From Staphylococcus sp. NAM3COL9 (lineage in GTDB: Bacteria; Bacillota; Bacilli; Staphylococcales; Staphylococcaceae), in assembly GCF_001431205.1 (NCBI RefSeq), contig NZ_LGPC01000004.1:1-64000 (forward strand): a stretch of 64,000 nucleotides of DNA, in the 5' to 3' direction. The translations under genes were made by a program, and so were the position numbers. The notes under the pieces are model-generated. The model had not been told where the DNA came from. It made no database searches and saw nothing but the letters and a program-made list of their open reading frames with translations. Of this stretch, positions 1 through 64,000 are shown piece after piece (positions within the stretch are counted from its first letter, which is position 1; each line of letters opens with the position of its first letter).

Positions 1-8
1 TCAGTCAT
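1..8 (-). CDS. Possible start of the gene following hxlA (cut by the window edge)
   Basis: One base after the hxlA stop codon, on the same strand, there is an ATG at 8-6 followed by ACT and then the window edge. A purine-rich GAAGG stretch lies about 10 bases upstream inside the hxlA 3' end. In staphylococci hxlA is usually followed by the 6-phospho-3-hexuloisomerase gene hxlB, so this is probably its first codons. Only two codons are visible and the call rests on position. Confidence 0.35.
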
Positions 9-9
9 A

Positions 10-642
10 TTATCTGCCTTCAATCGCGTCTCTACATTGTTTAGCAGCTTCAACTGGATCGTCTGCGTTAGCAATACCGCCACCAACTACAACTAAATCT
101 GGTCCTTCTGCTACAACTTCTTTAATTGTATCTGGCTTAATACCACCAATAACAGCTACTTTAGAATTAGTAATAACTGATTTAACTTTACGTAAACTTT
201 CTAAAGGAGATTGACCTTCGGCCTGTAAGTCATAACCCGTATGAACGGCGATATAGTCTGCGCCTAAATCATCTAACTCTTTAGCGCGTTTTTCTAAATC
301 TTGTACTGCAATCATATCTACTAATAATTCTTTGCCACTTTTATGTGCTTCTTCAACTGCTGCTTTAATAGATGCATCTTCTGCAACACCTAGAATTGTT
401 ATTACGTCTGCACCAAATTTAACTGCTTGGCTTACTTCGTAGTCAGCAGCGTCCATAATTTTTAAATCTGCAAGTACTTTTACGCCTTCTATATTATCAT
501 TTAAATGTTGAACCGCTGGTAAACCTTCATTAATAACGATTGGTGTCCCAATTTCTACGATATCTACATAATCTTTAACTTTATTCGCAAGTTTTGTCGC
601 GTCCTCTTTATTCAATAAATCAATTGCTAGTTGTAATTCCAT
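10..642 (-). CDS. hxlA: 3-hexulose-6-phosphate synthase
   Basis: This enzyme joins formaldehyde to ribulose 5-phosphate to give 3-hexulose 6-phosphate. It serves formaldehyde detoxification and, run in reverse, pentose phosphate supply. The 210 residues match the usual family length. The Asp59-x-Lys61-x-x-Asp64 signature of the orotidine decarboxylase suprafamily is present, Asp8 sits in the first beta strand, and a C-terminal GGGIAN phosphate-binding turn is visible. The ATG follows a strong AGGAGGT ribosome site. An HxlR-family gene diverges from it 90 bases away, the arrangement expected for a formaldehyde-responsive hxl unit. The next gene probably begins one base after the stop. Confidence 0.95.
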   Translation of the reverse strand: MELQLAIDLLNKEDATKLANKVKDYVDIVEIGTPIVINEGLPAVQHLNDNIEGVKVLADLKIMDAADYEVSQAVKFGADVITILGVAEDASIKAAVEEAHKSGKELLVDMIAVQDLEKRAKELDDLGADYIAVHTGYDLQAEGQSPLESLRKVKSVITNSKVAVIGGIKPDTIKEVVAEGPDLVVVGGGIANADDPVEAAKQCRDAIEGR

Positions 643-658
643 AAGTTATTACCTCCTA

Positions 659-705
659 AGTATTGTATCGCTAGTATGATACAATGTCATAATTAATACA
701 ATACT
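659..705. promoter_or_regulatory. Probable operator between hxlA and its HxlR-type regulator
   Basis: A perfect 10-bp inverted repeat, AGTATTGTAT (659-668) and ATACAATACT (696-705), flanks a third copy of the half-site, GATACAATG (679-687). The last two copies also read as imperfect direct repeats 16 bases apart. HxlR of Bacillus subtilis binds tandem repeats upstream of hxlA, so this is the natural binding region here. The sequence is seen directly; the binding is inferred. Confidence 0.6.
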
Positions 706-732
706 GACATATTTGTCACTAAGGAGTAATCT

Positions 733-1071
733 ATGCTAATAGAATATAATAATAAATTGTTTTACACTTCTAAAGATTTGGCTTTATCAGTAATTGGCGG
801 CAGATGGAAAATTCCTATTATTTACCACTTATTACAATCAGAAGTACTTAGGTTAAATGAATTAGAAAAAAAATTACCTGATATTAATCAAAGAATGCTG
901 ATTAGACAGCTAAGAGAACTTGAAAAAGATATGATAATTACAAGATCTGTGTATCCAATAGTCCCTCCGAAAGTTGAATATCGTTTAACTGATATTGGCT
1001 TGTCTCTCGAGAACATAGTCTATGGTATTTGCGAATGGGGAGATGAATATTTGAGCTTACTTAAAAGTTAA
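733..1071 (+). CDS. HxlR-family winged-helix transcriptional regulator
   Basis: This 112-residue protein is a single HxlR-type winged-helix domain. The family signature GGRWK lies near residues 22-26, a recognition helix region rich in Arg follows (QRMLIRQLRELEKD), and the wing reads VPPKVEYRLT. It is probably the activator of the divergent hxlA unit in response to formaldehyde, as known for B. subtilis HxlR; that role is inferred from synteny. The ATG follows AAGGAG with good spacing. No cysteine lies near the N-terminus, unlike the thiol-sensing relatives YodB and QsrR. A 200-bp AT-rich gap without recognisable features follows. Confidence 0.85.
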   Translation: MLIEYNNKLFYTSKDLALSVIGGRWKIPIIYHLLQSEVLRLNELEKKLPDINQRMLIRQLRELEKDMIITRSVYPIVPPKVEYRLTDIGLSLENIVYGICEWGDEYLSLLKS

Positions 1072-1270
1072 AATATATTATAATAAATAACGTAGTGCTA
1101 CAAACGACATGTTTCTTAATTTCTTTACCATATTCGTCTAATTTTTCTCAACTTAAAATGTAGCAAGAACTCCCTTGGTTTTTTGCTGTATATTATTTAA
1201 ATACCTGATAACGTAAAATATATTATTTTATTAGAGATTAAGTATTATATATTAACCATTACGTTTAATC

Positions 1271-2170
1271 CTATTTCATTAAATTATTCTTCAATTCTTT
1301 TCTAATATATTCAAGAGAATAGGGATCATTATACCAGTAAGTTTCTGCTTTAACGTTAATCACATTATCATTTTTAACTGCTGGGATATTTTCCCACATA
1401 TGACTTTTTTCAAATTCTGGTATAGACTTTCCTTCACTCATTGTAATAATATAATCACCTGAATATTGTGGTAATTTTTCCATTGACAATTCTTTATAGC
1501 CCTCTTTATCAACTGCCTTTTCTAAAGCTGACGGCATGTCTAAACCAAATGCTTGGTATACGACTTCTCCACCTCGCCCCCATGATTTACCAAATGCATA
1601 AATTGTCTTACTAAAATCATCAAAAATAGACACAGTGCTGTTTCCACCAATGTGTTGCTTGATTTCTTTTGAATCTTTTGCTGTTTGGGTTTTCCATTTT
1701 TCCACCCATGTTTCAGCTTCTTTTTTCTTACCTAGTATTTCTCCTAATGCTACCTGAGTCTCTAAATAATCTTTTTTACCGTATTCGATTGGTATTGTAT
1801 CAGCAATTTTTTTGTACTTTTTAATATTTTTATCAGTTGTATCAACTATAATTAAATCTGGTTTAAGTTTCGCAACTTTTTCCACATCATTTTCGCTGAG
1901 TTTCGTAGTATCTTTAAATTTATCTTTTAATACGTTACTTTTTTCAATATCTTTAGTAACCCCAACAATGTTACCATCTAGATATTTTAAGCCACCTGCA
2001 TATGTATTTGCCACTACTGCGATACGTTTAGGATGTTTAGGAATATCAATCTTCTTACCATCATCTAATGTATAACGCCTTGTGCTCTCGTTAACCTTCT
2101 TTTTTGAATCATTACTGCAGGCCCCTGCTAACAATACTATTAAAATAATAAAAATTATAATTTTTTTCAT
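1271..2170 (-). CDS. Iron-siderophore ABC transporter substrate-binding lipoprotein
   Basis: The 299-residue protein has a Lys-rich N-terminus, a hydrophobic stretch and an AGAC lipobox-like site at Cys18, so it is exported and lipid-anchored. The body follows the helical-backbone binding-protein (FecB/FhuD, cluster A-II) pattern: KRIAVVANTYAGGLKYL early, LKPDLIIVD in the middle, and YWYNDPYSLEYI near the C-terminus. Such proteins hand ferric siderophores to a membrane permease. No permease or ATPase gene is adjacent, so it must use one encoded elsewhere. A near-perfect Fur box lies just upstream. The exact siderophore cannot be read from the sequence. Confidence 0.85.
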   Translation of the reverse strand: MKKIIIFIILIVLLAGACSNDSKKKVNESTRRYTLDDGKKIDIPKHPKRIAVVANTYAGGLKYLDGNIVGVTKDIEKSNVLKDKFKDTTKLSENDVEKVAKLKPDLIIVDTTDKNIKKYKKIADTIPIEYGKKDYLETQVALGEILGKKKEAETWVEKWKTQTAKDSKEIKQHIGGNSTVSIFDDFSKTIYAFGKSWGRGGEVVYQAFGLDMPSALEKAVDKEGYKELSMEKLPQYSGDYIITMSEGKSIPEFEKSHMWENIPAVKNDNVINVKAETYWYNDPYSLEYIRKELKNNLMK

Positions 2171-2184
2171 TCAAACTCTCCTTT

Positions 2185-2203
2185 GAAAATGATTATCATT
2201 ATC
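2185..2203 (-). promoter_or_regulatory. Fur box
   Basis: The 19-mer at this position matches the classical Fur consensus GATAATGATTATCATTATC at 18 of 19 positions; only the third base differs. It lies 15-33 bases upstream of the siderophore-binding protein start codon, where bound Fur would block transcription when iron is plentiful. Confidence 0.9.
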
Positions 2204-2374
2204 ATAATTTTATTACTTTTATTATTATTATTCAATTACTTTTAAAATTAATTTTAAACAATAATTTATGTGCAAGAGAGAAAAATGTTCCTACAAAGAT
2301 CGAAAAACAAATAAAACAGTTTGAGTTACTAGAAATATAAAAATATAATTGATGATTATCAATGGATAAACTAA

Positions 2375-2404
2375 AAGACACTTCTTTTCAAAAGGAAGTG
2401 TCTT
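2375..2404 (-). terminator. Terminator after the CopL-like gene
   Basis: A perfect 10-bp stem (AAGACACTTC at 2375-2384, GAAGTGTCTT at 2395-2404) extends inward by further A-T pairs. It lies 40 bases beyond the stop of the minus-strand lipoprotein gene. The T-run after it is short, so termination may be moderate. Confidence 0.65.
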
Positions 2405-2443
2405 AATTACGATTAATTTATAGATATTAATAATGATACTTTT

Positions 2444-2962
2444 TTAACGAGATTTTAGTTCATCAGTTGTCATCCATTTATGATCTTTAACTATCTTATC
2501 GTTTTCTGTTGATTTATAATCCACCATATAAACTGTTGTTTTTTCTACATCATCAATTTGAGCTTCTGCACCTTTCATGCCAGGCATATGGGCAGCTTCT
2601 AATTTAACTGTAGCACCTTTCTTGAATCCATTTTTAGTGGCATCCGCAACTTCTTCATTAACAACCCATTTATGATTATTTACTTTCTTATCGCCATTTG
2701 TAGGTGTATAACTCACTACATAAGCATAGGTTTTATAAGCACCTTTAACTGTAGCTTCAGCATTTTTCATACCGGGCATATGTCCTGCTGTAATAGTAAC
2801 TTCATCACCTTTTTTAAATTTACTATCGTCTGTATGCTTCATACCATCTGGATCCTTGCTTTCACTTTTGTGTTCCATTTGTTCTTCTTCTTTACTACCC
2901 GTTGAGCAAGCTGATAATACTAGTCCTGATGCCAATATAATAAAGACTAATTTTTTAATCAT
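2444..2962 (-). CDS. CopL/YdhK-type lipoprotein with two DUF1541 repeats
   Basis: The N-terminus is a lipoprotein signal with LSAC at residues 16-19. A charged linker rich in His, Met and Glu follows. Then come two DUF1541 repeats exactly 64 residues apart: HMPGM at 61-65 and again at 125-129, and HKW at 97-99 and 161-163. DUF1541 proteins include the copper-binding surface lipoprotein CopL of S. aureus and B. subtilis YdhK. A metal-binding role at the cell surface is therefore likely but inferred. In S. aureus copL is paired with a copper ATPase gene. Here no copper transporter or CopY/CsoR-type operator is nearby, so the gene stands alone. The hairpin at 2375-2404 ends it. Confidence 0.8.
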   Translation of the reverse strand: MIKKLVFIILASGLVLSACSTGSKEEEQMEHKSESKDPDGMKHTDDSKFKKGDEVTITAGHMPGMKNAEATVKGAYKTYAYVVSYTPTNGDKKVNNHKWVVNEEVADATKNGFKKGATVKLEAAHMPGMKGAEAQIDDVEKTTVYMVDYKSTENDKIVKDHKWMTTDELKSR

Positions 2963-3160
2963 ATTTGTAACCTCCTGTCTTTATTTAGTGTAAATGTATT
3001 AATTGCTACATAAATATTTAAATTAACTAAAAAGTTTAATCATCTGTTTAATATTTATAGAATCTATTTATCCTACGTATTAAGCAGCTGGAATCTATGT
3101 AAGTATCTTTAATTAAAATGACCATTTATTCTCTTAGTTTAATGAATTATAAATTTCTAA

Positions 3161-3212
3161 AATAAACCTGACAATATCATCAAAATGACTCAATGATATT
3201 GCCAGGTTTATT
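3161..3212 (-). terminator. Terminator after the acyl-CoA synthetase gene
   Basis: A 20-bp stem with one mismatch (3161-3180 against 3193-3212) and a 12-base loop lies 30 bases past the minus-strand stop codon. The outer part of the stem is A/T-rich, as in intrinsic terminators. Confidence 0.8.
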
Positions 3213-3241
3213 GTGTGCTAAGCATTTTAAAGTACAATCAC

Positions 3242-4819
3242 TTATGATTGTTTCTTTTGCTCTGCGTCTCTTAATTCGATACGTCTAATTTTACCTGAGT
3301 TTGTCTTAGGTAAGTCTTCCACAAACTCGATAGCTCTTGGATATTTATACGGTGCAACGTCGTGTTTGACGTAGTTTTGTAATTCTTTGATTGTGTCTTC
3401 ATTCCCAGTTACGTCATCTTGTAAAATAATAAATGCTTTTACAATGTTCCCTCTAATTTCATGTGGACTCGCAACAACAGCACATTCTTTTACGTAAGGA
3501 TGTTTCGTAAGTGAATCTTCAACTTCGAACGGCCCTATTGTATAGCCAGAACTAATAATGATGTCATCTTTACGACCCTCAAACCAGAAATAGCCATCTT
3601 CGTCTAACTTAGCTAAATCTCCCGTTATAAAATAGTCACCTTTTTGCGGTTCTCTTGTGCGTTCTGGGTCTTTATAATAACCTTTAAACAATGCAGGTAA
3701 GTCTAACGGCACTGCGATATTACCAACTTCGCCTACTTCAGCAAGTTCGCCATCATCATTAATAACAGTTACATGACTACCAGGGATTGCTTTACCCATT
3801 GAACCAGGACGACTCTCTGTGTCTTTTAAGAATCCAATCAACAATGTACTTTCTGTTTGGCCATAACCATCTCTTACTGTGAGATTAAAGTTCTCTTGGA
3901 ATTTTTCAACGACTTCTCTATTTAATGGTTCACCTGCAGACACTGCACTATGCAAATGTTCTAAATTATAATCCGTTAAATTAGAACATTTTGCCATCAA
4001 GCGATATTCAGTCGGTGTACAACAAAGCACGTTAATTTTATTATCTTGTAGTAACTGTAAATACTTTTCAGCATTAAATTTCCCATTATATACAAAGGCA
4101 GTTGCACCTGACCCCATAATTGATAAGAATGGGCTCCACACCCATTTTTGCCAACCTGGTGCAGCAGTTGCCCAAACAACATCGTATTCTTTAATACTTA
4201 ACCAATGTTTCGGCGCCATCTGCATATGTGCATAGCCCCATCCATGTGAATGGACAACAGCTTTAGGATTACCAGTTGTACCAGACGTATAAGATAATAA
4301 AGCAATATCTTCACTAGAAGTTTCAACGATTTCTAATTGATTTGTTGAATTTTCTTTTTCATCTTCAACTGACATCCAGCCATCTTCTTGACCACCAACG
4401 ATAAATTTAGTTAAAGTGTCGTATTCTTTGACTGCTTTAAACTCATCAAGAGCATCTGAAATAACTACAATTCCTTTTACTTCACCATGCGTGATTCTAT
4501 ATTGTAAATCTTTCGTACGTAACATTTCAGAACTAGGAATGATAATGATACCTAATTTTAAGGCAGCAAGATAAACCTCATATGTTTCAATGCAACGTGG
4601 CATCATGATGAGAACTTTGTCACCTTTTTTCAAACCATATTTTAAAAACATATTACCAACTTTATTCGCATTCTTGATAAGGTTAGTATATGTAATTTCT
4701 CTAGTTTTTCCTGCTTCATTTTCAAAAATTACAGCTTTTTTAGATTGATCTGCTGTAAATTTTTCGATTTCTCTCACAATATTATAACTTTCTGGAGCGA
4801 TTAAATCTTGTTTATTCAT
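3242..4819 (-). CDS. AMP-forming acyl-CoA synthetase (MbcS/medium-chain type)
   Basis: This 525-residue protein belongs to the ANL adenylating superfamily and should activate a carboxylic acid through an acyl-AMP to acyl-CoA. The P-loop-like A3 motif YTSGTTGNPK is at 177-186, the DGYGQTE motif lies in the central part, TGDLAKLDEDGYFWFEGR forms the hinge region, and the C-terminal catalytic lysine is Lys510 in NSGKIRR. The overall look resembles the staphylococcal acyl-CoA synthetase described as MbcS, which activates branched short-chain acids. That assignment comes from memory and is not proven here. It is monocistronic, with a terminator behind it. A TTACATGTAA palindrome lies about 120 bases upstream. 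Confidence 0.85.
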   Translation of the reverse strand: MNKQDLIAPESYNIVREIEKFTADQSKKAVIFENEAGKTREITYTNLIKNANKVGNMFLKYGLKKGDKVLIMMPRCIETYEVYLAALKLGIIIIPSSEMLRTKDLQYRITHGEVKGIVVISDALDEFKAVKEYDTLTKFIVGGQEDGWMSVEDEKENSTNQLEIVETSSEDIALLSYTSGTTGNPKAVVHSHGWGYAHMQMAPKHWLSIKEYDVVWATAAPGWQKWVWSPFLSIMGSGATAFVYNGKFNAEKYLQLLQDNKINVLCCTPTEYRLMAKCSNLTDYNLEHLHSAVSAGEPLNREVVEKFQENFNLTVRDGYGQTESTLLIGFLKDTESRPGSMGKAIPGSHVTVINDDGELAEVGEVGNIAVPLDLPALFKGYYKDPERTREPQKGDYFITGDLAKLDEDGYFWFEGRKDDIIISSGYTIGPFEVEDSLTKHPYVKECAVVASPHEIRGNIVKAFIILQDDVTGNEDTIKELQNYVKHDVAPYKYPRAIEFVEDLPKTNSGKIRRIELRDAEQKKQS

Positions 4820-5517
4820 TATTTATTCTCCTTTAATTCGAACATCTACAATCTGTACAATTGTACTTTAAATGTATAGATTACTGATTGCTTATCCAAA
4901 TACTATCCAATAATTTAATGATAATTTTAAACGTATTACATGTAAATAGATATGATTATGCTTTCAATTGTTTATTATATCAAAAGTATTTATTAGATAG
5001 ATACTGTTAAGGTTAAAATCACGCACTATTTTCAGGATATTTAAAATTCAAAATAAGACTTTAGTAAAAAGTGAATTTAACCGATCAAGCTGTATATACA
5101 AAAGTTGCTGAATTAAAAAATATTTCAATAATTTAGAACTATATTATTGAAATATTCATAAAACCTCGCATCAACCTTTTTACGGTTTTTAAATACGAGA
5201 ACTTCCTATTATAATATATAGTTATAAAATTATTAGTGAAGGCTGTTATGAATTAGATTGTCGATTTCCAAATAATAAGCATTTAAACAACTTCTTGTAA
5301 GAACTTAAAATCTTTGCTAATTATCAAATTTCTACTGTTATATAACTTTTAACAGCACAATAACGAACAAACATCTTCCCTTGAAAATCGAAATAACCGT
5401 TTCGTTATAGAAGCATTTTTTTAGTCCAAAATACATTTTCTATTACAATCTATAGAAATATATCTTCATTTTAATATTATTTATTTCCTACGAATTTTCA
5501 TATAACTAGAGTTTATT
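4820..5517. other. Long AT-rich intergenic region without a recognisable gene
   Basis: About 700 bases upstream of both flanking genes hold no convincing coding frame on either strand. Two items stand out: the 10-bp palindrome TTACATGTAA at 4936-4945 and a perfect 14-bp inverted repeat at 5120-5133/5144-5157 (AATATTTCAATAAT and its complement, 10-base loop). The rest may be decayed sequence; I could not match it to any family. Confidence 0.5.
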
Positions 5518-5547
5518 TTGACATCCCCTATAATAAAAGTGTATTAT
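5518..5547 (+). promoter_or_regulatory. Probable sigma-A promoter of the DHA2 exporter
   Basis: TTGACA at 5518-5523 and TATTAT at 5542-5547 are separated by 18 bases. Transcription would start near 5554, leaving a leader of about 190 bases before the exporter gene. Confidence 0.65.
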
Positions 5548-5566
5548 TTCATACGTAGCATTATAA

Positions 5567-5611
5567 ATGTGTGAATTACTGCGAAAATTATACGTACCAT
5601 TTCAAAAATAA
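5567..5611 (+). CDS. Possible 14-codon leader peptide ahead of the exporter
   Basis: An ATG 13 bases after the predicted transcript start opens a frame MCELLRKLYVPFQK that stops at 5609-5611. Its last codons overlap the left arm of a hairpin (5596-5603/5625-5632). This is the geometry of ribosome-dependent attenuation seen for antibiotic resistance genes. No good ribosome site precedes the ATG, so it could be chance. Confidence 0.3.
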   Translation: MCELLRKLYVPFQK

Positions 5612-5640
5612 TAAAACTAATGGAGAAATGGTCCCTTTTT
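5596..5640 (+). terminator. Attenuator-like hairpin in the exporter leader
   Basis: ACCATTTC (5596-5603) and GAAATGGT (5625-5632) form a perfect 8-bp stem, followed by CCC and a run of five T. It lies inside the transcribed leader upstream of the exporter, so it may stop transcription early unless the leader folds otherwise. Confidence 0.45.
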
Positions 5641-5747
5641 ATCAATTATTAAATGTAATTTTTATTTTTAAGTCTCATCACTAGAGTGAAAATGATCTTA
5701 GTGTTAAAATATTTAGATGTGCAATTTTTATGAAAGAAGTGAATCTA

Positions 5748-7151
5748 TTGACTGAAACAGGAACATTCCATGTAGAAAAAAGAATCCCCTTATTTATCGT
5801 ATTACTATCAGGGGCCTTTATTACAATTTTAAACCAAACATTACTTGGTACAGCTTTACCCCCTATTATGAAAGACCTACAAGTATCTGAAAGTACGGTA
5901 CAGTGGTTACAATCTATATTTATGTTAGTAAACGGTATTATGATACCTATTACAGCATTTTTAATTGAACGTTTTACATCAAGACAGTTATTCTTAACCG
6001 CCATGAGTATTTTTGCAGCAGGTACTTTACTCTGTGCAGTCGGACTAGATTTTTCAATGTTATTAATCGGACGTGTCTTACAAGCAGCAGGCGCAGGTAT
6101 CATGATGCCACTTATGCAAACAATCTTATTCTTACTTTTCCCTAAAGAAAAACGTGGTACAGCAATGGGCTTATTCGGTTTAGTTATCGCATTCGCGCCA
6201 GCTATTGGACCTACGCTATCTGGTATTTTAGTTGAGCATCTCTCATGGAGAAGTGTCTTCTATGTCGTATTCCCAATCGCAATTGTTATCATCGTTGCTT
6301 CAATTTTCCTATTAAAAAACGTTACAGAAACATCAAATCCAAAACTAGATACCGCATCAGTCATTTTATCTACATTAGGGTTTGGTGGACTCTTATATAG
6401 TTTCAGTTCTGTTGGAGAAGCAGGATGGGCTAGTGTACAATTCATCTTACCACTTATCGTTGGTATCATTGCATTGGTTACATTCATTCGTCGCCAATTA
6501 AAACTCAAAGAACCTATGCTTGAATTTAGAGTGTTTAGTTACAGCGTTTACACTTTAGGCACAGCATTAAGTATGTTCGTATTTGGTGTATTAATCGCTT
6601 CAAATATTATCTTACCGTTGTATATGCAAAATATGCTTGGATTTTCTCCAATGGAATCTGGTTTAGTATTACTACCAGGTGCAATTGTGATGGGACTTAT
6701 GAACCCAGTTACAGGTGTATTATTTGATAAATTTGGCGGTAAATGGCTCGCTCGTATTGGCTTACTCATCTTAGTCGCTTCATCGATACCATTTACAATG
6801 CTCACAGCGCATACAACCTTTACTTACCTTGCCATAGCCAACGCAGTGCGTATGGTGTCACTAGCAATGGTTATGATGCCTATGACGACGCTAGCGATTA
6901 ACCAATTACCAAACAGTCTTATTGCACATGGTACTGCCATGAACAATACGTTTAGACAAATGGCCGGCGCAATTGGTACAGCATTATTTATTACATTAAT
7001 GTCTGTTTCAGCCATCCCTAGTGAAGGTTTAGAAGGTACGATTCATGGTGTGAACGTGACATTTATGGTTGCTACTGGTATATCAGTTATCGCACTATTA
7101 TTATCAGCAAAACTTACAGATGAAACAAAACCATCTCGTAGAACATTATAA
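5748..7151 (+). CDS. DHA2-family MFS multidrug exporter
   Basis: This membrane protein of about 467 residues is rich in hydrophobic segments consistent with the 14 helices of the EmrB/QacA (DHA2) family. It should export drugs or other toxic compounds using the proton gradient. The first helix region carries LNQTLLGTALPPIM and the following loop FMLVNGIMIPITAFL, as in LmrS/LmrB/MdeA-type proteins. The motif C-like sequence AIGPTLSGILVEHLSWR follows helix 5. I place the start at the TTG at 5748, preceded by GAAGTG at proper spacing. An in-frame ATG at 5730 has no ribosome site. The substrate is unknown. The leader holds a hairpin and a short ORF that may control expression. Confidence 0.85.
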   Translation: MTETGTFHVEKRIPLFIVLLSGAFITILNQTLLGTALPPIMKDLQVSESTVQWLQSIFMLVNGIMIPITAFLIERFTSRQLFLTAMSIFAAGTLLCAVGLDFSMLLIGRVLQAAGAGIMMPLMQTILFLLFPKEKRGTAMGLFGLVIAFAPAIGPTLSGILVEHLSWRSVFYVVFPIAIVIIVASIFLLKNVTETSNPKLDTASVILSTLGFGGLLYSFSSVGEAGWASVQFILPLIVGIIALVTFIRRQLKLKEPMLEFRVFSYSVYTLGTALSMFVFGVLIASNIILPLYMQNMLGFSPMESGLVLLPGAIVMGLMNPVTGVLFDKFGGKWLARIGLLILVASSIPFTMLTAHTTFTYLAIANAVRMVSLAMVMMPMTTLAINQLPNSLIAHGTAMNNTFRQMAGAIGTALFITLMSVSAIPSEGLEGTIHGVNVTFMVATGISVIALLLSAKLTDETKPSRRTL

Positions 7152-7181
7152 TCAGTCACCTAATGAAAAGTTCGTAAACAT

Positions 7182-7238
7182 AAAAAAACACTTTCGTTAC
7201 ATTCATTTAAGTATGAATGTTTTCGAAAGTGTTTTTTT
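7182..7238. terminator. Bidirectional terminator between exporter and amidohydrolase
   Basis: A 15-bp stem (7182-7196 against 7224-7238) with an inner CATTCAT/ATGAATG extension is flanked by a run of seven A and seven T. It can serve both convergent genes. Confidence 0.9.
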
Positions 7239-7271
7239 ATGTTTTAAATTCACTTTGCTTAGTAAAATGAA

Positions 7272-8474
7272 TTATTCTGGAGCTGAAAGTCTGTTAATCG
7301 CAATTTCACCTACTGCTTTTGCTGCAACTAATAGTGCATCTTCATTCACTTCAAACTTAGGATGGTGATTCATGTAGGGCGTTTCAATATGCTCTGGTTT
7401 GCAGCCGACGATGAAAAATGTTCCCGGTATTTCTTTTAAATAATACGCAAAATCTTCAGAACCTGAAACTGCTGGTATTTCTACAAGTTGTTCAAAATAA
7501 TCACCCTTACTGGCTTTTAGAATATCTACAACTTGTTCTGTTTGTTCTGGATGATTGTAAAGCACCGGATAACCAAATTGGTAATCTAAATCATACGTAA
7601 TATCAAAACCTACTGCTACGCTTTTGGCTACTTTCTCAATCTCTTCATACATAAATTGTTGTAAGTCATCATTAAGATAACGTGCCGTTCCCTTGATTGT
7701 CACTTTGTCTTGTATAACATTAGCTCCACCGGGTGCATCAAATGCACCAACAGTAATCACACCCATCTCTGAAGGATCGATACGTCTAGACACAATTGTT
7801 TGGAGTGTGTTTACAAAATTAGTTCCTGCAATCAAAGCATCGTGTGTTTTATGAGGACTTGCAGCATGTCCCCCTAATCCCTTAATTGTTAATGTGAACG
7901 TAGAACTTCCAGCAAAAGCATTACCTTTATTATATCCAATCATTTCTGGACCTGCTACAGGGACAACGTGGACACCATATATTTCATCTAAATCATTTAG
8001 CACACCAGATTGCATCACTTGTTGTGCGCCACCAGGAGGCATTTCTTCAGCATGTTGATGAATAATTTTAATCGTGCCTGGCAATTGATCTTTCATTTCG
8101 ATTAATGCATCTGCCAATCCTAATATATATGCCGTATGCGCATCATGACCACATGCGTGCATTATCCCTTCATTTATTGATTTAAAAGGTACATCTGTCT
8201 CTTCTTGTATAGGTAAAGCATCGAAATCAGCTCGTAACCCTATAGTTTTACCAGGCTGTTGTCCTTTGATTTCTACAACAATTGCATTACTTTCGGCAAT
8301 AGGCTGTGTAATTATTACGTCCTTATTTTTATAAAAATCTTTTATATATTGTGCTGTTCCATTCTCTTGAAAAGATAACTCTGGATGCTGATGTAAATAA
8401 CGACGGTGCTTAACCATTTCAGATTCTTTACTTTCCAACTTTTCAAATAATGCTTCTTTTACATTCATGAACAT
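7272..8474 (-). CDS. M20-family amidohydrolase (N-acyl amino acid/hippurate hydrolase type)
   Basis: This 400-residue enzyme of the M20D peptidase group hydrolyses N-acyl or N-aroyl amino acids in the cytoplasm. Metal-site motifs are clear: RADFDALP at 81-88, and HACGHDAH at 106-113 with Cys108 typical of the aminoacylase/hippuricase branch. Later come HVVPV and, near the C-terminus, GSEDFAYYLKEIPG. The frame begins MFMN; the upstream ATG has better spacing from GGAAG than the second ATG six bases on. The substrate cannot be told from sequence. The neighbouring exporter genes give no firm clue. Confidence 0.85.
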   Translation of the reverse strand: MFMNVKEALFEKLESKESEMVKHRRYLHQHPELSFQENGTAQYIKDFYKNKDVIITQPIAESNAIVVEIKGQQPGKTIGLRADFDALPIQEETDVPFKSINEGIMHACGHDAHTAYILGLADALIEMKDQLPGTIKIIHQHAEEMPPGGAQQVMQSGVLNDLDEIYGVHVVPVAGPEMIGYNKGNAFAGSSTFTLTIKGLGGHAASPHKTHDALIAGTNFVNTLQTIVSRRIDPSEMGVITVGAFDAPGGANVIQDKVTIKGTARYLNDDLQQFMYEEIEKVAKSVAVGFDITYDLDYQFGYPVLYNHPEQTEQVVDILKASKGDYFEQLVEIPAVSGSEDFAYYLKEIPGTFFIVGCKPEHIETPYMNHHPKFEVNEDALLVAAKAVGEIAINRLSAPE

Positions 8475-8624
8475 TCACTTCTTCCAATTTAAATTTAAAT
8501 CATTTAAAAAGTTTAAATCTTATATAAGATTAATTCAAAAATTAATTACTATTTTCGAAAAGTTTAAATATTCAAAAAAATAATACGCGATAAGAATTTC
8601 TTGAATATTGCTAATTTTCGAAGT

Positions 8625-9806
8625 CTATAATATGCTCAGTTGTTCAGATGTTTCATTTCGATAAACGATATACATCATGACGCTAGCAATCATCACCATA
8701 ACAAAACCAAAATATGGTGTCATTGCAAGAGAAAAATGATTGAGCACATATCCTCCGATGACCGCTCCCAATGTGATGCCGATATTGAAAGCAGCAATAT
8801 TTAAACTCGAAGCAAAGTTAGTCGTTGCCCTATTTTTACGTTCTGCAAAGAGTACAACGATTAATTGCAGTCCCGGAACATTCATAAATGCGAACAAACC
8901 CATAATAAGTATGGCTATCGTACCTAAGAAATAATGTGTCACAGTTACGCCTAGAAGTAATAAAGTAATTGCTTGTATTAAAAATATCCATATAAGTACT
9001 TTCGTTGGCTTTTTGTTTGTTAATTTACCACCAAGTGTATTGCCAATAGCAACCATTACACCATATATCACAAGCAGTATCACCACCGCTTCATCGCTAT
9101 AATTCAAAATATCTGTAAGTATACTAGTCAGGTACGTATAAACTACAAAAGTGCCACCGTAACCGAGTGCTGTAATGATATAAACCATCATTAATGATTT
9201 GTTTTTAAAAACTTTTAATTGTTCCTTTATCGATGCCTGAGCATATTCTTTCAAATTACTTGGCACTGCAAATATATTAATGATTAAACTGATCAGTCCA
9301 ATCACGGCAATCGTAATAAACGATGCTTCCCAACCAAAGTGCTGACCAATCCATGTCCCTAATGGTACGCCTGTAATCGTAGCAACGGTTAAACCTGTAA
9401 ACATCATTGCAATCGCGCTTGCACGCTTATCAGGCGTTACCAAATCACTTGCGATTGCTGTAGCGATAGACATAAACACTCCGTGCATTAACGCCGATAG
9501 TACACGCATAGCTAACAACATACTAAACGTGGTCGCAAAGGCAGCAAGTGTATTCGCAACAATGAAAATAATCATAATCATTAATAGTAAATGCTTTCGT
9601 TTTATTTTATTTGTCAGTGGGGTTAATAAAGGGGCTCCTATTGTTACCCCCACAGCATACAAAGATACAGTTAATCCTGCTAATGATATCGTAGTATCAA
9701 ACGCATCTTTAATAAGTGGTAATAGACCTACGCTGATAAATTCAGTCATTCCAATTGCAAAGGCAGACATTGCTAACGCTAATATAGCAAATTTATTTTT
9801 TCTCAT
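8625..9806 (-). CDS. DHA1-family MFS transporter
   Basis: This 393-residue protein has about 12 hydrophobic helices and belongs to the AraJ/YdhP/PbuE-like branch of the DHA1 drug/metabolite antiporters. The opening FAIGMTEFISVGLLPLI is characteristic, the loop 2-3 motif is LTNKIKRKHLLL, and the motif C region reads TITGVPLGTWIGQHFGWEASF. It probably exports sugars, nucleosides or small toxic compounds. The gene diverges from an HxlR-type regulator 120 bases away that probably controls it. The ribosome site AAGGAG lies about 12 bases from the ATG, a little far. Confidence 0.85.
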   Translation of the reverse strand: MRKNKFAILALAMSAFAIGMTEFISVGLLPLIKDAFDTTISLAGLTVSLYAVGVTIGAPLLTPLTNKIKRKHLLLMIMIIFIVANTLAAFATTFSMLLAMRVLSALMHGVFMSIATAIASDLVTPDKRASAIAMMFTGLTVATITGVPLGTWIGQHFGWEASFITIAVIGLISLIINIFAVPSNLKEYAQASIKEQLKVFKNKSLMMVYIITALGYGGTFVVYTYLTSILTDILNYSDEAVVILLVIYGVMVAIGNTLGGKLTNKKPTKVLIWIFLIQAITLLLLGVTVTHYFLGTIAILIMGLFAFMNVPGLQLIVVLFAERKNRATTNFASSLNIAAFNIGITLGAVIGGYVLNHFSLAMTPYFGFVMVMIASVMMYIVYRNETSEQLSIL

Positions 9807-9891
9807 AATGTATTTTGACTCCTTCTTGTTTTGTGTATATGTTAATATAAACTACACATATCAAAAGCGGAAGTACGCACTTTAAAGTACT

Positions 9892-9913
9892 ATAGGTACC
9901 TTTGAGTACCTAT
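9892..9913. promoter_or_regulatory. Operator for the HxlR-type regulator/MFS pair
   Basis: ATAGGTAC (9892-9899) and GTACCTAT (9906-9913) form a perfect inverted repeat with a 6-base centre. A further AAGTAC half-site precedes it at 9885-9890. It lies between the divergent MFS and HxlR-type genes, directly before the regulator's ribosome site, so autoregulation is likely. GTAC-centred repeats are typical of the HxlR/YodB family. Confidence 0.65.
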
Positions 9914-9927
9914 CAGGAGGTAATTAA

Positions 9928-10308
9928 ATGAGCAAAACTTATAATATTGGCGTCGAAGCAACCATTGATGTCATCGGTGGAAAATGGAAACCTGTCATCT
10001 TATGTCATTTACAAAATAACGGGTTGATGCGTACATCTGCGTTAAAACGTGCGATTCCAACGATTACTCAAAAGATGTTAACACAGCAATTACGTGAACT
10101 AGAAAAAGACGGTATCATCAACCGTATTGTATATGACCAAATCCCGCCTAAAGTTGAATACGAATTATCAAATTATGGTCAAACATTAGGAAAATTACTT
10201 TCTTCACTTTGTTATTGGGGAGAGTTCCATATTGAAAAAATGTATCAACAAGGTGAAACTGTCTCATTAGCCCAACAAGATTTTGTCGATATACCCAAAC
10301 CGAGTTAA
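9928..10308 (+). CDS. HxlR-family winged-helix transcriptional regulator
   Basis: This 126-residue HxlR-type protein carries the signature IGGKWKPVILCHL at about residues 16-28, a helix-turn-helix region ending QQLRELEKDG, and a wing IPPKVEYELS. Cys26 lies where several family members have a redox-active cysteine, but the N-terminal Cys of YodB/QsrR is absent. A quinone or aldehyde signal is therefore possible but unproven. It probably represses the divergent MFS gene through the palindrome at 9892-9913. The ATG follows a strong AGGAGGT site. Confidence 0.85.
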   Translation: MSKTYNIGVEATIDVIGGKWKPVILCHLQNNGLMRTSALKRAIPTITQKMLTQQLRELEKDGIINRIVYDQIPPKVEYELSNYGQTLGKLLSSLCYWGEFHIEKMYQQGETVSLAQQDFVDIPKPS

Positions 10309-10604
10309 TAACATACAACATTCCTGGTATTTTAGCTATCAGAGGGTGCAGAAGTATTCATGGACTGAAGAGGTGTTGTGATGAATAAATAAACTTTTAA
10401 CATGACGTTAAAAAGGATAACTATGTGAAAATTAGATTTAATTACAGTTTTTATACTGCTCAAGAAATAATGACAATACTTTATAATCTCAGTTGTTAAT
10501 AGGACAGCGTTTGGAACTGTTTATTTAAAAAAGCTTCAGTCTTTCCAACATCTGTGGTAACGAGTGTCCCATGCATAATAATCGAATCAAAGGAGAATAC
10601 AACC

Positions 10605-11030
10605 ATGAAACTAGATGAATTTCACATTGGCGAAGAATTTACGACTAAACCATATAAAATAAGCGAAGAAGCAATTACAGATTTTGCTAGTGAATTTGAT
10701 CCACAATATATGCACCTAGATAAAGAAAAAGCGCAACAAGGTAGATTTAATGGTGTCATCGCTTCTGGCATCCAGACACTAGCCATTTCTTTCAAACTAT
10801 GGATTGAAACAGGCAAATACGGAGAAGATGTCATTGCAGGTACACATATGAATAATATTAAGTTTATCAAACCAGTATTTCCGGACGACAAATTACATAC
10901 TGTGATAAAAGTAATTGATAAAGTGGCTGGTAAAAGAGACCAAGGTTTACTTACGGTACTAATGACAACATTTAATCATGAAAAAATTAAAGTATTTGAA
11001 GGCGAACTCACAGCACTTATTAAACGTTAA
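10605..11030 (+). CDS. MaoC-like hot-dog fold (R)-hydratase family protein
   Basis: The 141-residue protein starts MKLDEFHIGEEF and shows the MaoC/NodN hydratase pattern. The active-site segment FASEFDPQYMHLD carries the Asp and His of the family's D-x-N-P-x-H motif, and GVIASGIQTL and GTHMNNIKFIKPVFPDD follow. It would hydrate or dehydrate an enoyl-CoA-type substrate. I chose the ATG at 10605 because AAAGGAG precedes it at good spacing; an upstream ATG at 10554 lacks one. The natural substrate is unknown. A strong terminator shared with the convergent SDR gene ends it. Confidence 0.8.
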   Translation: MKLDEFHIGEEFTTKPYKISEEAITDFASEFDPQYMHLDKEKAQQGRFNGVIASGIQTLAISFKLWIETGKYGEDVIAGTHMNNIKFIKPVFPDDKLHTVIKVIDKVAGKRDQGLLTVLMTTFNHEKIKVFEGELTALIKR

Positions 11031-11040
11031 AACTTCAGAA

Positions 11041-11104
11041 TATTAAAGAGAGCAGGACAGAAATCAATATTTAAAATTTGATTTTTGTCTCGCTCTCTTT
11101 AATA
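11041..11104. terminator. Bidirectional terminator between maoC-like and SDR genes
   Basis: TATTAAAGAGAGC (11041-11053) pairs perfectly with GCTCTCTTTAATA (11092-11104), with a second inner stem GGACAGAAATCAA/TTTGATTTTTGTC. It lies between convergent genes. Confidence 0.9.
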
Positions 11105-11161
11105 AATTATTTTATTTCAGCTTACTTGATACACAGCTGCTTCGTTCTCCTTTTAATATAA

Positions 11162-11917
11162 TTAGTATAATTTAATACTACCGCCATCTACCATAACTGT
11201 TTGTCCTGTGATATATTGCGCGTCTTCGCTTCCTAAAAATACTGCTACTGGACCAATATCTTTTTCAACATCTCCAAATTTTTGCAACGGAATGCCTTGG
11301 ACTACTTTGTCATAATATTCAGGGTTTTCTTTTCGCCATTGATCTACGCCTTCAGAATAGGCGATTGGAGATATGATATTGGCATTAATGCCAAATGCTC
11401 CAAATTCATTAGCTATCACACGTGTAATACCACGAATCGCCTCTTTTGCTACAACATATGCGCCTTGGTTTTTATCCCCTTTTACAGCTGCGCCTGAACC
11501 AAAGTTTATAATATTACCTTGCGTTTCTTTTAAATAAGGTATAACCATTTGGCATAAATAAAATGTCGCATAAAATCCTGTATTAAGTGATAAGTTCAAA
11601 TCTTCTTCTGTAATATCTAAAAAAGAATTCATGCGAGATGCGTGTGCATTATTAACTAATACGTCAATTTTTCCATAGTTTTCTATTGTAGTATCTACAC
11701 AAGCATGCAATGAGCCTTTATCTGTTAAATCTGTCTTAATAAATAACGTTTCATAGCCTTGACTGTTTAGTGTTTCACTCAATAACCTCCCTTTTTCTTC
11801 AGCAATATCAGCAATAACCACTTTAGCATTTTCTTTAACATATGCCTTCACAATACCTAAGCCAATACCTCCTGCACCACCAGTCACAATTGCCACTTTT
11901 CCACCTAGTCTAGCCAT
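11162..11917 (-). CDS. Short-chain dehydrogenase/reductase (with MarR regulator)
   Basis: This 251-residue classical SDR has the cofactor motif TGGAGGIG at 12-19, NNAH at about 89-92, and the catalytic set Ser141-Tyr154-x-x-x-Lys158. The C-terminal YITGQTVMVDGG is typical. It reduces or oxidises a carbonyl/alcohol substrate with NAD(P). The start is the ATG at 11917 preceded by AAGGTGA; a GTG nine bases upstream overlaps that site and is unlikely. It lies 37 bases after the MarR gene and is probably co-transcribed with it. The substrate is unknown. Confidence 0.85.
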   Translation of the reverse strand: MARLGGKVAIVTGGAGGIGLGIVKAYVKENAKVVIADIAEEKGRLLSETLNSQGYETLFIKTDLTDKGSLHACVDTTIENYGKIDVLVNNAHASRMNSFLDITEEDLNLSLNTGFYATFYLCQMVIPYLKETQGNIINFGSGAAVKGDKNQGAYVVAKEAIRGITRVIANEFGAFGINANIISPIAYSEGVDQWRKENPEYYDKVVQGIPLQKFGDVEKDIGPVAVFLGSEDAQYITGQTVMVDGGSIKLY

Positions 11918-11954
11918 TAAAATCACCTTTTCATTTTTTAGTACGTATAAAATA

Positions 11955-12389
11955 TTATTTATTTAATTGTTTTACATGGCTATAAAGTTTCTTCTGGATG
12001 TTAAGTAGTTGTGTTACTTCATCATCATTTAACACTGAATAAATTTCATTCCTCATTTTTTGACCTTGTTTTTGAGCTGTTTCTAACAAATCCATTCCTT
12101 TTGCAGTAATAGTAATTAAAATGGAGCGTCTATCGTCTTCTTGATGCGCCCTTATTACGTAGCCTTCTTTAACAAGTCTGTTTGTTAAACCGGTAATAGC
12201 ACCTGAAGTATAACCAAGGGATTGTGCGAGCATTGATGGCTTCTGTGCACCATGCTCTTTAAGTTTAGATAAGGTAATAATTTGGGAAATATTAATATTC
12301 ATATTGAATTGTTTCATAAAAAGTGTCATTGTCGCATCATTAAATAACTCAGCATTATGAATGAGTTCGAAAAAATTATTCTTTTCCAT
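11955..12389 (-). CDS. MarR-family transcriptional regulator
   Basis: This 144-residue winged-helix protein of the MarR family shows the recognition-helix region LAQSLGYTSGAITGLTNRLVKEGYV and the wing EDDRRSILITITAKG with the conserved D-x-R. It lies upstream of one SDR gene and divergent from another, so it probably controls both through a palindrome in the 148-bp gap. The ligand is unknown; MarR proteins of this type often sense phenolic or electrophilic compounds. The ATG is preceded by AAGGAGG. Confidence 0.85.
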   Translation of the reverse strand: MEKNNFFELIHNAELFNDATMTLFMKQFNMNINISQIITLSKLKEHGAQKPSMLAQSLGYTSGAITGLTNRLVKEGYVIRAHQEDDRRSILITITAKGMDLLETAQKQGQKMRNEIYSVLNDDEVTQLLNIQKKLYSHVKQLNK

Positions 12390-12455
12390 GATATGCCTCC
12401 TTAAATACGTTTATATAATAATAGTATATACAAAATTAGTTTATCAGTAAAATAC

Positions 12456-12465
12456 TTAGTACTAA
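12456..12465. promoter_or_regulatory. Palindrome between MarR and divergent SDR gene
   Basis: TTAGTACTAA is a perfect 10-bp palindrome centred between the divergent MarR and SDR starts. MarR dimers bind such symmetrical AT-rich sites, so it is a fair candidate operator. Short palindromes also arise by chance. Confidence 0.4.
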
Positions 12466-12537
12466 ATATTTAACTTTTAATGTGTTTACTGTTAAATTAT
12501 ATAATAATCGTTAATTGATAATGGGAGGAAGTTAATT

Positions 12538-13272
12538 ATGAAAAGGTTAGACAATAAAGTTGTTATTATTACTGGTGCAGCACAAGGTATGGGAAAAATG
12601 CACGCTGAAAAGGTGTTGCATGAAGGTGCAAAAGTTGTTATTACTGACATCAATGAAACACTCGGTCAAGAAGTTGCCCAAGAATTTGGTCAAAATGCAC
12701 TTTTTATTAAACATGATGTTTCTAATGAAGCAGATTGGAAAAATGTAGTAGATACAGTAATCAAAAAATGGGGCAAAATAGACGTCTTAGTAAATAATGC
12801 TGGCATTACTTATAACACGCCTTTAGAAGAGCTCAGTTTAGAAAGCTACATGAAAATTGTAAACATCAATCAAGTGTCTGTGTTTTTAGGTATGAAATCA
12901 GTTGCTTCAACTATGAAAGCTCAACAGTACGGTTCAATTATTAACATTTCTTCTATGAATGGACTTGTTGGTGGTGCAATTGGATACACAGATACGAAAT
13001 TTGCAGTTCGCGGTATGACTAAAGCTGCTTCAAGTGACCTTTCACCATATAATATACGTGTGAATTCAGTACATCCCGGTGTAATTCACACGCCTATGAT
13101 TGAACAAGAAGGTGTTAAAGAAGCAGTGGAACAATTCGCGAAGAGCATTCCAATGCGTCGTATCGCTCTGACTGAAGAAGTATCTAATATGGTCATCTTT
13201 CTAGCTTCAGATGATGCGAGTTACTCTACTGGTTCTGAATTCGTAATCGATGGTGGCCTCACTGCGTTATAA
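12538..13272 (+). CDS. Short-chain dehydrogenase/reductase (divergent from MarR)
   Basis: This 244-residue classical SDR has the cofactor motif TGAAQGMG at 12-19, NNAG at 86-89, and the active site Ser138-Tyr150-x-x-x-Lys154 (GYTDTK). The acidic TDINE after the second beta strand (36-40) suggests NAD rather than NADP. Sequence style is close to bacterial 3-alpha/20-beta-hydroxysteroid or cyclopentanol dehydrogenases, but the true substrate is unknown. The ATG follows GGGAGGA at good spacing. It probably shares regulation with the MarR/SDR pair on the other strand. Confidence 0.85.
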   Translation: MKRLDNKVVIITGAAQGMGKMHAEKVLHEGAKVVITDINETLGQEVAQEFGQNALFIKHDVSNEADWKNVVDTVIKKWGKIDVLVNNAGITYNTPLEELSLESYMKIVNINQVSVFLGMKSVASTMKAQQYGSIINISSMNGLVGGAIGYTDTKFAVRGMTKAASSDLSPYNIRVNSVHPGVIHTPMIEQEGVKEAVEQFAKSIPMRRIALTEEVSNMVIFLASDDASYSTGSEFVIDGGLTAL

Positions 13273-13304
13273 GCGACTTAAAAAAAACAAATATTTTAAA
13301 CAGC

Positions 13305-13350
13305 AAAACCCCCTTCGCAATACCACATAAATGGTTGCGAAGGGGGTTTT
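13305..13350. terminator. Strong bidirectional terminator
   Basis: A perfect 16-bp stem, AAAACCCCCTTCGCAA (13305-13320) with its complement at 13335-13350, and a 14-base loop separate the convergent SDR and PH-like genes. The GC-rich core flanked by A and T runs makes termination in both directions likely. Confidence 0.95.
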
Positions 13351-13388
13351 ATAATAATTCATGCGATCTATTATAATGAAATTAATAA

Positions 13389-13715
13389 TTATATTTTTTT
13401 AGGTTCTACGTAAGCAACAAAATGTTCAGCATCTTCTTTATTTAAATCTGTTAAAGAAAATGTGCCAATGCTAAAGCGCATAGTTAATGAATTATCCTCT
13501 AATTCAATATTTTCAATTTCGTCATATCTAATGTTTCTATAGTAAAACTGTCCATCCATATCAACATTTAATATAAGACGTTCATTTGTTGCGACATAAG
13601 CCGCTTCGTATACTTTTATTTCTCCTTGAACAGGGTATTCCATATTTCCTAAGACGGAAGGGCCTTTTTTCTCAGTTGGAAATAAATCTTCTGGATTAAT
13701 ATTATCTAATATCAT
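13389..13715 (-). CDS. Small PH-like domain protein downstream of katA
   Basis: I do not recognise a characterised homologue. The 108 residues lack a signal or membrane segment and show alternating short beta strands: ATNERLILNV, FYYRNIRYDEIENIEL, NSLTMRFSIGTFSL. A C-terminal helix NKEDAEHFVAYV follows. This is the pattern of bacterial PH-like (GRAM-type) domains. It begins 20 bases after the katA stop with its own ribosome site AAGGTAGG, so it is probably co-transcribed with catalase. A link to peroxide stress is only suggested by position. Confidence 0.65.
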   Translation of the reverse strand: MILDNINPEDLFPTEKKGPSVLGNMEYPVQGEIKVYEAAYVATNERLILNVDMDGQFYYRNIRYDEIENIELEDNSLTMRFSIGTFSLTDLNKEDAEHFVAYVEPKKI

Positions 13716-13735
13716 TCGATTACCTACCTTTTCAA

Positions 13736-15217
13736 TTAGTCTGCAACTTCTAAGTCTACAGTGTTAATATCCATACCCATAGCATCTGCTACACCTTGAC
13801 CGTATGCTGAATCAGCTTTATAACAATGTCTAATATGACGATGTTTAAGCGCATCAGTAACTGTGCTCATTTCATTAGCTGTATTATTAAATAATATTTG
13901 TTGCTCATCAGCTGACATTCGACGGAATAATTCACCTGGTTGTTCAAAATAATTATCATCATCTTCACGATAATCATATTCGAATGCTTGACCTTGAATA
14001 TCTAAGCCTGGTTTTTTGTATTGTGGTTGGTCTTCAAGTGCACCGTTACTATTTGGATAGTAGTGTGTTTTCGAACCTTGGTTATCATCTAAAATACGCA
14101 TTTGTCCATCTCTACTAAACGGACAGATATTTTCTACACCTACACCTTTAGGTTGGTTAACAGGAATCTGCCAATGGTTTACACCTAAACGATATCTTTG
14201 TGTATCCCCATATGAGAATAGACGGCCTTGTAACATTTTATCTGGTGAAAAGTCTAGTCCTGGAACGATATTTGTGGGCGCAAATGCAGCTTGCTCAACA
14301 TCTTGGAAATAATTTTCAGGGTTTCTATTTAATTCAAACTCTCCTACTTCGATTAATGGATATTCGTCTTTATACCAAACTTTTGTTAAATCAAATGGAT
14401 TATCTTTATGATTGCGTGCTTGCTCTTCAGTCATTACTTGGATGTACATTTTCCATTTAGGGAAATCACCTTCTTCAATGTTTCCAAATAAATCTCTTTG
14501 AGAAGACTCTCTATCATTCGCTATAACTTGTGCCGCTTCTTCAGGTGAATAGTTTTCTATACCTTGTTGTGTTCTGTGGTGGAATTTAACCCAAACACGC
14601 TCACCTTTATCATTGTACATAGAATATGTGTGCGAACCAAATCCGTGCATATTTCTAAAACCTTTAGGAATGCCACGATCTGACATCAATATCGTAATTT
14701 GATGTAACGCTTCTGGTAATAATGTCCAGAAATCCCAATTTGCTTGTGGATCTCTCATATTTGTTTTTGGATTGCGTTTAACAACATGGTTTAAACTTGC
14801 GAATAATTTAGGGTCTCTGAAGAAGAATACCGGTGTATTGTTACCAACTAGATCCCAGTTACCTTCGTCTGTATAAAATTTCAATGCAAATCCACGGATA
14901 TCACGTTCTGCATCAGCTGCACCACGTTCACCTGCTACTGTTGAAAAACGAGCGAACATTTCTGTCTCTTTTCCAACTTCAGAAAAAATACTTGCACAAG
15001 TGTACTGTGTAATATCATTTGTTACTTTAAATGTACCAAATGCGCCAGAACCTTTTGCATGCATACGACGTTCTGGAATAACTTCTCTATCGAAGTGTGC
15101 CATTTGTTCTAAAAAGTATATATCTTGCATTAATAGCGGACCTCTAGGACCTGCTGTCATACTGTTTTCTCTATCTCCTACTGGTGCACCAAACAATCCT
15201 GTTAATTTTTTACTCAT
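13736..15217 (-). CDS. katA: Heme catalase
   Basis: KatA breaks down hydrogen peroxide to water and oxygen in the cytoplasm. The 493-residue length is that of small-subunit clade 3 catalases. The distal His53 lies in [12 protein letters not shown], the segment FFFRDPKLF carries the conserved Asp/Phe around heme, and the heme ligand Tyr lies in [14 protein letters not shown]. The ATG follows AAGGAGAT. The nearest PerR box is about 340 bases upstream, beyond the remnant of a ferrochelatase-like gene, so katA is probably read from that promoter through the dead gene unless it has one of its own. Confidence 0.95.
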
Positions 15218-15230
15218 TATATTATCTCCT

Positions 15231-15539
15231 TTATGTTACCGCAGTTAAGTGATTTTTTTCTTGATAATTATTGATAACTGCATTTGCAATACTTTCAATA
15301 ATCAGTTGATTTGAGCCAGACATTTCAGCTCTATAATAATTGCACCTTAAATCATCGCAAATTTCTTTACATTCATAAGCGTTATCATATAAGACTTCTA
15401 AGTGTTCACATGTAAAAGCTGAATGAACATATATGTTTCAAATCTATGTATGGTTCGTGTCCATGTCTGATATGTCATAAGATATTCATAATAACGCTAT
15501 ACGTTTCATGTTAAGTGTACCTTCACTATTCCACTCTTC
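15231..15539 (-). pseudogene. Decayed 3' part of a ferrochelatase-like gene (hemH/cpfC family)
   Basis: Reading this strand up to the stop at 15231-15233, one frame gives TCEHLEVLYDNAYECKEICD followed by DLRCNYYRAEMSGSN. This is plainly the C-terminal segment of coproporphyrin ferrochelatase (family pattern: CEHLEVLYDNDYECK, then ASYYRPEMPN). Further upstream in the same frame WNSEGT resembles the family's WQSEGNTG. Three in-frame stops interrupt it (codons 18, 32 and 34 from 15539). About 230 N-terminal residues and the start are missing. The stop lies 14 bases before katA. It looks like a heme-insertion gene once co-transcribed with catalase and now dead. Confidence 0.8.
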
Positions 15540-15557
15540 TTTAAAATAATTATCTTT

Positions 15558-15572
15558 TTATAATTATTACAA
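15558..15572 (-). promoter_or_regulatory. PerR box
   Basis: TTATAATTATTACAA matches the PerR consensus TTATAATTATTATAA at 14 of 15 positions. It lies immediately upstream of the decayed hemH-like fragment and 340 bases upstream of katA. PerR represses katA in staphylococci and bacilli and releases it under peroxide. Confidence 0.8.
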
Positions 15573-15603
15573 TCTATTATAACGTAAAAATCATTAAAGT
15601 CTA

Positions 15604-15859
15604 TATTTAAATATTCAACGAATCATTTGAATTGATAATATATCCTCATAAGTGATAATTAATTATACATTTTCATTATTTTTTATTGCTATTAAATTGA
15701 AAAAACGTATTCATTTCTAGAAACAATCTATATTTTATATGTAGGTAGTAAAAATAGCAGCTGCCTGCCTCGCACCAAATCATTTAACACGAGTCGAATA
15801 CAAACTGTGGCTGTGCCTTTGGCAATCGAGTATGAAATAGTATTTGATATAGCAAAAAG
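15604..15859. other. Intergenic region without recognisable gene
   Basis: This stretch lies behind the PerR box and before the terminator of the ABC operon. It has no coding frame that I can support. A less AT-rich patch around 15760-15830 contrasts with its surroundings and could be a relic, but it matched nothing I know. Confidence 0.4.
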
Positions 15860-15880
15860 AGCTACCAAAATTTGGCAACT
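15860..15880 (-). terminator. Terminator of the stress/ABC operon
   Basis: AGCTACC (15860-15866) pairs with GGCAACT (15874-15880) allowing two G-T pairs. A run of T follows on the minus strand. It lies about 65 bases past the permease stop. Confidence 0.6.
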
Positions 15881-15943
15881 TTTTTAGTATATATTTAATT
15901 CACATCACGATGCTTACATTATACAAAATGATTTTTTGTATAA

Positions 15944-17542
15944 TTATATATCTTTTCTGTTAAATCCGACCGTACCTATGACACACAATATAAGGAAAAT
16001 AAGCATAAGGATCACAATCGGTCCACTTGTAAAATCATCTATAGGTAGACTTGGAATATGTTCAAATGGTGTGATATCTTTCATCCAATCTTTCACATTC
16101 AGTAAAGTACCTAAATAATTCACCAAAAAAGTATAAGCGAGATAAGCATAGACTAAAGTCGTTAACTTTATGCCCCACCCAATTACGACAGTTCCTATAC
16201 CAACAAAACTAAGTATAGCTGGTATATAGACAATAGCCGATTGAATAACCATGTCAAAGTCGAGTGGCGTATCCATTGAATAGAGTTGGCCAACATACAA
16301 ACCAAACCCAGCGACAAAAATCATCACTACCGCATTCACCACACTGATAATTAGAAAACTCAATAAGTACTTGATACGCGAAATCGGATTCGCTAATACA
16401 AGCATCGTGTATCCTTTATCTATCGCTTTCTTTATTTTAAATAAAGCTAACAGTGTAGGCACCGTACTGATTATTGCCATTACCAACATCAGTTGCGGTA
16501 AAAATTGTTTGACGTAATCTCCATTTGGATTTTCTAACATAGACAGTAATAGTGGATTATCTTTAAAAAAGTCGTCTAAATTTCCAAAAATAGAGCCATA
16601 AGACAATCCAAGTATAAATAATCCAATAGCAAAATATATAAAACTCATTTTTTGTAATCTGATTTGTAAACCTAGTGGAGACTTCATGTACCATGTCGCA
16701 TGTTGTCTTCCTTTTTTCTGCGGTAATAATTTAGCCTCGATATCACGCAAACCATTCAACACAAAGGCAAATATAGCAATGATAACTGTAATGCCTAAAA
16801 TGCACCACACCGGCCACCAATGATCTTCCGAAAAAGCATGAGTTCTAGACAACCAGCCCATTGGTGAAAACATAGATAGCATCTCATTGGCTACATCTCC
16901 AAACGCCCTAACCAGATACATGATGAGCAATAGCGCGATACTCACACCAGTCGTCTCACTACTTGATGATACAAATTGGGCAACTAACATAGTCAACGTA
17001 GCAAACATAATACCAAATACGCCTAAAGCCAAACTATATAAAGATGCGCCTGCTAAATCTAGACCATCAACATTTAATGACGCTAGACCTAAAGTGAGTA
17101 ATATCATTAAAGTGACATTAAGTAATACAGTTTGAAGTAGATGTCCCATCAATGGTGCTTGTTCACCTATTGGCAATGCAGTTAAAATGATTGTTCTACC
17201 ATCTTCTTCATCACCACGCGTGTCTCGAGATACAATTAAAATATTCATAATTGCTACCATTATTGCTGTGAATAAAGTCATTTCATGCGTAAAAAGTACG
17301 CCAATATTTACATGTTCAAAATCAGCTAATCCCAGCATCGCTTGCATCGCAGGATTTTTTGACATCTCGATAATAGGACTCATCTTAGCTTGACTCGGGT
17401 ACATCGACTCAAAAGCAGGTGGAATCATTAACGTTAAAGCGGTTAATAAAACCACCCATAAAACCATTTTTTTGCTATTTCTTTTTACATAAAAATTAAA
17501 TAACTTTAAGGTTTGGTAAAATGATTGTTTCATATCATTCAC
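15944..17542 (-). CDS. ABC-2 type exporter permease, two-unit (polyketide/antibiotic exporter type)
   Basis: This 532-residue membrane protein has about 12 hydrophobic helices arranged as two six-helix halves, each opening with a cytoplasmic amphipathic segment. This is the layout of large ABC-2 permeases such as those annotated as exporters of polyketide antibiotics. The motif RDTRGDEEDGRTIILTALPIG after helix 2 is typical. With the ATPase encoded just upstream (8-base overlap) it should form an exporter. The substrate is unknown. Being last in an operon headed by a sigma-B-like promoter, it is probably induced by general stress. Confidence 0.8.
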   Translation of the reverse strand: MNDMKQSFYQTLKLFNFYVKRNSKKMVLWVVLLTALTLMIPPAFESMYPSQAKMSPIIEMSKNPAMQAMLGLADFEHVNIGVLFTHEMTLFTAIMVAIMNILIVSRDTRGDEEDGRTIILTALPIGEQAPLMGHLLQTVLLNVTLMILLTLGLASLNVDGLDLAGASLYSLALGVFGIMFATLTMLVAQFVSSSSETTGVSIALLLIMYLVRAFGDVANEMLSMFSPMGWLSRTHAFSEDHWWPVWCILGITVIIAIFAFVLNGLRDIEAKLLPQKKGRQHATWYMKSPLGLQIRLQKMSFIYFAIGLFILGLSYGSIFGNLDDFFKDNPLLLSMLENPNGDYVKQFLPQLMLVMAIISTVPTLLALFKIKKAIDKGYTMLVLANPISRIKYLLSFLIISVVNAVVMIFVAGFGLYVGQLYSMDTPLDFDMVIQSAIVYIPAILSFVGIGTVVIGWGIKLTTLVYAYLAYTFLVNYLGTLLNVKDWMKDITPFEHIPSLPIDDFTSGPIVILMLIFLILCVIGTVGFNRKDI

Positions 17543-18431
17543 CTAATTCATCTGTGGCTTCATAATATCGTTTAAATATTGCTTCTAGTGTTGGTGGCAT
17601 AGATTCCAATTTTTTAATTTCAAATCGGCTTAGATATTCAATTACAGCAGAAATTTTATCTGAATCTACTTCAAAATAATATGCATTGTCTTCTTGTCTC
17701 ACATTATGCACACCCGTAACTTGTATTAATGCTCCTAATTGCTGTGCACTTTCTACCTTAAATTGCATACGTGTAAGATGGCGCATCTCGTCTAAAGTCC
17801 CAGAAGTGATCATTTTTCCTTTACGGATAATACCTACTCGATCACACAATTTTTCTACTTCACTTAAAATATGACTCGAGAGTAGTACACTTTTGTTATT
17901 ATTTTTAATGTCTCTTATGCATTCTTGAAAAACCTCTTCCATTAAAGGATCAAGACCAGAAGTAGGTTCATCTAAGATATATAATTTTGCATCAATACTA
18001 AACGCAGTAATTAACGCTACTTTCTGACGGTTTCCCGTCGAATAAGTACTACATTTTTTAGTAGTATCTAATTCAAAGCGTTTAATTAATTCATTTTTTC
18101 TATCGTAATTTGCTTTAGGATGAAGACTAAGAAAAAAATCAATAATTTCTCCACCAGTCAAATTTAGCCAAAAATTAACATCACCAGGTACAAAAGCGAG
18201 ATCTTTATGCACATCGACTGCATCTTTCAACGCATTTTTGCCAAAAATTTCAATGCTGCCTTTCGTTGGTTTCAACATACCTAATATCGCTTTAATTGTC
18301 GTCGATTTTCCAGCCCCATTTGGTCCAATAAAGCCATAAACTTCACCCCCATTAAGTTCTAAATCCACACCATCTAAGGCATAGAATTTACCAAAGCGTT
18401 TTGTTAAATTATGAATTTTAAGTAGGGTCAT
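17535..18431 (-). CDS. ABC transporter ATP-binding protein
   Basis: This 298-residue ATPase has Walker A GPNGAGKST at 36-44, the signature YSTGNRQKV and Walker B LYILDEPTSGLD. The C-terminal extension of about 80 residues is typical of ABC-2 drug exporter ATPases. I place the start at the ATG at 18431, eight bases after AAAGGG; a GTG nine bases upstream lies in that site. The signature reads STGNR where SGGQ is common, a variant often seen in ABC-2 exporters. It partners the permease whose gene overlaps its 3' end. Confidence 0.9.
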   Translation of the reverse strand: MTLLKIHNLTKRFGKFYALDGVDLELNGGEVYGFIGPNGAGKSTTIKAILGMLKPTKGSIEIFGKNALKDAVDVHKDLAFVPGDVNFWLNLTGGEIIDFFLSLHPKANYDRKNELIKRFELDTTKKCSTYSTGNRQKVALITAFSIDAKLYILDEPTSGLDPLMEEVFQECIRDIKNNNKSVLLSSHILSEVEKLCDRVGIIRKGKMITSGTLDEMRHLTRMQFKVESAQQLGALIQVTGVHNVRQEDNAYYFEVDSDKISAVIEYLSRFEIKKLESMPPTLEAIFKRYYEATDELGE

Positions 18432-18452
18432 ACGCGCCACCCTTTACATGTT

Positions 18453-18785
18453 TTATAACAGTCCTTTAACTCTAAAATCAGTAACGATTAAAATTATCTT
18501 GGCTTCTTTCATATCTGCATCACAAGTATCCGCATCACTAGAAGACACACCTAATATGCTAAGCTTTTCTTTTAATTCTTCAGCCTTCGAATCAAAATCT
18601 TCATCTATATCTACTTTATTATAATCAACTGCTGTAACTTTTAGATTTTCAGTAACCTCTACAGTTCGATCTTTATCATCTGATAGCACATATATATCTT
18701 GGCTACCAATACCTCGATCTTTTAAAGCCTTCACATCCGCTACTAAAGCCGAGTCATTTGTATAAGGTTTCACAACAGGTGCCAT
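18453..18785 (-). CDS. General stress protein 17M-like (YflT family)
   Basis: This soluble protein of about 110 residues has the YflT/GsiB-neighbour fold pattern: VVKPYTNDSALVADVKALKDRGIGSQDIYVLSDD at the N-terminus, then an acidic segment VDIDEDFDSKAEELKEKLSILG and a hydrophobic final strand IILIVTDF. Family members in bacilli are sigma-B-induced stress proteins of unknown activity. The start at 18785 follows GGAAAGGG. It is the second gene of an operon with a sigma-B-like promoter, which agrees with that role. Confidence 0.8.
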   Translation of the reverse strand: MAPVVKPYTNDSALVADVKALKDRGIGSQDIYVLSDDKDRTVEVTENLKVTAVDYNKVDIDEDFDSKAEELKEKLSILGVSSSDADTCDADMKEAKIILIVTDFRVKGLL

Positions 18786-18824
18786 AAGAATCATCCCTTT
18801 CCAATACTCCTACTTATTAATATA

Positions 18825-19223
18825 CTAATTTTTTGTCTTAATCATTAAACTGTCATATCTATTTTCAGTTATATAAAAATAAGTATCCTCTAACATTAAA
18901 TCGAACAATTCATCTCTGACCATGTCATCTGTCATTTTGAATTGAGTTTCAACCTTTTCTTGTTCTTTATCTTCAACAAAAATAACTTGATCTTTTCTTA
19001 CATCTACTGTCTTACGTTTATAAATGAGTTCGAGATGCGCACGTCCTTGATGTATCGCTTCTAAATTATCTATCTTATAGGCACTTTGTACAAAATCTTC
19101 AATTCGTCTTTCTCTCTGACGCTTATCTTTTGAAGCTTTAAAATCCTTTGTATACTTTAGCTTAACAAGTAAGTAAATGACTAATATGAAAAGTATTGTT
19201 ACAAGAAATAATAACGTAGCCAT
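18825..19223 (-). CDS. Small membrane-anchored protein of unknown function
   Basis: I do not recognise this family. The 132 residues begin with one hydrophobic helix (about 4-22), followed by a strongly basic stretch KASKDKRQRERRIED and a soluble domain with short strands (AHLELIYKRKTVDVR, QVIFVED) and an acidic C-terminal helix. The topology suggests a short outside N-terminus and a cytoplasmic domain. It is first in the operon, behind a sigma-B-like promoter, with the YflT-like and ABC genes following at 30 and 21 bases. The ATG follows a run of G that serves as ribosome site. Confidence 0.65.
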   Translation of the reverse strand: MATLLFLVTILFILVIYLLVKLKYTKDFKASKDKRQRERRIEDFVQSAYKIDNLEAIHQGRAHLELIYKRKTVDVRKDQVIFVEDKEQEKVETQFKMTDDMVRDELFDLMLEDTYFYITENRYDSLMIKTKN

Positions 19224-19288
19224 ACATACCCCCCCTTATTCGTGTTAATTTTCAATTAAAATTATCATTTTCCAATATTATAGTTAAT

Positions 19289-19313
19289 TTTCCCTTTGAA
19301 AATGCTTTTAAAC
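19289..19313 (-). promoter_or_regulatory. Sigma-B-like promoter, minus strand
   Basis: On the minus strand GTTTAA (19313-19308) and GGGAAA (19294-19289) are 13 bases apart, matching the sigma-B consensus GTTTAA-N12-15-GGGWAW. It lies 66 bases upstream of the membrane protein gene and would drive the whole four-gene operon. Confidence 0.7.
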
Positions 19314-19405
19314 ACCTTTAAAACTTAAAGTTAATTTTTATTGTTGTGAAATATTACTATTAATAAATTATACCTATTGACCAATAAAATTTGATAATAT
19401 ATAAA

Positions 19406-19429
19406 GTTTAACTTCTATAAAAAGGGTAA
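19406..19429 (+). promoter_or_regulatory. Sigma-B-like promoter, plus strand
   Basis: GTTTAA (19406-19411) and GGGTAA (19424-19429) are 12 bases apart, a close match to the sigma-B consensus. It lies 38 bases upstream of the VLRF1-type gene and points away from the other sigma-B-like site 93 bases to the left. Confidence 0.75.
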
Positions 19430-19467
19430 AATATGTAGTATGTAAGAATAATGAAGGGTGATATATA

Positions 19468-20253
19468 ATGCGTTTACAAGAAGAAATTAATAACTTGGAA
19501 CAATTCGATGGTAAATCACGAAATCAGAAAGTATTCTCAATTTATTTAGATACTAGTCCCGAACAAGGAACAAAGTGGAAAATTGAATTAAAAAATGCCC
19601 TGAAAGACTTATCCGACAAAACAAAAAACAGTGACAATCACGAAGAAAAAAACCAAGCAAAAGACATTATCAATAAAGTAGAAATTGAAATACAGGGCGC
19701 TGAACCAAATTTAAAAAGAGGTCTTATTTTATTTATAACTGCCGATGAGACATTAAGGTTCGAAAAACACGTTAATATTTCTATAAAAACTGAATTCAAA
19801 TGGGACGCAAAACCCAAATTAGATCAGCTAAAATCATTACAACAACGCTACCCTTACACTGGTATTTTAGTTTTACAACAAGACAAAGCACGTGTGATTG
19901 AAACTGAAATTGGTACAATTGTAGACGAAGATTATTACACTCTAGATTTAGATACTGATGATTGGAGAGAACATTCCGGACCACAAGGCGATGATTTAAC
20001 TCAAGGTGGCGCGCAAAGAGATGAATATAAAGAACGTGTGAAAGCTAATCAAGATCGTTGGTTCAAAAGTTTAGTAGCTAATATTGAGAAAAATGCTAAG
20101 AAAAAAGATTGGCAACAGCTTTATTTAGCTGGCGAAAAAGAAGAAGTAGAAAAATTAAAAACGATGTTCAATCGTAATATTGACCAAGTCACACCAAGTA
20201 ATATATTAAATTTAAATGCGACAGAAATTATAAATAAAGTAATGGAAGTATAA
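19468..20253 (+). CDS. VLRF1-family (archaeal eRF1-like) protein
   Basis: This 261-residue soluble protein resembles the bacterial VLRF1/aeRF1-type release-factor-like family. An N-terminal domain carries VFSIYLDTSPEQ (22-33), a middle domain ends GILVLQQDKARVIETEIG, and the acidic DWREHSGPQGDDLTQGG segment leads into a long basic helix region. Family members are thought to act on peptidyl-tRNA in stalled ribosomes. The middle basic-acidic stretch replaces the GGQ-type loop of true release factors. A sigma-B-like promoter precedes it. Function here is inferred from family only. Confidence 0.7.
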   Translation: MRLQEEINNLEQFDGKSRNQKVFSIYLDTSPEQGTKWKIELKNALKDLSDKTKNSDNHEEKNQAKDIINKVEIEIQGAEPNLKRGLILFITADETLRFEKHVNISIKTEFKWDAKPKLDQLKSLQQRYPYTGILVLQQDKARVIETEIGTIVDEDYYTLDLDTDDWREHSGPQGDDLTQGGAQRDEYKERVKANQDRWFKSLVANIEKNAKKKDWQQLYLAGEKEEVEKLKTMFNRNIDQVTPSNILNLNATEIINKVMEV

Positions 20254-20341
20254 ATTTCAAGTCATGCTAGTCACAATATATAAAAACAGTTTAATATGTA
20301 CTAACCTTTAAAAACTGTACTTTGCTTTAGCATATATTTTC

Positions 20342-20380
20342 AAAGGTTTGTTTCCTAATTTTCATAGGAGGCAAGCCTTT
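20342..20380 (+). terminator. Terminator of the VLRF1-type gene
   Basis: AAAGG...CCTTT encloses the inner stem TTCCTA/TAGGA in a bulged hairpin about 90 bases after the stop, followed by a T-rich tract on the plus strand. Confidence 0.55.
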
Positions 20381-20477
20381 CAATTTTGTTTTGATTCATT
20401 CATTGTTATAAAAATGAATATATTAATATTATGCTATCGATTATTTTAATTCATTATGGTAGTACTTCAACATAAAA

Positions 20478-20521
20478 ATGCCCCTAAAATTTTAGCTTTT
20501 TAAGTTCAAATTTGGGGGCAT
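20478..20521 (-). terminator. Hairpin terminator facing the minus strand
   Basis: ATGCCCC (20478-20484) pairs with GGGGCAT (20515-20521), with an A/T inner extension. On the minus strand it is followed by TTTTT. It is the second of two terminators behind the SEDS/PAP2 pair and may also stop plus-strand transcripts. Confidence 0.65.
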
Positions 20522-20551
20522 ATCCATAACAATTTATTTTTTGTATATTTA

Positions 20552-20705
20552 TTAAATAAAAAAACGTCAGTGATTTGAGCTGAATCCTGTGGAAAATCAC
20601 TAGCCAAAGTCTACAGGTTGAGGCTACGTCCGCGAAAAGCATACACAAAAGAACTGTTAGCAACTATGTCCATTCTGATATGGTTTTTATACATAGATTT
20701 TAATG
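20552..20705 (-). ncRNA. Structured 3' region or small RNA ending in a terminator
   Basis: Downstream of the PAP2 gene the minus strand carries a less AT-rich, non-coding stretch. It can form a TAGCC/GGCTA hairpin (about 20599-20626) and ends with the perfect stem AGTGATTT/AAATCACT (20594-20601 and 20569-20576) followed by GACG and seven T. It could be a long 3' untranslated region or a small RNA processed from it. I could not match it to a known staphylococcal RNA. Confidence 0.4.
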
Positions 20706-21284
20706 TCACCTATTGTTTTGAGTTGAAGTTGCATTACCCAATTTCAAAGCTTGAAGCATAGTCCCTATAATGAGTAAGCTACCTATTGTATCTGTAAAAA
20801 AGTGTGCGCGTAGATAAATCCTAGAAATGATAATCGAAATGACCAATAATGTGCATATGAGCGTGAACCATTTATTATTTTTCAACAATAATATGAGACT
20901 CACTAGTAAACAGACACTTAAAACGTGCATGCTTGGAAAACTATAGCCATCTATACTGATATCAGGTCTTGGTCGTTGAATAATATATTTAAAAAATGTC
21001 CCTATAAATAATACACTGAAACACCAAAATCCATACCACCAAAACTTAAATTGATTATAAAAAAATACGAATATTAAGATCATCAATATCATGAGTAAAC
21101 AATGCAATGGCTTAAATATATTAGAAATGATTTCAAGATACACAACGACACAGTTAGAGTTAATCGTTCCATGTAACCATTCATAAATAAAATTATCTAA
21201 AGGCTCAGTTAAATCTATATGTATACATATCATGAGTATCAATAAGCACAAACTCATTAAAATTATTTTTAAATCGTCTCTCAC
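20706..21284 (-). CDS. PAP2-family membrane phosphatase
   Basis: This 192-residue integral membrane protein has six likely helices and all three acid phosphatase motifs: KYIIQRPRP at 99-107, PSMH at 117-120, and SRIYLRAHFFTD at 154-165. Such enzymes remove phosphate from undecaprenyl pyrophosphate or phospholipid phosphates on the outer face of the membrane. The GTG start directly follows the stop of the SEDS gene, so the two are one operon. That pairing suggests work on the lipid carrier released by cell-wall polymerisation; the substrate is inferred. Confidence 0.85.
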   Translation of the reverse strand: MRDDLKIILMSLCLLILMICIHIDLTEPLDNFIYEWLHGTINSNCVVVYLEIISNIFKPLHCLLMILMILIFVFFYNQFKFWWYGFWCFSVLFIGTFFKYIIQRPRPDISIDGYSFPSMHVLSVCLLVSLILLLKNNKWFTLICTLLVISIIISRIYLRAHFFTDTIGSLLIIGTMLQALKLGNATSTQNNR

Positions 21285-22466
21285 TTAGTTTAATGTCCTT
21301 TCATTATTAATTCTTCTAGCTACCGCTAATAATGTTCCATAGGCGATGCTAATGCTCAATACAGATGATCCACCATAGCTTAATAGCGGCAACGTCACCC
21401 CCGTTAAAGGAATGATGCCAGAGACTCCTGCTAAATTAATGAATACTTGCATAAACAAATAACTCACGACACCGACGCAAATTAATTTATAAAATTGATT
21501 TGTAGTTTTATTTGCATAAATGAGTCCTTTAACTAAAATAAAGCCATAAATCAGTAATATAAATAATACACCCAGTAAACCTAATTCTTCTGAAATAACC
21601 GTAAAAATAAAATCAGTATGCGGTTCTGGTAAGTAACCTAGTTTAGAAATGCCATTACCTAGACCTTTTCCAGTAAATCCACCATTCCCAATTGCTGTTA
21701 AAGCACTCGTCAGTTGATATCCATCATCCCTTTCATATTTAAATGGATTGAGCATTACTTGAATACGTCTTAATCTATAAAGGTTTTTAGCATCAAAAAT
21801 TAAAGTATAGATACTATAAAATACAATTGGAATCACTGCGATTGCCATGATTTGAATTTTCACCTTATTTTTTAAATCTGAATAAATCAGTATGCAAGCA
21901 ATAATCGCTACTGTTAATAGCGTACCGCCCAAGTCCCCTTGCATTAAAACAAGTAATAAGCCCATCCCAATGATGCCTAGTGGTGGAATGAGATGTTTCA
22001 ACTTATAATCCCTTCGGCTTGATACACGTTGGTTAATCACATAAGAAAGATAAAAAATTGAGGTTAGTTTTAAAAATTCTGAAGATTGAATACTAAATAA
22101 TCCTAAATTAATCCAGTTTTTAGAACCGTTGATTTCCTTACCAATTAACACAGTAATCAGTAATAGCAACAATGTACCTAACACCATTATTTTCTGTACA
22201 TTGTTCTCTTTAAAAGCATTAATATTAACAAAACTACCAATAAATATAATAATAACTATACCTAAAATCAAAAAGAGCAATTGTCTTTTCATAAAATAAT
22301 TACTTTCGATAGGCACCCCGCCTGTTAATGCCCCTTTAGATGCAGATACCATGCTAGCACTGTAAACCATCATTACACCTATAATACCGAGTATGATAAA
22401 ACAGAGAATCATACTAAAATCCAAATCTTCTAAACGCTTACGCGCTAGTGTTAAAAATCGCTTCAT
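21285..22466 (-). CDS. FtsW/RodA/SpoVE-family (SEDS) glycan polymerase, FtsW-like
   Basis: SEDS proteins polymerise lipid II into peptidoglycan strands at the outer membrane face. The 393 residues contain about ten helices. The early segment MVYSASMVSASKGALTGGVP strongly resembles staphylococcal FtsW. Family landmarks GKEINGSKNWI, the conserved SSEFLKL and SLLSYGGSS near the C-terminus are present. Staphylococcal ftsW normally sits beside pycA, so this copy next to a PAP2 gene may be an additional FtsW paralogue; that cannot be settled from one window. It is translationally adjacent to the PAP2 gene. Confidence 0.85.
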   Translation of the reverse strand: MKRFLTLARKRLEDLDFSMILCFIILGIIGVMMVYSASMVSASKGALTGGVPIESNYFMKRQLLFLILGIVIIIFIGSFVNINAFKENNVQKIMVLGTLLLLLITVLIGKEINGSKNWINLGLFSIQSSEFLKLTSIFYLSYVINQRVSSRRDYKLKHLIPPLGIIGMGLLLVLMQGDLGGTLLTVAIIACILIYSDLKNKVKIQIMAIAVIPIVFYSIYTLIFDAKNLYRLRRIQVMLNPFKYERDDGYQLTSALTAIGNGGFTGKGLGNGISKLGYLPEPHTDFIFTVISEELGLLGVLFILLIYGFILVKGLIYANKTTNQFYKLICVGVVSYLFMQVFINLAGVSGIIPLTGVTLPLLSYGGSSVLSISIAYGTLLAVARRINNERTLN

Positions 22467-22720
22467 GACTTCACCTCATTATGACTGATAGACTCCAGTA
22501 AAACATATTTTTAACATATCCTCAATCATACTTTAGGCTCACCTAATTTTATTTAAATATATGTATTCTCATATTGTTAAATATACTGTCTTAAATACTA
22601 TGCATTGTACTACTTTTCATCTTGTGATAAACTCTATTAAAGACTTAATATATCTATAATAGATGTTATAGAAACACGTACTTTTTTATAATAAATTTCA
22701 CTCAACAAAGGAGTTTTCAT

Positions 22721-23323
22721 TTGAATAAAGACCGTTTTGAGCAAATTGCCCAAAAGTACGATGGCCCTAGTAGAATACATCTTGCCGATACAATTGCACA
22801 AGAAGTGAATAAAATATTCGAAAACACTTCATATCAGTCACTATTAGATTATGGTGGCGGTACTGGTTTAGTTACATTAAGCATAGAGCGCCATTTTGAT
22901 GAAATCACAATGATGGATGCTGCACCTCAAATGATTGAGGTGTTTGAGAATAAAATTTCTGAACTCGGCAAAACACATATTCACGCATATGTAGGTGACA
23001 TTCTTTCAGATGATACACAGATCAACACTACCTATGATGTGATTTTCCTTTCATTAGTATTACTACACAGCGGTGACTACACAGCATTGCTAACAGCGTT
23101 ACGTGCGAAATTAAATTCTGCTGGTCTGCTCGTTCTTGTTGATTTTGATAAGAATGAAAATGTATATCATCCAAAGGTCTATAATGGCTTTGAACAAACA
23201 GATATCCAACAACTATTTACTGAATTAGGCTTAACACATGTCCAATCATACACATTTTATGAAGGTAAAAATATATTTATGAATAAAGATGCAAGTTTAT
23301 TTATTGCATCTGGCCGTTCATAA
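22721..23323 (+). CDS. Class I SAM-dependent methyltransferase
   Basis: This 200-residue enzyme has the SAM-binding motif I LLDYGGGTGLVTL at about 44-56, motif II MMDAAPQMIEV, and a motif IV-like DVIFLSLVLLHSG. These place it with UbiE/Tam-type small-molecule methyltransferases. The TTG start follows AAAGGAG at proper spacing. It is a single gene with a strong terminator shared with the convergent adenosine deaminase. The acceptor molecule is unknown. Confidence 0.85.
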   Translation: MNKDRFEQIAQKYDGPSRIHLADTIAQEVNKIFENTSYQSLLDYGGGTGLVTLSIERHFDEITMMDAAPQMIEVFENKISELGKTHIHAYVGDILSDDTQINTTYDVIFLSLVLLHSGDYTALLTALRAKLNSAGLLVLVDFDKNENVYHPKVYNGFEQTDIQQLFTELGLTHVQSYTFYEGKNIFMNKDASLFIASGRS

Positions 23324-23333
23324 TCTATTATAC

Positions 23334-23372
23334 AAAAAAGAGAACTTCCAGCTATTGGAAGTTCTCTTTTTT
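23334..23372. terminator. Bidirectional terminator, methyltransferase/add
   Basis: A perfect 17-bp stem (23334-23350 against 23356-23372) with a five-base loop GCTAT and flanking A and T runs lies between convergent genes. It overlaps the last bases of the deaminase stop codon. Confidence 0.95.
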
Positions 23373-24351
23373 ATGATTGCATCACTGCTTTTAAATTTTC
23401 TTTTTCAATATCTGATAAAAAGGCATATTCAATCGCTCTTAAATTGATAAATTCAATCTGTTCGACAGAAATCAATTGATGTTTCATCAGTAACGTATAC
23501 TCTTCATTTAGTGAAGTTTGTGTGACCGTACGATTGTCCGTGTTAATAATAAAAGGTATATCCTGTTCTAGCAAATAAGGTATGTTCAATTCGGTTAAAT
23601 CCTCTATCGCTTTCGTTTGAACATTACTTTTCGGACACATTTCTAACATCACATCATTATGCTTTATTTCTTGTAACGCAGCTTCATTTTCATTAATGGC
23701 AACACCATGGCCCACACGTTTCGCGCCTAATTTAATAGACTCCATAACATTATGCATACAACCACATTCGCCAGCGTGTAAAGTGAGATTAAACCCTTTA
23801 TCTAAACCGTATTGAATTGTAGTACGAATATCTTCTGGTGGAAATGCTGCTTCTGGACCCGCAAAATCAATCCCGCGCACCACATCACTATCTCTCTGCT
23901 CAAGATAATCGAAGAGCGCTTCATTCACTGTAGCTTCATGTTGTCTCATTGCGCAAACCAATAAATTAATTTTGATATCCAATGTTTCTGTTGCAAATTG
24001 GACGCCCGCTTCGACTGCTTCCAATACATCTGCTAACAACAAGTCTTGTTCCATATGCAATAACGGTGCAAAGCGAATTTCTATATACTTTATATTATCA
24101 TGACTCGCTTGTTGCGCAACATCTACGACAGCTCTTTTGAGGCTATCTTTTGTTTGCAACACTTTTAATATTTCATCAAAACACTGCAAATATTCATTTA
24201 AGCTTTCACAATTTTCACTTACAAGCAAATGGGGCTCTTTTAAAACTATATTTTGTTCAGAAGCAAGTTGCTTTATTAACTCTATACTTGTAGAACCATC
24301 GAGATGACAATGAAGTTCTATTTTAGATATATCTTGTATGGATTTATTCAT
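23371..24351 (-). CDS. add: Adenosine deaminase
   Basis: Adenosine deaminase converts adenosine and deoxyadenosine to inosine in purine salvage. The 326 residues from the chosen ATG show the zinc ligands HCHLDGS near the N-terminus, the conserved LLVCAMRQH, the metal/substrate site HAGECG, VGHG and the C-terminal INTDNR. The ATG at 24351 follows AAGGAAGG at eight bases; an in-frame upstream ATG at 24408 would add 19 residues that do not fit the family start. It stands alone in its transcript. Confidence 0.9.
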   Translation of the reverse strand: MNKSIQDISKIELHCHLDGSTSIELIKQLASEQNIVLKEPHLLVSENCESLNEYLQCFDEILKVLQTKDSLKRAVVDVAQQASHDNIKYIEIRFAPLLHMEQDLLLADVLEAVEAGVQFATETLDIKINLLVCAMRQHEATVNEALFDYLEQRDSDVVRGIDFAGPEAAFPPEDIRTTIQYGLDKGFNLTLHAGECGCMHNVMESIKLGAKRVGHGVAINENEAALQEIKHNDVMLEMCPKSNVQTKAIEDLTELNIPYLLEQDIPFIINTDNRTVTQTSLNEEYTLLMKHQLISVEQIEFINLRAIEYAFLSDIEKENLKAVMQS

Positions 24352-24523
24352 GTCTGAAACCTTCCTTACTTCCGATATGTCACTATGGTTACATTTTACT
24401 ATAGACACAAAGAAAGATTTTATTAGAAATTAATTCATATACTATAACATGATTATTTTAACATGACCATAAAACCATCTACATTAAAGACAAATACTAA
24501 TCAATTACAAGTCATTTAATTTA

Positions 24524-24724
24524 TCATAGTTGTCCAAAATACCCCAAAATTGTTAATGTTATGCCTAAGCCTATAAAGCATGTGAACAATATAAGTACAA
24601 TCACTTTTAACTCTAGCATAAAATAACTTCTATTCTGTCCCTTATTCACTATAAAAACACCACAAAACACTACTAAGATAAATATAATAAGCAAACTATA
24701 AGCAATTATATTTAATATTTCCAT
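24524..24724 (-). CDS. Small two-helix membrane protein
   Basis: This 66-residue protein consists of two hydrophobic helices (about 6-28 and 40-62) joined by a short polar loop NKGQNRSYFMLE. The ATG follows AAAGGGG at good spacing, which supports real translation. It begins 71 bases after the cysC stop with no clear terminator between, so it may be the last gene of the sulfur operon. I do not recognise the family. Confidence 0.6.
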   Translation of the reverse strand: MEILNIIAYSLLIIFILVVFCGVFIVNKGQNRSYFMLELKVIVLILFTCFIGLGITLTILGYFGQL

Positions 24725-24795
24725 CTATATTCCCCTTTCGTGTTTTATCTTCATTAAATACTTTAATCAACGCACCACAAGATTTAACACATCTA

Positions 24796-25395
24796 TTAAA
24801 TATATTGATACAGTTTCAAATAGTTAACAATTTTGTTTACAGATTGCTCGATGCTATCTTTTTCTGTATCTATGACTATTTCTGGTTTTTCTGGCGTTTC
24901 ATAAGGCGCACTAATACCAGTAAATCCAGCAATTTCACCACTTCTAGCTTTCTGATATAGTCCCTTAGGATCTCTCGCTTCACATTCCTCGAGGCTGCAT
25001 AATGTATGCACTTCTATAAATTCATCCTCTTGTAATAAACTGCGTACCGTGTCACGATCCACTTGATAAGGTGAAATAAATGCAGAAACAGTGATTAATC
25101 CTGCATCTACCATTAACTTTCCTACTTCACCAATCCGTCTAATATTTTCTGTACGGTCTTCTGGACTAAACCCTAGATTATTGTTAAGTCCATGTCTGAC
25201 ATTATCTCCATCTAATCTATACGTATGTATCTGACGTTGAAATAATGCTTTTTCTAACGCAACAGAAACAGTCGATTTACCAGACCCTGATAATCCAGTA
25301 AACCAAATCAATACACTTTTATGGTCGTTACGGCGTTGTCTTTCTTCTTTTTTAACTTCTGATTCATGCCATGTAATATGTTGAGATGTGTTCAT
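24796..25395 (-). CDS. cysC: Adenylyl-sulfate kinase
   Basis: CysC phosphorylates APS to PAPS in sulfate activation. The 199 residues have the P-loop GLSGSGKS at 34-41, the [12 protein letters not shown] segment, and the lid region [16 protein letters not shown]. It begins 18 bases after the stop of sat, so the two are translationally close. It is the last clear cys gene of the operon. Since the CysH here carries iron-sulfur cysteines of the APS-reductase type, CysC may not be essential for sulfite production. Confidence 0.93.
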
Positions 25396-25413
25396 TCACT
25401 TCACTCCTTTAAA

Positions 25414-26592
25414 CTATTGCTCTTGCAAGCCTTTAATCAATACTTCTGCTACTTCTGGTCTTGAAAATTCTTTAGGTAGTGATTCTCCATTTTTAAGCTT
25501 TTCACGAACTTTTGTACCACTCAAATGTAAATGTGATGAAACATCATGTGGACATGTTTTCGCAGTCGCCATATTTTCACAAGTTTTACAATAAAAGGCA
25601 TGTTCGAATTTCAAAATTTGTATTCCTAACTCTGCTTCATAGTTAGAAATAAGCTCTTGGGCCTCATAAGTACCATAGTAGTTACCCACGCCGGCATGAT
25701 CACGTCCAACAATAAAATGTGTGCAGCCATAATTTTTTCTTACTGTCGCATGTAATATCGCCTCTCGTGGACCCGCATAGCGCATTGCCGCAGGATAAAT
25801 GACTAAGCGTGCTTTATTTTCCGGGTAATAATTATCAAGAATAACTTCATAACTCTTCATGCGTACAGCTGCTGGAATATCGTCAGATTTTGTCTCTCCA
25901 ACTAACGGGTTCAACAATAGCCCATCAACAGATTCTAAAGCTGCTTTTTGTATGTACTCGTGTGCTCTATGTACTGGGTTTCTTGTTTGGAATCCTACAA
26001 CAGTCTTCCAATTCAGGTCATTAAATAATTGTCTTGTTTCAGAGGGATCTAAATGATAATCTACAAAATCGTCATGCTTTGGTCGATCTAGTAAATATAT
26101 TGGTCCAGCCAGATAGACATTCCCTTTTTCATATACTTTCTTCACGCCAGGGTGGTCAATGTCTGTAGTACCATATACACGTTGTGCTTCTTTCTCTTTA
26201 TCGTATGTATATTTTTCCTCTAATTCAAGTACGCCATATAAATGGTCGTCTTCACCATATAATGCGACACGTGTTCCTATCTCTAGCTGCTTTGCTTCAT
26301 CTTCAGTTACAGGTAAAGTGATGGGAATACTCCACACCAAGCCATTACTTAAATGTAAATCTTCTACTACATTTGTATAGTCCGCTTCATTCATAAATCC
26401 TGTTAACGGACTGAATCCACCAATACCAATAAGTTCTAAATCTGACAAACTCCATGGATTTAGTGTAATAGCAGATAACGATTTCGCCTCGGCTAATAAT
26501 TCCTTTTTAAGTAAGTCACTCACTTCTCTGTTAATGAGTTCTCCGCCATGTGCTTCAATAGTGTTTGTGATCGTTTCTGTTGATAATGTCAT
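25414..26592 (-). CDS. sat: Sulfate adenylyltransferase
   Basis: Sat (ATP sulfurylase) makes APS from sulfate and ATP, the first step of assimilation. The 392-residue single-subunit type is the form found in Firmicutes. Active-site motifs are [10 protein letters not shown] at 202-211 and VGRDHAGVG further on. A C-terminal cysteine-rich segment [18 protein letters not shown] matches the family. It lies in the middle of the 3' half of the cys operon, 22 bases behind the TauE-like transporter gene. Confidence 0.95.
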
Positions 26593-26614
26593 GCTTATAC
26601 ACTCCCTTTATGAT

Positions 26615-27520
26615 TTAATCTAGTTCATTCGTGTTTGCTTTGTTTTTAGAAATTGAAAATGATAATTTTTTATTTTGATATAACGCATAAGTAATTAAAA
26701 TAATCCAAATAACAATAAGTGATACTTTAATTGTTATGGATACTACTGGTTTTGGGTCAAAAACGCTGATTAAGGAGCTACTATTGGTAAAGATAATTAA
26801 ACCACTTACGCAAACTGCCAAAATATTCACTGGTAAAATTTTAACAAGCCAAGCTGCGAAAGGTGCTGCAATTAAACCGCCAATACTCAATGAAACCACT
26901 AAACCTAAATTAATCTGACTCCAGCCTAAAAAGATAATAAAGCTAATTGATGCTGAAAGTGCCACGAAAAATTCACTCGCAGACACAGTACCAATTGCAT
27001 ATCTTGGTTCTAACTTTTTCTGAGCTAGTAACAACGGTGTGTTGACTGGCCCCCAACCCCCGCCGCCAACTGAATCGAGGAAACCTGCAATTGCGCCTTG
27101 TGGAATCATAGCGTAACGACCTATTTTACTTGCATCTTTCTGTATTTGGTTGTCTTTTTTAAATAAAAACTGGTATAAAACGTAAAATCCCATAGTTAAT
27201 AAAAACAAAGCAATAAATGGCTTAATTAAATTACTATGTATATGACTTAAAAACGCTGCTCCAATAAATGCTGCAATTGCGCCTGGAATCGCTAATTTAA
27301 TCATTGTCGGCTTGTGTACATTTTCAAACTTCCAGTGTGCTGTGCCAGAAGCAGCAGTTGTTGCAACTTCAGCAAAATGAATCGTTGCAGATGCGATTGC
27401 TGGCGCTATACCAAAAGTTAATAATATTGAGGAAGAAGATGCACCGAATCCCATACCTAGGGAACCATCTATCAATTGTGCGAGAAATCCTGCAAGTGCG
27501 AAGATAAATAACTTATACAT
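26615..27520 (-). CDS. TauE/SafE-family sulfur-anion transporter
   Basis: This 301-residue membrane protein has about eight hydrophobic helices and the TauE/SafE motifs GSLGMGFGAS near the N-terminus and GFLDSVGGGGWGPVNTP in the middle. Family members move sulfite, sulfoacetate, taurine or sulfate. In the Bacillus cys operon the corresponding slot holds the sulfate permease CysP, so this protein may import sulfate, or it may export excess sulfite. The direction is not visible in the sequence. It sits between sirC and sat. Confidence 0.85.
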   Translation of the reverse strand: MYKLFIFALAGFLAQLIDGSLGMGFGASSSSILLTFGIAPAIASATIHFAEVATTAASGTAHWKFENVHKPTMIKLAIPGAIAAFIGAAFLSHIHSNLIKPFIALFLLTMGFYVLYQFLFKKDNQIQKDASKIGRYAMIPQGAIAGFLDSVGGGGWGPVNTPLLLAQKKLEPRYAIGTVSASEFFVALSASISFIIFLGWSQINLGLVVSLSIGGLIAAPFAAWLVKILPVNILAVCVSGLIIFTNSSSLISVFDPKPVVSITIKVSLIVIWIILITYALYQNKKLSFSISKNKANTNELD

Positions 27521-27545
27521 GTGTCATACTCCTTCCGAATTGTAT

Positions 27546-28157
27546 TTAGTCCAGTGAATCGAGCCATTTAACCACATCTCTTTGTTTATCCTTTTCCAAA
27601 TAACGATCTGCTAAAATTGATTTCAAAAATCTTTGCTTTTCTAATGAAGATAACGAACTTTTTTTAACGCGTTGTCTACATTCATATAAGAAATCAACAT
27701 ACACTTCATAACGGCTAGTAAACTTTTGTTGAAATTCAGCGAGAATTTGTGCCGTAAGCGCTGGGCTTGCACCGTTTGTAGAAACACTTAATGTCAGCTT
27801 GCCACGTCGTAATATGCTCGGAAATACCACATCACCTGAGGTCGCTGCTCCAGCCATATTTATCATTGCGTGACTCGGTTTATGTTGCAGTACCCATTGA
27901 TTTGTAGATGCGCTATCTGTCGCAACAACAATGAAGTCTGCCTGATGGATATCGTTAATCTCAAATGATTTTTCACTCCATTTTATTACTGAGCATCGAA
28001 CCAAGTCTTTCAATTTTTCAGTAATATTAGGACTAATAATATGAATGTCTTTGGCATAATTGACTAAAGTATTTACTCTTCGTTCTGCAACATTACCGCC
28101 GCCAATTACAAAAACCTTCTTCTTTGAAATATCAATCATGAGTGGAATCAAAGGCAT
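27546..28157 (-). CDS. sirC: Precorrin-2 dehydrogenase (SirC type)
   Basis: SirC oxidises precorrin-2 to sirohydrochlorin with NAD, the second step from uroporphyrinogen III to siroheme. The 203 residues open with a Rossmann fold, VIGGGNVAERR at 18-28, followed by IISPNITEKL and later TSGDVVFPSILRRGKLTLSVSTNGASPAL, which matches the N-terminal domain of CysG and B. subtilis YlnF. It follows sirB by 36 bases. Confidence 0.9.
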   Translation of the reverse strand: MPLIPLMIDISKKKVFVIGGGNVAERRVNTLVNYAKDIHIISPNITEKLKDLVRCSVIKWSEKSFEINDIHQADFIVVATDSASTNQWVLQHKPSHAMINMAGAATSGDVVFPSILRRGKLTLSVSTNGASPALTAQILAEFQQKFTSRYEVYVDFLYECRQRVKKSSLSSLEKQRFLKSILADRYLEKDKQRDVVKWLDSLD

Positions 28158-28193
28158 TATGTCACTCCTTACTATCTTAAATAATTAAGACTG

Positions 28194-28934
28194 TTACTGG
28201 TTTACAGATTCAAATGTTTCTTCTACACGTTCTTTCAATGCAGTTTGCAAATGACTATGGTTTCCAAGTCGGGAACACAGTACAATGTCATTCTCAACGT
28301 GATAGCTATCTATAGTTGCGGCAATATGACGTTCTAAAATACCTGTAAACCATAAATAAGGAACTACAAATATTTGTGAATGACCTTTGTTGACTGTATC
28401 TTGAAGTGCCTCTTCAAATGAGGGCCCACATGCAGCCAAATAACACACGTCAATATCTAAATTGATATTTATATCTTGTAACTGTGCTTTGATTGTCGAA
28501 AAGTCTTTTTGTGTTTGAGTATTATAACTCCCCCTACCTATAATCAATACTTTTGCATCTATGTTTGGTGTCATATGTGTTTCTTCAATTCTTTGCTGTA
28601 GTATTCCAGTTAATCGGCGTTGTACCCCTAACGGTCTTCCATAAGATACTGTGACGTGTGGGTACTTTTGCTGATTCCGTTGAATTTCTTTCGGTATATC
28701 TTTGAAATAATGTCCTGCACTTAGTAAAAGTACTGGTATCACAGAAATTTCAGTTGCGCCTTTATTGACTAATCGTTGAAATCCTTGTGACAAATTAGGC
28801 TCTGTTAATTCTAAAAAGCATGTTTCTTGTAATGGCACATCGATTTGCTTTTCAACTAATTCAATAAAATTCACAGCTTCTGTCACAGCTTCATCTACTC
28901 TACTACCGTGGCTGACATATAAGACGCCTCGCAT
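28194..28934 (-). CDS. sirB: Sirohydrochlorin ferrochelatase (SirB/CbiX family)
   Basis: SirB inserts iron into sirohydrochlorin to finish siroheme. The 246-residue protein is a two-lobed CbiX: the first lobe has VSHGSR (8-13, catalytic His9) and PVLLLSAGHYFKDIP with a second His; the second lobe repeats the pattern with GRGSYN and VVPYLWFTG. It sits between sumT and sirC, so the three siroheme genes are contiguous. A cobalt role is possible in the family, but the context points to siroheme. Confidence 0.9.
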   Translation of the reverse strand: MRGVLYVSHGSRVDEAVTEAVNFIELVEKQIDVPLQETCFLELTEPNLSQGFQRLVNKGATEISVIPVLLLSAGHYFKDIPKEIQRNQQKYPHVTVSYGRPLGVQRRLTGILQQRIEETHMTPNIDAKVLIIGRGSYNTQTQKDFSTIKAQLQDININLDIDVCYLAACGPSFEEALQDTVNKGHSQIFVVPYLWFTGILERHIAATIDSYHVENDIVLCSRLGNHSHLQTALKERVEETFESVNQ

Positions 28935-28948
28935 ACAAAGACCTCCCT

Positions 28949-29722
28949 CTATTGATATGTTAAATTTGCAAGTGACGCTTGTGATTGTCCCGCTTCAAAC
29001 CAACTGATACGTTCTCTTAATTTAACCACTTCTCCTACGACAATCATTGCTGGGTTTTCAATATCTTTTGCAACTTCAACAATATTCATCAAGTTACCAA
29101 CCACTGTCTTTTGATTCTCAGATGTACCAAGCTGAACCAAAGCAACCGGCGTATCAATAGGACGTCCGTGTTTAATCAATAGTTCACTAATTTCTGGTAA
29201 TTTTTTGACACCCATATAAATGCACAGCGTTTCTGGACCGAGTGCAAGATGTTTCCAATACGAATCTTTATCTATATTCTTATTTATTACACCTGTGACA
29301 AAGGCAACAGATGAACTATAATCACGATGTGTAACAGGGATACCTGCATATGCAGGTGCTGCAATACCTGATGTAATACCTGGAACAATTTCAAACGGAA
29401 TTTGATGTGCTGCTAAAATTTCTGCTTCTTCTCCACCTCTTCCAAAAATAAAAGGGTCTCCACCTTTTAATCTTGTAATGGTTTGACCTTTTTTAGCTAA
29501 ATTCACTAACAATTTATTCGTATCTTCTTGTGGTAAAGAATGACGATGGGGGTCTTTGCCACAATACATAAACTTTGCATTCGGCGATGCATGACTTAAT
29601 AATTTTTTGTTTACTAGTCGATCATATAAAATGATGTCTGCTTGTTGAATCGCTTTTAATCCTTTTACTGTGATTAAATCAGGATCCCCTGGACCCGCTC
29701 CTACTAAAAATACTTTGCCCAT
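28949..29722 (-). CDS. sumT: Uroporphyrinogen-III C-methyltransferase
   Basis: SUMT (also called CobA or YlnD) adds two methyl groups from SAM to uroporphyrinogen III, giving precorrin-2. The 257 residues start with VFLVGAGPGDPDLIT (4-18), then YCGKDPHRHSLPQ, RLKGGDPFIFGRGGEE, PGITSGIAAPAYAGIPVTHR, and the C-terminal VVGEVV. All are family hallmarks. It lies 23 bases behind cysI, feeding siroheme to it. Confidence 0.95.
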   Translation of the reverse strand: MGKVFLVGAGPGDPDLITVKGLKAIQQADIILYDRLVNKKLLSHASPNAKFMYCGKDPHRHSLPQEDTNKLLVNLAKKGQTITRLKGGDPFIFGRGGEEAEILAAHQIPFEIVPGITSGIAAPAYAGIPVTHRDYSSSVAFVTGVINKNIDKDSYWKHLALGPETLCIYMGVKKLPEISELLIKHGRPIDTPVALVQLGTSENQKTVVGNLMNIVEVAKDIENPAMIVVGEVVKLRERISWFEAGQSQASLANLTYQ

Positions 29723-29745
29723 CTTGCCACCACCTTCTCAATTTA

Positions 29746-31455
29746 TTAGCTATGGAATGCTTGACCATCTTTAACTTCAGCTACGATGCCTGCACGTATG
29801 ACGAAATCACCAAAATGTTCACCCTCGGTTCTTTCTTTGGCATATTGTATTAATATCGGTCTTAAGCTTTCTAAAATCTCAGCTTCTGCTATATTTTCTT
29901 TAAAAATTTTATTTAATCGATCGCCTGTAAAGCCGCCACCCAAGTACATATTATATTTTCCTGGTCCCTTACCTATAAATGCAATTTCTGCTAATGCAGG
30001 TCTGGCACATCCGTTAGGGCAACCTGTCATTCGAATCGTAATTTCTTCGTCATTTAAGCCTGCTTCATCTAATAATTCTTCAATTTTTCCAATAAGTGAT
30101 GGCAAATAACGTTCGGACTCCGCCATCGCTAAACCACAAGTGGGAAAAGCAACACATGCCATAGAATTTCGTCTTAACCCTGTATAATGTTCGCCATCTG
30201 TCAGACCATATTCTGAGATGATTTTTTCTATTTTTGGCTTTTCACTGTCAGAAACATGCGCAATAACTAAATTTTGATTAGGCGTCAATCTAAAATCACC
30301 TTTATGAATTTGGGCAATTTCTCTTAACGAAGTCTTTAATTTATAATCATCCGTATCTTTGACACGTCCATTTTGTACAAATAGCGTGAAGTGCCATTTA
30401 CCGCTGCCTTTTGTCCAACCATAGCGATCTCCATTATGGTCAAAATGATATGGTCGCTCATTTTCTAATTGCCATCCAAGACGTTCATTTAGTTCTTTTT
30501 TAACCCACTCTACGCCTTTACGATCTACTGTATATTTAAAGCGTGCATTCGTTCGGTCTTCACGATTACCGTAGTCTCGTTGAATCGTTAATATTGTTTC
30601 ACAAACGTCTACAACTTCTGATTTGGGGAAATAGCCAATCAAGCGCCCTACTTGAGGATAGGTAGCTGTGTCGCCATGTTTCATTCCCATGCCCCCGCCA
30701 ATCGTTACATTGAAACCGACGAGTTCGTCTTGCTCTATAATGGCAATCAAACCAACATCCTGTGAGTAAACATCAATATCATTTGAAGGTGGCACTGCGA
30801 TACCAATCTTGAATTTACGCGGAAGGTACGTTTTTCCGTATATTGGCTCTGGTTCTGCGTCACTCGTATCTAATACTTTCTCACCATCTAACCAAATTTC
30901 GTGATAAGCCTGCGTCTTAGGCGACAAGTGTCGACTGATGTCATTCGCAATTTGGTTAATTTCACTATGTATATGAGATTGATAAGGGTTCGGATTACAC
31001 ATCACATTACGATTCACGTCACCACAAGCTGCTAAAGAGTCTAGTAATGCCTGATTTATACTTTGCATAGAATTTTTTAAATTTTTCTTTAAAATGCCAT
31101 GAAATTGAAATGCTTGTCTTGTCGTAAGTTTGATTGTTCCATTGGCATAAGTATTCGCAATATCATCCATCGCAATCCACTGTTCAGCAGTTGAAGCACC
31201 ACCAGGCGCACGTACTCTAATCATGAAACTGTATGCCGGTTCTAATTTTTGCTTACGACGTTCGTCTCTAATATCTCGGTCATCCTGCATATAACTACCA
31301 TGAAACTTTAAAAGTTTTGTATCATCTTCAGTAATAGAACCAGTAATTCTATCTGCTAAACCTTCAACAATCGTGCCACGAAGATAATTGCTATCCGCTT
31401 TAATACGTTCTAATTCATCGAGTTTGTCAGAAAAACTTACATTCGTTTCAGCCAT
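29746..31455 (-). CDS. cysI: Sulfite reductase (NADPH) hemoprotein subunit
   Basis: CysI reduces sulfite to sulfide at a coupled siroheme and 4Fe-4S centre using electrons from CysJ. The 569-residue length is standard. The cluster/siroheme ligands appear as [16 protein letters not shown] and [10 protein letters not shown] in the C-terminal third, and the anion-binding [10 protein letters not shown] segment is present in the N-terminal half. It follows cysJ by 20 bases and precedes the siroheme genes. Confidence 0.97.
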
Positions 31456-31475
31456 ACATAACCCCTGCCTCTCTT

Positions 31476-33299
31476 TTAATAAACATCTCTTTGATAACGT
31501 TTTTCTTTTTTCATTTGTGTAAGATAAGCTTCGGCATCCGTTTCAGACATGCCACCTTCTTGTTCCAATACGTAGCGAATCGTTTCATGCACATCTTTAG
31601 CCATTTGTTTTTCATCACCGCATATATATAATGCAGCACCATTCATTATCCATTCATAAAATGTTGTACTTTGTTCCGCAATACGATGTTGCACATATAC
31701 TTTTTCTTCTGTATCACGTGAAAATGCTACATCTAATTTGCTTAATACATTATCTTTTAACCAAGTTTGCCATTCCGTTTGATATAAAAAATCTGTAGTA
31801 AAGTACTGTTCTCCGAAAAACAACCATGTATTGCCCGTTAATCCTAGTTCTTCTCTTTCTTGAAGATATGACCTAAACGGTGCAACTCCGGTACCTGGAC
31901 CGATCATTATGACGGGTATATCTTCGCTAAATGGAAATTTAAAATTAGGATTCTTTTTCAAATAAATAGGTATACTGTCTCCGGGTTGTAAGCGTTCGGC
32001 TAATTGTACGGAACAAACACCGTCACGCTCACGTTCGTGCGCCTCATATCTTACTGCACCGACAGTAATATGCACTTCATCTGGATTTGCTTGAAAACTA
32101 CTTGCTATAGAATATTCGCGCGGTGGTAACTTTCTTAACAATTGAGGCAATGACTGTGAATCAAATTGACTCGGCGGAAAATCTCTTAATAAATCGATTA
32201 AGTCTCGACCTTCTATGTAACTTTGTATCCATAACGCATCTTCCACTTGCTTGGTTAATTTCGTATTTTCAAATAACGTTGAGGCTTTTAGCATTAAGTT
32301 CTTTGTTAGTTTAGTAATTTCGAAATATTCCTGTAAAGCCCGCTCTAGTGTTAACGTGTCATCATTTGAATTAATAGGAATTTCGTCTTGAGCATTCCAC
32401 CCTAAAGTTTCAATAAGTACAGCCACGATATTTGGATTATTTTGTGGCACTACGACCAAACAATCACCCGGCTCATATTCCTCACCATAGTTATCCATTA
32501 AAAACTCGATATGTCTCACTTCTTTGTTAGAACCTCGGCCGTTCAAATTAATGTTTTCCAAGACTTCTGCTTCAAATGGATTTGACTTGGAGTAGCGCTT
32601 TTCTTTTGTAGCCTGTACTGTTTCTGCGAGTATCACTGATTCTTTATGATTGGATGATTGGTTGAGTTGCTGAATATTTTCATTCATCCAAGCTTCTGCT
32701 TGCTCATCAAAATCTAAATCACAGTCATGTCTTGCTACTAAACGTTCGCCGCCTAATTCTAAAAATCTAGCATCAAAGTCTTTCCCTGTTTGGCAAAAGA
32801 ACTCATATGATTCATCTCCAAGCGCAAGCACTGAATAACGCACACCTTCTAATTTAGGCGCTTTTCTGCCATGTAAAAATTCGTGAAATGTAAGTGCATT
32901 ATCAGGTGGGTCTCCTTCACCATGAGTTGCTGAAATCACAAATAAATCCTCTACTTTTTTCAAGTCTTTAGGCTTAAACTCGTCCATTGCGCTCAATTTC
33001 ACAGTATAATTATGTTCGACCAATCGATCTGCAAAAATTTCTGCCAAACTTTGCGCATTACCAGTTTCTGAGCCATAAAGTATTGTAATATTTCTATCGA
33101 CATTGTCTTCTGACTCACTATTTAATACATATTCTGCTACTTGCTGTGGGGCTTCAGCATCACTAACTGAAGTATTTTGATATGCTGATAGATAACCACT
33201 CAACCAAATTTTTTGCTCTGTAGTTAAAATGCTAACGACCTGATTGAGTTGGTCTGCTTGATGCTCATTAAATGGACTATTTGATACAGATAAATTCAC
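31476..33299 (-). CDS. cysJ: Sulfite reductase (NADPH) flavoprotein subunit
   Basis: CysJ passes electrons from NADPH through FAD and FMN to CysI. The 607 residues comprise a flavodoxin-like FMN domain beginning [11 protein letters not shown] near residue 73, a connecting and FAD-binding domain with [11 protein letters not shown], and a C-terminal NADPH domain with [13 protein letters not shown] and KRYQRDVY at the end. The GTG start at 33299 follows GAGGTGA. Unlike the B. subtilis cys cluster, cysJ and cysI are embedded in the sulfate operon here. A 192-base gap separates it from cysH. Confidence 0.97.
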
Positions 33300-33491
33300 C
33301 GCAAGTTCACCTCATTTTTTATTTTTAAACCATTTGTAAAAGTATTAATTAATCTTTTTAGTGCTATTCGTATGTCTTAAAACATCATATATTACAAATA
33401 ATATATTCCTTGAATAAATAGTGTTTCTAATCTTTATATATCCGATGTGCATACTAAGGATTATTCGTAAAAAAAAGAATCTTAAGCTATA

Positions 33492-34232
33492 TCATGGTTT
33501 TTCAGTCGTATGGAGACCACATTCTGTCTTGTTAGAATTACTCCATCTACCTTCCCTTGTGTCTCCAGAAGCTGAAACAGCTGATGTACAAGGTATGCAG
33601 CCAATACTCGGAAAATTAAAATCATGTAGTTCGTTATAATGTAAATCATGCTTTTTAATATAGTGCCATACATCATCCCACGTCCAATGAATAAGCGGGC
33701 ACACTTTTACTGATTTAAACCTTTCATCTTTGTTTACATAATTTGTAAATTGACGACTTGGTGATTGTTCTCTACGTAATCCTGAAACCCAAGCTGTAGC
33801 ACCTGCTAACACTTCTTCTAGCGGTTTAATTTTACGTATATAGCAACATTGATTAGGATCATTCTTCCAAAGTGCTGAATTGAATTGGTCTGACTGTTCA
33901 TCTAGCGTTAATTTTGGCTTTTTAAGTTTGATATTCAATTCTGGATAACGAGATTTTACTCTATCGATTAAATCATAGGTTTGTTGAAAATGAAGATCCG
34001 TATCCAAAAATACGATTTCAGCATTTTTTCTAACACTATAAATCAAATCAATTAAAATCATGCCTTCCGCACCAAAGCTACATGCATAAACAATGGAATC
34101 ACCATAGGTTTCATATGCCCATGCGATCACTTGACGTGCGCCTTTTGTTTCATCTGAAATATCTAATGCCTGAAATGCGTCGGTTTTAAAATGCTCATAT
34201 GTTATTTTTTCCTCTGACATTAATGGGTTCAT
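33492..34232 (-). CDS. cysH: APS/PAPS reductase
   Basis: CysH reduces activated sulfate to sulfite with thioredoxin. The 246 residues contain the PP-loop ATPase-like fold (YACSFGAEGMIL at 49-60, FLDTDLHF at 75-82), the C-terminal catalytic ECGLHT with Cys238, and two cysteine pairs, Cys129-Cys130 and Cys212-x-x-Cys215. Those pairs ligate a 4Fe-4S cluster in plant/bacterial APS reductases and in B. subtilis CysH, which accepts APS and PAPS. It is the first gene of the cys operon. The ATG follows AAAGGGG. Confidence 0.93.
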   Translation of the reverse strand: MNPLMSEEKITYEHFKTDAFQALDISDETKGARQVIAWAYETYGDSIVYACSFGAEGMILIDLIYSVRKNAEIVFLDTDLHFQQTYDLIDRVKSRYPELNIKLKKPKLTLDEQSDQFNSALWKNDPNQCCYIRKIKPLEEVLAGATAWVSGLRREQSPSRQFTNYVNKDERFKSVKVCPLIHWTWDDVWHYIKKHDLHYNELHDFNFPSIGCIPCTSAVSASGDTREGRWSNSNKTECGLHTTEKP

Positions 34233-34578
34233 CCCCTTTTCTTTAATGTTCTATATTTAAAATTCATATAATTTTTAGTCTTTAGAATTATTAGAAAATA
34301 ATTATGATACATACTTTACTCATTGTAAATTTTTATGTCAAGCGTACTTTTAAACTATAACTTCCTCTGAATACAGTATAATTTTACTAAATGTAAGCGC
34401 TTTATATAGCGTGTTTAAAATGTTTTCGATAATTATTTTTAAATAATAATTATAATAATGTAATTTCCGTTAACAACGTTGTAAAATGCGTTATATAAGC
34501 ATTTCTTATTTTTTAAAAAAATATTTTCTTATTTTAATTATTATAAGATCGTAATTTATTTTTTAATCAAATGACAAA
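34233..34578 (-). promoter_or_regulatory. cys operon promoter region
   Basis: This AT-rich gap lies upstream of cysH. On the minus strand TTGACA (34341-34336) and TAAAGT (34318-34313) are 17 bases apart and make a fair sigma-A promoter, leaving a leader of about 75 bases. Staphylococcal cys genes are usually controlled by CymR, but I could not identify a convincing CymR box by eye. A weak cre-like sequence TGTAAGCGCTTTAT lies at 34392-34405. Confidence 0.5.
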
Positions 34579-34610
34579 AGCGCCAATAACAATTAAATGT
34601 CATTGGCGCT
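34579..34610 (-). terminator. Terminator of hmp
   Basis: AGCGCCAAT (34579-34587) pairs perfectly with ATTGGCGCT (34602-34610). On the minus strand TTTT follows. It lies 34 bases past the flavohemoglobin stop. Confidence 0.85.
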
Positions 34611-34643
34611 ACTTCATGAATAAATTCAATTTTCATTTAATAA

Positions 34644-35789
34644 TTATGCTGAAAAGCTAAGTCTTGGAATAAATGTTTCGAAATGAATGTTATCCATTGG
34701 TATACCGATTGTTTGTAATTCAGAAATCATTGCTTTTAAGAATGAATTACCACCACAAATATAAATTTCTGTTTCATTATCCACATATTGTTGTAGTTGT
34801 GCTACTTCAATAAAGCCGTCTTCATCACGGAAATGTGTGTCAAAACGTGCAAGTGAAGACTGATTAGAAATATCGTTTAATTTGTTTTCAAAAGCGACAT
34901 TTTGCGCATTAGATGTTGATTGTAAGAAAGTTGATTGTAAACCTGCATCAACTGCTTCTTTATACATAGAAACAAGTGGTGTAACGCCGACACCTGAACC
35001 TAAGAACAATTGCTTGTTTTCTTTATTCGCTAAAGCAAAACCACCTACTGGCGCAGATAAGCTTAATGTATCTCCAACTGACACTGCATCGTGTAGTATT
35101 GTTGATACTTCACCTTCATGCTCTTCAGTAACGTCTTTTCTAACTCCAAATGTTAAGAAGTCTTTACCACCATCAACGATAGAGTAATGTCTCTTAGCTT
35201 GGTAAGGTAGTTTTTCACTCGTAATATCTACAGTAATATATTGACCAGGAACAAATTGGCTTAAATCAATATCCTCTGATTTAATTGTAAATGCTTTAAT
35301 AATCTCAGTTTCTTCAGTGATCTCTGTAACTTCAAATGATTTGAAGCCATCCCAAGCCATATTGCTGTATACTTCTTTTTCTAAACCGATAAACGCATCA
35401 GCAATTTCTCCATAAGCTTTAATCCATGTTTGGATAATTGGATCTTCATCTTCAAGACCAGTCACTTCTTCAATCGCCCATATTAAATTTTCACCAACAA
35501 TTGGGTAATGTTCGGGTTTGACTTGTAATGCACAATGTTTATAGACAACAGGCATAATCGCTGGAACAATCGGTGACAAATCTTGGATATTTTCAGCTGC
35601 TGCTAATACAGCCATTGCAAGTGCTGAAGATTGTAATCCTCGTTTTTGGTTAGTTTGATTAAATACATTTTTTAATTCTGGATGTTGTTCAAAGAGTCTC
35701 TTATAAAAAATTGAGGTAATTGTTTGTCCTTTATCTTTTAGTAATGGCACTGTTTCTTTAACTGTTTTTATCTCTTCTTGAGTTAACAT
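34644..35789 (-). CDS. hmp: Flavohemoglobin / nitric oxide dioxygenase
   Basis: Hmp turns nitric oxide and oxygen into nitrate with NADPH and protects against nitrosative stress. The 381 residues hold a globin domain (about 1-140; distal Tyr29, proximal His85 in YKHCALQ), an FAD-binding barrel with RHYSIVDG near 205, and an NAD(P) domain with LGSGVGVTPLVSMY. The ATG follows TAGGAGGT. It is a single-gene transcript with a terminator. No NsrR- or Rex-like site was recognised upstream. Confidence 0.95.
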   Translation of the reverse strand: MLTQEEIKTVKETVPLLKDKGQTITSIFYKRLFEQHPELKNVFNQTNQKRGLQSSALAMAVLAAAENIQDLSPIVPAIMPVVYKHCALQVKPEHYPIVGENLIWAIEEVTGLEDEDPIIQTWIKAYGEIADAFIGLEKEVYSNMAWDGFKSFEVTEITEETEIIKAFTIKSEDIDLSQFVPGQYITVDITSEKLPYQAKRHYSIVDGGKDFLTFGVRKDVTEEHEGEVSTILHDAVSVGDTLSLSAPVGGFALANKENKQLFLGSGVGVTPLVSMYKEAVDAGLQSTFLQSTSNAQNVAFENKLNDISNQSSLARFDTHFRDEDGFIEVAQLQQYVDNETEIYICGGNSFLKAMISELQTIGIPMDNIHFETFIPRLSFSA

Positions 35790-36081
35790 ATCGTACCTCC
35801 TAATTTATTGTATATCCACATTATCATATGAACTTCTCTTACTTACAATGAATTCAAACTTATTTCACAGAACATTCACATTCTACATTCATAAACTTGT
35901 AACTATTTTTCGTTTTTTAAAAATAAAAAATGTATATAACATGAATTCAAGAGTTATCATACTTAAAAACTTATATTTCAAACTAATAAATTCTCTCTAA
36001 AAAATATGTTATCAATTGAAATTACTTTTCTTCAAGAATAGTATGTGTAAGGGATACAAAAGACACGTAGGAGGCTTTACT

Positions 36082-37686
36082 TTGAAAATTTCAAAAATAG
36101 TAAATGCAATGATTTTGGACATGGAAGATAACAAACCATTTTTAGGGACGCTAATATTAAATGACGGTGTCATCTCTGACATTGTGCCACAAGTAGATAT
36201 TGTAGAAGATGACAATGCACTAGACTTGGAACAACACTGGATTACACCTGGATTTATAGATACGCACAGTCACCCAACAGGTTATGGATCAACAAAATTA
36301 ATGGTAGATTGTGCTGATTCTGACATTCTAAACATCACGGACTTAATTAATAAATTTAATGACAATAAGCGTAGCTTAACTCACAATGGTTGGTTGATAG
36401 GTTACGGTTATAATGAAAAAGCTTTAACCGAACAACGTCATCCAAATCGCTTTGATTTAGACCAAATTTCTCAGGATACTGCGATTGTTATTATGCATTA
36501 CTCTGGTCATATGGCTACTGTAAATACCAAAGCACTTGAAGTTATGGGGATTGAGTTAACAGACGATAATCCAGAAGGTGGTTATTACGAACGAGATTCT
36601 GAGGGCAATGTCAACGGTGTGCTTATTGAATTGCCAGCTATGGTTAAATTAAGAGCAGCACTACCTAAAGCTACAGCAGATAGTTTCACTTATAGTATGA
36701 ATCTAGCAATTGATGATTATGTAAAAAATGGTATAACGAACACCTCTGATTTACTCATCGGCGGTAATGGATACACAGACTACGAAGGCATACTAACATT
36801 CTTAAACGCACCTCAACGTATCCGTACACGATGGATGATTACACATGAATTATTGGAAAAACATCCTGAATTTAAAAACGTTCATGCTGAAACACTTGAT
36901 CATACTTTTCAACAACATAGTGACGGTATGAGTCATTTAGGTGGCGTAAAATTCTTTAATGATGGATCTATTCAGTTACAAACTGCTTCTATAAGAGGGC
37001 GTTACTTAGATGGGGCAACACCACCTAAACCTTTAATGTCACTAGAAGTGATGACAGAAAAATTCAAACATTTTCAGCAATTAGGTTTTAATATTATTAC
37101 GCATGCAAATGGTGATGATGCAGCTCAATCTGTAATTGAAGCTTATAAAGGTACAGCAGATTATAAAACAAACCCTTTACGCAATAGAGTCGAACATTTA
37201 CAAACAGTAACGCGTTCAGATATTAAAGCAATGGCAGAGCATCATATTGGAGGCTCTTTCTTTATTAATCATATTTATTATTTTGGTGACTTACACCGTG
37301 ACGTCTTTTTAGGCAATGACAAAGCGCAAAATTTAGATCCGGTTAAATGGGCAGAAGATGAAAACATGGTGTTTACTTTGCATACTGATGCGCCAGTGAC
37401 ACCAATTTCTCCTTTAGAATCTATTCAAATTGCTGTTGATAGAAAAACTAAAAACGGTGAGATACTTGGTGCCCACCAGCGTTTATCTCGCAGCTCTGCA
37501 TACAAAAAGATGACTGCAGATGCAGCGCGTTTAAATCATACAGAAGACTATGAGGGCACAATTAAAGTTGGTCATGTTGCGGATTTTGTCATACTGAATC
37601 GTAATCCTCTCGAGGAAGATGTAACACTCGATAACAACTTAATTGAAGCAACGATTTGTGACGGTAAATTAGTCTATAAAAAATAA
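36082..37686 (+). CDS. YtcJ-type amidohydrolase
   Basis: This 534-residue metal-dependent hydrolase belongs to the YtcJ/AmiH branch of the amidohydrolase superfamily. The metal motif reads GFIDTHSHPTG, HYSGHMA follows, then ITHANGDDAAQ, RVEHLQT and a final Asp region FTLHTDAPVTP, with VGHVADFVILNRNPLE at the C-terminus. I place the start at the TTG at 36082 because GTAGGAGG precedes it; an ATG at 36016 without a ribosome site would add 22 residues. The substrate is unknown. It ends at a terminator shared with parB. Confidence 0.8.
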   Translation: MKISKIVNAMILDMEDNKPFLGTLILNDGVISDIVPQVDIVEDDNALDLEQHWITPGFIDTHSHPTGYGSTKLMVDCADSDILNITDLINKFNDNKRSLTHNGWLIGYGYNEKALTEQRHPNRFDLDQISQDTAIVIMHYSGHMATVNTKALEVMGIELTDDNPEGGYYERDSEGNVNGVLIELPAMVKLRAALPKATADSFTYSMNLAIDDYVKNGITNTSDLLIGGNGYTDYEGILTFLNAPQRIRTRWMITHELLEKHPEFKNVHAETLDHTFQQHSDGMSHLGGVKFFNDGSIQLQTASIRGRYLDGATPPKPLMSLEVMTEKFKHFQQLGFNIITHANGDDAAQSVIEAYKGTADYKTNPLRNRVEHLQTVTRSDIKAMAEHHIGGSFFINHIYYFGDLHRDVFLGNDKAQNLDPVKWAEDENMVFTLHTDAPVTPISPLESIQIAVDRKTKNGEILGAHQRLSRSSAYKKMTADAARLNHTEDYEGTIKVGHVADFVILNRNPLEEDVTLDNNLIEATICDGKLVYKK

Positions 37687-37762
37687 TAGGATCATATGGA
37701 TTATGTATATTGTTTGAAAGACTTCTATGGGAAACATGCACTACAATACGAAATATTGATAG

Positions 37763-37803
37763 AAAAAGGACAGGTTGAATTCAAAATTCAACCTGTCCTT
37801 TTT
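37763..37803. terminator. Bidirectional terminator, amidohydrolase/parB
   Basis: A perfect 19-bp stem (37763-37781 against 37785-37803) with a three-base loop and flanking A and T runs lies between convergent genes. Confidence 0.95.
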
Positions 37804-37834
37804 TAGTGTTTTAATTCCTTACATATGAAGTAAG

Positions 37835-38680
37835 TTATTCATTATTATATTTTTCATTTAATTGATGAATTAACCTTTTAAATTCAGCTTCTGATTTAAA
37901 CTCAAAAGTGATGTTTCCTTTTTTATTATGCGCAGAAATAGAAACACTTGAACCATATTGTTCTTTAAGTTGTCTTTCTTGTTGTTGAATAAACTTAGGT
38001 TTTGTAGCTACTTGCTGTGTTTTAGTCTTTGTACTTTTTTTATTATAATTTTCATTTAAGTATTGCTCTAAATAACGCACGCTCCAAGACTCCCCGGAGA
38101 CTTTCTTAGCGATTTGACGCATTTTTTGTATATCTTTTACAATTAATAAGGTACGCCCATGGGCACCAGATAATGTACCTTCTCTTATCATATTCGATAC
38201 ATCTTTAGGTAATTGTAGTAAGCGTAGCATGTTCGCAATATAAGGTCTAGATTTACTTAAACGTTGCGCAACTTCTTGTTGTGTTAGCTTTAAATCATCC
38301 ATTAATTGACGATAGCTTTCTGCTTCTTCAATGACATTGAGATCTTCTCGTTGCAAGTTCTCAATAATGGCAAGTTCCATCATATCTTCATCAGTTAATG
38401 CTTTAACAATTGCGGGAACTTCTGTTAACCCTGCTATTTTTGCCGCTCGGTAACGTCGTTCACCTACAACAATGTGATAACCAGTAATAGCCTTTCTTAA
38501 TACGATAGGTTGTAAAATGCCGTGAAGTTTAATCGATTTTGCTAAGTCATTTAAACGCTCTTCATCAAACGTTTTACGCGGTTGATAAGGATTGGCTTTA
38601 ATAGTCGTGAGTTTAACTTGTTGAATTTGAGCATCTTCTTCTAATTGCAATCTATGATCTTTTGAATTTTCGATTGTCAT
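37835..38680 (-). CDS. parB: Chromosome partitioning protein ParB/Spo0J
   Basis: ParB binds parS sites and slides as a CTP-dependent clamp to organise the origin region. From the chosen ATG it has 281 residues, close to staphylococcal Spo0J. It has the N-terminal IKANPYQPRKTF, the CTP motif GERRYRAAK, the helix-turn-helix LTQQEVAQRLSKSRPYIANML, and a C-terminal dimer domain. The ATG at 38680 follows AGTAGGTG; an ATG 36 bases upstream has no ribosome site. No parA gene adjoins and I saw no parS sequence in the window. Its place beside the met operon is as in S. aureus. Confidence 0.9.
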   Translation of the reverse strand: MTIENSKDHRLQLEEDAQIQQVKLTTIKANPYQPRKTFDEERLNDLAKSIKLHGILQPIVLRKAITGYHIVVGERRYRAAKIAGLTEVPAIVKALTDEDMMELAIIENLQREDLNVIEEAESYRQLMDDLKLTQQEVAQRLSKSRPYIANMLRLLQLPKDVSNMIREGTLSGAHGRTLLIVKDIQKMRQIAKKVSGESWSVRYLEQYLNENYNKKSTKTKTQQVATKPKFIQQQERQLKEQYGSSVSISAHNKKGNITFEFKSEAEFKRLIHQLNEKYNNE

Positions 38681-38803
38681 ACACCTACTTTCATCATCCA
38701 ATATCTCTTTATGCATTTAATATATTCACAGTATATCATCACTCTCATGACAGTAAATATACGTAGAAAATAATTTGTTTAATCTAAATTTTCAGATAAG
38801 TTG

Positions 38804-38832
38804 TTGACAAAAAGTATTTTGGTGTGTAATCT
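38804..38832 (+). promoter_or_regulatory. met operon promoter
   Basis: TTGACA (38804-38809) and TAATCT (38827-38832) are 17 bases apart. Transcription would start near 38840 and produce a leader of about 460 bases containing the T-box. Confidence 0.75.
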
Positions 38833-38839
38833 AAGGTAT

Positions 38840-39276
38840 ATCAAATACGAATTGCACATACGAAACACAGTAATAGGGAAAGTAAAACTTACACTGCTGA
38901 CACAGAGAGTCTTTGTTCGCTGAAAGAAGACACGGAAAGAAAGTTTGAAAATGGCCTTTGAGTGTTGATACCAATATGAGGTGTCAACGGGATCGCCCGT
39001 TATAGCGATACAGTATTAACATTTTGTTAAATGGCGTACTGGATTAAATCCACGCGTCGTATATTTCGTTAATACTCATTTTATTCATATAAGATGAGTT
39101 TTTTAATTTCAACGAAGATACGATGTCACTATTCAGTCTATGTTGCCTATTCAACAACTTGGCGTACTGGTTAAGGTTACTTTAGTGATAAAGTAACAAA
39201 CAGAGGTGGTACCGCGAGCTAAGCTTTCGTCCTTTACATCCGATTATTCGGGTTTAAAGGACGGAAGCTTTTTTTA
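38840..39276 (+). ncRNA. T-box riboswitch of the methionine operon
   Basis: The leader carries the T-box signature AGGTGGTACCGCG at 39204-39216. An intrinsic terminator follows (AAGCTTTCGTCCTTTA at 39221-39236 pairing with 39255-39270, then eight T). Uncharged tRNA would bind and favour the antiterminator. Staphylococcal met leaders of this unusual length are known to sense initiator formyl-methionine tRNA; I apply that by homology and position. An ATG near 38951 could be the specifier but was not proven by folding. Confidence 0.92.
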
Positions 39277-39299
39277 TTTTTAAAAGGAGGTTATCTATT

Positions 39300-40403
39300 A
39301 TGAAAAATACTGAACTAGCACAAATTGCTTTGTCACAAGATCATACAGGCGCAGTTGCAAACCCAATCTATTTATCAACAGCATACCAACATCCTCACTT
39401 AGGTGAATCAACTGGTTACGACTATACAAGAACAAAAAACCCAACCCGCTCAGCATTTGAGGAAGCCTTTGCAAAGCTAGAACGAGGTACTGCTTCATTT
39501 GCAACTTCAAGTGGTATGTCAGCAATTCAACTTATTTGTAACTTATTTAAAACTGGTGATGAAATATTGGTATCTTTTGATTTATATGGTGGCACATTTA
39601 GACTTTTTGATTTTTACGAGCAACAGTATGGTATTCATTTCAAATATGTAGATTTCCTTAATTATGAAGAAGTAGAACAAAGTATTACCGAAAATACAAA
39701 AGCACTATTTATAGAACCGATTTCTAACCCACAAATGATAGAAGTAGATATCGATCCTTACTATATCTTAAGTAAAAAATTCAATTTATTAACAATTATA
39801 GATAATACATTTTTAACACCTTATCTTTCAACACCACTCGAAGATGGTGCAGACATCGTCTTACATTCTGCTACAAAATATATAGGCGGTCATAACGATG
39901 TACTTGCTGGTGTTGTCACAGTGAATAATGATGCGCTAGCAGAACATTTAGCACAGTTACACAATATGATTGGTGCTACATTATCACCTTTCGATAGTTA
40001 TTTGCTACAGCGTGGCTTAAAAACACTGCACATCAGAATGGATCGTTCAGAATATAACGCTAAACTACTCGCAGAACGATGTAGTAACTTAGATGCAGTT
40101 GATAAAGTACTTTATAGCGGACGTACTGGTATGTTGAGCTTACGTTTAAACAAAGCCTATAAAGCTGATAAATTCTTAGAACATTTAGAAGTTTGTTTAT
40201 TCGCCGAAAGTCTCGGTGGTACTGAAACATTCATAACATTCCCATATACACAAACACATATAGATATGCCAGATGAAGAAAAAGACAAACGCGGCATTGA
40301 CGAACATTTACTTAGACTATCTATTGGAATTGAAAATTATGAAGATATTGAAAAAGACATCGTACAAGCATTACAAAAATCTAACCAAGGAGTGATTTCA
40401 TGA
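39300..40403 (+). CDS. metI: Cystathionine gamma-synthase / O-acetylhomoserine thiolyase
   Basis: MetI joins cysteine (or sulfide) to an activated homoserine in methionine synthesis. The 367-residue PLP enzyme has SSGMSAIQ at 70-77, the pyridoxal-binding YDYTRTKNPTR at 40-50, IIDNTFLTP and the PLP lysine Lys193 in HSATKYIGGH. The ATG follows AAAGGAGG, 24 bases after the T-box terminator. Its stop overlaps the metC start by four bases, indicating translational coupling. Confidence 0.93.
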   Translation: MKNTELAQIALSQDHTGAVANPIYLSTAYQHPHLGESTGYDYTRTKNPTRSAFEEAFAKLERGTASFATSSGMSAIQLICNLFKTGDEILVSFDLYGGTFRLFDFYEQQYGIHFKYVDFLNYEEVEQSITENTKALFIEPISNPQMIEVDIDPYYILSKKFNLLTIIDNTFLTPYLSTPLEDGADIVLHSATKYIGGHNDVLAGVVTVNNDALAEHLAQLHNMIGATLSPFDSYLLQRGLKTLHIRMDRSEYNAKLLAERCSNLDAVDKVLYSGRTGMLSLRLNKAYKADKFLEHLEVCLFAESLGGTETFITFPYTQTHIDMPDEEKDKRGIDEHLLRLSIGIENYEDIEKDIVQALQKSNQGVIS

Positions 40404-41575
40404 GTTTATCAAAAGAAACAGAAGTAATATTCGATGCACATAGAGGTACAGATTATGATTCGGCGAACCCTCCGTTATATGATTCTTCTACATTTCATCA
40501 AAAAGTGTTAGGTGGCAATGCAAAATACGACTACGCACGAAGTGGTAATCCTAACAGAGCATTATTAGAAGAAAAATTAGCCAAACTTGAAGGCGGTAGT
40601 CACGCATTTGCTTATGCTTCAGGTATCGCCGCAATTTCAGCAGTATTACTTACGTTAAATGCTGGCGATCACGTTATCCTACCTGATGATGTTTATGGTG
40701 GCACATTCAGACTAACTGAGCAGATATTAACACGTTTTAACATTCAATTTTCAACAGTAGATACGACAAACTTAAATGAGATAGAAGATGCGATACAAGA
40801 CAATACGAAATTGATTTACGTGGAAACACCATCTAATCCATTATTCAAAATTACAGATATTAAAGGTACAGCTAACATCGCCAAACAATATCAACTCTTA
40901 CTTGCAGTCGATAACACATTTATGACACCACTTGGTCAATCGCCATTAGCACTTGGTGCAGATATCGTTGTTCATAGTGCAACGAAGTTCTTAAGTGGTC
41001 ATAGCGACATTATTGCCGGTGTAGCAATTACTAATAATCAAAGCGTAGCTGACGCACTATATTTACTACAAAATGGCACAGGCACAGCATTATCTGCCCA
41101 CGATAGCTGGACTTTAGCCAAACATTTAAAAACATTGCCAGTGAGATTCAATCAATCTGTGGAAAACGCTCAACAACTTTATGAATTCTTAGCTCAACGC
41201 GATGAAATTGCTGAAGTATATTACCCGGGAAATGATGCCTTACATTTATCACAAGCACGTCATGGCGGTGCAGTACTAGGCTTTAGATTAAAAGACGAAA
41301 CTAAAGCACAAGCATTTGTAGACGCATTATCATTACCACTTGTATCTGTAAGTTTAGGTGGCGTAGAAACAATCCTTTCGCACCCAGCTACAATGTCACA
41401 CGCAGCAGTACCTAAAGAAGTACGTGAAGAACGTAACATTACATTTGGATTATTTAGATTAAGTGTTGGTTTAGAATCTGCAGATGAATTAATTTCAGAT
41501 TTAAATTACGCAATTAAGGAGGCTTTCAATGAGTCAACTCATCGACAAACTGAAGAACAACATATTAGTAGCTGA
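40400..41575 (+). CDS. metC: Cystathionine beta-lyase
   Basis: MetC splits cystathionine into homocysteine, pyruvate and ammonia. The 391 residues show the PLP fold as in MetI: DYARSGNPNR at 44-53, YASGIAAISA, VDNTFMTPL and Lys196 in HSATKFLSGH. It overlaps metI by 4 bases and runs 47 bases into metF in another frame, an unusually long overlap. The metF ribosome site lies inside metC. Confidence 0.92.
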   Translation: MSLSKETEVIFDAHRGTDYDSANPPLYDSSTFHQKVLGGNAKYDYARSGNPNRALLEEKLAKLEGGSHAFAYASGIAAISAVLLTLNAGDHVILPDDVYGGTFRLTEQILTRFNIQFSTVDTTNLNEIEDAIQDNTKLIYVETPSNPLFKITDIKGTANIAKQYQLLLAVDNTFMTPLGQSPLALGADIVVHSATKFLSGHSDIIAGVAITNNQSVADALYLLQNGTGTALSAHDSWTLAKHLKTLPVRFNQSVENAQQLYEFLAQRDEIAEVYYPGNDALHLSQARHGGAVLGFRLKDETKAQAFVDALSLPLVSVSLGGVETILSHPATMSHAAVPKEVREERNITFGLFRLSVGLESADELISDLNYAIKEAFNESTHRQTEEQHISS

Positions 41576-43370
41576 CGGCGCTATTGGAACCATTCTTTAC
41601 TCTGAAGGTCTTGACACTTGTCCCGAAGCATACAATTTAACATATCCTGAGAAAGTAGCGCATATTCATCGTTCTTATATTGAAGCTGGCGCAGATATTA
41701 TACAGACTAATACGTATGGCGCAAATTTTGAAAAATTAAAAGACTTTGGCTTAGAACATAAAGTGAAAGAAATTCATCAATCTGCTGTAAAAATCGCCAA
41801 GGAAGCTGCAAAAGATGACACATTCATATTAGGTACTGTAGGTGGCTTTAGAGGCGTTAAACAAGAAGATTTAGGGTTATCTGCAATTCAATATCATACA
41901 GAACTTCAAGTGGATACTTTAGTAGAATCTGGCGTAGATGGTTTACTCTTTGAAACTTATTACGACTTAGAAGAGCTTACAAATATTATAAAAGCGACAA
42001 AACGTAAACACGATATACCGATTATTGCGCAACTCACTGCTCTGAATACAAATTATTTAAGAGATGGTACAGAAATTAATACCGCATTACAACAAGTCTC
42101 GGCAAGCGGCGCGGATATTGTGGGATTAAATTGTCATCATGGCCCCCACCATATGCAACAGTCATTCTCACATATTGAATTACCCGAAGGCGCATACTTG
42201 TCATGCTATCCCAATGCAAGTTTGCTTGATATAGAAAACAGCCAATTCAAATATAGCGACAACGCCGAGTATTTTGGCAATGTAGCACAGAAACTTATTA
42301 ATGAAGGTGTTCGTCTCATTGGTGGTTGTTGTGGTACAACACCTGAACACATTCAATTCATTAAATCATCCATAACTGATTTGAAACCTGTAGCAAATAA
42401 AAATGTAATACCGATTACAAAATATACGAGTACTTCATCTAAATCAACACAATCTCAGAGCCTAACATCGAAAGTAAAGCAACGTCCGACGATTATAGTT
42501 GAATTAGATACACCGAAGCACTTAGACACAGATACATTTTTCAGAAATATCAAAAAACTTGATGATGCCAATATAGATGCCGTCACATTAGCAGACAATT
42601 CTTTAGCAACCGTAAGGATTAGCAATGTTGCTGCCGCAAGCATTATTAAACGACAATACGATATCGAACCGTTAGTGCATATCACTTGTCGCGACCGTAA
42701 CCTTATCGGATTGCAATCACACTTATTAGGATTATCACTACTAGACATCAATGAAATATTAACTATTACAGGTGACCCTTCTAAGATAGGCAACTTACCC
42801 GGTGCGACGAACGTATACGATGTAAATTCCAAAGGTTTAACCGAAATTGCGTTACGTTTCAACCAAGGAATCAACACAGATGGTGATGCGCTGAAGACGA
42901 AGACAAACTTCAACATCGCAGGTGCCTTTGATCCAAATGTAAGAAAGTTAGACGGTGCAGTAAAACGCTTAGAGAAAAAATTAGAAAGCGGTATGCACTA
43001 CTTTATTACACAACCGGTTTATAGCACTGAAAAAATTAAAGAAGTCTATGAAACAACCAAACATTTAGATGTCCCCTTCTTTATCGGTATTATGCCAGTA
43101 ACAAGTTATAATAACGCAATATTTTTACATAACGAAGTACCTGGCATTAAATTATCAGAAGAAGTGTTAGAACAATTTGAAGCTGTTAAAGATGATAAAA
43201 CCAAAACAAAAGAACTGAGTTTGAAACTATCCAAAGAACTGATTGACACAGTACATGAATATTTTAATGGTTTGTATTTAATTACACCATTCCAAAAAGT
43301 AGATTACACATTAGAACTTGCAGCTTATTCAAAATCAATTACTTCAACTAAACAGGAGGCAATATTATGA
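41529..43370 (+). CDS. metF: Bifunctional homocysteine S-methyltransferase / methylenetetrahydrofolate reductase
   Basis: The 613-residue fusion has an N-terminal homocysteine methyltransferase domain with zinc cysteines Cys202 and Cys267-Cys268 ([18 protein letters not shown]), about residues 1-290. A C-terminal methylenetetrahydrofolate reductase domain follows (about 325-600; [36 protein letters not shown]). It makes 5-methyl-THF and can methylate homocysteine. The ATG follows TAAGGAGG and lies inside the end of metC. It overlaps metE by four bases. Confidence 0.93.
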
Positions 43371-45610
43371 CTATTAAAACATCAAACTTAGGTTTTCCAA
43401 GATTAGGTAGAAAAAGAGAGTGGAAAAAAGCAATCGAAGGTTACTGGTCTAAAAAAATAGATTTAGATACATTACATCAGCAATTAACAGATTTGCATAA
43501 AGAAAATTTATTACTACAAAAAAACTACAATCTATCAAGTATTCCTGTCGGTGATTTTTCACTTTATGATCATATTCTTGATACATCTTTACTCTTTAAT
43601 ATTATTCCGGAACGTTTCCAAGGTAGAGACATAGATGATGATTTATTATTCGATATTGCTAGAGGTAATAAAGAACATGTTGCAAGTGCCCTAATTAAAT
43701 GGTTCAACACAAACTATCACTATATCGTTCCAGAATGGGATCATGCTGAACCGAGACTTAATCACAATGTTTTATTAGAACGCTTTAACTATGCTAAATC
43801 ATTAAATGTAAACGCACATCCTGTCATTGTAGGTCCAATTACATTTGTTAAATTATCTAAAGGCGGCGACCAATCTTTCGAAGAAAAAGTAAACACACTG
43901 TTACCTTTATATAAAGAAGTTCTACAATCATTAAAAGATGCTGGTGCTGAATATATTCAAATCGACGAACCTGCTTTAGTGACAGATGACAGCGCAGATT
44001 ATGAAAGTATTACACAAGCAGCATATGAGTATTTCGCTGATGCTGGTTTAGACAAACATATTGTGATACAAACTTATTTCGAACGCGTTAATTTACAATT
44101 TTTAAACAGCTTGCCTGTTAAAGGGCTTGGGTTAGATTTCATTCATGACCATAACTTTAACCTTGAACAAATTAAAGCTGGCGATTTTGATAAAAACAAA
44201 ACACTTTATGCAGGTATTATCGATGGCCGTAACGTTTGGGCTGCTGACATTGAGGCTAAAAAAGAACTCATCGACACCTTACAAAATTATACAAATGACC
44301 TTGTTATTCAACCATCGTCATCATTATTGCACGTTCCTGTATCATTAGATGATGAAACACTTGAAGATTCAATTGCCGAAGGTTTAAGCTTCGCTACTGA
44401 AAAATTAGAAGAATTAGATGCCTTGAGACGCCTATTTAATGACAATGATGCTGAAAAATATAATGAATTAAAAGCACGCTATGAACGTTTCCAAAATCAA
44501 TCATTTAAAAACCTTGAATATGATTTTGAGAGCGTACGTACTTCAAGACAATCTGCTTTTAAAGTGCGTAAACAAGCACAAGACAAACGTCTTAATTTAC
44601 CAGATTTACCAACGACAACAATTGGGTCTTTCCCACAATCCCAAGAAGTACGTAAATACCGTGCTGATTGGAAAAATGATCGCATCTCAGATGAAAATTA
44701 TCAATCATTCTTAAAAAATGAAATTGCACGTTGGATTAAAATTCAAGAAGATATTGGTCTAGACGTCTTAGTCCATGGTGAATTTGAACGTAATGATATG
44801 GTCGAATTCTTTGGTGAAAAACTACAAGGTTTCTTAGTAACTAAATTCGGCTGGGTGCAGTCATACGGTTCTCGTGCGGTGAAACCACCTATCATTTATG
44901 GCGATGTGAAATGGGCTGAACCACTTACAGTGAAAGAGACGCTTTATGCACAAAGTTTAACAGACAAGCCTGTAAAAGGTATGCTCACTGGACCTGTCAC
45001 AATTCAGAACTGGTCATTTGAACGTGTAGACTTACCGCGTGAAGAAGTACAAGATCAAATTGCACTCGCTATTAATGAAGAAGTATTGGCACTTGAAAAT
45101 GAAGGTATTCAAATTATTCAAGTAGACGAACCCGCTTTAAGAGAAGGTTTACCGCTTCGCTCAGAATATCACGAAGACTACTTAAATAAATCTGTGCAAT
45201 CGTTTAAACTTGCAACATCTTCAGTGGCTGATGAAACGCAAATTCACACGCATATGTGCTATTCGCAATTTGGACAAATCATACATGCAATCTACGACTT
45301 AGATGCAGACGTGATTTCTATTGAAACATCTCGTAGTCACGGTGACTTGATTAAAGACTTCGAAGATATTACTTACGATTTAGGTATTGGTTTAGGGGTA
45401 TATGATATTCATAGTCCACGTATTCCGACTGAATCAGAAGTTACAGAAGCAATTCATCGTGCCTTACAAGAAATTGACCGTTCGCTATTCTGGGTCAATC
45501 CAGATTGCGGATTGAAGACACGTAAAGAAGATGAAGTAAAAGAAGCATTAAGTGTCTTAGTGAATGCCGTTGATAAGTTACGTAAATCAACAAACACAGC
45601 AACAGTGTAA
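43367..45610 (+). CDS. metE: Cobalamin-independent methionine synthase
   Basis: MetE transfers the methyl group of 5-methyl-THF-polyglutamate to homocysteine with a zinc site. The 747 residues form the usual two-barrel enzyme. The N-terminal opening is [31 protein letters not shown] and GIIDGRNVW lie in the first half, and [18 protein letters not shown] (zinc His/Cys) and [10 protein letters not shown] (zinc Cys) in the second. It overlaps metF by four bases, completing a tightly coupled metICFE unit. Confidence 0.97.
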
Positions 45611-45634
45611 CGATTAAAAATGGTGGTGATACAC

Positions 45635-46375
45635 ATGAGTTATCCGTTATGGGAGCAATTAGAACAATTAAAATCATCAAAGTGGGTCGATTTGACCCAC
45701 ACATTTGATGAAACTATTCCATGTTTCAGTGAATTTGAACGTGCTAAAGTTTCTACCCTATATAACGTAGCAGACGATGGCTTTTATGTTCAAAATTGGA
45801 ATATAGTAAGCCAGTATGGCACACATATTGATGCACCTATTCATTTTGTAGAAAACACACGCTATTTACATGAATTAGATTTAAAAGAACTTGCCCTACC
45901 ACTTGTTGTTTTAAATTTTTCAGAAGAAGTAGCAGATAATGCAGATTTTATTTTAACTCGCACAAATATCGAACAATGGGAAGCAACCCATGGCATAATT
46001 GAACCTGGTACGTTTGTCGCCTTACGCAGTGATTGGTCCAAACGTTGGCAAGACATCGAACAATTCGAGAATAAAGACAGCAATGGCAACCTTCATTTAC
46101 CCGGTTGGGGCCTCGATGCTTTAAAATACTTACTCGAAGAACGACAAGTGAAAGCCATTGGCCACGAAACATTTGATACCGATGCTTCAATAGATGTAGC
46201 TAAAAATGGCGATATCATTGGTGAACGTTTCGTCCTAGGTCAAGATACATTCCAAGTTGAATTGTTGACGAACTTAGACCAACTACCCACGCGAGGCGCT
46301 ATTATTTACACGATTAGTCCTAAACCTAAAGACGCGCCAGGATTTCCGGTACGCGTATTCGCTATTACGCCATAA
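45635..46375 (+). CDS. mdh: Cyclase-family metal-dependent hydrolase (last met operon gene)
   Basis: This 246-residue protein belongs to the cyclase/kynurenine-formamidase family. The metal motif YGTHIDAPIHF and VDLTHTFDETIPCF near the start are characteristic, with IGHETFDTDAS further on. It follows metE by 24 bases, as the gene called mdh does in the staphylococcal metICFE-mdh operon. The ATG at 45635 follows GGTGGTGAT; an ATG 15 bases upstream lies in that site. Its substrate and its link with methionine are unknown. Confidence 0.8.
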   Translation: MSYPLWEQLEQLKSSKWVDLTHTFDETIPCFSEFERAKVSTLYNVADDGFYVQNWNIVSQYGTHIDAPIHFVENTRYLHELDLKELALPLVVLNFSEEVADNADFILTRTNIEQWEATHGIIEPGTFVALRSDWSKRWQDIEQFENKDSNGNLHLPGWGLDALKYLLEERQVKAIGHETFDTDASIDVAKNGDIIGERFVLGQDTFQVELLTNLDQLPTRGAIIYTISPKPKDAPGFPVRVFAITP

Positions 46376-46502
46376 TGGCTATTATTCGATATACACGAGT
46401 ATCTTCAAACTTAAAAGCCTAGCTATTATAATATGAAAAGATATTAAGAAATTGAGCCCTTCTCATATCTCAACATCTCCTTTTTAAAATATATAAATTA
46501 CG

Positions 46503-46536
46503 CCCCAAATCATTTCCTACCAAGAATGATTTGGGG
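46503..46536 (+). terminator. Terminator after the met operon
   Basis: CCCCAAATCATT (46503-46514) pairs perfectly with AATGATTTGGGG (46525-46536) around a ten-base loop, about 130 bases past the last met operon gene. The following T-run is interrupted. Confidence 0.75.
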
Positions 46537-46796
46537 TGTTTATATGTGCATTTTTAGTGTTCACATACCGCCTCTCAATTTTTAAAAAGACAGCGATTCA
46601 CTTTAGTGTCATGTTGATAGTCATGTTTCCTTTAACCATATTAGCAGGTTGGTTTCCACTCCGTATCTCGATCATTATCGTATTCATCATTATATATACA
46701 ATCACTTATTTTATTATTTGGTTTATTGAAAGTAGAAGCGCACAAAGAGATGTAAATGAAATAAACAAAATCATTTCAGAGAATCAAAAACATTAA
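46536..46796 (+). pseudogene. Remnant of a DUF3021 membrane protein gene
   Basis: The frame encodes two hydrophobic helices and a charged tail. The segment SIFKKTAIHFSVMLIV followed by AGWFP and a final RSAQRDVNEINKII matches the C-terminal half of DUF3021 proteins, which normally have four helices and about 140 residues. The first half is missing: the frame opens with GTG inside the preceding terminator stem and has no ribosome site. DUF3021 genes usually follow a LytTR regulator, and none is present. It is probably a 5'-truncated relic. Confidence 0.55.
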
Positions 46797-46895
46797 TTCT
46801 ATTTCAATTAATTAATAAAGTAATTCAATGATGTTATGATTTAAGGACATGATGTTTACGCAAACCTCATACAATAAAAAAACGAGGTGAATGAT

Positions 46896-48587
46896 TTGCA
46901 ATTAAATGAAACCAATATCCCTTTCAACCAAGAACAAGATAATAGAACAACAACCGAACCTTTAGAAGTGCATATTCTATTCGGTACTGAAACAGGAAAT
47001 GCTGAAGAAGTAGCCGATCAATTTGAAGCAAAATTAAAGGAACATAATTTAAACGTTCATTTATCGGAGATGGATGATTTCCCTCTAGATGAACTGACAA
47101 ATGTAGATTACCTTTTTGTCATATGCTCTACACAGGGCGTGGGTGAACCTCCAATTAGTGCCATAGATTTTCATGAGTTTATGCACAGTGATAAAGCTCC
47201 ACAATTAGACGCTTTAAACTTCTCAGTGCTCGCACTTGGAGATCAAAATTACCCAGATTTTTGTCAGGCAGGTAAAGATTTTGATGAAATCTTTGGTAAA
47301 CTTGGTGGTCATCGATTAGCTGAGAGAGTAGATTGTGATTTTGATTTTGAAGAAACTTCAGAACAATGGATCGCAGATATGCTAGAGCTATTGACCAATA
47401 TTTCCCCAAACACTGATTCAAATGATGTGATAGACGATGAAGTCACAATTGAAGAACCTCATGGCCAGTATTCTAAATCAAACCCATTTCAAGCTGAAGT
47501 GATAAAAAATAATGTACTGACAGAAGCCAATGCATCACGTGAAGTCAGACATCTTGAATTATCTCTTGAAGGTTATAACGAAACATACGAGCCCGGTGAT
47601 AGTTTAGTAGTGATTCCTGAAAATGACCCTGCTCTTGTTGAACGCTTTATCGATAGTTTAGGCTGGGATGCTGAAACGCTTGTTCATGTTAATAAAGATG
47701 AACAACAATTAACATTAAAAGATGCATTGACACATTACTATGAAATTTCAAAAATAACACCTGCATTAATGAACAGTGCCGCTGAATTATTCAGCAATCC
47801 AATGTTGAACGCAAATGTTCAAAAAAGTGATTGGATTCAAGATTATATTTATGGTCGAGATGTCATCGATTTAATTAAAGACTTTTCACCTGTATCACTT
47901 CAACCAAAAATGTTACCGCAATTATTAAGAAAGTTACCACCAAGAGAGTACTCAATCGCAAGCAGTAACAACGTTAATCCAAACCGTGTACAAATCACAG
48001 TTCGTGTCGTGAAATATGAAGCGCATCGCCGTGAACGTCTAGGCGTTTGTTCCGTTCAACTTGCTGAACGTACACAACCTGGTGATTATATACCTGTTTA
48101 TCTTAAAAAGAATCCAAACTTCAAATTTCCTTATGAAGAAACAACACCGGTTATTATGATTGGTGCTGGAACAGGAATTGCACCATACAGAGCCTATCTA
48201 CAAGAACGTTCACACTTAGATCTTAAAGGCTCACAATGGCTTATTTTTGGCAACCAAAATTATCATACAGATTTCCTTTATCAGAGTGATTTAGAGGGTT
48301 GGCTGAGTGACGGAGTACTCAGTAAATTAGATTTAGCTTTTTCAAGAGATACTGAAACTAAAATTTATGTTCAACATCGTATTGAAGATAATAGTGCTGA
48401 ATTTTATAAATGGATGATAGGGGGCGCTACGATTTATCTATGTGGAAATAAAGATGAAATGGCTTCAGGCGTCCATCAAGCATTAGTGAATGTATTGATT
48501 AAACATGGTGATTACAGTCAAGATACTGCAGAAGACTATTTAAGAGATTTAATTAAAAATCAACGTTATCAACGAGATGTTTATTAG
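46896..48587 (+). CDS. Second CysJ-like sulfite reductase flavoprotein
   Basis: This protein of about 563 residues is a clear paralogue of CysJ at 31476-33299. An FMN domain opens with ILFGTETGNAEEVAD, an FAD domain contains [11 protein letters not shown], and the NADPH domain has GAGTGIAPYRAYL and the final RYQRDVY. It lacks the roughly 50-residue N-terminal extension of the other copy. I prefer the TTG at 46896, which follows GAGGTGA; a GTG nine bases upstream overlaps that site. No hemoprotein gene accompanies it, so its electron acceptor is open. A lone cysJ of this type also exists in S. aureus, which lacks cysI. Confidence 0.88.
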   Translation: MQLNETNIPFNQEQDNRTTTEPLEVHILFGTETGNAEEVADQFEAKLKEHNLNVHLSEMDDFPLDELTNVDYLFVICSTQGVGEPPISAIDFHEFMHSDKAPQLDALNFSVLALGDQNYPDFCQAGKDFDEIFGKLGGHRLAERVDCDFDFEETSEQWIADMLELLTNISPNTDSNDVIDDEVTIEEPHGQYSKSNPFQAEVIKNNVLTEANASREVRHLELSLEGYNETYEPGDSLVVIPENDPALVERFIDSLGWDAETLVHVNKDEQQLTLKDALTHYYEISKITPALMNSAAELFSNPMLNANVQKSDWIQDYIYGRDVIDLIKDFSPVSLQPKMLPQLLRKLPPREYSIASSNNVNPNRVQITVRVVKYEAHRRERLGVCSVQLAERTQPGDYIPVYLKKNPNFKFPYEETTPVIMIGAGTGIAPYRAYLQERSHLDLKGSQWLIFGNQNYHTDFLYQSDLEGWLSDGVLSKLDLAFSRDTETKIYVQHRIEDNSAEFYKWMIGGATIYLCGNKDEMASGVHQALVNVLIKHGDYSQDTAEDYLRDLIKNQRYQRDVY

Positions 48588-48636
48588 TATGTATAAAGTA
48601 TAACTAAGCACAGAACAATTATTTAACTCATATCAA

Positions 48637-48671
48637 AACCCCTTAAACATTTATATTATGCTTAAGGGGTT
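48637..48671. terminator. Bidirectional terminator, lone cysJ-like/fadA
   Basis: AACCCCTTAA (48637-48646) pairs perfectly with TTAAGGGGTT (48662-48671), with an inner CA/TG extension. It lies between the convergent flavoprotein gene and fadA. Confidence 0.9.
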
Positions 48672-48693
48672 ATTTATTACATATTAACTACTT

Positions 48694-49878
48694 TTATCTG
48701 ACATATTCAAAGATGCCAGCAGCACCCATGCCAACGCCAATACACATCGTAACCATGCCATATTTCGTATCTGGCTGTTTCTTCATTTCAGAAAGTAATC
48801 TTCCTACTAACATCGCGCCTGTTGCTCCAAGCGGATGTCCTAGCGAAATTGCACCACCGTTAACATTGGTTTTCTCAATATCTAAACCGGTTTCTCTAAT
48901 AGAGGCTAATGTTTGAGATGCAAATGCTTCGTTTAACTCAACTAAATCAATATCTTTGATATCCAAGTTTGCTAATTTCAACGCTTCTGGAATCGCATAT
49001 GCTGGACCAATTCCCATTAATTTAGGGTCTACGCCCACCGCTTTAAAACCAACAAAGCGTGCGATTGGTTTCACGCCTAATTCTTTCACTTTTTCACCAG
49101 ACATAACTACCACAAACCCTGAACCATCTGTTAAGGGGGCCGAGGATCCTGCGGTCACTGTACCGTCAGCCTTAAACACTGTAGGTAATTTAGCTAAAGC
49201 TTTCTTATTTGTATCTGGTCTGATTAATTCATCGTCTTTAAATACTTCTTTCGAAACGACTGGGCCATTTTGATCATAAGAGACTTTATTCACTTCAATC
49301 GGTATAATTTCGTCCTCAAATTTACCTTCTTGTTGTGCTTTTGTAGCACGTTGATGACTCTGTACTGCATATGCATCTTGGTCTTCTCTTGATACATTGT
49401 AAGTTTCTGCTACCATCTCTGCAGTCAGTCCCATTGGATAAGAAACGCCTGAATCTTCATCTTGTAGAATTGGGTTGTTGGTTGGTTCATTACCACCCAT
49501 TGGTACTGCACTCATTAATTCAACACCCCCAGCTACAAGGATGTCTGCTTGATTCGCGTTAATCTGGTTTGCTGCATGCGCAATCGTTTGAAGACCTGAT
49601 GAACAATAACGGTTGACCGTTTGTCCTGGTACTTCGTTTGGCATGCCTGCAAGTAATGCAATCGTTCTTGCAATATTCTGTCCTTGCAAGCCTTCTGGAA
49701 ATGAATTGCCGACGATAACGTCTTCTACCATGCTAGGATCAAATGAACCTCCAACTCTTTCTAATACGCCTTTTAATACTTTTGCTGCCACTTCATCTGG
49801 TCTTTCGTGAGCCATTGCCCCATTCTTTGCCTTACCAGCTGCTGAACGTCCATAAGCTACAATATATGCATCTCGCAT
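48694..49878 (-). CDS. fadA: Acetyl-CoA acyltransferase (3-ketoacyl-CoA thiolase)
   Basis: FadA cleaves 3-ketoacyl-CoA to acetyl-CoA in the last step of beta-oxidation. The 394-residue thiolase has the nucleophile Cys92 in NRYCSSGLQT, the conserved ELNEAFA, GGAISLGHPLGATGA with the catalytic His, and CIGVGMG with the second catalytic Cys. It is the last gene of the fad operon, 32 bases behind fadB. Confidence 0.95.
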   Translation of the reverse strand: MRDAYIVAYGRSAAGKAKNGAMAHERPDEVAAKVLKGVLERVGGSFDPSMVEDVIVGNSFPEGLQGQNIARTIALLAGMPNEVPGQTVNRYCSSGLQTIAHAANQINANQADILVAGGVELMSAVPMGGNEPTNNPILQDEDSGVSYPMGLTAEMVAETYNVSREDQDAYAVQSHQRATKAQQEGKFEDEIIPIEVNKVSYDQNGPVVSKEVFKDDELIRPDTNKKALAKLPTVFKADGTVTAGSSAPLTDGSGFVVVMSGEKVKELGVKPIARFVGFKAVGVDPKLMGIGPAYAIPEALKLANLDIKDIDLVELNEAFASQTLASIRETGLDIEKTNVNGGAISLGHPLGATGAMLVGRLLSEMKKQPDTKYGMVTMCIGVGMGAAGIFEYVR

Positions 49879-49910
49879 TTAAGTTCACCCTTTCTTTTTA
49901 CTCTCAATTA

Positions 49911-52169
49911 TTAATTGCGTAGTGGTTTTCCTTTTGCTAACATGTGTGAAATTCTGTCATACGTTTTTTTATTTTGTAAAAGCTCTAAAAATCTTTCTTT
50001 TTCAAGTGTCTGTATATATCTTTGATTCACGTATGTGTTACGTGGAATGTCACCGCCCGCTAATACTTCTGCCACTTTTAACGTAATTTCATAATCGTAG
50101 TCACTGATAAAGTTACCCATACGTTGTGCATCTAACTGACCTTCAGCTAATGCCTTAAAGTCTTTGCCTAAAGCAATGTATTGTGATTTTGGTGTAGGCA
50201 CGTAATTTGTTTCTGATTCATAACGTGCTCTATTTAATGCAACTTCAACACGTCTTTCAGTATTCAAGATCACAGTATCTGTTTCTCTCAAATAACCATA
50301 TTTCACTGCTTCATATGCATTTGTTGAAACTTTTGCGAAACCAACTTGCATTAATATTCTAGTAATTGAATCTTGTTTATCATTCTTTTTATGATTTGTA
50401 CGCAATACTCTATCCGTTAATTCTGCGAGTCCACCACCAGCTGGTAGTATGCCTACGCCTGTCTCGACAAGCCCGATATAAGTTTCACTTGCAGCTACCG
50501 CAAACGGGGAATGAAGTACAAGTTCACAGCCACCACCTAACGCCCTGCCTTGAACTGCAGTAACAACTGGTTTCAATGCATGTTTCAGTCTAGTGAAAAT
50601 ATAATGTAGCTTTTCGACCATGACACCTACTTCGGATACAACGCGATTTTCTTCGTGTGCTTTTTTCATTTGATACAAATTCGCACCGACACTAAAGTTT
50701 TTTCCGCCTGCATAAATGACCATGCTACTATAATCTTCATCTTCTAATTTGTTAATAGATTCTAATAAATCATCAAGAAATCCATCAGTAATCACGTTGT
50801 TTTTACTTTGTAATTTTAAAAGCAATTGATCTTTATTTGCTACCGATAAGTTAGAATCTGCTCTTTCCCAAATCTCTTGGTCAATATACTCTGCTACTGG
50901 TGTAACACGTTCAATAGATTCACCTTCACTGTAGAATGGTTCATTGCGTTGTTCTATCCAATCTGGAAGTAAGCCTAATTCTTCTTTCATGCGTGACTTC
51001 ACACGCTCAAAGCCCATTAAGTCCCACAATTGGAATGGTCCTTGCTTCCAGTTAAAGCCCCATACTATGGCACGATCAATATCTTTAAAATCTATTGCTG
51101 CTTTAGGCACATTAATTGCTGAATAATAGAAATTATTTCTCAATGTTTCCCATAAAAAGATCCCAGCATCATCTTGTGCATTAAAGATAACATCTAAGTT
51201 CGAAGCCAAGTCTTTACTAAATTTACCCAAAATCTCTAATTGTGGTGTTTGTGGTGGCACATAGTCATTTTGTTCTGAATCAAAAACAAAACGTTTTTTA
51301 TCTACTTTTTTATAAAATCCTTGTTTCGTTTTATTACCTAACGCACCTTTTGCCGCTAATTTTTCCGATAGTGTTACATCGTGGAAAAATGGTTGTTCAT
51401 CTGGCACGTTTTGCATGCCTTTAATTACTGTCATAGCAATATCAAGACCAACTAAATCTGATAAACCATATGTTCCCATTTTTGGTCGTCCAATACTAAG
51501 ACCAGTTAAAGCATCCACCTCTGTAATAGAAAATGCCTGGTTTTCTGCTCTGTACATAATGTCATTCATCGTTTGTGTACCGACACGGTTAGCCACAAAG
51601 CCTGGCACATCATTTGCGACGATGACACCTTTACCTAATACGTCTTCTGCAAATGTTTGCACACGTGCCACTACTGTTTTAGACGTTTTTTCATTTGGAA
51701 TTACTTCGACTAACTTCATAATGCGTGGTGGATTAAAGAAATGCATTCCGAAAAATCGGGCTTTATCTTTTGGTTCAAATACATCTGCAATCGATTCTAT
51801 TGGAATACCTGATGTGTTCGTCGCAAATATAGCATCTTCTTTTGCTACACCTTTCACTTTATCCCAAACTTGATGTTTAATATCCACTTCTTCTTTTACT
51901 GCTTCAATATAAATGTCAGCGTCATCTTGCTCCACCAAATCTTCATTAAAATTGCCATAAGTTAAATTTGAGGCAAAGGCTAAATCAAATAGTTGTGGAC
52001 GCTTTGGATTTGTTATGATTTCATATGCTTTTTTGGAAATTTTATTAGGTTCATTCTCATCAATCACAATATCTAATAATTTTACTTTTAAACCTGCGTT
52101 GACAAGGAGCGCAGCGATTTGACTACCCATCGTACCTGCACCTAACACAGTTGCTTTTCTTATCGTCAT
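49911..52169 (-). CDS. fadB: 3-hydroxyacyl-CoA dehydrogenase / enoyl-CoA hydratase fusion
   Basis: This 752-residue protein carries a 3-hydroxyacyl-CoA dehydrogenase first: NAD-binding VLGAGTMGSQIA at 8-19, FGMHFFNPPRIMKLVE and NDVPGFVANRV in the N-terminal 300 residues. A crotonase-type hydratase follows (GKNFSVGANL, GRALGGGCELVLHS, GVGILPAGGG). This domain order is the reverse of E. coli FadB and normal for Firmicutes. It performs steps two and three of beta-oxidation, between fadE and fadA. Confidence 0.94.
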   Translation of the reverse strand: MTIRKATVLGAGTMGSQIAALLVNAGLKVKLLDIVIDENEPNKISKKAYEIITNPKRPQLFDLAFASNLTYGNFNEDLVEQDDADIYIEAVKEEVDIKHQVWDKVKGVAKEDAIFATNTSGIPIESIADVFEPKDKARFFGMHFFNPPRIMKLVEVIPNEKTSKTVVARVQTFAEDVLGKGVIVANDVPGFVANRVGTQTMNDIMYRAENQAFSITEVDALTGLSIGRPKMGTYGLSDLVGLDIAMTVIKGMQNVPDEQPFFHDVTLSEKLAAKGALGNKTKQGFYKKVDKKRFVFDSEQNDYVPPQTPQLEILGKFSKDLASNLDVIFNAQDDAGIFLWETLRNNFYYSAINVPKAAIDFKDIDRAIVWGFNWKQGPFQLWDLMGFERVKSRMKEELGLLPDWIEQRNEPFYSEGESIERVTPVAEYIDQEIWERADSNLSVANKDQLLLKLQSKNNVITDGFLDDLLESINKLEDEDYSSMVIYAGGKNFSVGANLYQMKKAHEENRVVSEVGVMVEKLHYIFTRLKHALKPVVTAVQGRALGGGCELVLHSPFAVAASETYIGLVETGVGILPAGGGLAELTDRVLRTNHKKNDKQDSITRILMQVGFAKVSTNAYEAVKYGYLRETDTVILNTERRVEVALNRARYESETNYVPTPKSQYIALGKDFKALAEGQLDAQRMGNFISDYDYEITLKVAEVLAGGDIPRNTYVNQRYIQTLEKERFLELLQNKKTYDRISHMLAKGKPLRN

Positions 52170-52219
52170 ACTAAAACCTCCAACTTTTTTTCTATATCTT
52201 CAATTGTTCATGCTTTATA

Positions 52220-53428
52220 TTAAATAAATGCTGAATCTCCTGTGATTGCTCTGCCAATTACGAGTGCATTGATTTCATGTGTACCTTCATATGTGTAAAT
52301 CGCTTCGGCGTCCGCAAAGAATCTTGCAATGTCATACTCTCCAGCTAAAATACCGTTCCCACCATGCACGCCACGGCCCATTGATACAGTTTCTCTTAAT
52401 CTCAAAGCGTTCATCATTTTAGCTGTTGATGTTGCAACTTCATCATATTCACCTTTGGATTGCATACGTGCAAGTTGTGCACATGTTGCCATAGCCTGCG
52501 CTAAGTTACCTTGCATCATGGCTAGTTTTTCTTGAATCAATTGGAATTTACTAATTTCTTTACCAAACTGTTTACGTTGCGTTACGTAGTCTGTCGTAGC
52601 TTTTAATGCGCCTGCCATCGCTCCTGTTGCCATGTATGCAACACCAGCACGAGTAGAATATAATACTTTCGCAATATCCTTAAAGCTGTTAATATTTTGC
52701 AGTCTTTGTTCTTCTTTGACTACAACATTTTTCAAACGAATTTTTGCGTTAGGAACGATACGGAGTGCAATTTTATTTTCAATAAGTTCGATTTCTACGC
52801 CTTCTTGGCTAGGTTCGATAATGAAGCCTTTAGGTTTACCAGTGTCTACATCTACTGCATATACTGGAATCACATCGGCTACATTTGCACCACCGATCCA
52901 TTTTTTCTCCCCATTAATAACCCATTGATCACCTTCACGTTTTGCAGTAGTTTCTAATCCACCTGCGACATCAGAGCCATGTTCTGGTTCTGTTAATGCA
53001 AAGCACGTACGTAATTCATGTGATTGTAATTTTGGTAAATAATAAGCTTGTTGTTCTTTACTACCACCAAACCAAAACGAATTATGACCTAAGCCTTGAT
53101 GCACACCTAGTAAAGTCGCTAAAGATACATCAAATTTAGCTATTGTGTAAGACATAAAGAATTGGAATAATTGGCTGGGTGTTTTTTCACCTTCACGACC
53201 TTCAAATAGTAACGGATTTTGGAAATAGTTTAGTTTGCCCAATTCTTCAAAATAGTCTTCTGGTTCAGTGGCATTTAACCAATGCTCATTAACTGAATCT
53301 CTATATTTTTCTTCTAACATATCATTAAGCTGTTTTAATAATTTAACTTCTCCTTCAGTTAAATCTTTCGCAATACTTAAAATATCCTCTGGATATAGTG
53401 CTTTGATTACTTCTTCTTTTGTTGGCAT
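52220..53428 (-). CDS. fadE: Acyl-CoA dehydrogenase
   Basis: FadE introduces the first double bond into acyl-CoA with FAD. The 402 residues begin MPTKEEVIKALYPEDI; I chose this ATG because GGAGGT precedes it, rather than a start 15 codons upstream. Family signatures are CFALTEPEHGSDVAG, a WVINGEKKWIGGA strand pair, RKQFGKEISKFQ, and the catalytic Glu in the C-terminal YEGTHEINALVIGRAITG. It sits between fadD and fadB. Confidence 0.94.
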   Translation of the reverse strand: MPTKEEVIKALYPEDILSIAKDLTEGEVKLLKQLNDMLEEKYRDSVNEHWLNATEPEDYFEELGKLNYFQNPLLFEGREGEKTPSQLFQFFMSYTIAKFDVSLATLLGVHQGLGHNSFWFGGSKEQQAYYLPKLQSHELRTCFALTEPEHGSDVAGGLETTAKREGDQWVINGEKKWIGGANVADVIPVYAVDVDTGKPKGFIIEPSQEGVEIELIENKIALRIVPNAKIRLKNVVVKEEQRLQNINSFKDIAKVLYSTRAGVAYMATGAMAGALKATTDYVTQRKQFGKEISKFQLIQEKLAMMQGNLAQAMATCAQLARMQSKGEYDEVATSTAKMMNALRLRETVSMGRGVHGGNGILAGEYDIARFFADAEAIYTYEGTHEINALVIGRAITGDSAFI

Positions 53429-53496
53429 AATTAAAACCTCCACTTTAATGTTAACGTTTACAAAATTTGTCAAAAAATTTATAAAACATAAGTTAT

Positions 53497-55023
53497 TTAA
53501 ACTAATTCATCACCTTGTTGACGCGCTTTGTCAGCTTTACTATTCATCTTCTTCTGTAACTCTAACTTATCTGGTTTTGAAGTTGAGTTCAGTGGAATAT
53601 TTGTTAATTTTAAATACATTCTCGGAATCTTATATCCAGCTATGTGTTCTCTCATGTGCTCGTCTAATTTTTGTTCAAAGTCTGGATCATCTTCAGCCAA
53701 TACTACTGCTGCTGAAACAGATTCTCCATATTTTGGACTTTCATAGCTCACTACTACACCTTGCGCGACTAATGGATGTGTTGCTAAGACCGCTTCTACT
53801 TCAGAAGGCAGTACATTTTCACCACCAGTGATAATCATTTCTTTACGTCGATCAACGATATAAATATCGCCATCTTCGTCTATTTTTGCTAAATCTCCTG
53901 TTAAGAAATAGTCATCCATAAAATTTTTAGCTGTTTCTTCAGGTTTTTTCCAATAACCGGGTGTAACATTATTACCCCTTATAGCTAATTCACCAATTTC
54001 TCCAGTTTGTACATCTTCAAATTCGTCATTTAAAATGCGGTAGTCCACGAACATGACGGGCTGTCCAATACTCCCAGGCTTTGTAGTACCATTTTCTGGT
54101 GTATTAACCATCGTGAGTGGTGCTTCCGTTAAACCGTAACCATTAATGATAGATAAACCCATGCTGTTAAATTTCTTTTGCACAGCTGGTAGTGGCGCAG
54201 ATCCACCTTGAAGTAAGAATTCAATATTATTGAAATTTTTAACATCAAAATTTTCAGCAACTAACATTGCATAATACATCGTTGGGATCTGTATTAAATA
54301 ATCGGGTTTGTAATGTGCCATGAGATCATTCAGTGCTTCACCATTGAAATAACGTTGTATAATCAGCGTGCCACCTGCCATTAACAATGGTAACGTCAAA
54401 TCATTAAAGCCTAATATATGAAACATTGGTGTCGAAACAATTGTTTTATACGTAGAATTTATTTTATAAGTGAGCGCCGTGTTTATTGGATTACTGACGA
54501 AAGTTTCATACGTAAACATAACGCCTTTAGGTAATCCTGTTGTACCACTCGTGTACATTAACGCTGCTAAATCATCTTTTTCTACATTTACCGTTTTGAA
54601 CGGACGGTGATTGTTGGGATCCACTATATCATCATATTGCTCGGAATCAACATCCATATGAATAAGTTCGTCTGCAATGCCTTCTAAACTTGATAAATGT
54701 TTTGCTGAATAGAAGATCAATTTTACATCGGAATCTTTAATCACACTTTCAATTTCCTGTGTTTTTAAGCGCCAATTCATTGGTAAATATACTGCACCTA
54801 TTTTGAATGTAGCGAATAGTAAATCTAGTATAGCGACATCGTTTGGTGAGAAAATACCAACGACATCCCCACGTTCTATGCCTTGATCTTGTAAATGATT
54901 TGCTAAATTTTCTGCACGTTTATTTAAATCTTGATATGTCCATTCAGTACCTTTAAATGGATCGATAATTGCTGGCTTTTCTTCATCAAATACTGCTCTC
55001 GTTTTAATCCAGTCGTAATTCAT
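53497..55023 (-). CDS. fadD: Long-chain acyl-CoA synthetase
   Basis: This 508-residue AMP-forming ligase activates fatty acids for the cycle. The P-loop YTSGTTGLPKG is at 157-167, INGYGLTE lies in the middle, TGDLAKIDEDGDIYIVDRRKEMI in the hinge, and a C-terminal Lys-containing LNSTSKPDKLEL closes it. The usual catalytic GK near the end reads SKPDK, still with a lysine. It lies between fadX and fadE. Confidence 0.92.
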   Translation of the reverse strand: MNYDWIKTRAVFDEEKPAIIDPFKGTEWTYQDLNKRAENLANHLQDQGIERGDVVGIFSPNDVAILDLLFATFKIGAVYLPMNWRLKTQEIESVIKDSDVKLIFYSAKHLSSLEGIADELIHMDVDSEQYDDIVDPNNHRPFKTVNVEKDDLAALMYTSGTTGLPKGVMFTYETFVSNPINTALTYKINSTYKTIVSTPMFHILGFNDLTLPLLMAGGTLIIQRYFNGEALNDLMAHYKPDYLIQIPTMYYAMLVAENFDVKNFNNIEFLLQGGSAPLPAVQKKFNSMGLSIINGYGLTEAPLTMVNTPENGTTKPGSIGQPVMFVDYRILNDEFEDVQTGEIGELAIRGNNVTPGYWKKPEETAKNFMDDYFLTGDLAKIDEDGDIYIVDRRKEMIITGGENVLPSEVEAVLATHPLVAQGVVVSYESPKYGESVSAAVVLAEDDPDFEQKLDEHMREHIAGYKIPRMYLKLTNIPLNSTSKPDKLELQKKMNSKADKARQQGDELV

Positions 55024-55041
55024 ATTTTTCTCCCCCTTAAT

Positions 55042-56616
55042 TTAAATACGATCTTCCGACTTAATTACCTGAGACAGACCTCCCCATGTGTTTTGATAGA
55101 TATCACTCTGTGTTATGTTGACCTCTTCAGAAATGATTGGTTGAAACTCCATATTTGCTAAAATATCTCGTTCTAAATCTAAACCAGGTGCAATTTCAAT
55201 TAATTTAATACCTTTGTCCGTCAGTTCAAATACTGCGCGTTCAGTAACAAAATAAACTTCCTGTGCTAATTTTTGTGCATTTTCAACATTAAAATCTATG
55301 TTGCCAACTTGTTTTACAAATTTAGGTGACTTACCTTGTGTTTCCACTTGGGCTTCACCATTCGCGAAATTTAGTTGACCCCCAACAACCATTGAAGCTG
55401 AAAAAACAATTCTTTTAACTGATTGGCTAATATCAATAAAACCACCACAGCCATTCATTTTGTCTCCAAATTTAGATACATTAACATTGCCATATTGATC
55501 TACTTCAGCAAAGCTTAGAAATGCAACATCTATGCCATCGTTATAAATAAAATCCCATGTTAGCTCATGTCTCATACGTGCACTTAGATTGTAGTTCATA
55601 CCAAAGTAATTACCGCTACTAATCAATCCACCAAAAATGCCTGTATCTATATTCGTTTGAACTAAATGGTTGGCTTGCTCCTCTTCTAAAACATTCGACA
55701 ATTCATTATTAATGCCAAAACCAATACTGATTACGTCTCCCTCAAGTAAAAATTGAGCTGCACGTCTCAAAATCACTTTACGGGTGCCTAATGCTATATA
55801 TGGCTCTCGCATCTCAGTAATCTGATAATGTCCTGAAAGTGCTGGGTCATATTGTGTTTGGACAACCTGTCTATGATATTTCGGATTACTATTAACTACA
55901 ACATAATCTACAAGTTTACCTGGAATAAATACATCGCTCGGATTGAAACGCCCACTTTGGATTACTGCTTTCACTTGCACAATCACTTTACCTTTATTCT
56001 TATGTGTAGCTGCTGCAACACTGTACCCCTCTCCAAGGTGCGCTTCATGAGTCATATAAATATTACCTTCTGTATCGGCATATGTACCTCGTAACAATGC
56101 GACATCAATTTCTGGAAAATCATAATTTAAATATGTTTCTCCCTTGATCTCAATTAAAGATACTAAGTCCTCTGTCGTACGTGTATTTACTTTGCCACCA
56201 GAATATCTAGGATCGATATTTGTATTAAGTCCAATCTTAGTAATTGTTCCTGGTGAAGCATATGTTTTACTACGATAATGCGTTGTAATAACACCTTGAG
56301 GTACGTAATAGGCTTCAATACCATTATTGCGCATTGCATTGATTGTCTTAGGTGAACCAGTAATAATACTTGTAATTAATCGTTTGATCATACCTCTTGA
56401 GACAAAAGAATCTAAATCATAACTGTCACCACGATAATCACTAATATCGTTTGCCAACATAAAAGTGAAGGCTTTAGGTGTTTGATACTCATCATACTGA
56501 TCGACTAATGTTTTAAGAATTTCAGCTGGTAAGTTAGCCGTTGATAATGCTGCTAGGGCTATCACATCATCTTCATTAATGATGTCTTTCAAATCTGAAA
56601 ACGGAATAATTTTCAT
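55042..56616 (-). CDS. fadX: Acyl-CoA:acetate/acetoacetate CoA-transferase
   Basis: FadX moves CoA between acyl-CoA and short acids, and is the first gene of the operon. The 524 residues contain both halves of a family I CoA-transferase fused in one chain. The N-terminal half starts IPFSDLKDIINEDDVIAL and holds LRGTYADTEGN; the C-terminal half has ISIGFGINNELSNVLEEE. Where family enzymes carry the catalytic Glu in an E-x-G-x-x-G-G motif I read Asp324 in DTGIFGG, which needs alignment. The ATG is preceded by a weak site. Confidence 0.88.
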   Translation of the reverse strand: MKIIPFSDLKDIINEDDVIALAALSTANLPAEILKTLVDQYDEYQTPKAFTFMLANDISDYRGDSYDLDSFVSRGMIKRLITSIITGSPKTINAMRNNGIEAYYVPQGVITTHYRSKTYASPGTITKIGLNTNIDPRYSGGKVNTRTTEDLVSLIEIKGETYLNYDFPEIDVALLRGTYADTEGNIYMTHEAHLGEGYSVAAATHKNKGKVIVQVKAVIQSGRFNPSDVFIPGKLVDYVVVNSNPKYHRQVVQTQYDPALSGHYQITEMREPYIALGTRKVILRRAAQFLLEGDVISIGFGINNELSNVLEEEQANHLVQTNIDTGIFGGLISSGNYFGMNYNLSARMRHELTWDFIYNDGIDVAFLSFAEVDQYGNVNVSKFGDKMNGCGGFIDISQSVKRIVFSASMVVGGQLNFANGEAQVETQGKSPKFVKQVGNIDFNVENAQKLAQEVYFVTERAVFELTDKGIKLIEIAPGLDLERDILANMEFQPIISEEVNITQSDIYQNTWGGLSQVIKSEDRI

Positions 56617-56814
56617 ACTTGCGACTCCTATCCTTATTTAATAAGACTATTTTATCTATCATTTCCCCTTTGAAAAATCTCTCCTTTTCAATACATGTAA
56701 GCCCTTACATGTAATATACCATCATTCTTGAAAATTATGCAAAAATTTATTATTTTTCATAAAATTTAATTAATAAACAGGTTAATGGTAGCCTCATATT
56801 AGGACATTAAAAAA
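56617..56814. promoter_or_regulatory. fad operon control region with 22-bp palindrome
   Basis: Upstream of fadX lies a perfect palindrome: TACATGTAAG (56692-56701), CC, CTTACATGTA (56704-56713). It sits 75-97 bases before the start codon, at the likely promoter. It looks like an operator for a dimeric repressor, perhaps a TetR-type regulator sensing acyl-CoA; no regulator gene adjoins. The rest of the gap holds nothing else I can name. Confidence 0.6.
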
Positions 56815-56857
56815 TCCCTTCAAGCACCACATTTTTTCAGCGCGTACTTTGAAGGGA
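56815..56857 (-). terminator. Terminator after the universal stress protein gene
   Basis: TCCCTTCAA (56815-56823) pairs with TTGAAGGGA (56849-56857). On the minus strand a run of T follows. It is about 110 bases past the stress protein stop and separates it from the fad promoter. Confidence 0.7.
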
Positions 56858-56965
56858 GAGTGGGGAGAGTATACCTTTATGAAATTATAGTTATTGTTAG
56901 GTCAGTATATATTAAAAAATTAGGACATGATACTTAGTGTAATAGGGTTTCCATGCTCTTTATTC

Positions 56966-57397
56966 TTATTTAACAATTAATACTGGAACCGCACTCCTTT
57001 TAGCAACCTTATGCGTCACATCTCCTAAAACGTGTTTAATATTTAAACTCACTCTATGATTACTCATAATTACTAAGTCGTATTCACCTTGATTTATATC
57101 TCCAGAAGTAATTTTTTCTAAGATTGTATCTTTAACAGGTCCAAAATCTATCTCTACTTTATATTGAATCTTTTTTTCATCTAATTCGTGTAAAAATGGA
57201 GCAAGATCTTTTTCTTTTTCTCTAATAATATCACTCTTATGTTCAATGTAATTTTCTAAATTAGTTGCAAAATTTGCTTCTTCAACAACATGATAAACTG
57301 TAACAATTGAATCTGTATCAACCATTTTTGCTAAATGATCAGGAATAGCACTAAAATTATTTTCGAAATCATAAGGTAATAATATATTGTTAAACAT
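56966..57397 (-). CDS. Universal stress protein (UspA family)
   Basis: This 143-residue single Usp domain opens NNILLPYDFENN and has the C-terminal ATP-loop-like stretch VIMSNHRVSLNIKHVLGDVTHKVAKRSAVPVLIVK, in which the usual G-2x-G-9x-G-S/T is changed (H-R-V-S in place of the first glycines). ATP binding may therefore be weak. The ATG at 57397 follows AGGAGG by nine bases; a GTG six bases upstream is too close. A sigma-B-like promoter lies upstream. Role: protection in stress or stationary phase, by family. Confidence 0.8.
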   Translation of the reverse strand: MFNNILLPYDFENNFSAIPDHLAKMVDTDSIVTVYHVVEEANFATNLENYIEHKSDIIREKEKDLAPFLHELDEKKIQYKVEIDFGPVKDTILEKITSGDINQGEYDLVIMSNHRVSLNIKHVLGDVTHKVAKRSAVPVLIVK

Positions 57398-57446
57398 ATA
57401 CACTAACCTCCTATTGATAAGTATTTAGATACCTATTATTAATATA

Positions 57447-57471
57447 ATACCCTTAAATATATATTTTAAAT
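57447..57471 (-). promoter_or_regulatory. Sigma-B-like promoter of the universal stress gene
   Basis: On the minus strand ATTTAA (57471-57466) and GGGTAT (57452-57447) are 13 bases apart. The -10 element is perfect and the -35 differs from GTTTAA by one base. It lies 50 bases upstream of the start codon. Confidence 0.55.
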
Positions 57472-57792
57472 TAGCAACAAAAGATGCCAGTTAGTTAGAG
57501 AGAAAAATGCAAAATAGTCGAAGTAAAAAGAATGAAAATAAAAAGTAGAGCTAAAATTAATTAATATTTTAAATAATTACCACTAAGATGATCCTTATTG
57601 ATGAACTGAGGCCCCAATTAAGGGGGTGTGAAATGAATTTATTCGGAGATTTTTCTTATAAAACTTAGGATTCAACAAAACTAGACTACTTGTATCCTAT
57701 AGAGTTCAGGAGTTTAGCAGCCTAGAAAATAGTGTTTTTATTAAGTTCTATTTAAGGTTTCCGTGCCTTGAAAAACGAACGGTTTCTTTATG
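57472..57792. other. Intergenic region between usp and tctA
   Basis: About 320 bases hold no gene I can support. There is a short TAGGAT/ATCCTA inverted repeat (57666-57671/57694-57699) and a GGCCCC/GGGGG hairpin near 57611-57627 ahead of an 11-codon frame. Neither has recognisable meaning. A terminator for tctA was not identified. Confidence 0.4.
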
Positions 57793-59292
57793 CTATTTTT
57801 TTACTTTCATTCTTTTGAATCCTTTAATAATAAGCGGATAAAACAACGCTAAAATAGTCATCAATGATAACACGATACTAATTGGTGACCCTAAAAATAT
57901 ATCTGCTACATTGTTATTACTAACTATCAAGCTTTTACGGAAATTTTGTTCCATATCTGAACCTATAATTGCTGCCAAAATCAAAGGTGCAAGTGGAAAA
58001 TCTAATAATTTCATAACTAATCCAACAATACCGAAAATAATTAAAATATAGAAATCAGTTATACTATAACCTAATGTATATGTACCGATAAACGCTAGCA
58101 CCAAAATAATTGGATATAAAACTTTGGGCGGTGTGCGTAATATCTTTAGTAACAAGCCTATTAAAGCAATGTTTAAAATCACTAAGAATATATTACCGAT
58201 AAACATGCTATTAACGAGTGTCCATATCGTTTCAGGTTCGTTTGCAAATAATAAAGGTCCTGGTTGTAAACCTAGCATAACTACCGCACCTAAAATTACA
58301 GCTGTTGTTCCTGATCCCGGCACGCCCATCGTTAATAAAGGTATTAAAGCACCTACTGAGGCAGCATTATTAGAAGCTTCTGGTGCAGCTACGCCCTCTA
58401 TTTGACCTTTTCCAAAATTTTTACCATTTTTAGATATTTGTTTTTCGGTTGAATAGCTTAGCATTGCCGCAATAGAGCCACCAGCGCCCGGTAAAACACC
58501 GATTAAGAATCCAATAGGGCTTTGTCGAAACATAGCACCTCTTGTTTTTTTCCAATCTTCTTTTGATAATTTCATTGATCCTACATCAGCTTTAGGTGGT
58601 TTCAATGCGTGTAAATTTAAATAATTATATAATACTTCCGCTACTGCATATACACCAATGATAACGACTAAGAAATTGATACCTTCACTTAAATGAGGAA
58701 TATCAAAAGTGAAACGATAAATACTTGTTTGTAAATCAACACCTACTGTACTAATAATTAAGCCGATACTCGTAGCGATAAAGCCTTTGACCATCTGCCC
58801 AGATGACAAAGTTACAATCGCTGAAAGTGTAAATAAGAATAGTAAAAAATATTCTTGTGGACCAAATTTTAAAGCAAAATCAGACAGCGGCTTAGCTAAA
58901 ATAATAAAACCAAATACTGCAGTAATACCTCCGATTAATGAAGCAATAGCTGAGATTGTTAGTGCTTTACCAGCCTCTCCTTTTTTGGTCATTGGGTAAC
59001 CATCAAATGTCGCTGCAATTGCTGAGCCATCGCCTGGCGTATTTAATAAAATTGAACTTCTGGAACCACCATACATGGCTCCATAATAAATTGAAATCAT
59101 TAAAATCAACGCACTTACTGGCTCCATACCGAATGTCACAGGTATGAGTACTGCAACCGCAGTTGCAGGTCCTAATCCAGGTAACATACCTACCACTGTA
59201 CCTAGAAATCCACCGATAAGCACCCATAAAAGGTTCATCGGATGAAACGCAGTTGATAAACCTTCTAAAAAACTGCCTGCATCAATCCCCAT
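57793..59292 (-). CDS. tctA: Tripartite tricarboxylate transporter, large permease (TctA)
   Basis: TctA is the 12-helix channel of the tripartite tricarboxylate transporter family. From the chosen ATG (59292, after AAGGAGG) it has 499 residues, the standard length. Typical motifs are GFLGTVVGMLPGLGPATAVAVLIP, MYGGSRSSILLNTPGDGSA, GVLPGAGGSIAAMLSY, and VPGSGTTAVILGA. An in-frame extension of 34 residues upstream overlaps tctB and is not needed. It is last in tctCBA. Confidence 0.93.
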   Translation of the reverse strand: MGIDAGSFLEGLSTAFHPMNLLWVLIGGFLGTVVGMLPGLGPATAVAVLIPVTFGMEPVSALILMISIYYGAMYGGSRSSILLNTPGDGSAIAATFDGYPMTKKGEAGKALTISAIASLIGGITAVFGFIILAKPLSDFALKFGPQEYFLLFLFTLSAIVTLSSGQMVKGFIATSIGLIISTVGVDLQTSIYRFTFDIPHLSEGINFLVVIIGVYAVAEVLYNYLNLHALKPPKADVGSMKLSKEDWKKTRGAMFRQSPIGFLIGVLPGAGGSIAAMLSYSTEKQISKNGKNFGKGQIEGVAAPEASNNAASVGALIPLLTMGVPGSGTTAVILGAVVMLGLQPGPLLFANEPETIWTLVNSMFIGNIFLVILNIALIGLLLKILRTPPKVLYPIILVLAFIGTYTLGYSITDFYILIIFGIVGLVMKLLDFPLAPLILAAIIGSDMEQNFRKSLIVSNNNVADIFLGSPISIVLSLMTILALFYPLIIKGFKRMKVKK

Positions 59293-59306
59293 TTTAATCA
59301 TCCTCC

Positions 59307-59750
59307 TTAAGGTAAGCTGACATTCAATAATTGTGCGAATGTGTACCATGCAATGCCAGAAAAAATCACCGTAACTAAAATATTTTGTAACCATCTTTTA
59401 TATCCATTAATTAAGAACATAATGGCGCCTAAAAATATAATTGTTGAAATTAAAAAACCGAGACGTTCAAATATTAAAGCGTATATTACTGTTAAGAAAA
59501 TTGTTAAGACGATACGTATAAATGTTTTTCTCTCTAGTAATTGTGAATATGCTGTAAATGTTTCATGACGTTTTTTAAACTCTTGAAAGAAATAAACTAT
59601 GCTCATTATCAATAGCAATAAACCAACTAACATTGGAAAATACATTGGACTATTTGGATTACCAATGTTTGATTTTGGTATATTTAAAGTCAATACTAAA
59701 TAAATAACACCAAATAATATTAATAATATTGGAAACACAAGTCGCGACAT
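59307..59750 (-). CDS. tctB: Tripartite tricarboxylate transporter, small permease (TctB)
   Basis: This 147-residue protein with four hydrophobic helices (about 5-22, 35-56, 75-110 in two parts, 118-142) is the small membrane subunit. FPILLILFGVIYLVLTLNIP and the MYFPMLVGLLLLI stretch fit TctB, a poorly conserved family. Its place between tctC and tctA, with gaps of 13-14 bases, makes the call firm. Confidence 0.85.
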   Translation of the reverse strand: MSRLVFPILLILFGVIYLVLTLNIPKSNIGNPNSPMYFPMLVGLLLLIMSIVYFFQEFKKRHETFTAYSQLLERKTFIRIVLTIFLTVIYALIFERLGFLISTIIFLGAIMFLINGYKRWLQNILVTVIFSGIAWYTFAQLLNVSLP

Positions 59751-59763
59751 TCGTACTCCCCCT

Positions 59764-60744
59764 TTATTTCATACCTGAATCTTTGACTAACTTTTTATAT
59801 TTCTTACGTTGTTCTTTTAAAAATATCTTGCTTTCTTCACTATCTTTATAATAGTTTTCCCAATCATTATTCTTTCTTATTTTTTGCCATCTATCCGATT
59901 TCACTACGTCCTTCATAGTTTCATCCCAATAGGCAATTTGTTCTGGTGTCATATCTTTCGGCCCCATGACACCGCGCCAATGTGGAAAGACGACATCAAT
60001 GCCTTGTTCTTTCCATGTAGGCACCTCTTCAATACCTTCAACAGGATTATCTGCAGTGACTGCCAACATTTTTAATTTTCCAGTTTGGTGTTGTTCTTTT
60101 ACTTCAGAGGCAGAAGTAGAGGCAACATCTACATGGCCACCTAATAAAGCTGTTTGTAAATCTCCACCACTTTTATATACTAGGAAATCTATTTTTTCTA
60201 CATCAACGCCATACGCCTTAGCTGCCTGTACAAAAGCTAAGTGGTCATTATTACCTAAACCTGGTGCAACACCTATGGTTAAAGATTCTGGATCATCTTT
60301 TAATTTTTCCATCACTTCTTTACCAGAACTTAAGTTGGATTGATTAGATGCAGTTAAACTAATCCATTCAGTAGCTAAAATAGCAATAGGTGTAAAGTCA
60401 TCTGTACCTAAATCACTTACGCCTAATTCATTGTTAGACAATAATAAACTGGAATTAATAGATAAAGTGTTCGGTGAACGTGATTTTAAATATTGCCAAC
60501 CTACTTCTCCACCGCCTCCAGGTTTATTAATCACATTGACGTTTTGTTTGGCTAAGTCCTCATCAATCATGATGTTTTGTATCGCACGAGCCGTTGTATC
60601 CCAACCCCCTCCTGGTGAAGCTGGTGCAACAATTTCTATTGTTTCATTAGGAAACTGCTTACTTGATGCACTTGATTTATTGTCGTTGCTACAACCTGCT
60701 AATACAATTGAAAAAATGATGATTAAAATCCCCCACCTTTTCAT
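59764..60744 (-). CDS. tctC: Tripartite tricarboxylate transporter substrate-binding lipoprotein (TctC)
   Basis: The 326-residue protein starts MKRWGILIIIFSIVLAGC, a lipoprotein signal with Cys at about residue 18, so it is anchored outside the membrane. It has the Bug/TctC fold motifs IEIVAPASPGGGWDTTAR, NKPGGGGEVGWQYL and a late WRGVMGPKDMTPEQI. It captures a carboxylate and hands it to TctBA. The ATG at 60744 follows AAAGGGGG. A perfect cre site lies directly upstream, so CcpA probably represses the operon when sugar is available. Confidence 0.92.
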   Translation of the reverse strand: MKRWGILIIIFSIVLAGCSNDNKSSASSKQFPNETIEIVAPASPGGGWDTTARAIQNIMIDEDLAKQNVNVINKPGGGGEVGWQYLKSRSPNTLSINSSLLLSNNELGVSDLGTDDFTPIAILATEWISLTASNQSNLSSGKEVMEKLKDDPESLTIGVAPGLGNNDHLAFVQAAKAYGVDVEKIDFLVYKSGGDLQTALLGGHVDVASTSASEVKEQHQTGKLKMLAVTADNPVEGIEEVPTWKEQGIDVVFPHWRGVMGPKDMTPEQIAYWDETMKDVVKSDRWQKIRKNNDWENYYKDSEESKIFLKEQRKKYKKLVKDSGMK

Positions 60745-60761
60745 CGTAATCCCCCTTTTAT

Positions 60762-60775
60762 TGAAAGCGTTTTCA
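60762..60775 (-). promoter_or_regulatory. Catabolite-responsive element (cre)
   Basis: TGAAAGCGTTTTCA matches the CcpA-binding consensus TGWAANCGNTNWCA at every position. It lies 18-31 bases before the tctC start codon, so bound CcpA would block transcription of tctCBA. Confidence 0.88.
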
Positions 60776-60820
60776 AAACTTTGCATTATACTCTACTTAA
60801 AAATATTGAACAGAACATAA

Positions 60821-60916
60821 TCATTCATTTAATATAGTTAAGTATCGACTGAAAATTTCGATTATTATAAAGATCAAATGGCAGCAACCTGTTATGATTA
60901 GGCCATTTAATGACAT
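60821..60916 (-). CDS. Possible 31-residue hydrophobic peptide upstream of tctC
   Basis: An ATG at 60916 with a strong ribosome site (AGGGAGG, five to six bases before) opens a frame starting MSLNGLIITGCCHLIFIIIE and ending at TGA 60823-60821. The peptide is one hydrophobic helix with a polar tail. It ends 76 bases before tctC, so it could be a leader peptide, a small membrane protein or a type I-like toxin. I know no homologue, and it might be the relic of a longer gene. Confidence 0.4.
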   Translation of the reverse strand: MSLNGLIITGCCHLIFIIIEIFSRYLTILNE

Positions 60917-60947
60917 TCTTGCCTCCCTGTAATTTCATGCTATGTGG

Positions 60948-61020
60948 AAATATCCATGGCGATCAGGGGAAGCTGGTTCTCTAACGGTTAATGATACACG
61001 TTTGTCGCTAATGGATATTT
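60948..61020. repeat. Long-range inverted repeat between tctC and the flavoprotein gene
   Basis: AAATATCCAT (60948-60957) and GCGA (60959-60962) pair in order with TCGC (61005-61008) and ATGGATATTT (61011-61020), giving a 14-bp stem with small bulges around a 42-base loop. No T-run follows on either strand, so it is not a plain terminator. Confidence 0.6.
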
Positions 61021-61099
61021 ATTTGCAATGCCTAGTCAATTTGTCTATTAGGAAGCGTAACAGCATGTGTGGTTTTTATATATTGTGTAAAAACTATTC

Positions 61100-62593
61100 T
61101 CACTTGTCTATTTGGTTCTTTTGTACATATTCCGCAGCTGATTTTCCAGCTCTCTTACCAAAAACTGAACCAGACATTAAACCAGATCCTCCCGGATAAT
61201 TATGATAGAACAATCCTCCTACCATTTCTCCTGCAACAAATAATCCAGCTATAGGATTGGATTGTTCATCTAAAACTTCAGTTTTAGTATTTGTAGAGAT
61301 ACCGCCAAAAGCAAAAGTAATACCACACGTAATAGGAAACGCATAATAAGGTGCCTGGTCAAATTTTAAAGCCCAATTTGTCTTTTCTGGGCTAATACCT
61401 TTGGTGGATTTACCATCTTTCACACTTGGATTATAATCTCCATTCTGAACGCTAGAATTATACTCACCAATCATTTCTACAAAATCATTAGGATTTACAT
61501 CCATTTTTGAAGCTAGTTCTTCTAAGGTGTTGGCTACAATCTTAGTCGCTTCTTTCAAATTATATTCTTTTCTCAGCATAGGACTGACTTGAGAATCATA
61601 AATTTGAAAAGCTTTTTGGTCAGGTTGTCTCAAAGTCTCTTTCCCATATTTTGCATAAGTATAATTTCTAAAATCAGCACCTTCGTCTACAAATCTTTCT
61701 CCATTTTTATTGATGATTAAGCCCAACGGATAAGATGACTTTTTATAAATATCACCAGGTTTTGAAAAATCACCCACCTTAGGCGCGTTATAATCTGTCG
61801 TATGAGCATGGCAACCATTATAGTGACCTGCTTTATTTGCTCCAATTTCTGTTGCCATCTCTATTCCGTCACCTGTGTTATATTCAGTACCTCTAACTAT
61901 TGCTTTTTCCCATTCTTCTCCTAAGTATTTAACCCTTTTACCTTTACTAGCTTCAAAACTTCCACATGCTAATATAACAACTTCAGTGTTAACAGATATT
62001 TTTTTTTTATTATTGTCTAGATAAGTTACTGCTGTCACTTTATTATCATTCATTTCAATTTTGTTAACTTCAGCACTATATATAATATCGATACCTAATT
62101 CATGGGATTTTTTAAACAGGGAATTCATTAATCCTATCCCTTTATCTACTGTTTTTATGGGTAAACCACCCCAAAAAGTTTTGTTTCCATTAATTTCAAA
62201 GTACTGATTTTCATTTAATTGAAATTCTACTCCCTGTTTTTTCATCCATAAAATAGTTTCAAATGACTCATTTGATAAAAATTTTGCTAATTCTGGATTA
62301 CTCTCACCATTAGTTACTCTTAAAATATCATCATAAAAATCGTCAATATTATAATCAGGCATTTGGATTTCTGATAAATCACTTTCAGATAACGCTGTGA
62401 CAACTTCCTTTATTCCATGCAAGTCATTGTAAGCAAATCTTATTGCCCCATCAGTAAATATAGAGTTTCCTCCCCTTTTTTCTTTAGGCGCTTTTTCTAA
62501 TACAAGCACTTCACTACCATTCTCTTTTGCTGATATTGCTGAACTTAGTGCAGCATTCCCAGTTCCAACTACAATTACGTCATATTTTTTCAA
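61100..62593 (-). CDS. FAD-dependent dehydrogenase, tricarballylate dehydrogenase (TcuA) type
   Basis: This 497-residue flavoprotein belongs to the fumarate reductase/succinate dehydrogenase flavoprotein family. It has the FAD site DVIVVGTGNAALSSAISA (4-21) and the RGGNSIFTDGAIR segment (40-52). The C-terminal pattern includes GITFAFGGISTNTK, PIAGLFVAGEMVGGLFYHNYPGGSGL and a final GKRAGKSAAEY. The GNAALSSA plus RGGNS combination resembles Salmonella TcuA, which oxidises tricarballylate to cis-aconitate. No heme or signal peptide is present, so it is cytoplasmic and not a flavocytochrome. The TTG start follows GGAGGG. Confidence 0.8.
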   Translation of the reverse strand: MKKYDVIVVGTGNAALSSAISAKENGSEVLVLEKAPKEKRGGNSIFTDGAIRFAYNDLHGIKEVVTALSESDLSEIQMPDYNIDDFYDDILRVTNGESNPELAKFLSNESFETILWMKKQGVEFQLNENQYFEINGNKTFWGGLPIKTVDKGIGLMNSLFKKSHELGIDIIYSAEVNKIEMNDNKVTAVTYLDNNKKKISVNTEVVILACGSFEASKGKRVKYLGEEWEKAIVRGTEYNTGDGIEMATEIGANKAGHYNGCHAHTTDYNAPKVGDFSKPGDIYKKSSYPLGLIINKNGERFVDEGADFRNYTYAKYGKETLRQPDQKAFQIYDSQVSPMLRKEYNLKEATKIVANTLEELASKMDVNPNDFVEMIGEYNSSVQNGDYNPSVKDGKSTKGISPEKTNWALKFDQAPYYAFPITCGITFAFGGISTNTKTEVLDEQSNPIAGLFVAGEMVGGLFYHNYPGGSGLMSGSVFGKRAGKSAAEYVQKNQIDK

Positions 62594-62686
62594 AAATATC
62601 CCTCCATAAAAAAAGTAATCTAAAAGTATCTCCCTTTAGGTTACTTAATAAAATATAAGAAGGGAAATACATATATTTTATTTATC

Positions 62687-62707
62687 GTCATAAAATAATT
62701 TTATGAC
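62687..62707. promoter_or_regulatory. Palindrome at the TcuA-like gene promoter
   Basis: GTCATAAAA (62687-62695) and TTTTATGAC (62699-62707) form a perfect inverted repeat with a three-base centre. It lies 94-114 bases before the flavoprotein start and just after the LysR gene. It contains the AT-rich dyad of a LysR binding site and is probably where the neighbouring regulator acts. Confidence 0.55.
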
Positions 62708-62719
62708 ATTTTGTTTATC

Positions 62720-63586
62720 TTAATTATTATTCTTATAATAATTTTTAATACGTCTAATAAACTTTTGCATTAAAGGGTAATCTTCTTCTTCCCTGTATAA
62801 TAACCAAGTATCTCTATAAATTATTTCATTCTTTTTATTTTTAATAGGTATAATATTTAAGTTTTTATATTCCCTGACACCAATGTTTGGAGCAATTGCA
62901 TAACCCATACCTTTTTCTACTAACTTTAAACAAGACTCCAAATTATCAATTAACATCGCTTCATTTGGAGGCTCATTATAGGATTCTTTCCACCAGTTAT
63001 CAATAGTATTTTGTAGTCCTGTATCTGTCTTAAAAGCTATCCTCGACTTTGAAGGTAATTTTTCTAAATCAATCTCATCTTTACTGATTATACATATGGG
63101 TTCTTTATTTAATAGTGTTTTATAACCCTTCCAAGATGCATTTCCTCTTACTATTGCAATCGAAACTTCGTCAGATTCTATTAATTTATAGATAGACTGA
63201 CTCCAAGAGGTAACAATTTTGAATTGAACTTTTTGAAAATCGTTTGTAAAACTACTAAGTAGTTCAGGTAAATCATATCTGGCTAAATTTTGAGAGACGC
63301 CGAGCCTGATGACGCCTTCATCTTCATTATCTATAGTGTGGAGATAATCTTTCATCTTATTAAATCCATTCAATGTTTTCTTAGCATAATTAACTAGATG
63401 ACTACCTTGAGAAGTAAATCTAATACCTTTCTTAGTACGTATTATTAATGACACTCCAAGTTCTTGTTCAAGTGTATTAATTTTGTAACTTAACGAAGGT
63501 TGAGATACATATAATTTTGTCGCAGCTCTTGTAACATTTCTTTCATCATCTAGTGCTTTTATTATCTCTAAATCTCTAAAATCCAT
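62720..63586 (-). CDS. LysR-family transcriptional regulator
   Basis: The 288 residues have an N-terminal helix-turn-helix (LEIIKALDDERNVTRAATKLYVSQPSLSYKINTLEQELG, about 6-44) and a ligand-binding domain with two alpha/beta lobes. It is upstream of the TcuA-like gene in the same direction, with a palindrome between, and probably activates it in response to the substrate, as LysR-type TcuR controls the Salmonella tcu genes in its own way. The ligand is inferred from context only. Confidence 0.88.
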   Translation of the reverse strand: MDFRDLEIIKALDDERNVTRAATKLYVSQPSLSYKINTLEQELGVSLIIRTKKGIRFTSQGSHLVNYAKKTLNGFNKMKDYLHTIDNEDEGVIRLGVSQNLARYDLPELLSSFTNDFQKVQFKIVTSWSQSIYKLIESDEVSIAIVRGNASWKGYKTLLNKEPICIISKDEIDLEKLPSKSRIAFKTDTGLQNTIDNWWKESYNEPPNEAMLIDNLESCLKLVEKGMGYAIAPNIGVREYKNLNIIPIKNKKNEIIYRDTWLLYREEEDYPLMQKFIRRIKNYYKNNN

Positions 63587-63833
63587 AGCTGTTTGCCCCT
63601 TTGATTGAGTTAATCACAAATGATTTTTATCATATTTCATTATGTAACTATATTAGAAACTATCATGAAACGTTATTAAACTCATCTTAAAGTTAACATA
63701 TGATCAAAATAAATAAATTTAAAACTACTTACAATTATATTTGAATGAATCAATTATATTTCTTTAAATGATGAACTTTGATATAGTCGGATATTGAATA
63801 TAAAATATCAGAATTATATTAATAAGGAGAGTA
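63587..63833. other. Intergenic region upstream of the LysR gene
   Basis: AT-rich sequence between the LysR start and the small plus-strand frame. A TATAAA-like element at about 63801 preceded by TTGATA near 63777 could be a plus-strand promoter with short spacing. I saw no further gene. Confidence 0.35.
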
Positions 63834-63923
63834 ATGTATTTTGTTGAAATATTATTTCAATTCAAAAAAATATCGGCTTTAGCACTTCACATTTTAATGT
63901 GGGGTGTTTTTCTATGTGTTTAA
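63834..63923 (+). CDS. Possible 29-residue hydrophobic peptide near the right edge
   Basis: An ATG after AAGGAG opens a frame starting MYFVEILFQFKKISALALHI and ending at 63921-63923. The last third overlaps a hairpin (AGCACTTCACATT with AATGTGGGGTG, using G-T pairs) followed by TTTTT, which would make a short transcript if it acts as a terminator. A nearly identical ribosome site and start recur at 63980-63993. I know no homologue. Confidence 0.35.
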   Translation: MYFVEILFQFKKISALALHILMWGVFLCV

Positions 63924-64000
63924 ATAATCGTTCAATAATGGAGGTGTGATGACTATCCATTATATGAACAAAAATTTTATAAGGAGCGTAATGTATGATT

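Follow-up and report, generated by a model that had tools for sequence, protein, structure and literature searches.

Two adjacent candidate general-stress units in a Staphylococcus genome, one of them encoding a predicted short Balon-type ribosome hibernation factor

The window analyzed here, a 64 000-nucleotide stretch of the genome of Staphylococcus sp. NAM3COL9, probably carries two separate general-stress units placed back to back, of which the right one consists of a single gene for a two-domain, YocB-type relative of Balon that is predicted to be a ribosome hibernation factor. The initial annotation had described this place as a pair of sigma-B-like promoters that drive a stress operon and a VLRF1-type gene, and had joined the two in one module of export and ribosome rescue. 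The pair of promoter-like sites is confirmed and its SigB-type reading supported by the present analysis, and the VLRF1 assignment, the rescue function and the joint module are replaced by other readings.

Promoter-like sites in the divergent gap

The divergent ATG codons at 19223 and 19468 enclose a gap of 244 bases, and both of the sites that had been noticed there are present, spanning 141 bases. The left-facing SigB-type site, GTTTAA-N13-GGGAAA (19289–19313, minus strand; GTTTAAAAGCATTTTCAAAGGGAAA), has its first base 90 bases 5' of the ATG of the left operon, and the right-facing site, GTTTAA-N12-GGGTAA (19406–19429, plus strand; GTTTAACTTCTATAAAAAGGGTAA), has its first base 62 bases 5' of the ATG of the right gene, baeRF5. 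Each thus lies 5' of a gene and agrees with the SigB form GTTTAA/GGGWAW at a spacing of 12–17 bases. The intergenic region between the two ATGs has no Rfam match at the gathering thresholds; the only such match in the window is a T-box leader at 38861–39237 on the plus strand (RF00230, 96.9 bits).

The window contains two matches to GTTTAA-N11–15-GGGWAA against a mean of 0.13 in shuffled sequences, and one of 100 shuffles had at least two. Counting the pattern throughout the 2.73-Mb genome was tried and rejected as support, because neither form exceeds its reversed control: the strict pattern with N12–15 has four matches (two of them in this gap) against five for the reversed pattern, and the looser pattern has 30 against 37. 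The weight of the argument therefore rests on position, pairing and conservation of the sites.

The genome encodes its own SigB. A run of genes that we take to be rsbV-rsbW-sigB (locus L037), the names rsbV and sigB being assigned to genes with Pfam STAS-domain and sigma-70 region 2 and 3 matches, has GGTTAA-N14-GGGTAT just 5' of rsbV. A similar site, GTTTTT-N14-GGGTAT, lies 5' of a 182-aa ORF that opens a gene run ending in a Pfam Asp23 match, presumably asp23. These two sites served as internal positive controls. A further SigB-type site is possible within the window itself: ATTTAA-N13-GGGTAT (11 of 12 positions) is found 74 bases 5' of a minus-strand ORF that starts near 57397 and resembles a universal stress protein by eye.

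The left site is conserved without change of pattern. GTTTAA-N13-GGGAAA precedes the first gene of the left operon in all seven orthologous loci, 83–93 bases 5' of the ATG. Two of these loci (L150 and L151) belong to genomes that lack the right gene; the other five are the window, S. nepalensis and three genomes of S. equorum type. The right site is conserved in a looser form: all 10 distinct Staphylococcus loci (11 rows, L051 and L079 being the same locus) have a GTTTAA –35 element, a 12-base spacer and GG at –10 positions 2–3, and score 10–12 of 12 to GTTTAA/GGGWAW. The complete –10 element, GGGTAA, is limited to the source genome, the other nine loci having AGGTAA, AGGCAA or AGGAAA, and for this reason the pattern GTTT-NN-N12–15-GGGWA matches just one of the 11 Staphylococcus rows.

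Outside the genus, a second family of the order, f4, which we take to be Salinicoccaceae, has the same pattern upstream of 19 of its 21 orthologues, against 0.21 expected by shuffling; in one locus (L069) the site is 5' of an ATG and not of the GTG initially chosen as start codon, and use of the ATG would give 20 of 21. Among other Bacilli it precedes six of 21 orthologues (0.32 expected), and its loose form 11 of 21 (2.77 expected), in a class-level set that leaves out the partial frames L106 and L109. Six PF18846 matches lacking loci (G110, G111, G112 and three others) are outside all of these promoter counts. No site scoring at least 9 was found in nine of the 21 other Bacilli loci; in six of these, all from one family, the copy lies close behind an upstream gene. 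Copies without a SigB-like site include L090, L092, L097, L099, L101 and L102; where neighbours are listed, the upstream gene encodes a membrane protein (antiporter-like by eye), and genomes of this family can hold two baeRF5 matches. Neither of two distant three-domain relatives has the SigB-type pattern.

As background, of 248 regions lying upstream of other ORFs 26 score at least 10, seven of which belong to the left operon and three to baeRF5 genes with another start; a score of at least 11 is reached by 14 of the 248, including seven from the left operon, two from target genes with another start and three from DUF3243-type genes.

The view that both sites arose by chance in DNA rich in A+T, and that the genes are served by the housekeeping sigma factor, can draw on the genome-wide counts given above and on a weak minus-strand sigma-70-like site at 19421–19394 (9 of 12), which could serve the left operon. 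Sigma-70-like matches as a class, however, are as frequent as chance predicts (27 against 27.4 expected), and SigB-type sites recur before baeRF5 across families while the neighbouring genes change, so that we consider this explanation improbable. Sigma-B-like control on both sides, as first proposed, is supported by the conservation of sites across loci and by the presence of SigB in the genome. One point calls for caution: the 12-base spacer of the right site is short, and this speaks against the SigB reading in view of the B. subtilis promoter PykaA, which has an N12 spacer and is described in an excerpt of PMC9847131 as without clear SigB dependence.

The right gene and its product

The right gene (19468–20253, plus strand) encodes a 261-aa protein and is followed by a terminator-like hairpin of 16 pairs (20342–20380, plus strand; terminator scan). 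Pfam places the protein in baeRF_family5 (PF18846, E 4e-41, 140.6 bits against a cut-off of 27), then in families 12 and 10; at E 0.001 or better these are its only families, and none named VLRF1 is among them. Its nearest named relatives are proteins of Staphylococcus equorum, with 95 and 93% identity over 260 residues. The best NCBIfam model is that of the MSMEG_1130 ribosome hibernation factor (NF052288), to which the protein scores 60.4 bits, far below the curated cut-off of 480.

The closest solved relative is Balon. A nine-sequence profile compared with all PDB sequences matched Balon MSMEG_1130 (E 2e-5) and nothing else up to E 1. The AlphaFold model, built with an eight-sequence alignment, is of modest confidence (pLDDT 66, pTM 0.49); when it was used as a Foldseek query, the top five chains were all Balon (E 9e-11 to 6e-9, TM-score by query 0.48–0.62). 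VIA-align superposed it on chain 8v9l_z (MSMEG_1130) with Z 16.3 and an rmsd of 4.9 over 242 residues, within residues 5–256 of the 375 in that chain. Only two MSMEG_1130 chains rank above human eRF1 (Z 14.7), and Psychrobacter Balon (Z 12.8–12.9) and Rv2629 (Z 11.8) rank below it; the fold match is therefore to the aeRF1 superfamily, with MSMEG_1130 first.

By profile, Foldseek and VIA-align, then, the predicted protein appears to have the aeRF1-like N and middle domains of Balon, MSMEG_1130 and Rv2629, with which it aligns over its whole 261 residues, and like them it has no GGQ. It differs from them in having no counterpart of their C-terminal domain, of about 120 residues, which contacts EF-Tu. 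Short length is general in the alignment: of 49 short-type proteins, 48 are below 300 aa and one, with an early start, has 301, while two distant rows of the same alignment have 396. One baeRF family has kept the N domain and lost the Pelota domain, according to an excerpt of PMC6514570.

The position of the aeRF1 GGQ loop is occupied by QGGAQ in the window protein, by QGGSK in the S. xylosus group and by QGGAK in S. nepalensis, and the length of this loop varies widely across the family. An xP pair after an early strand, a possible counterpart of the HP motif that Balon has at the decoding centre, reads SP in the window protein and HP in the S. xylosus group. In the family tree the Staphylococcus rows group together (100/100), as do those of the second family (93/100), on an unresolved backbone with long branches flagged.

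A VLRF1-type factor that acts catalytically in rescue or release, freeing stalled nascent chains, would suit the aeRF1 superfamily fold, in which human eRF1 comes close behind Balon, and would suit the QGGAQ of the window protein. Against it stand the lack of any VLRF1-named Pfam match, the K that replaces the Q in S. xylosus-group and S. nepalensis proteins, and the variable loop length; moreover, most baeRF-1 families usually lack the catalytic glutamine and have been suggested to be inactive, as stated in the excerpted text of PMC6514570. We give a catalytic role little credence. With no conserved GGQ and a loop of variable length, hibernation is the better reading and, judged from the protein sequences, the likelier function of the right protein.

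The left operon and its neighbours

To the left run a membrane protein, a YflT protein and an ABC-2 exporter, as had been annotated at first; the YflT, ATPase and permease assignments now have Pfam matches. The first gene (18825–19223, minus strand, like all that follow) encodes a 132-aa protein without a Pfam or NCBIfam family, with an N-terminal hydrophobic segment recognized by eye. The second (18453–18794) encodes a YflT-domain general stress protein (PF11181, E 7e-11) with in-frame ATGs at 18794 and 18785. The third (17535–18440) encodes a DrrA-like ABC transporter ATPase (PF00005 and PF13732) that starts at GTG 18440 or ATG 18431 and scores below the cut-off of model TIGR01188. The start of the fourth (15944–17542), which encodes an ABC-2 type permease (PF12679, E 4e-9) of 532 aa with a GTG start, overlaps the end of the ATPase gene. 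A terminator-like hairpin lies 3' of the permease gene at 15860–15880. The scan that detected it, run over 15600–20800, yielded six terminator-like sites against 2.3 expected in shuffles; it gave two within the permease gene and none on the minus strand from 17535 to 19223. Because the gaps are short and no terminator-like site intervenes, the four genes are probably co-transcribed. The left operon is a conserved candidate SigB unit, tentatively read as a stress-induced membrane-YflT pair combined with an ABC exporter.

The YflT domain, above its cut-off here, is shared with general stress YflT proteins, and a table of PMC7824861 includes yflT among the SigB genes with experimental verification. 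The present gene differs in being partnered by a small membrane protein and an ABC exporter, and in that its genome has a second membrane-YflT pair. This second pair (L155:2379-3161; G000:C16:527878-528660), also present in other S. equorum-type genomes, has a weaker SigB-like site, GTTTTG-N13-TGGTAA, upstream. Weaker sites of this kind (GTTTTG or GTTTTT-N13-TGGTAW, 9 of 12) precede the pair in all eight loci scored, namely the second pairs and the pairs of four S. xylosus-group genomes, with L121 (G035) outside the set; a score of 9 is common, being reached by 70 of the 248 background upstream regions.

The baeRF5 gene, seen in S. equorum-, S. xylosus- and S. nepalensis-type staphylococci, occurs in nine of 81 sampled Staphylococcus genomes, the source genome included, and in one more found by further search. 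Five of these 10 have the divergent arrangement, namely the source genome, S. nepalensis and three genomes of S. equorum type. In the S. xylosus group, baeRF5 with its own site faces a sugar-transporter gene in all four loci (L017–L020), three of which were scanned for a leftward SigB-type site and had none; three of the four (not L018) have an ABC pair, judged similar by eye, behind the transporter at a distance of one gene, and the membrane-YflT pair is on other contigs or far from baeRF5. Conversely, L150 and L151 keep the membrane-YflT pair and its promoter in genomes where baeRF5 is absent at E 0.001. There the pair again adjoins the ftsW-PAP2-deaminase block, recognized by eye and supported in other loci by Pfam matches for PAP2 and the deaminase, and no ABC pair was found after the membrane-YflT pair.

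In other Bacilli the neighbours of baeRF5 differ. In one genus (g72; L089, L094, L098 and L100) a divergent DUF3243-type gene (Pfam checked in one locus) lies just upstream and faces baeRF5; SigB-like sites on both sides score at least 11 in three of the four loci, and one side of the fourth scores 10. Back-to-back stress promoters thus recur around baeRF5 with differing partners, which fits simple sharing of a stress-responsive region.

We consider it very improbable that the divergent pair stays together as a single stress module with cooperation between ABC export and action on the ribosome: the arrangement in five of 10 genomes, the nearby ABC pair of the S. xylosus group and the paired sites of g72 can be cited for it, but the membrane-YflT pair lives on without baeRF5 in L150 and L151, baeRF5 lives on without an adjoining membrane-YflT pair in the S. 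xylosus group, where it faces a transporter gene with no leftward site in the scanned loci, and the partners change in other Bacilli. Since each half is found without the other, the place looks like two adjacent stress units, not one new machine, and the shared module joining export and ribosome rescue is not supported. Their closeness looks like the result of shared stress control and locus history.

Proposed action and relation to known factors

From the genes, the promoter-like sites with their conservation, the family and fold matches, the missing C-terminal domain and the lack of GGQ we infer a course of events that includes SigB dependence, co-transcription, ribosome binding and independence of EF-Tu. 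SigB RNA polymerase would transcribe leftward from 19289–19313 through the membrane protein, YflT, ABC ATPase and ABC-2 permease genes, as one transcript ending at the hairpin 15880–15860, and rightward from 19406–19429 through the single gene baeRF5. The level of the baeRF5 protein would rise through SigB during stress or stationary phase, and the protein would enter the ribosomal A site, the N domain pointing to the decoding centre and the middle domain to the peptidyl-transferase centre, and would block translation while leaving the nascent chain uncut. Because it has no C-terminal domain, the protein would act without the EF-Tu contact that Balon makes.

The nearest precedent is YocB. The B. 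subtilis control genome has a PF18846 match, and a B. subtilis-group locus, which we take to be yocB from the order of its yoc genes, encodes a 260-aa PF18846 protein with GTTTTT-N15-GGGAAA before the gene. The staphylococcal gene thus shares with the presumed yocB its Pfam family, its two-domain length and an upstream SigB-type site, and differs in its diverged sequence and its neighbours. YocB is reported, in an excerpt of PMC10901736, to be homologous to Balon and to be induced in stationary phase and by heat and cold; yocB is also listed in the SigB regulon in the excerpted part of PMC7824861. A SigB-controlled Balon-like gene was therefore known in parts. The same excerpt of PMC10901736 reports S. 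aureus as being without Balon, and states that homologues of fewer than 300 residues were dropped from its survey.

Among the literature matches listed and their passages, no description was found of the staphylococcal occurrence, of the conservation of sites across families or of the divergent pair. What is new here is the baeRF5 gene in staphylococci and the predicted SigB-type sites that are kept across families.

A hibernation factor with a SigB-type promoter also has a likeness in S. aureus, where hpf, encoding a different factor, has a SigB-dependent promoter with a consensus site, as given in an excerpt of PMC6256015. The source genome contains a long-form hpf (L149; G000:C14:220000-225500). 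It was considered as a second SigB-controlled hibernation gene and rejected, the sites before hpf and before the comFA-like and DegV-like genes of its operon (names by eye) being weakly SigB-like.

More tentatively, and with somewhat less than even confidence, we propose that a short class of Balon, induced by SigB, exists in Bacilli, several staphylococci among them, and that it hibernates ribosomes by its N and middle domains alone, free of EF-Tu. It would represent a natural deletion in which blocking of the A site is uncoupled from engagement of EF-Tu. The role of EF-Tu in the action of Balon is stated as an open question in the excerpted text of PMC10901736. If the baeRF5 protein binds ribosomes, that role would become directly testable, and A-site hibernation would be tied to the general stress response; the short protein would be useful mainly as a natural test of the purpose of Balon's EF-Tu domain.
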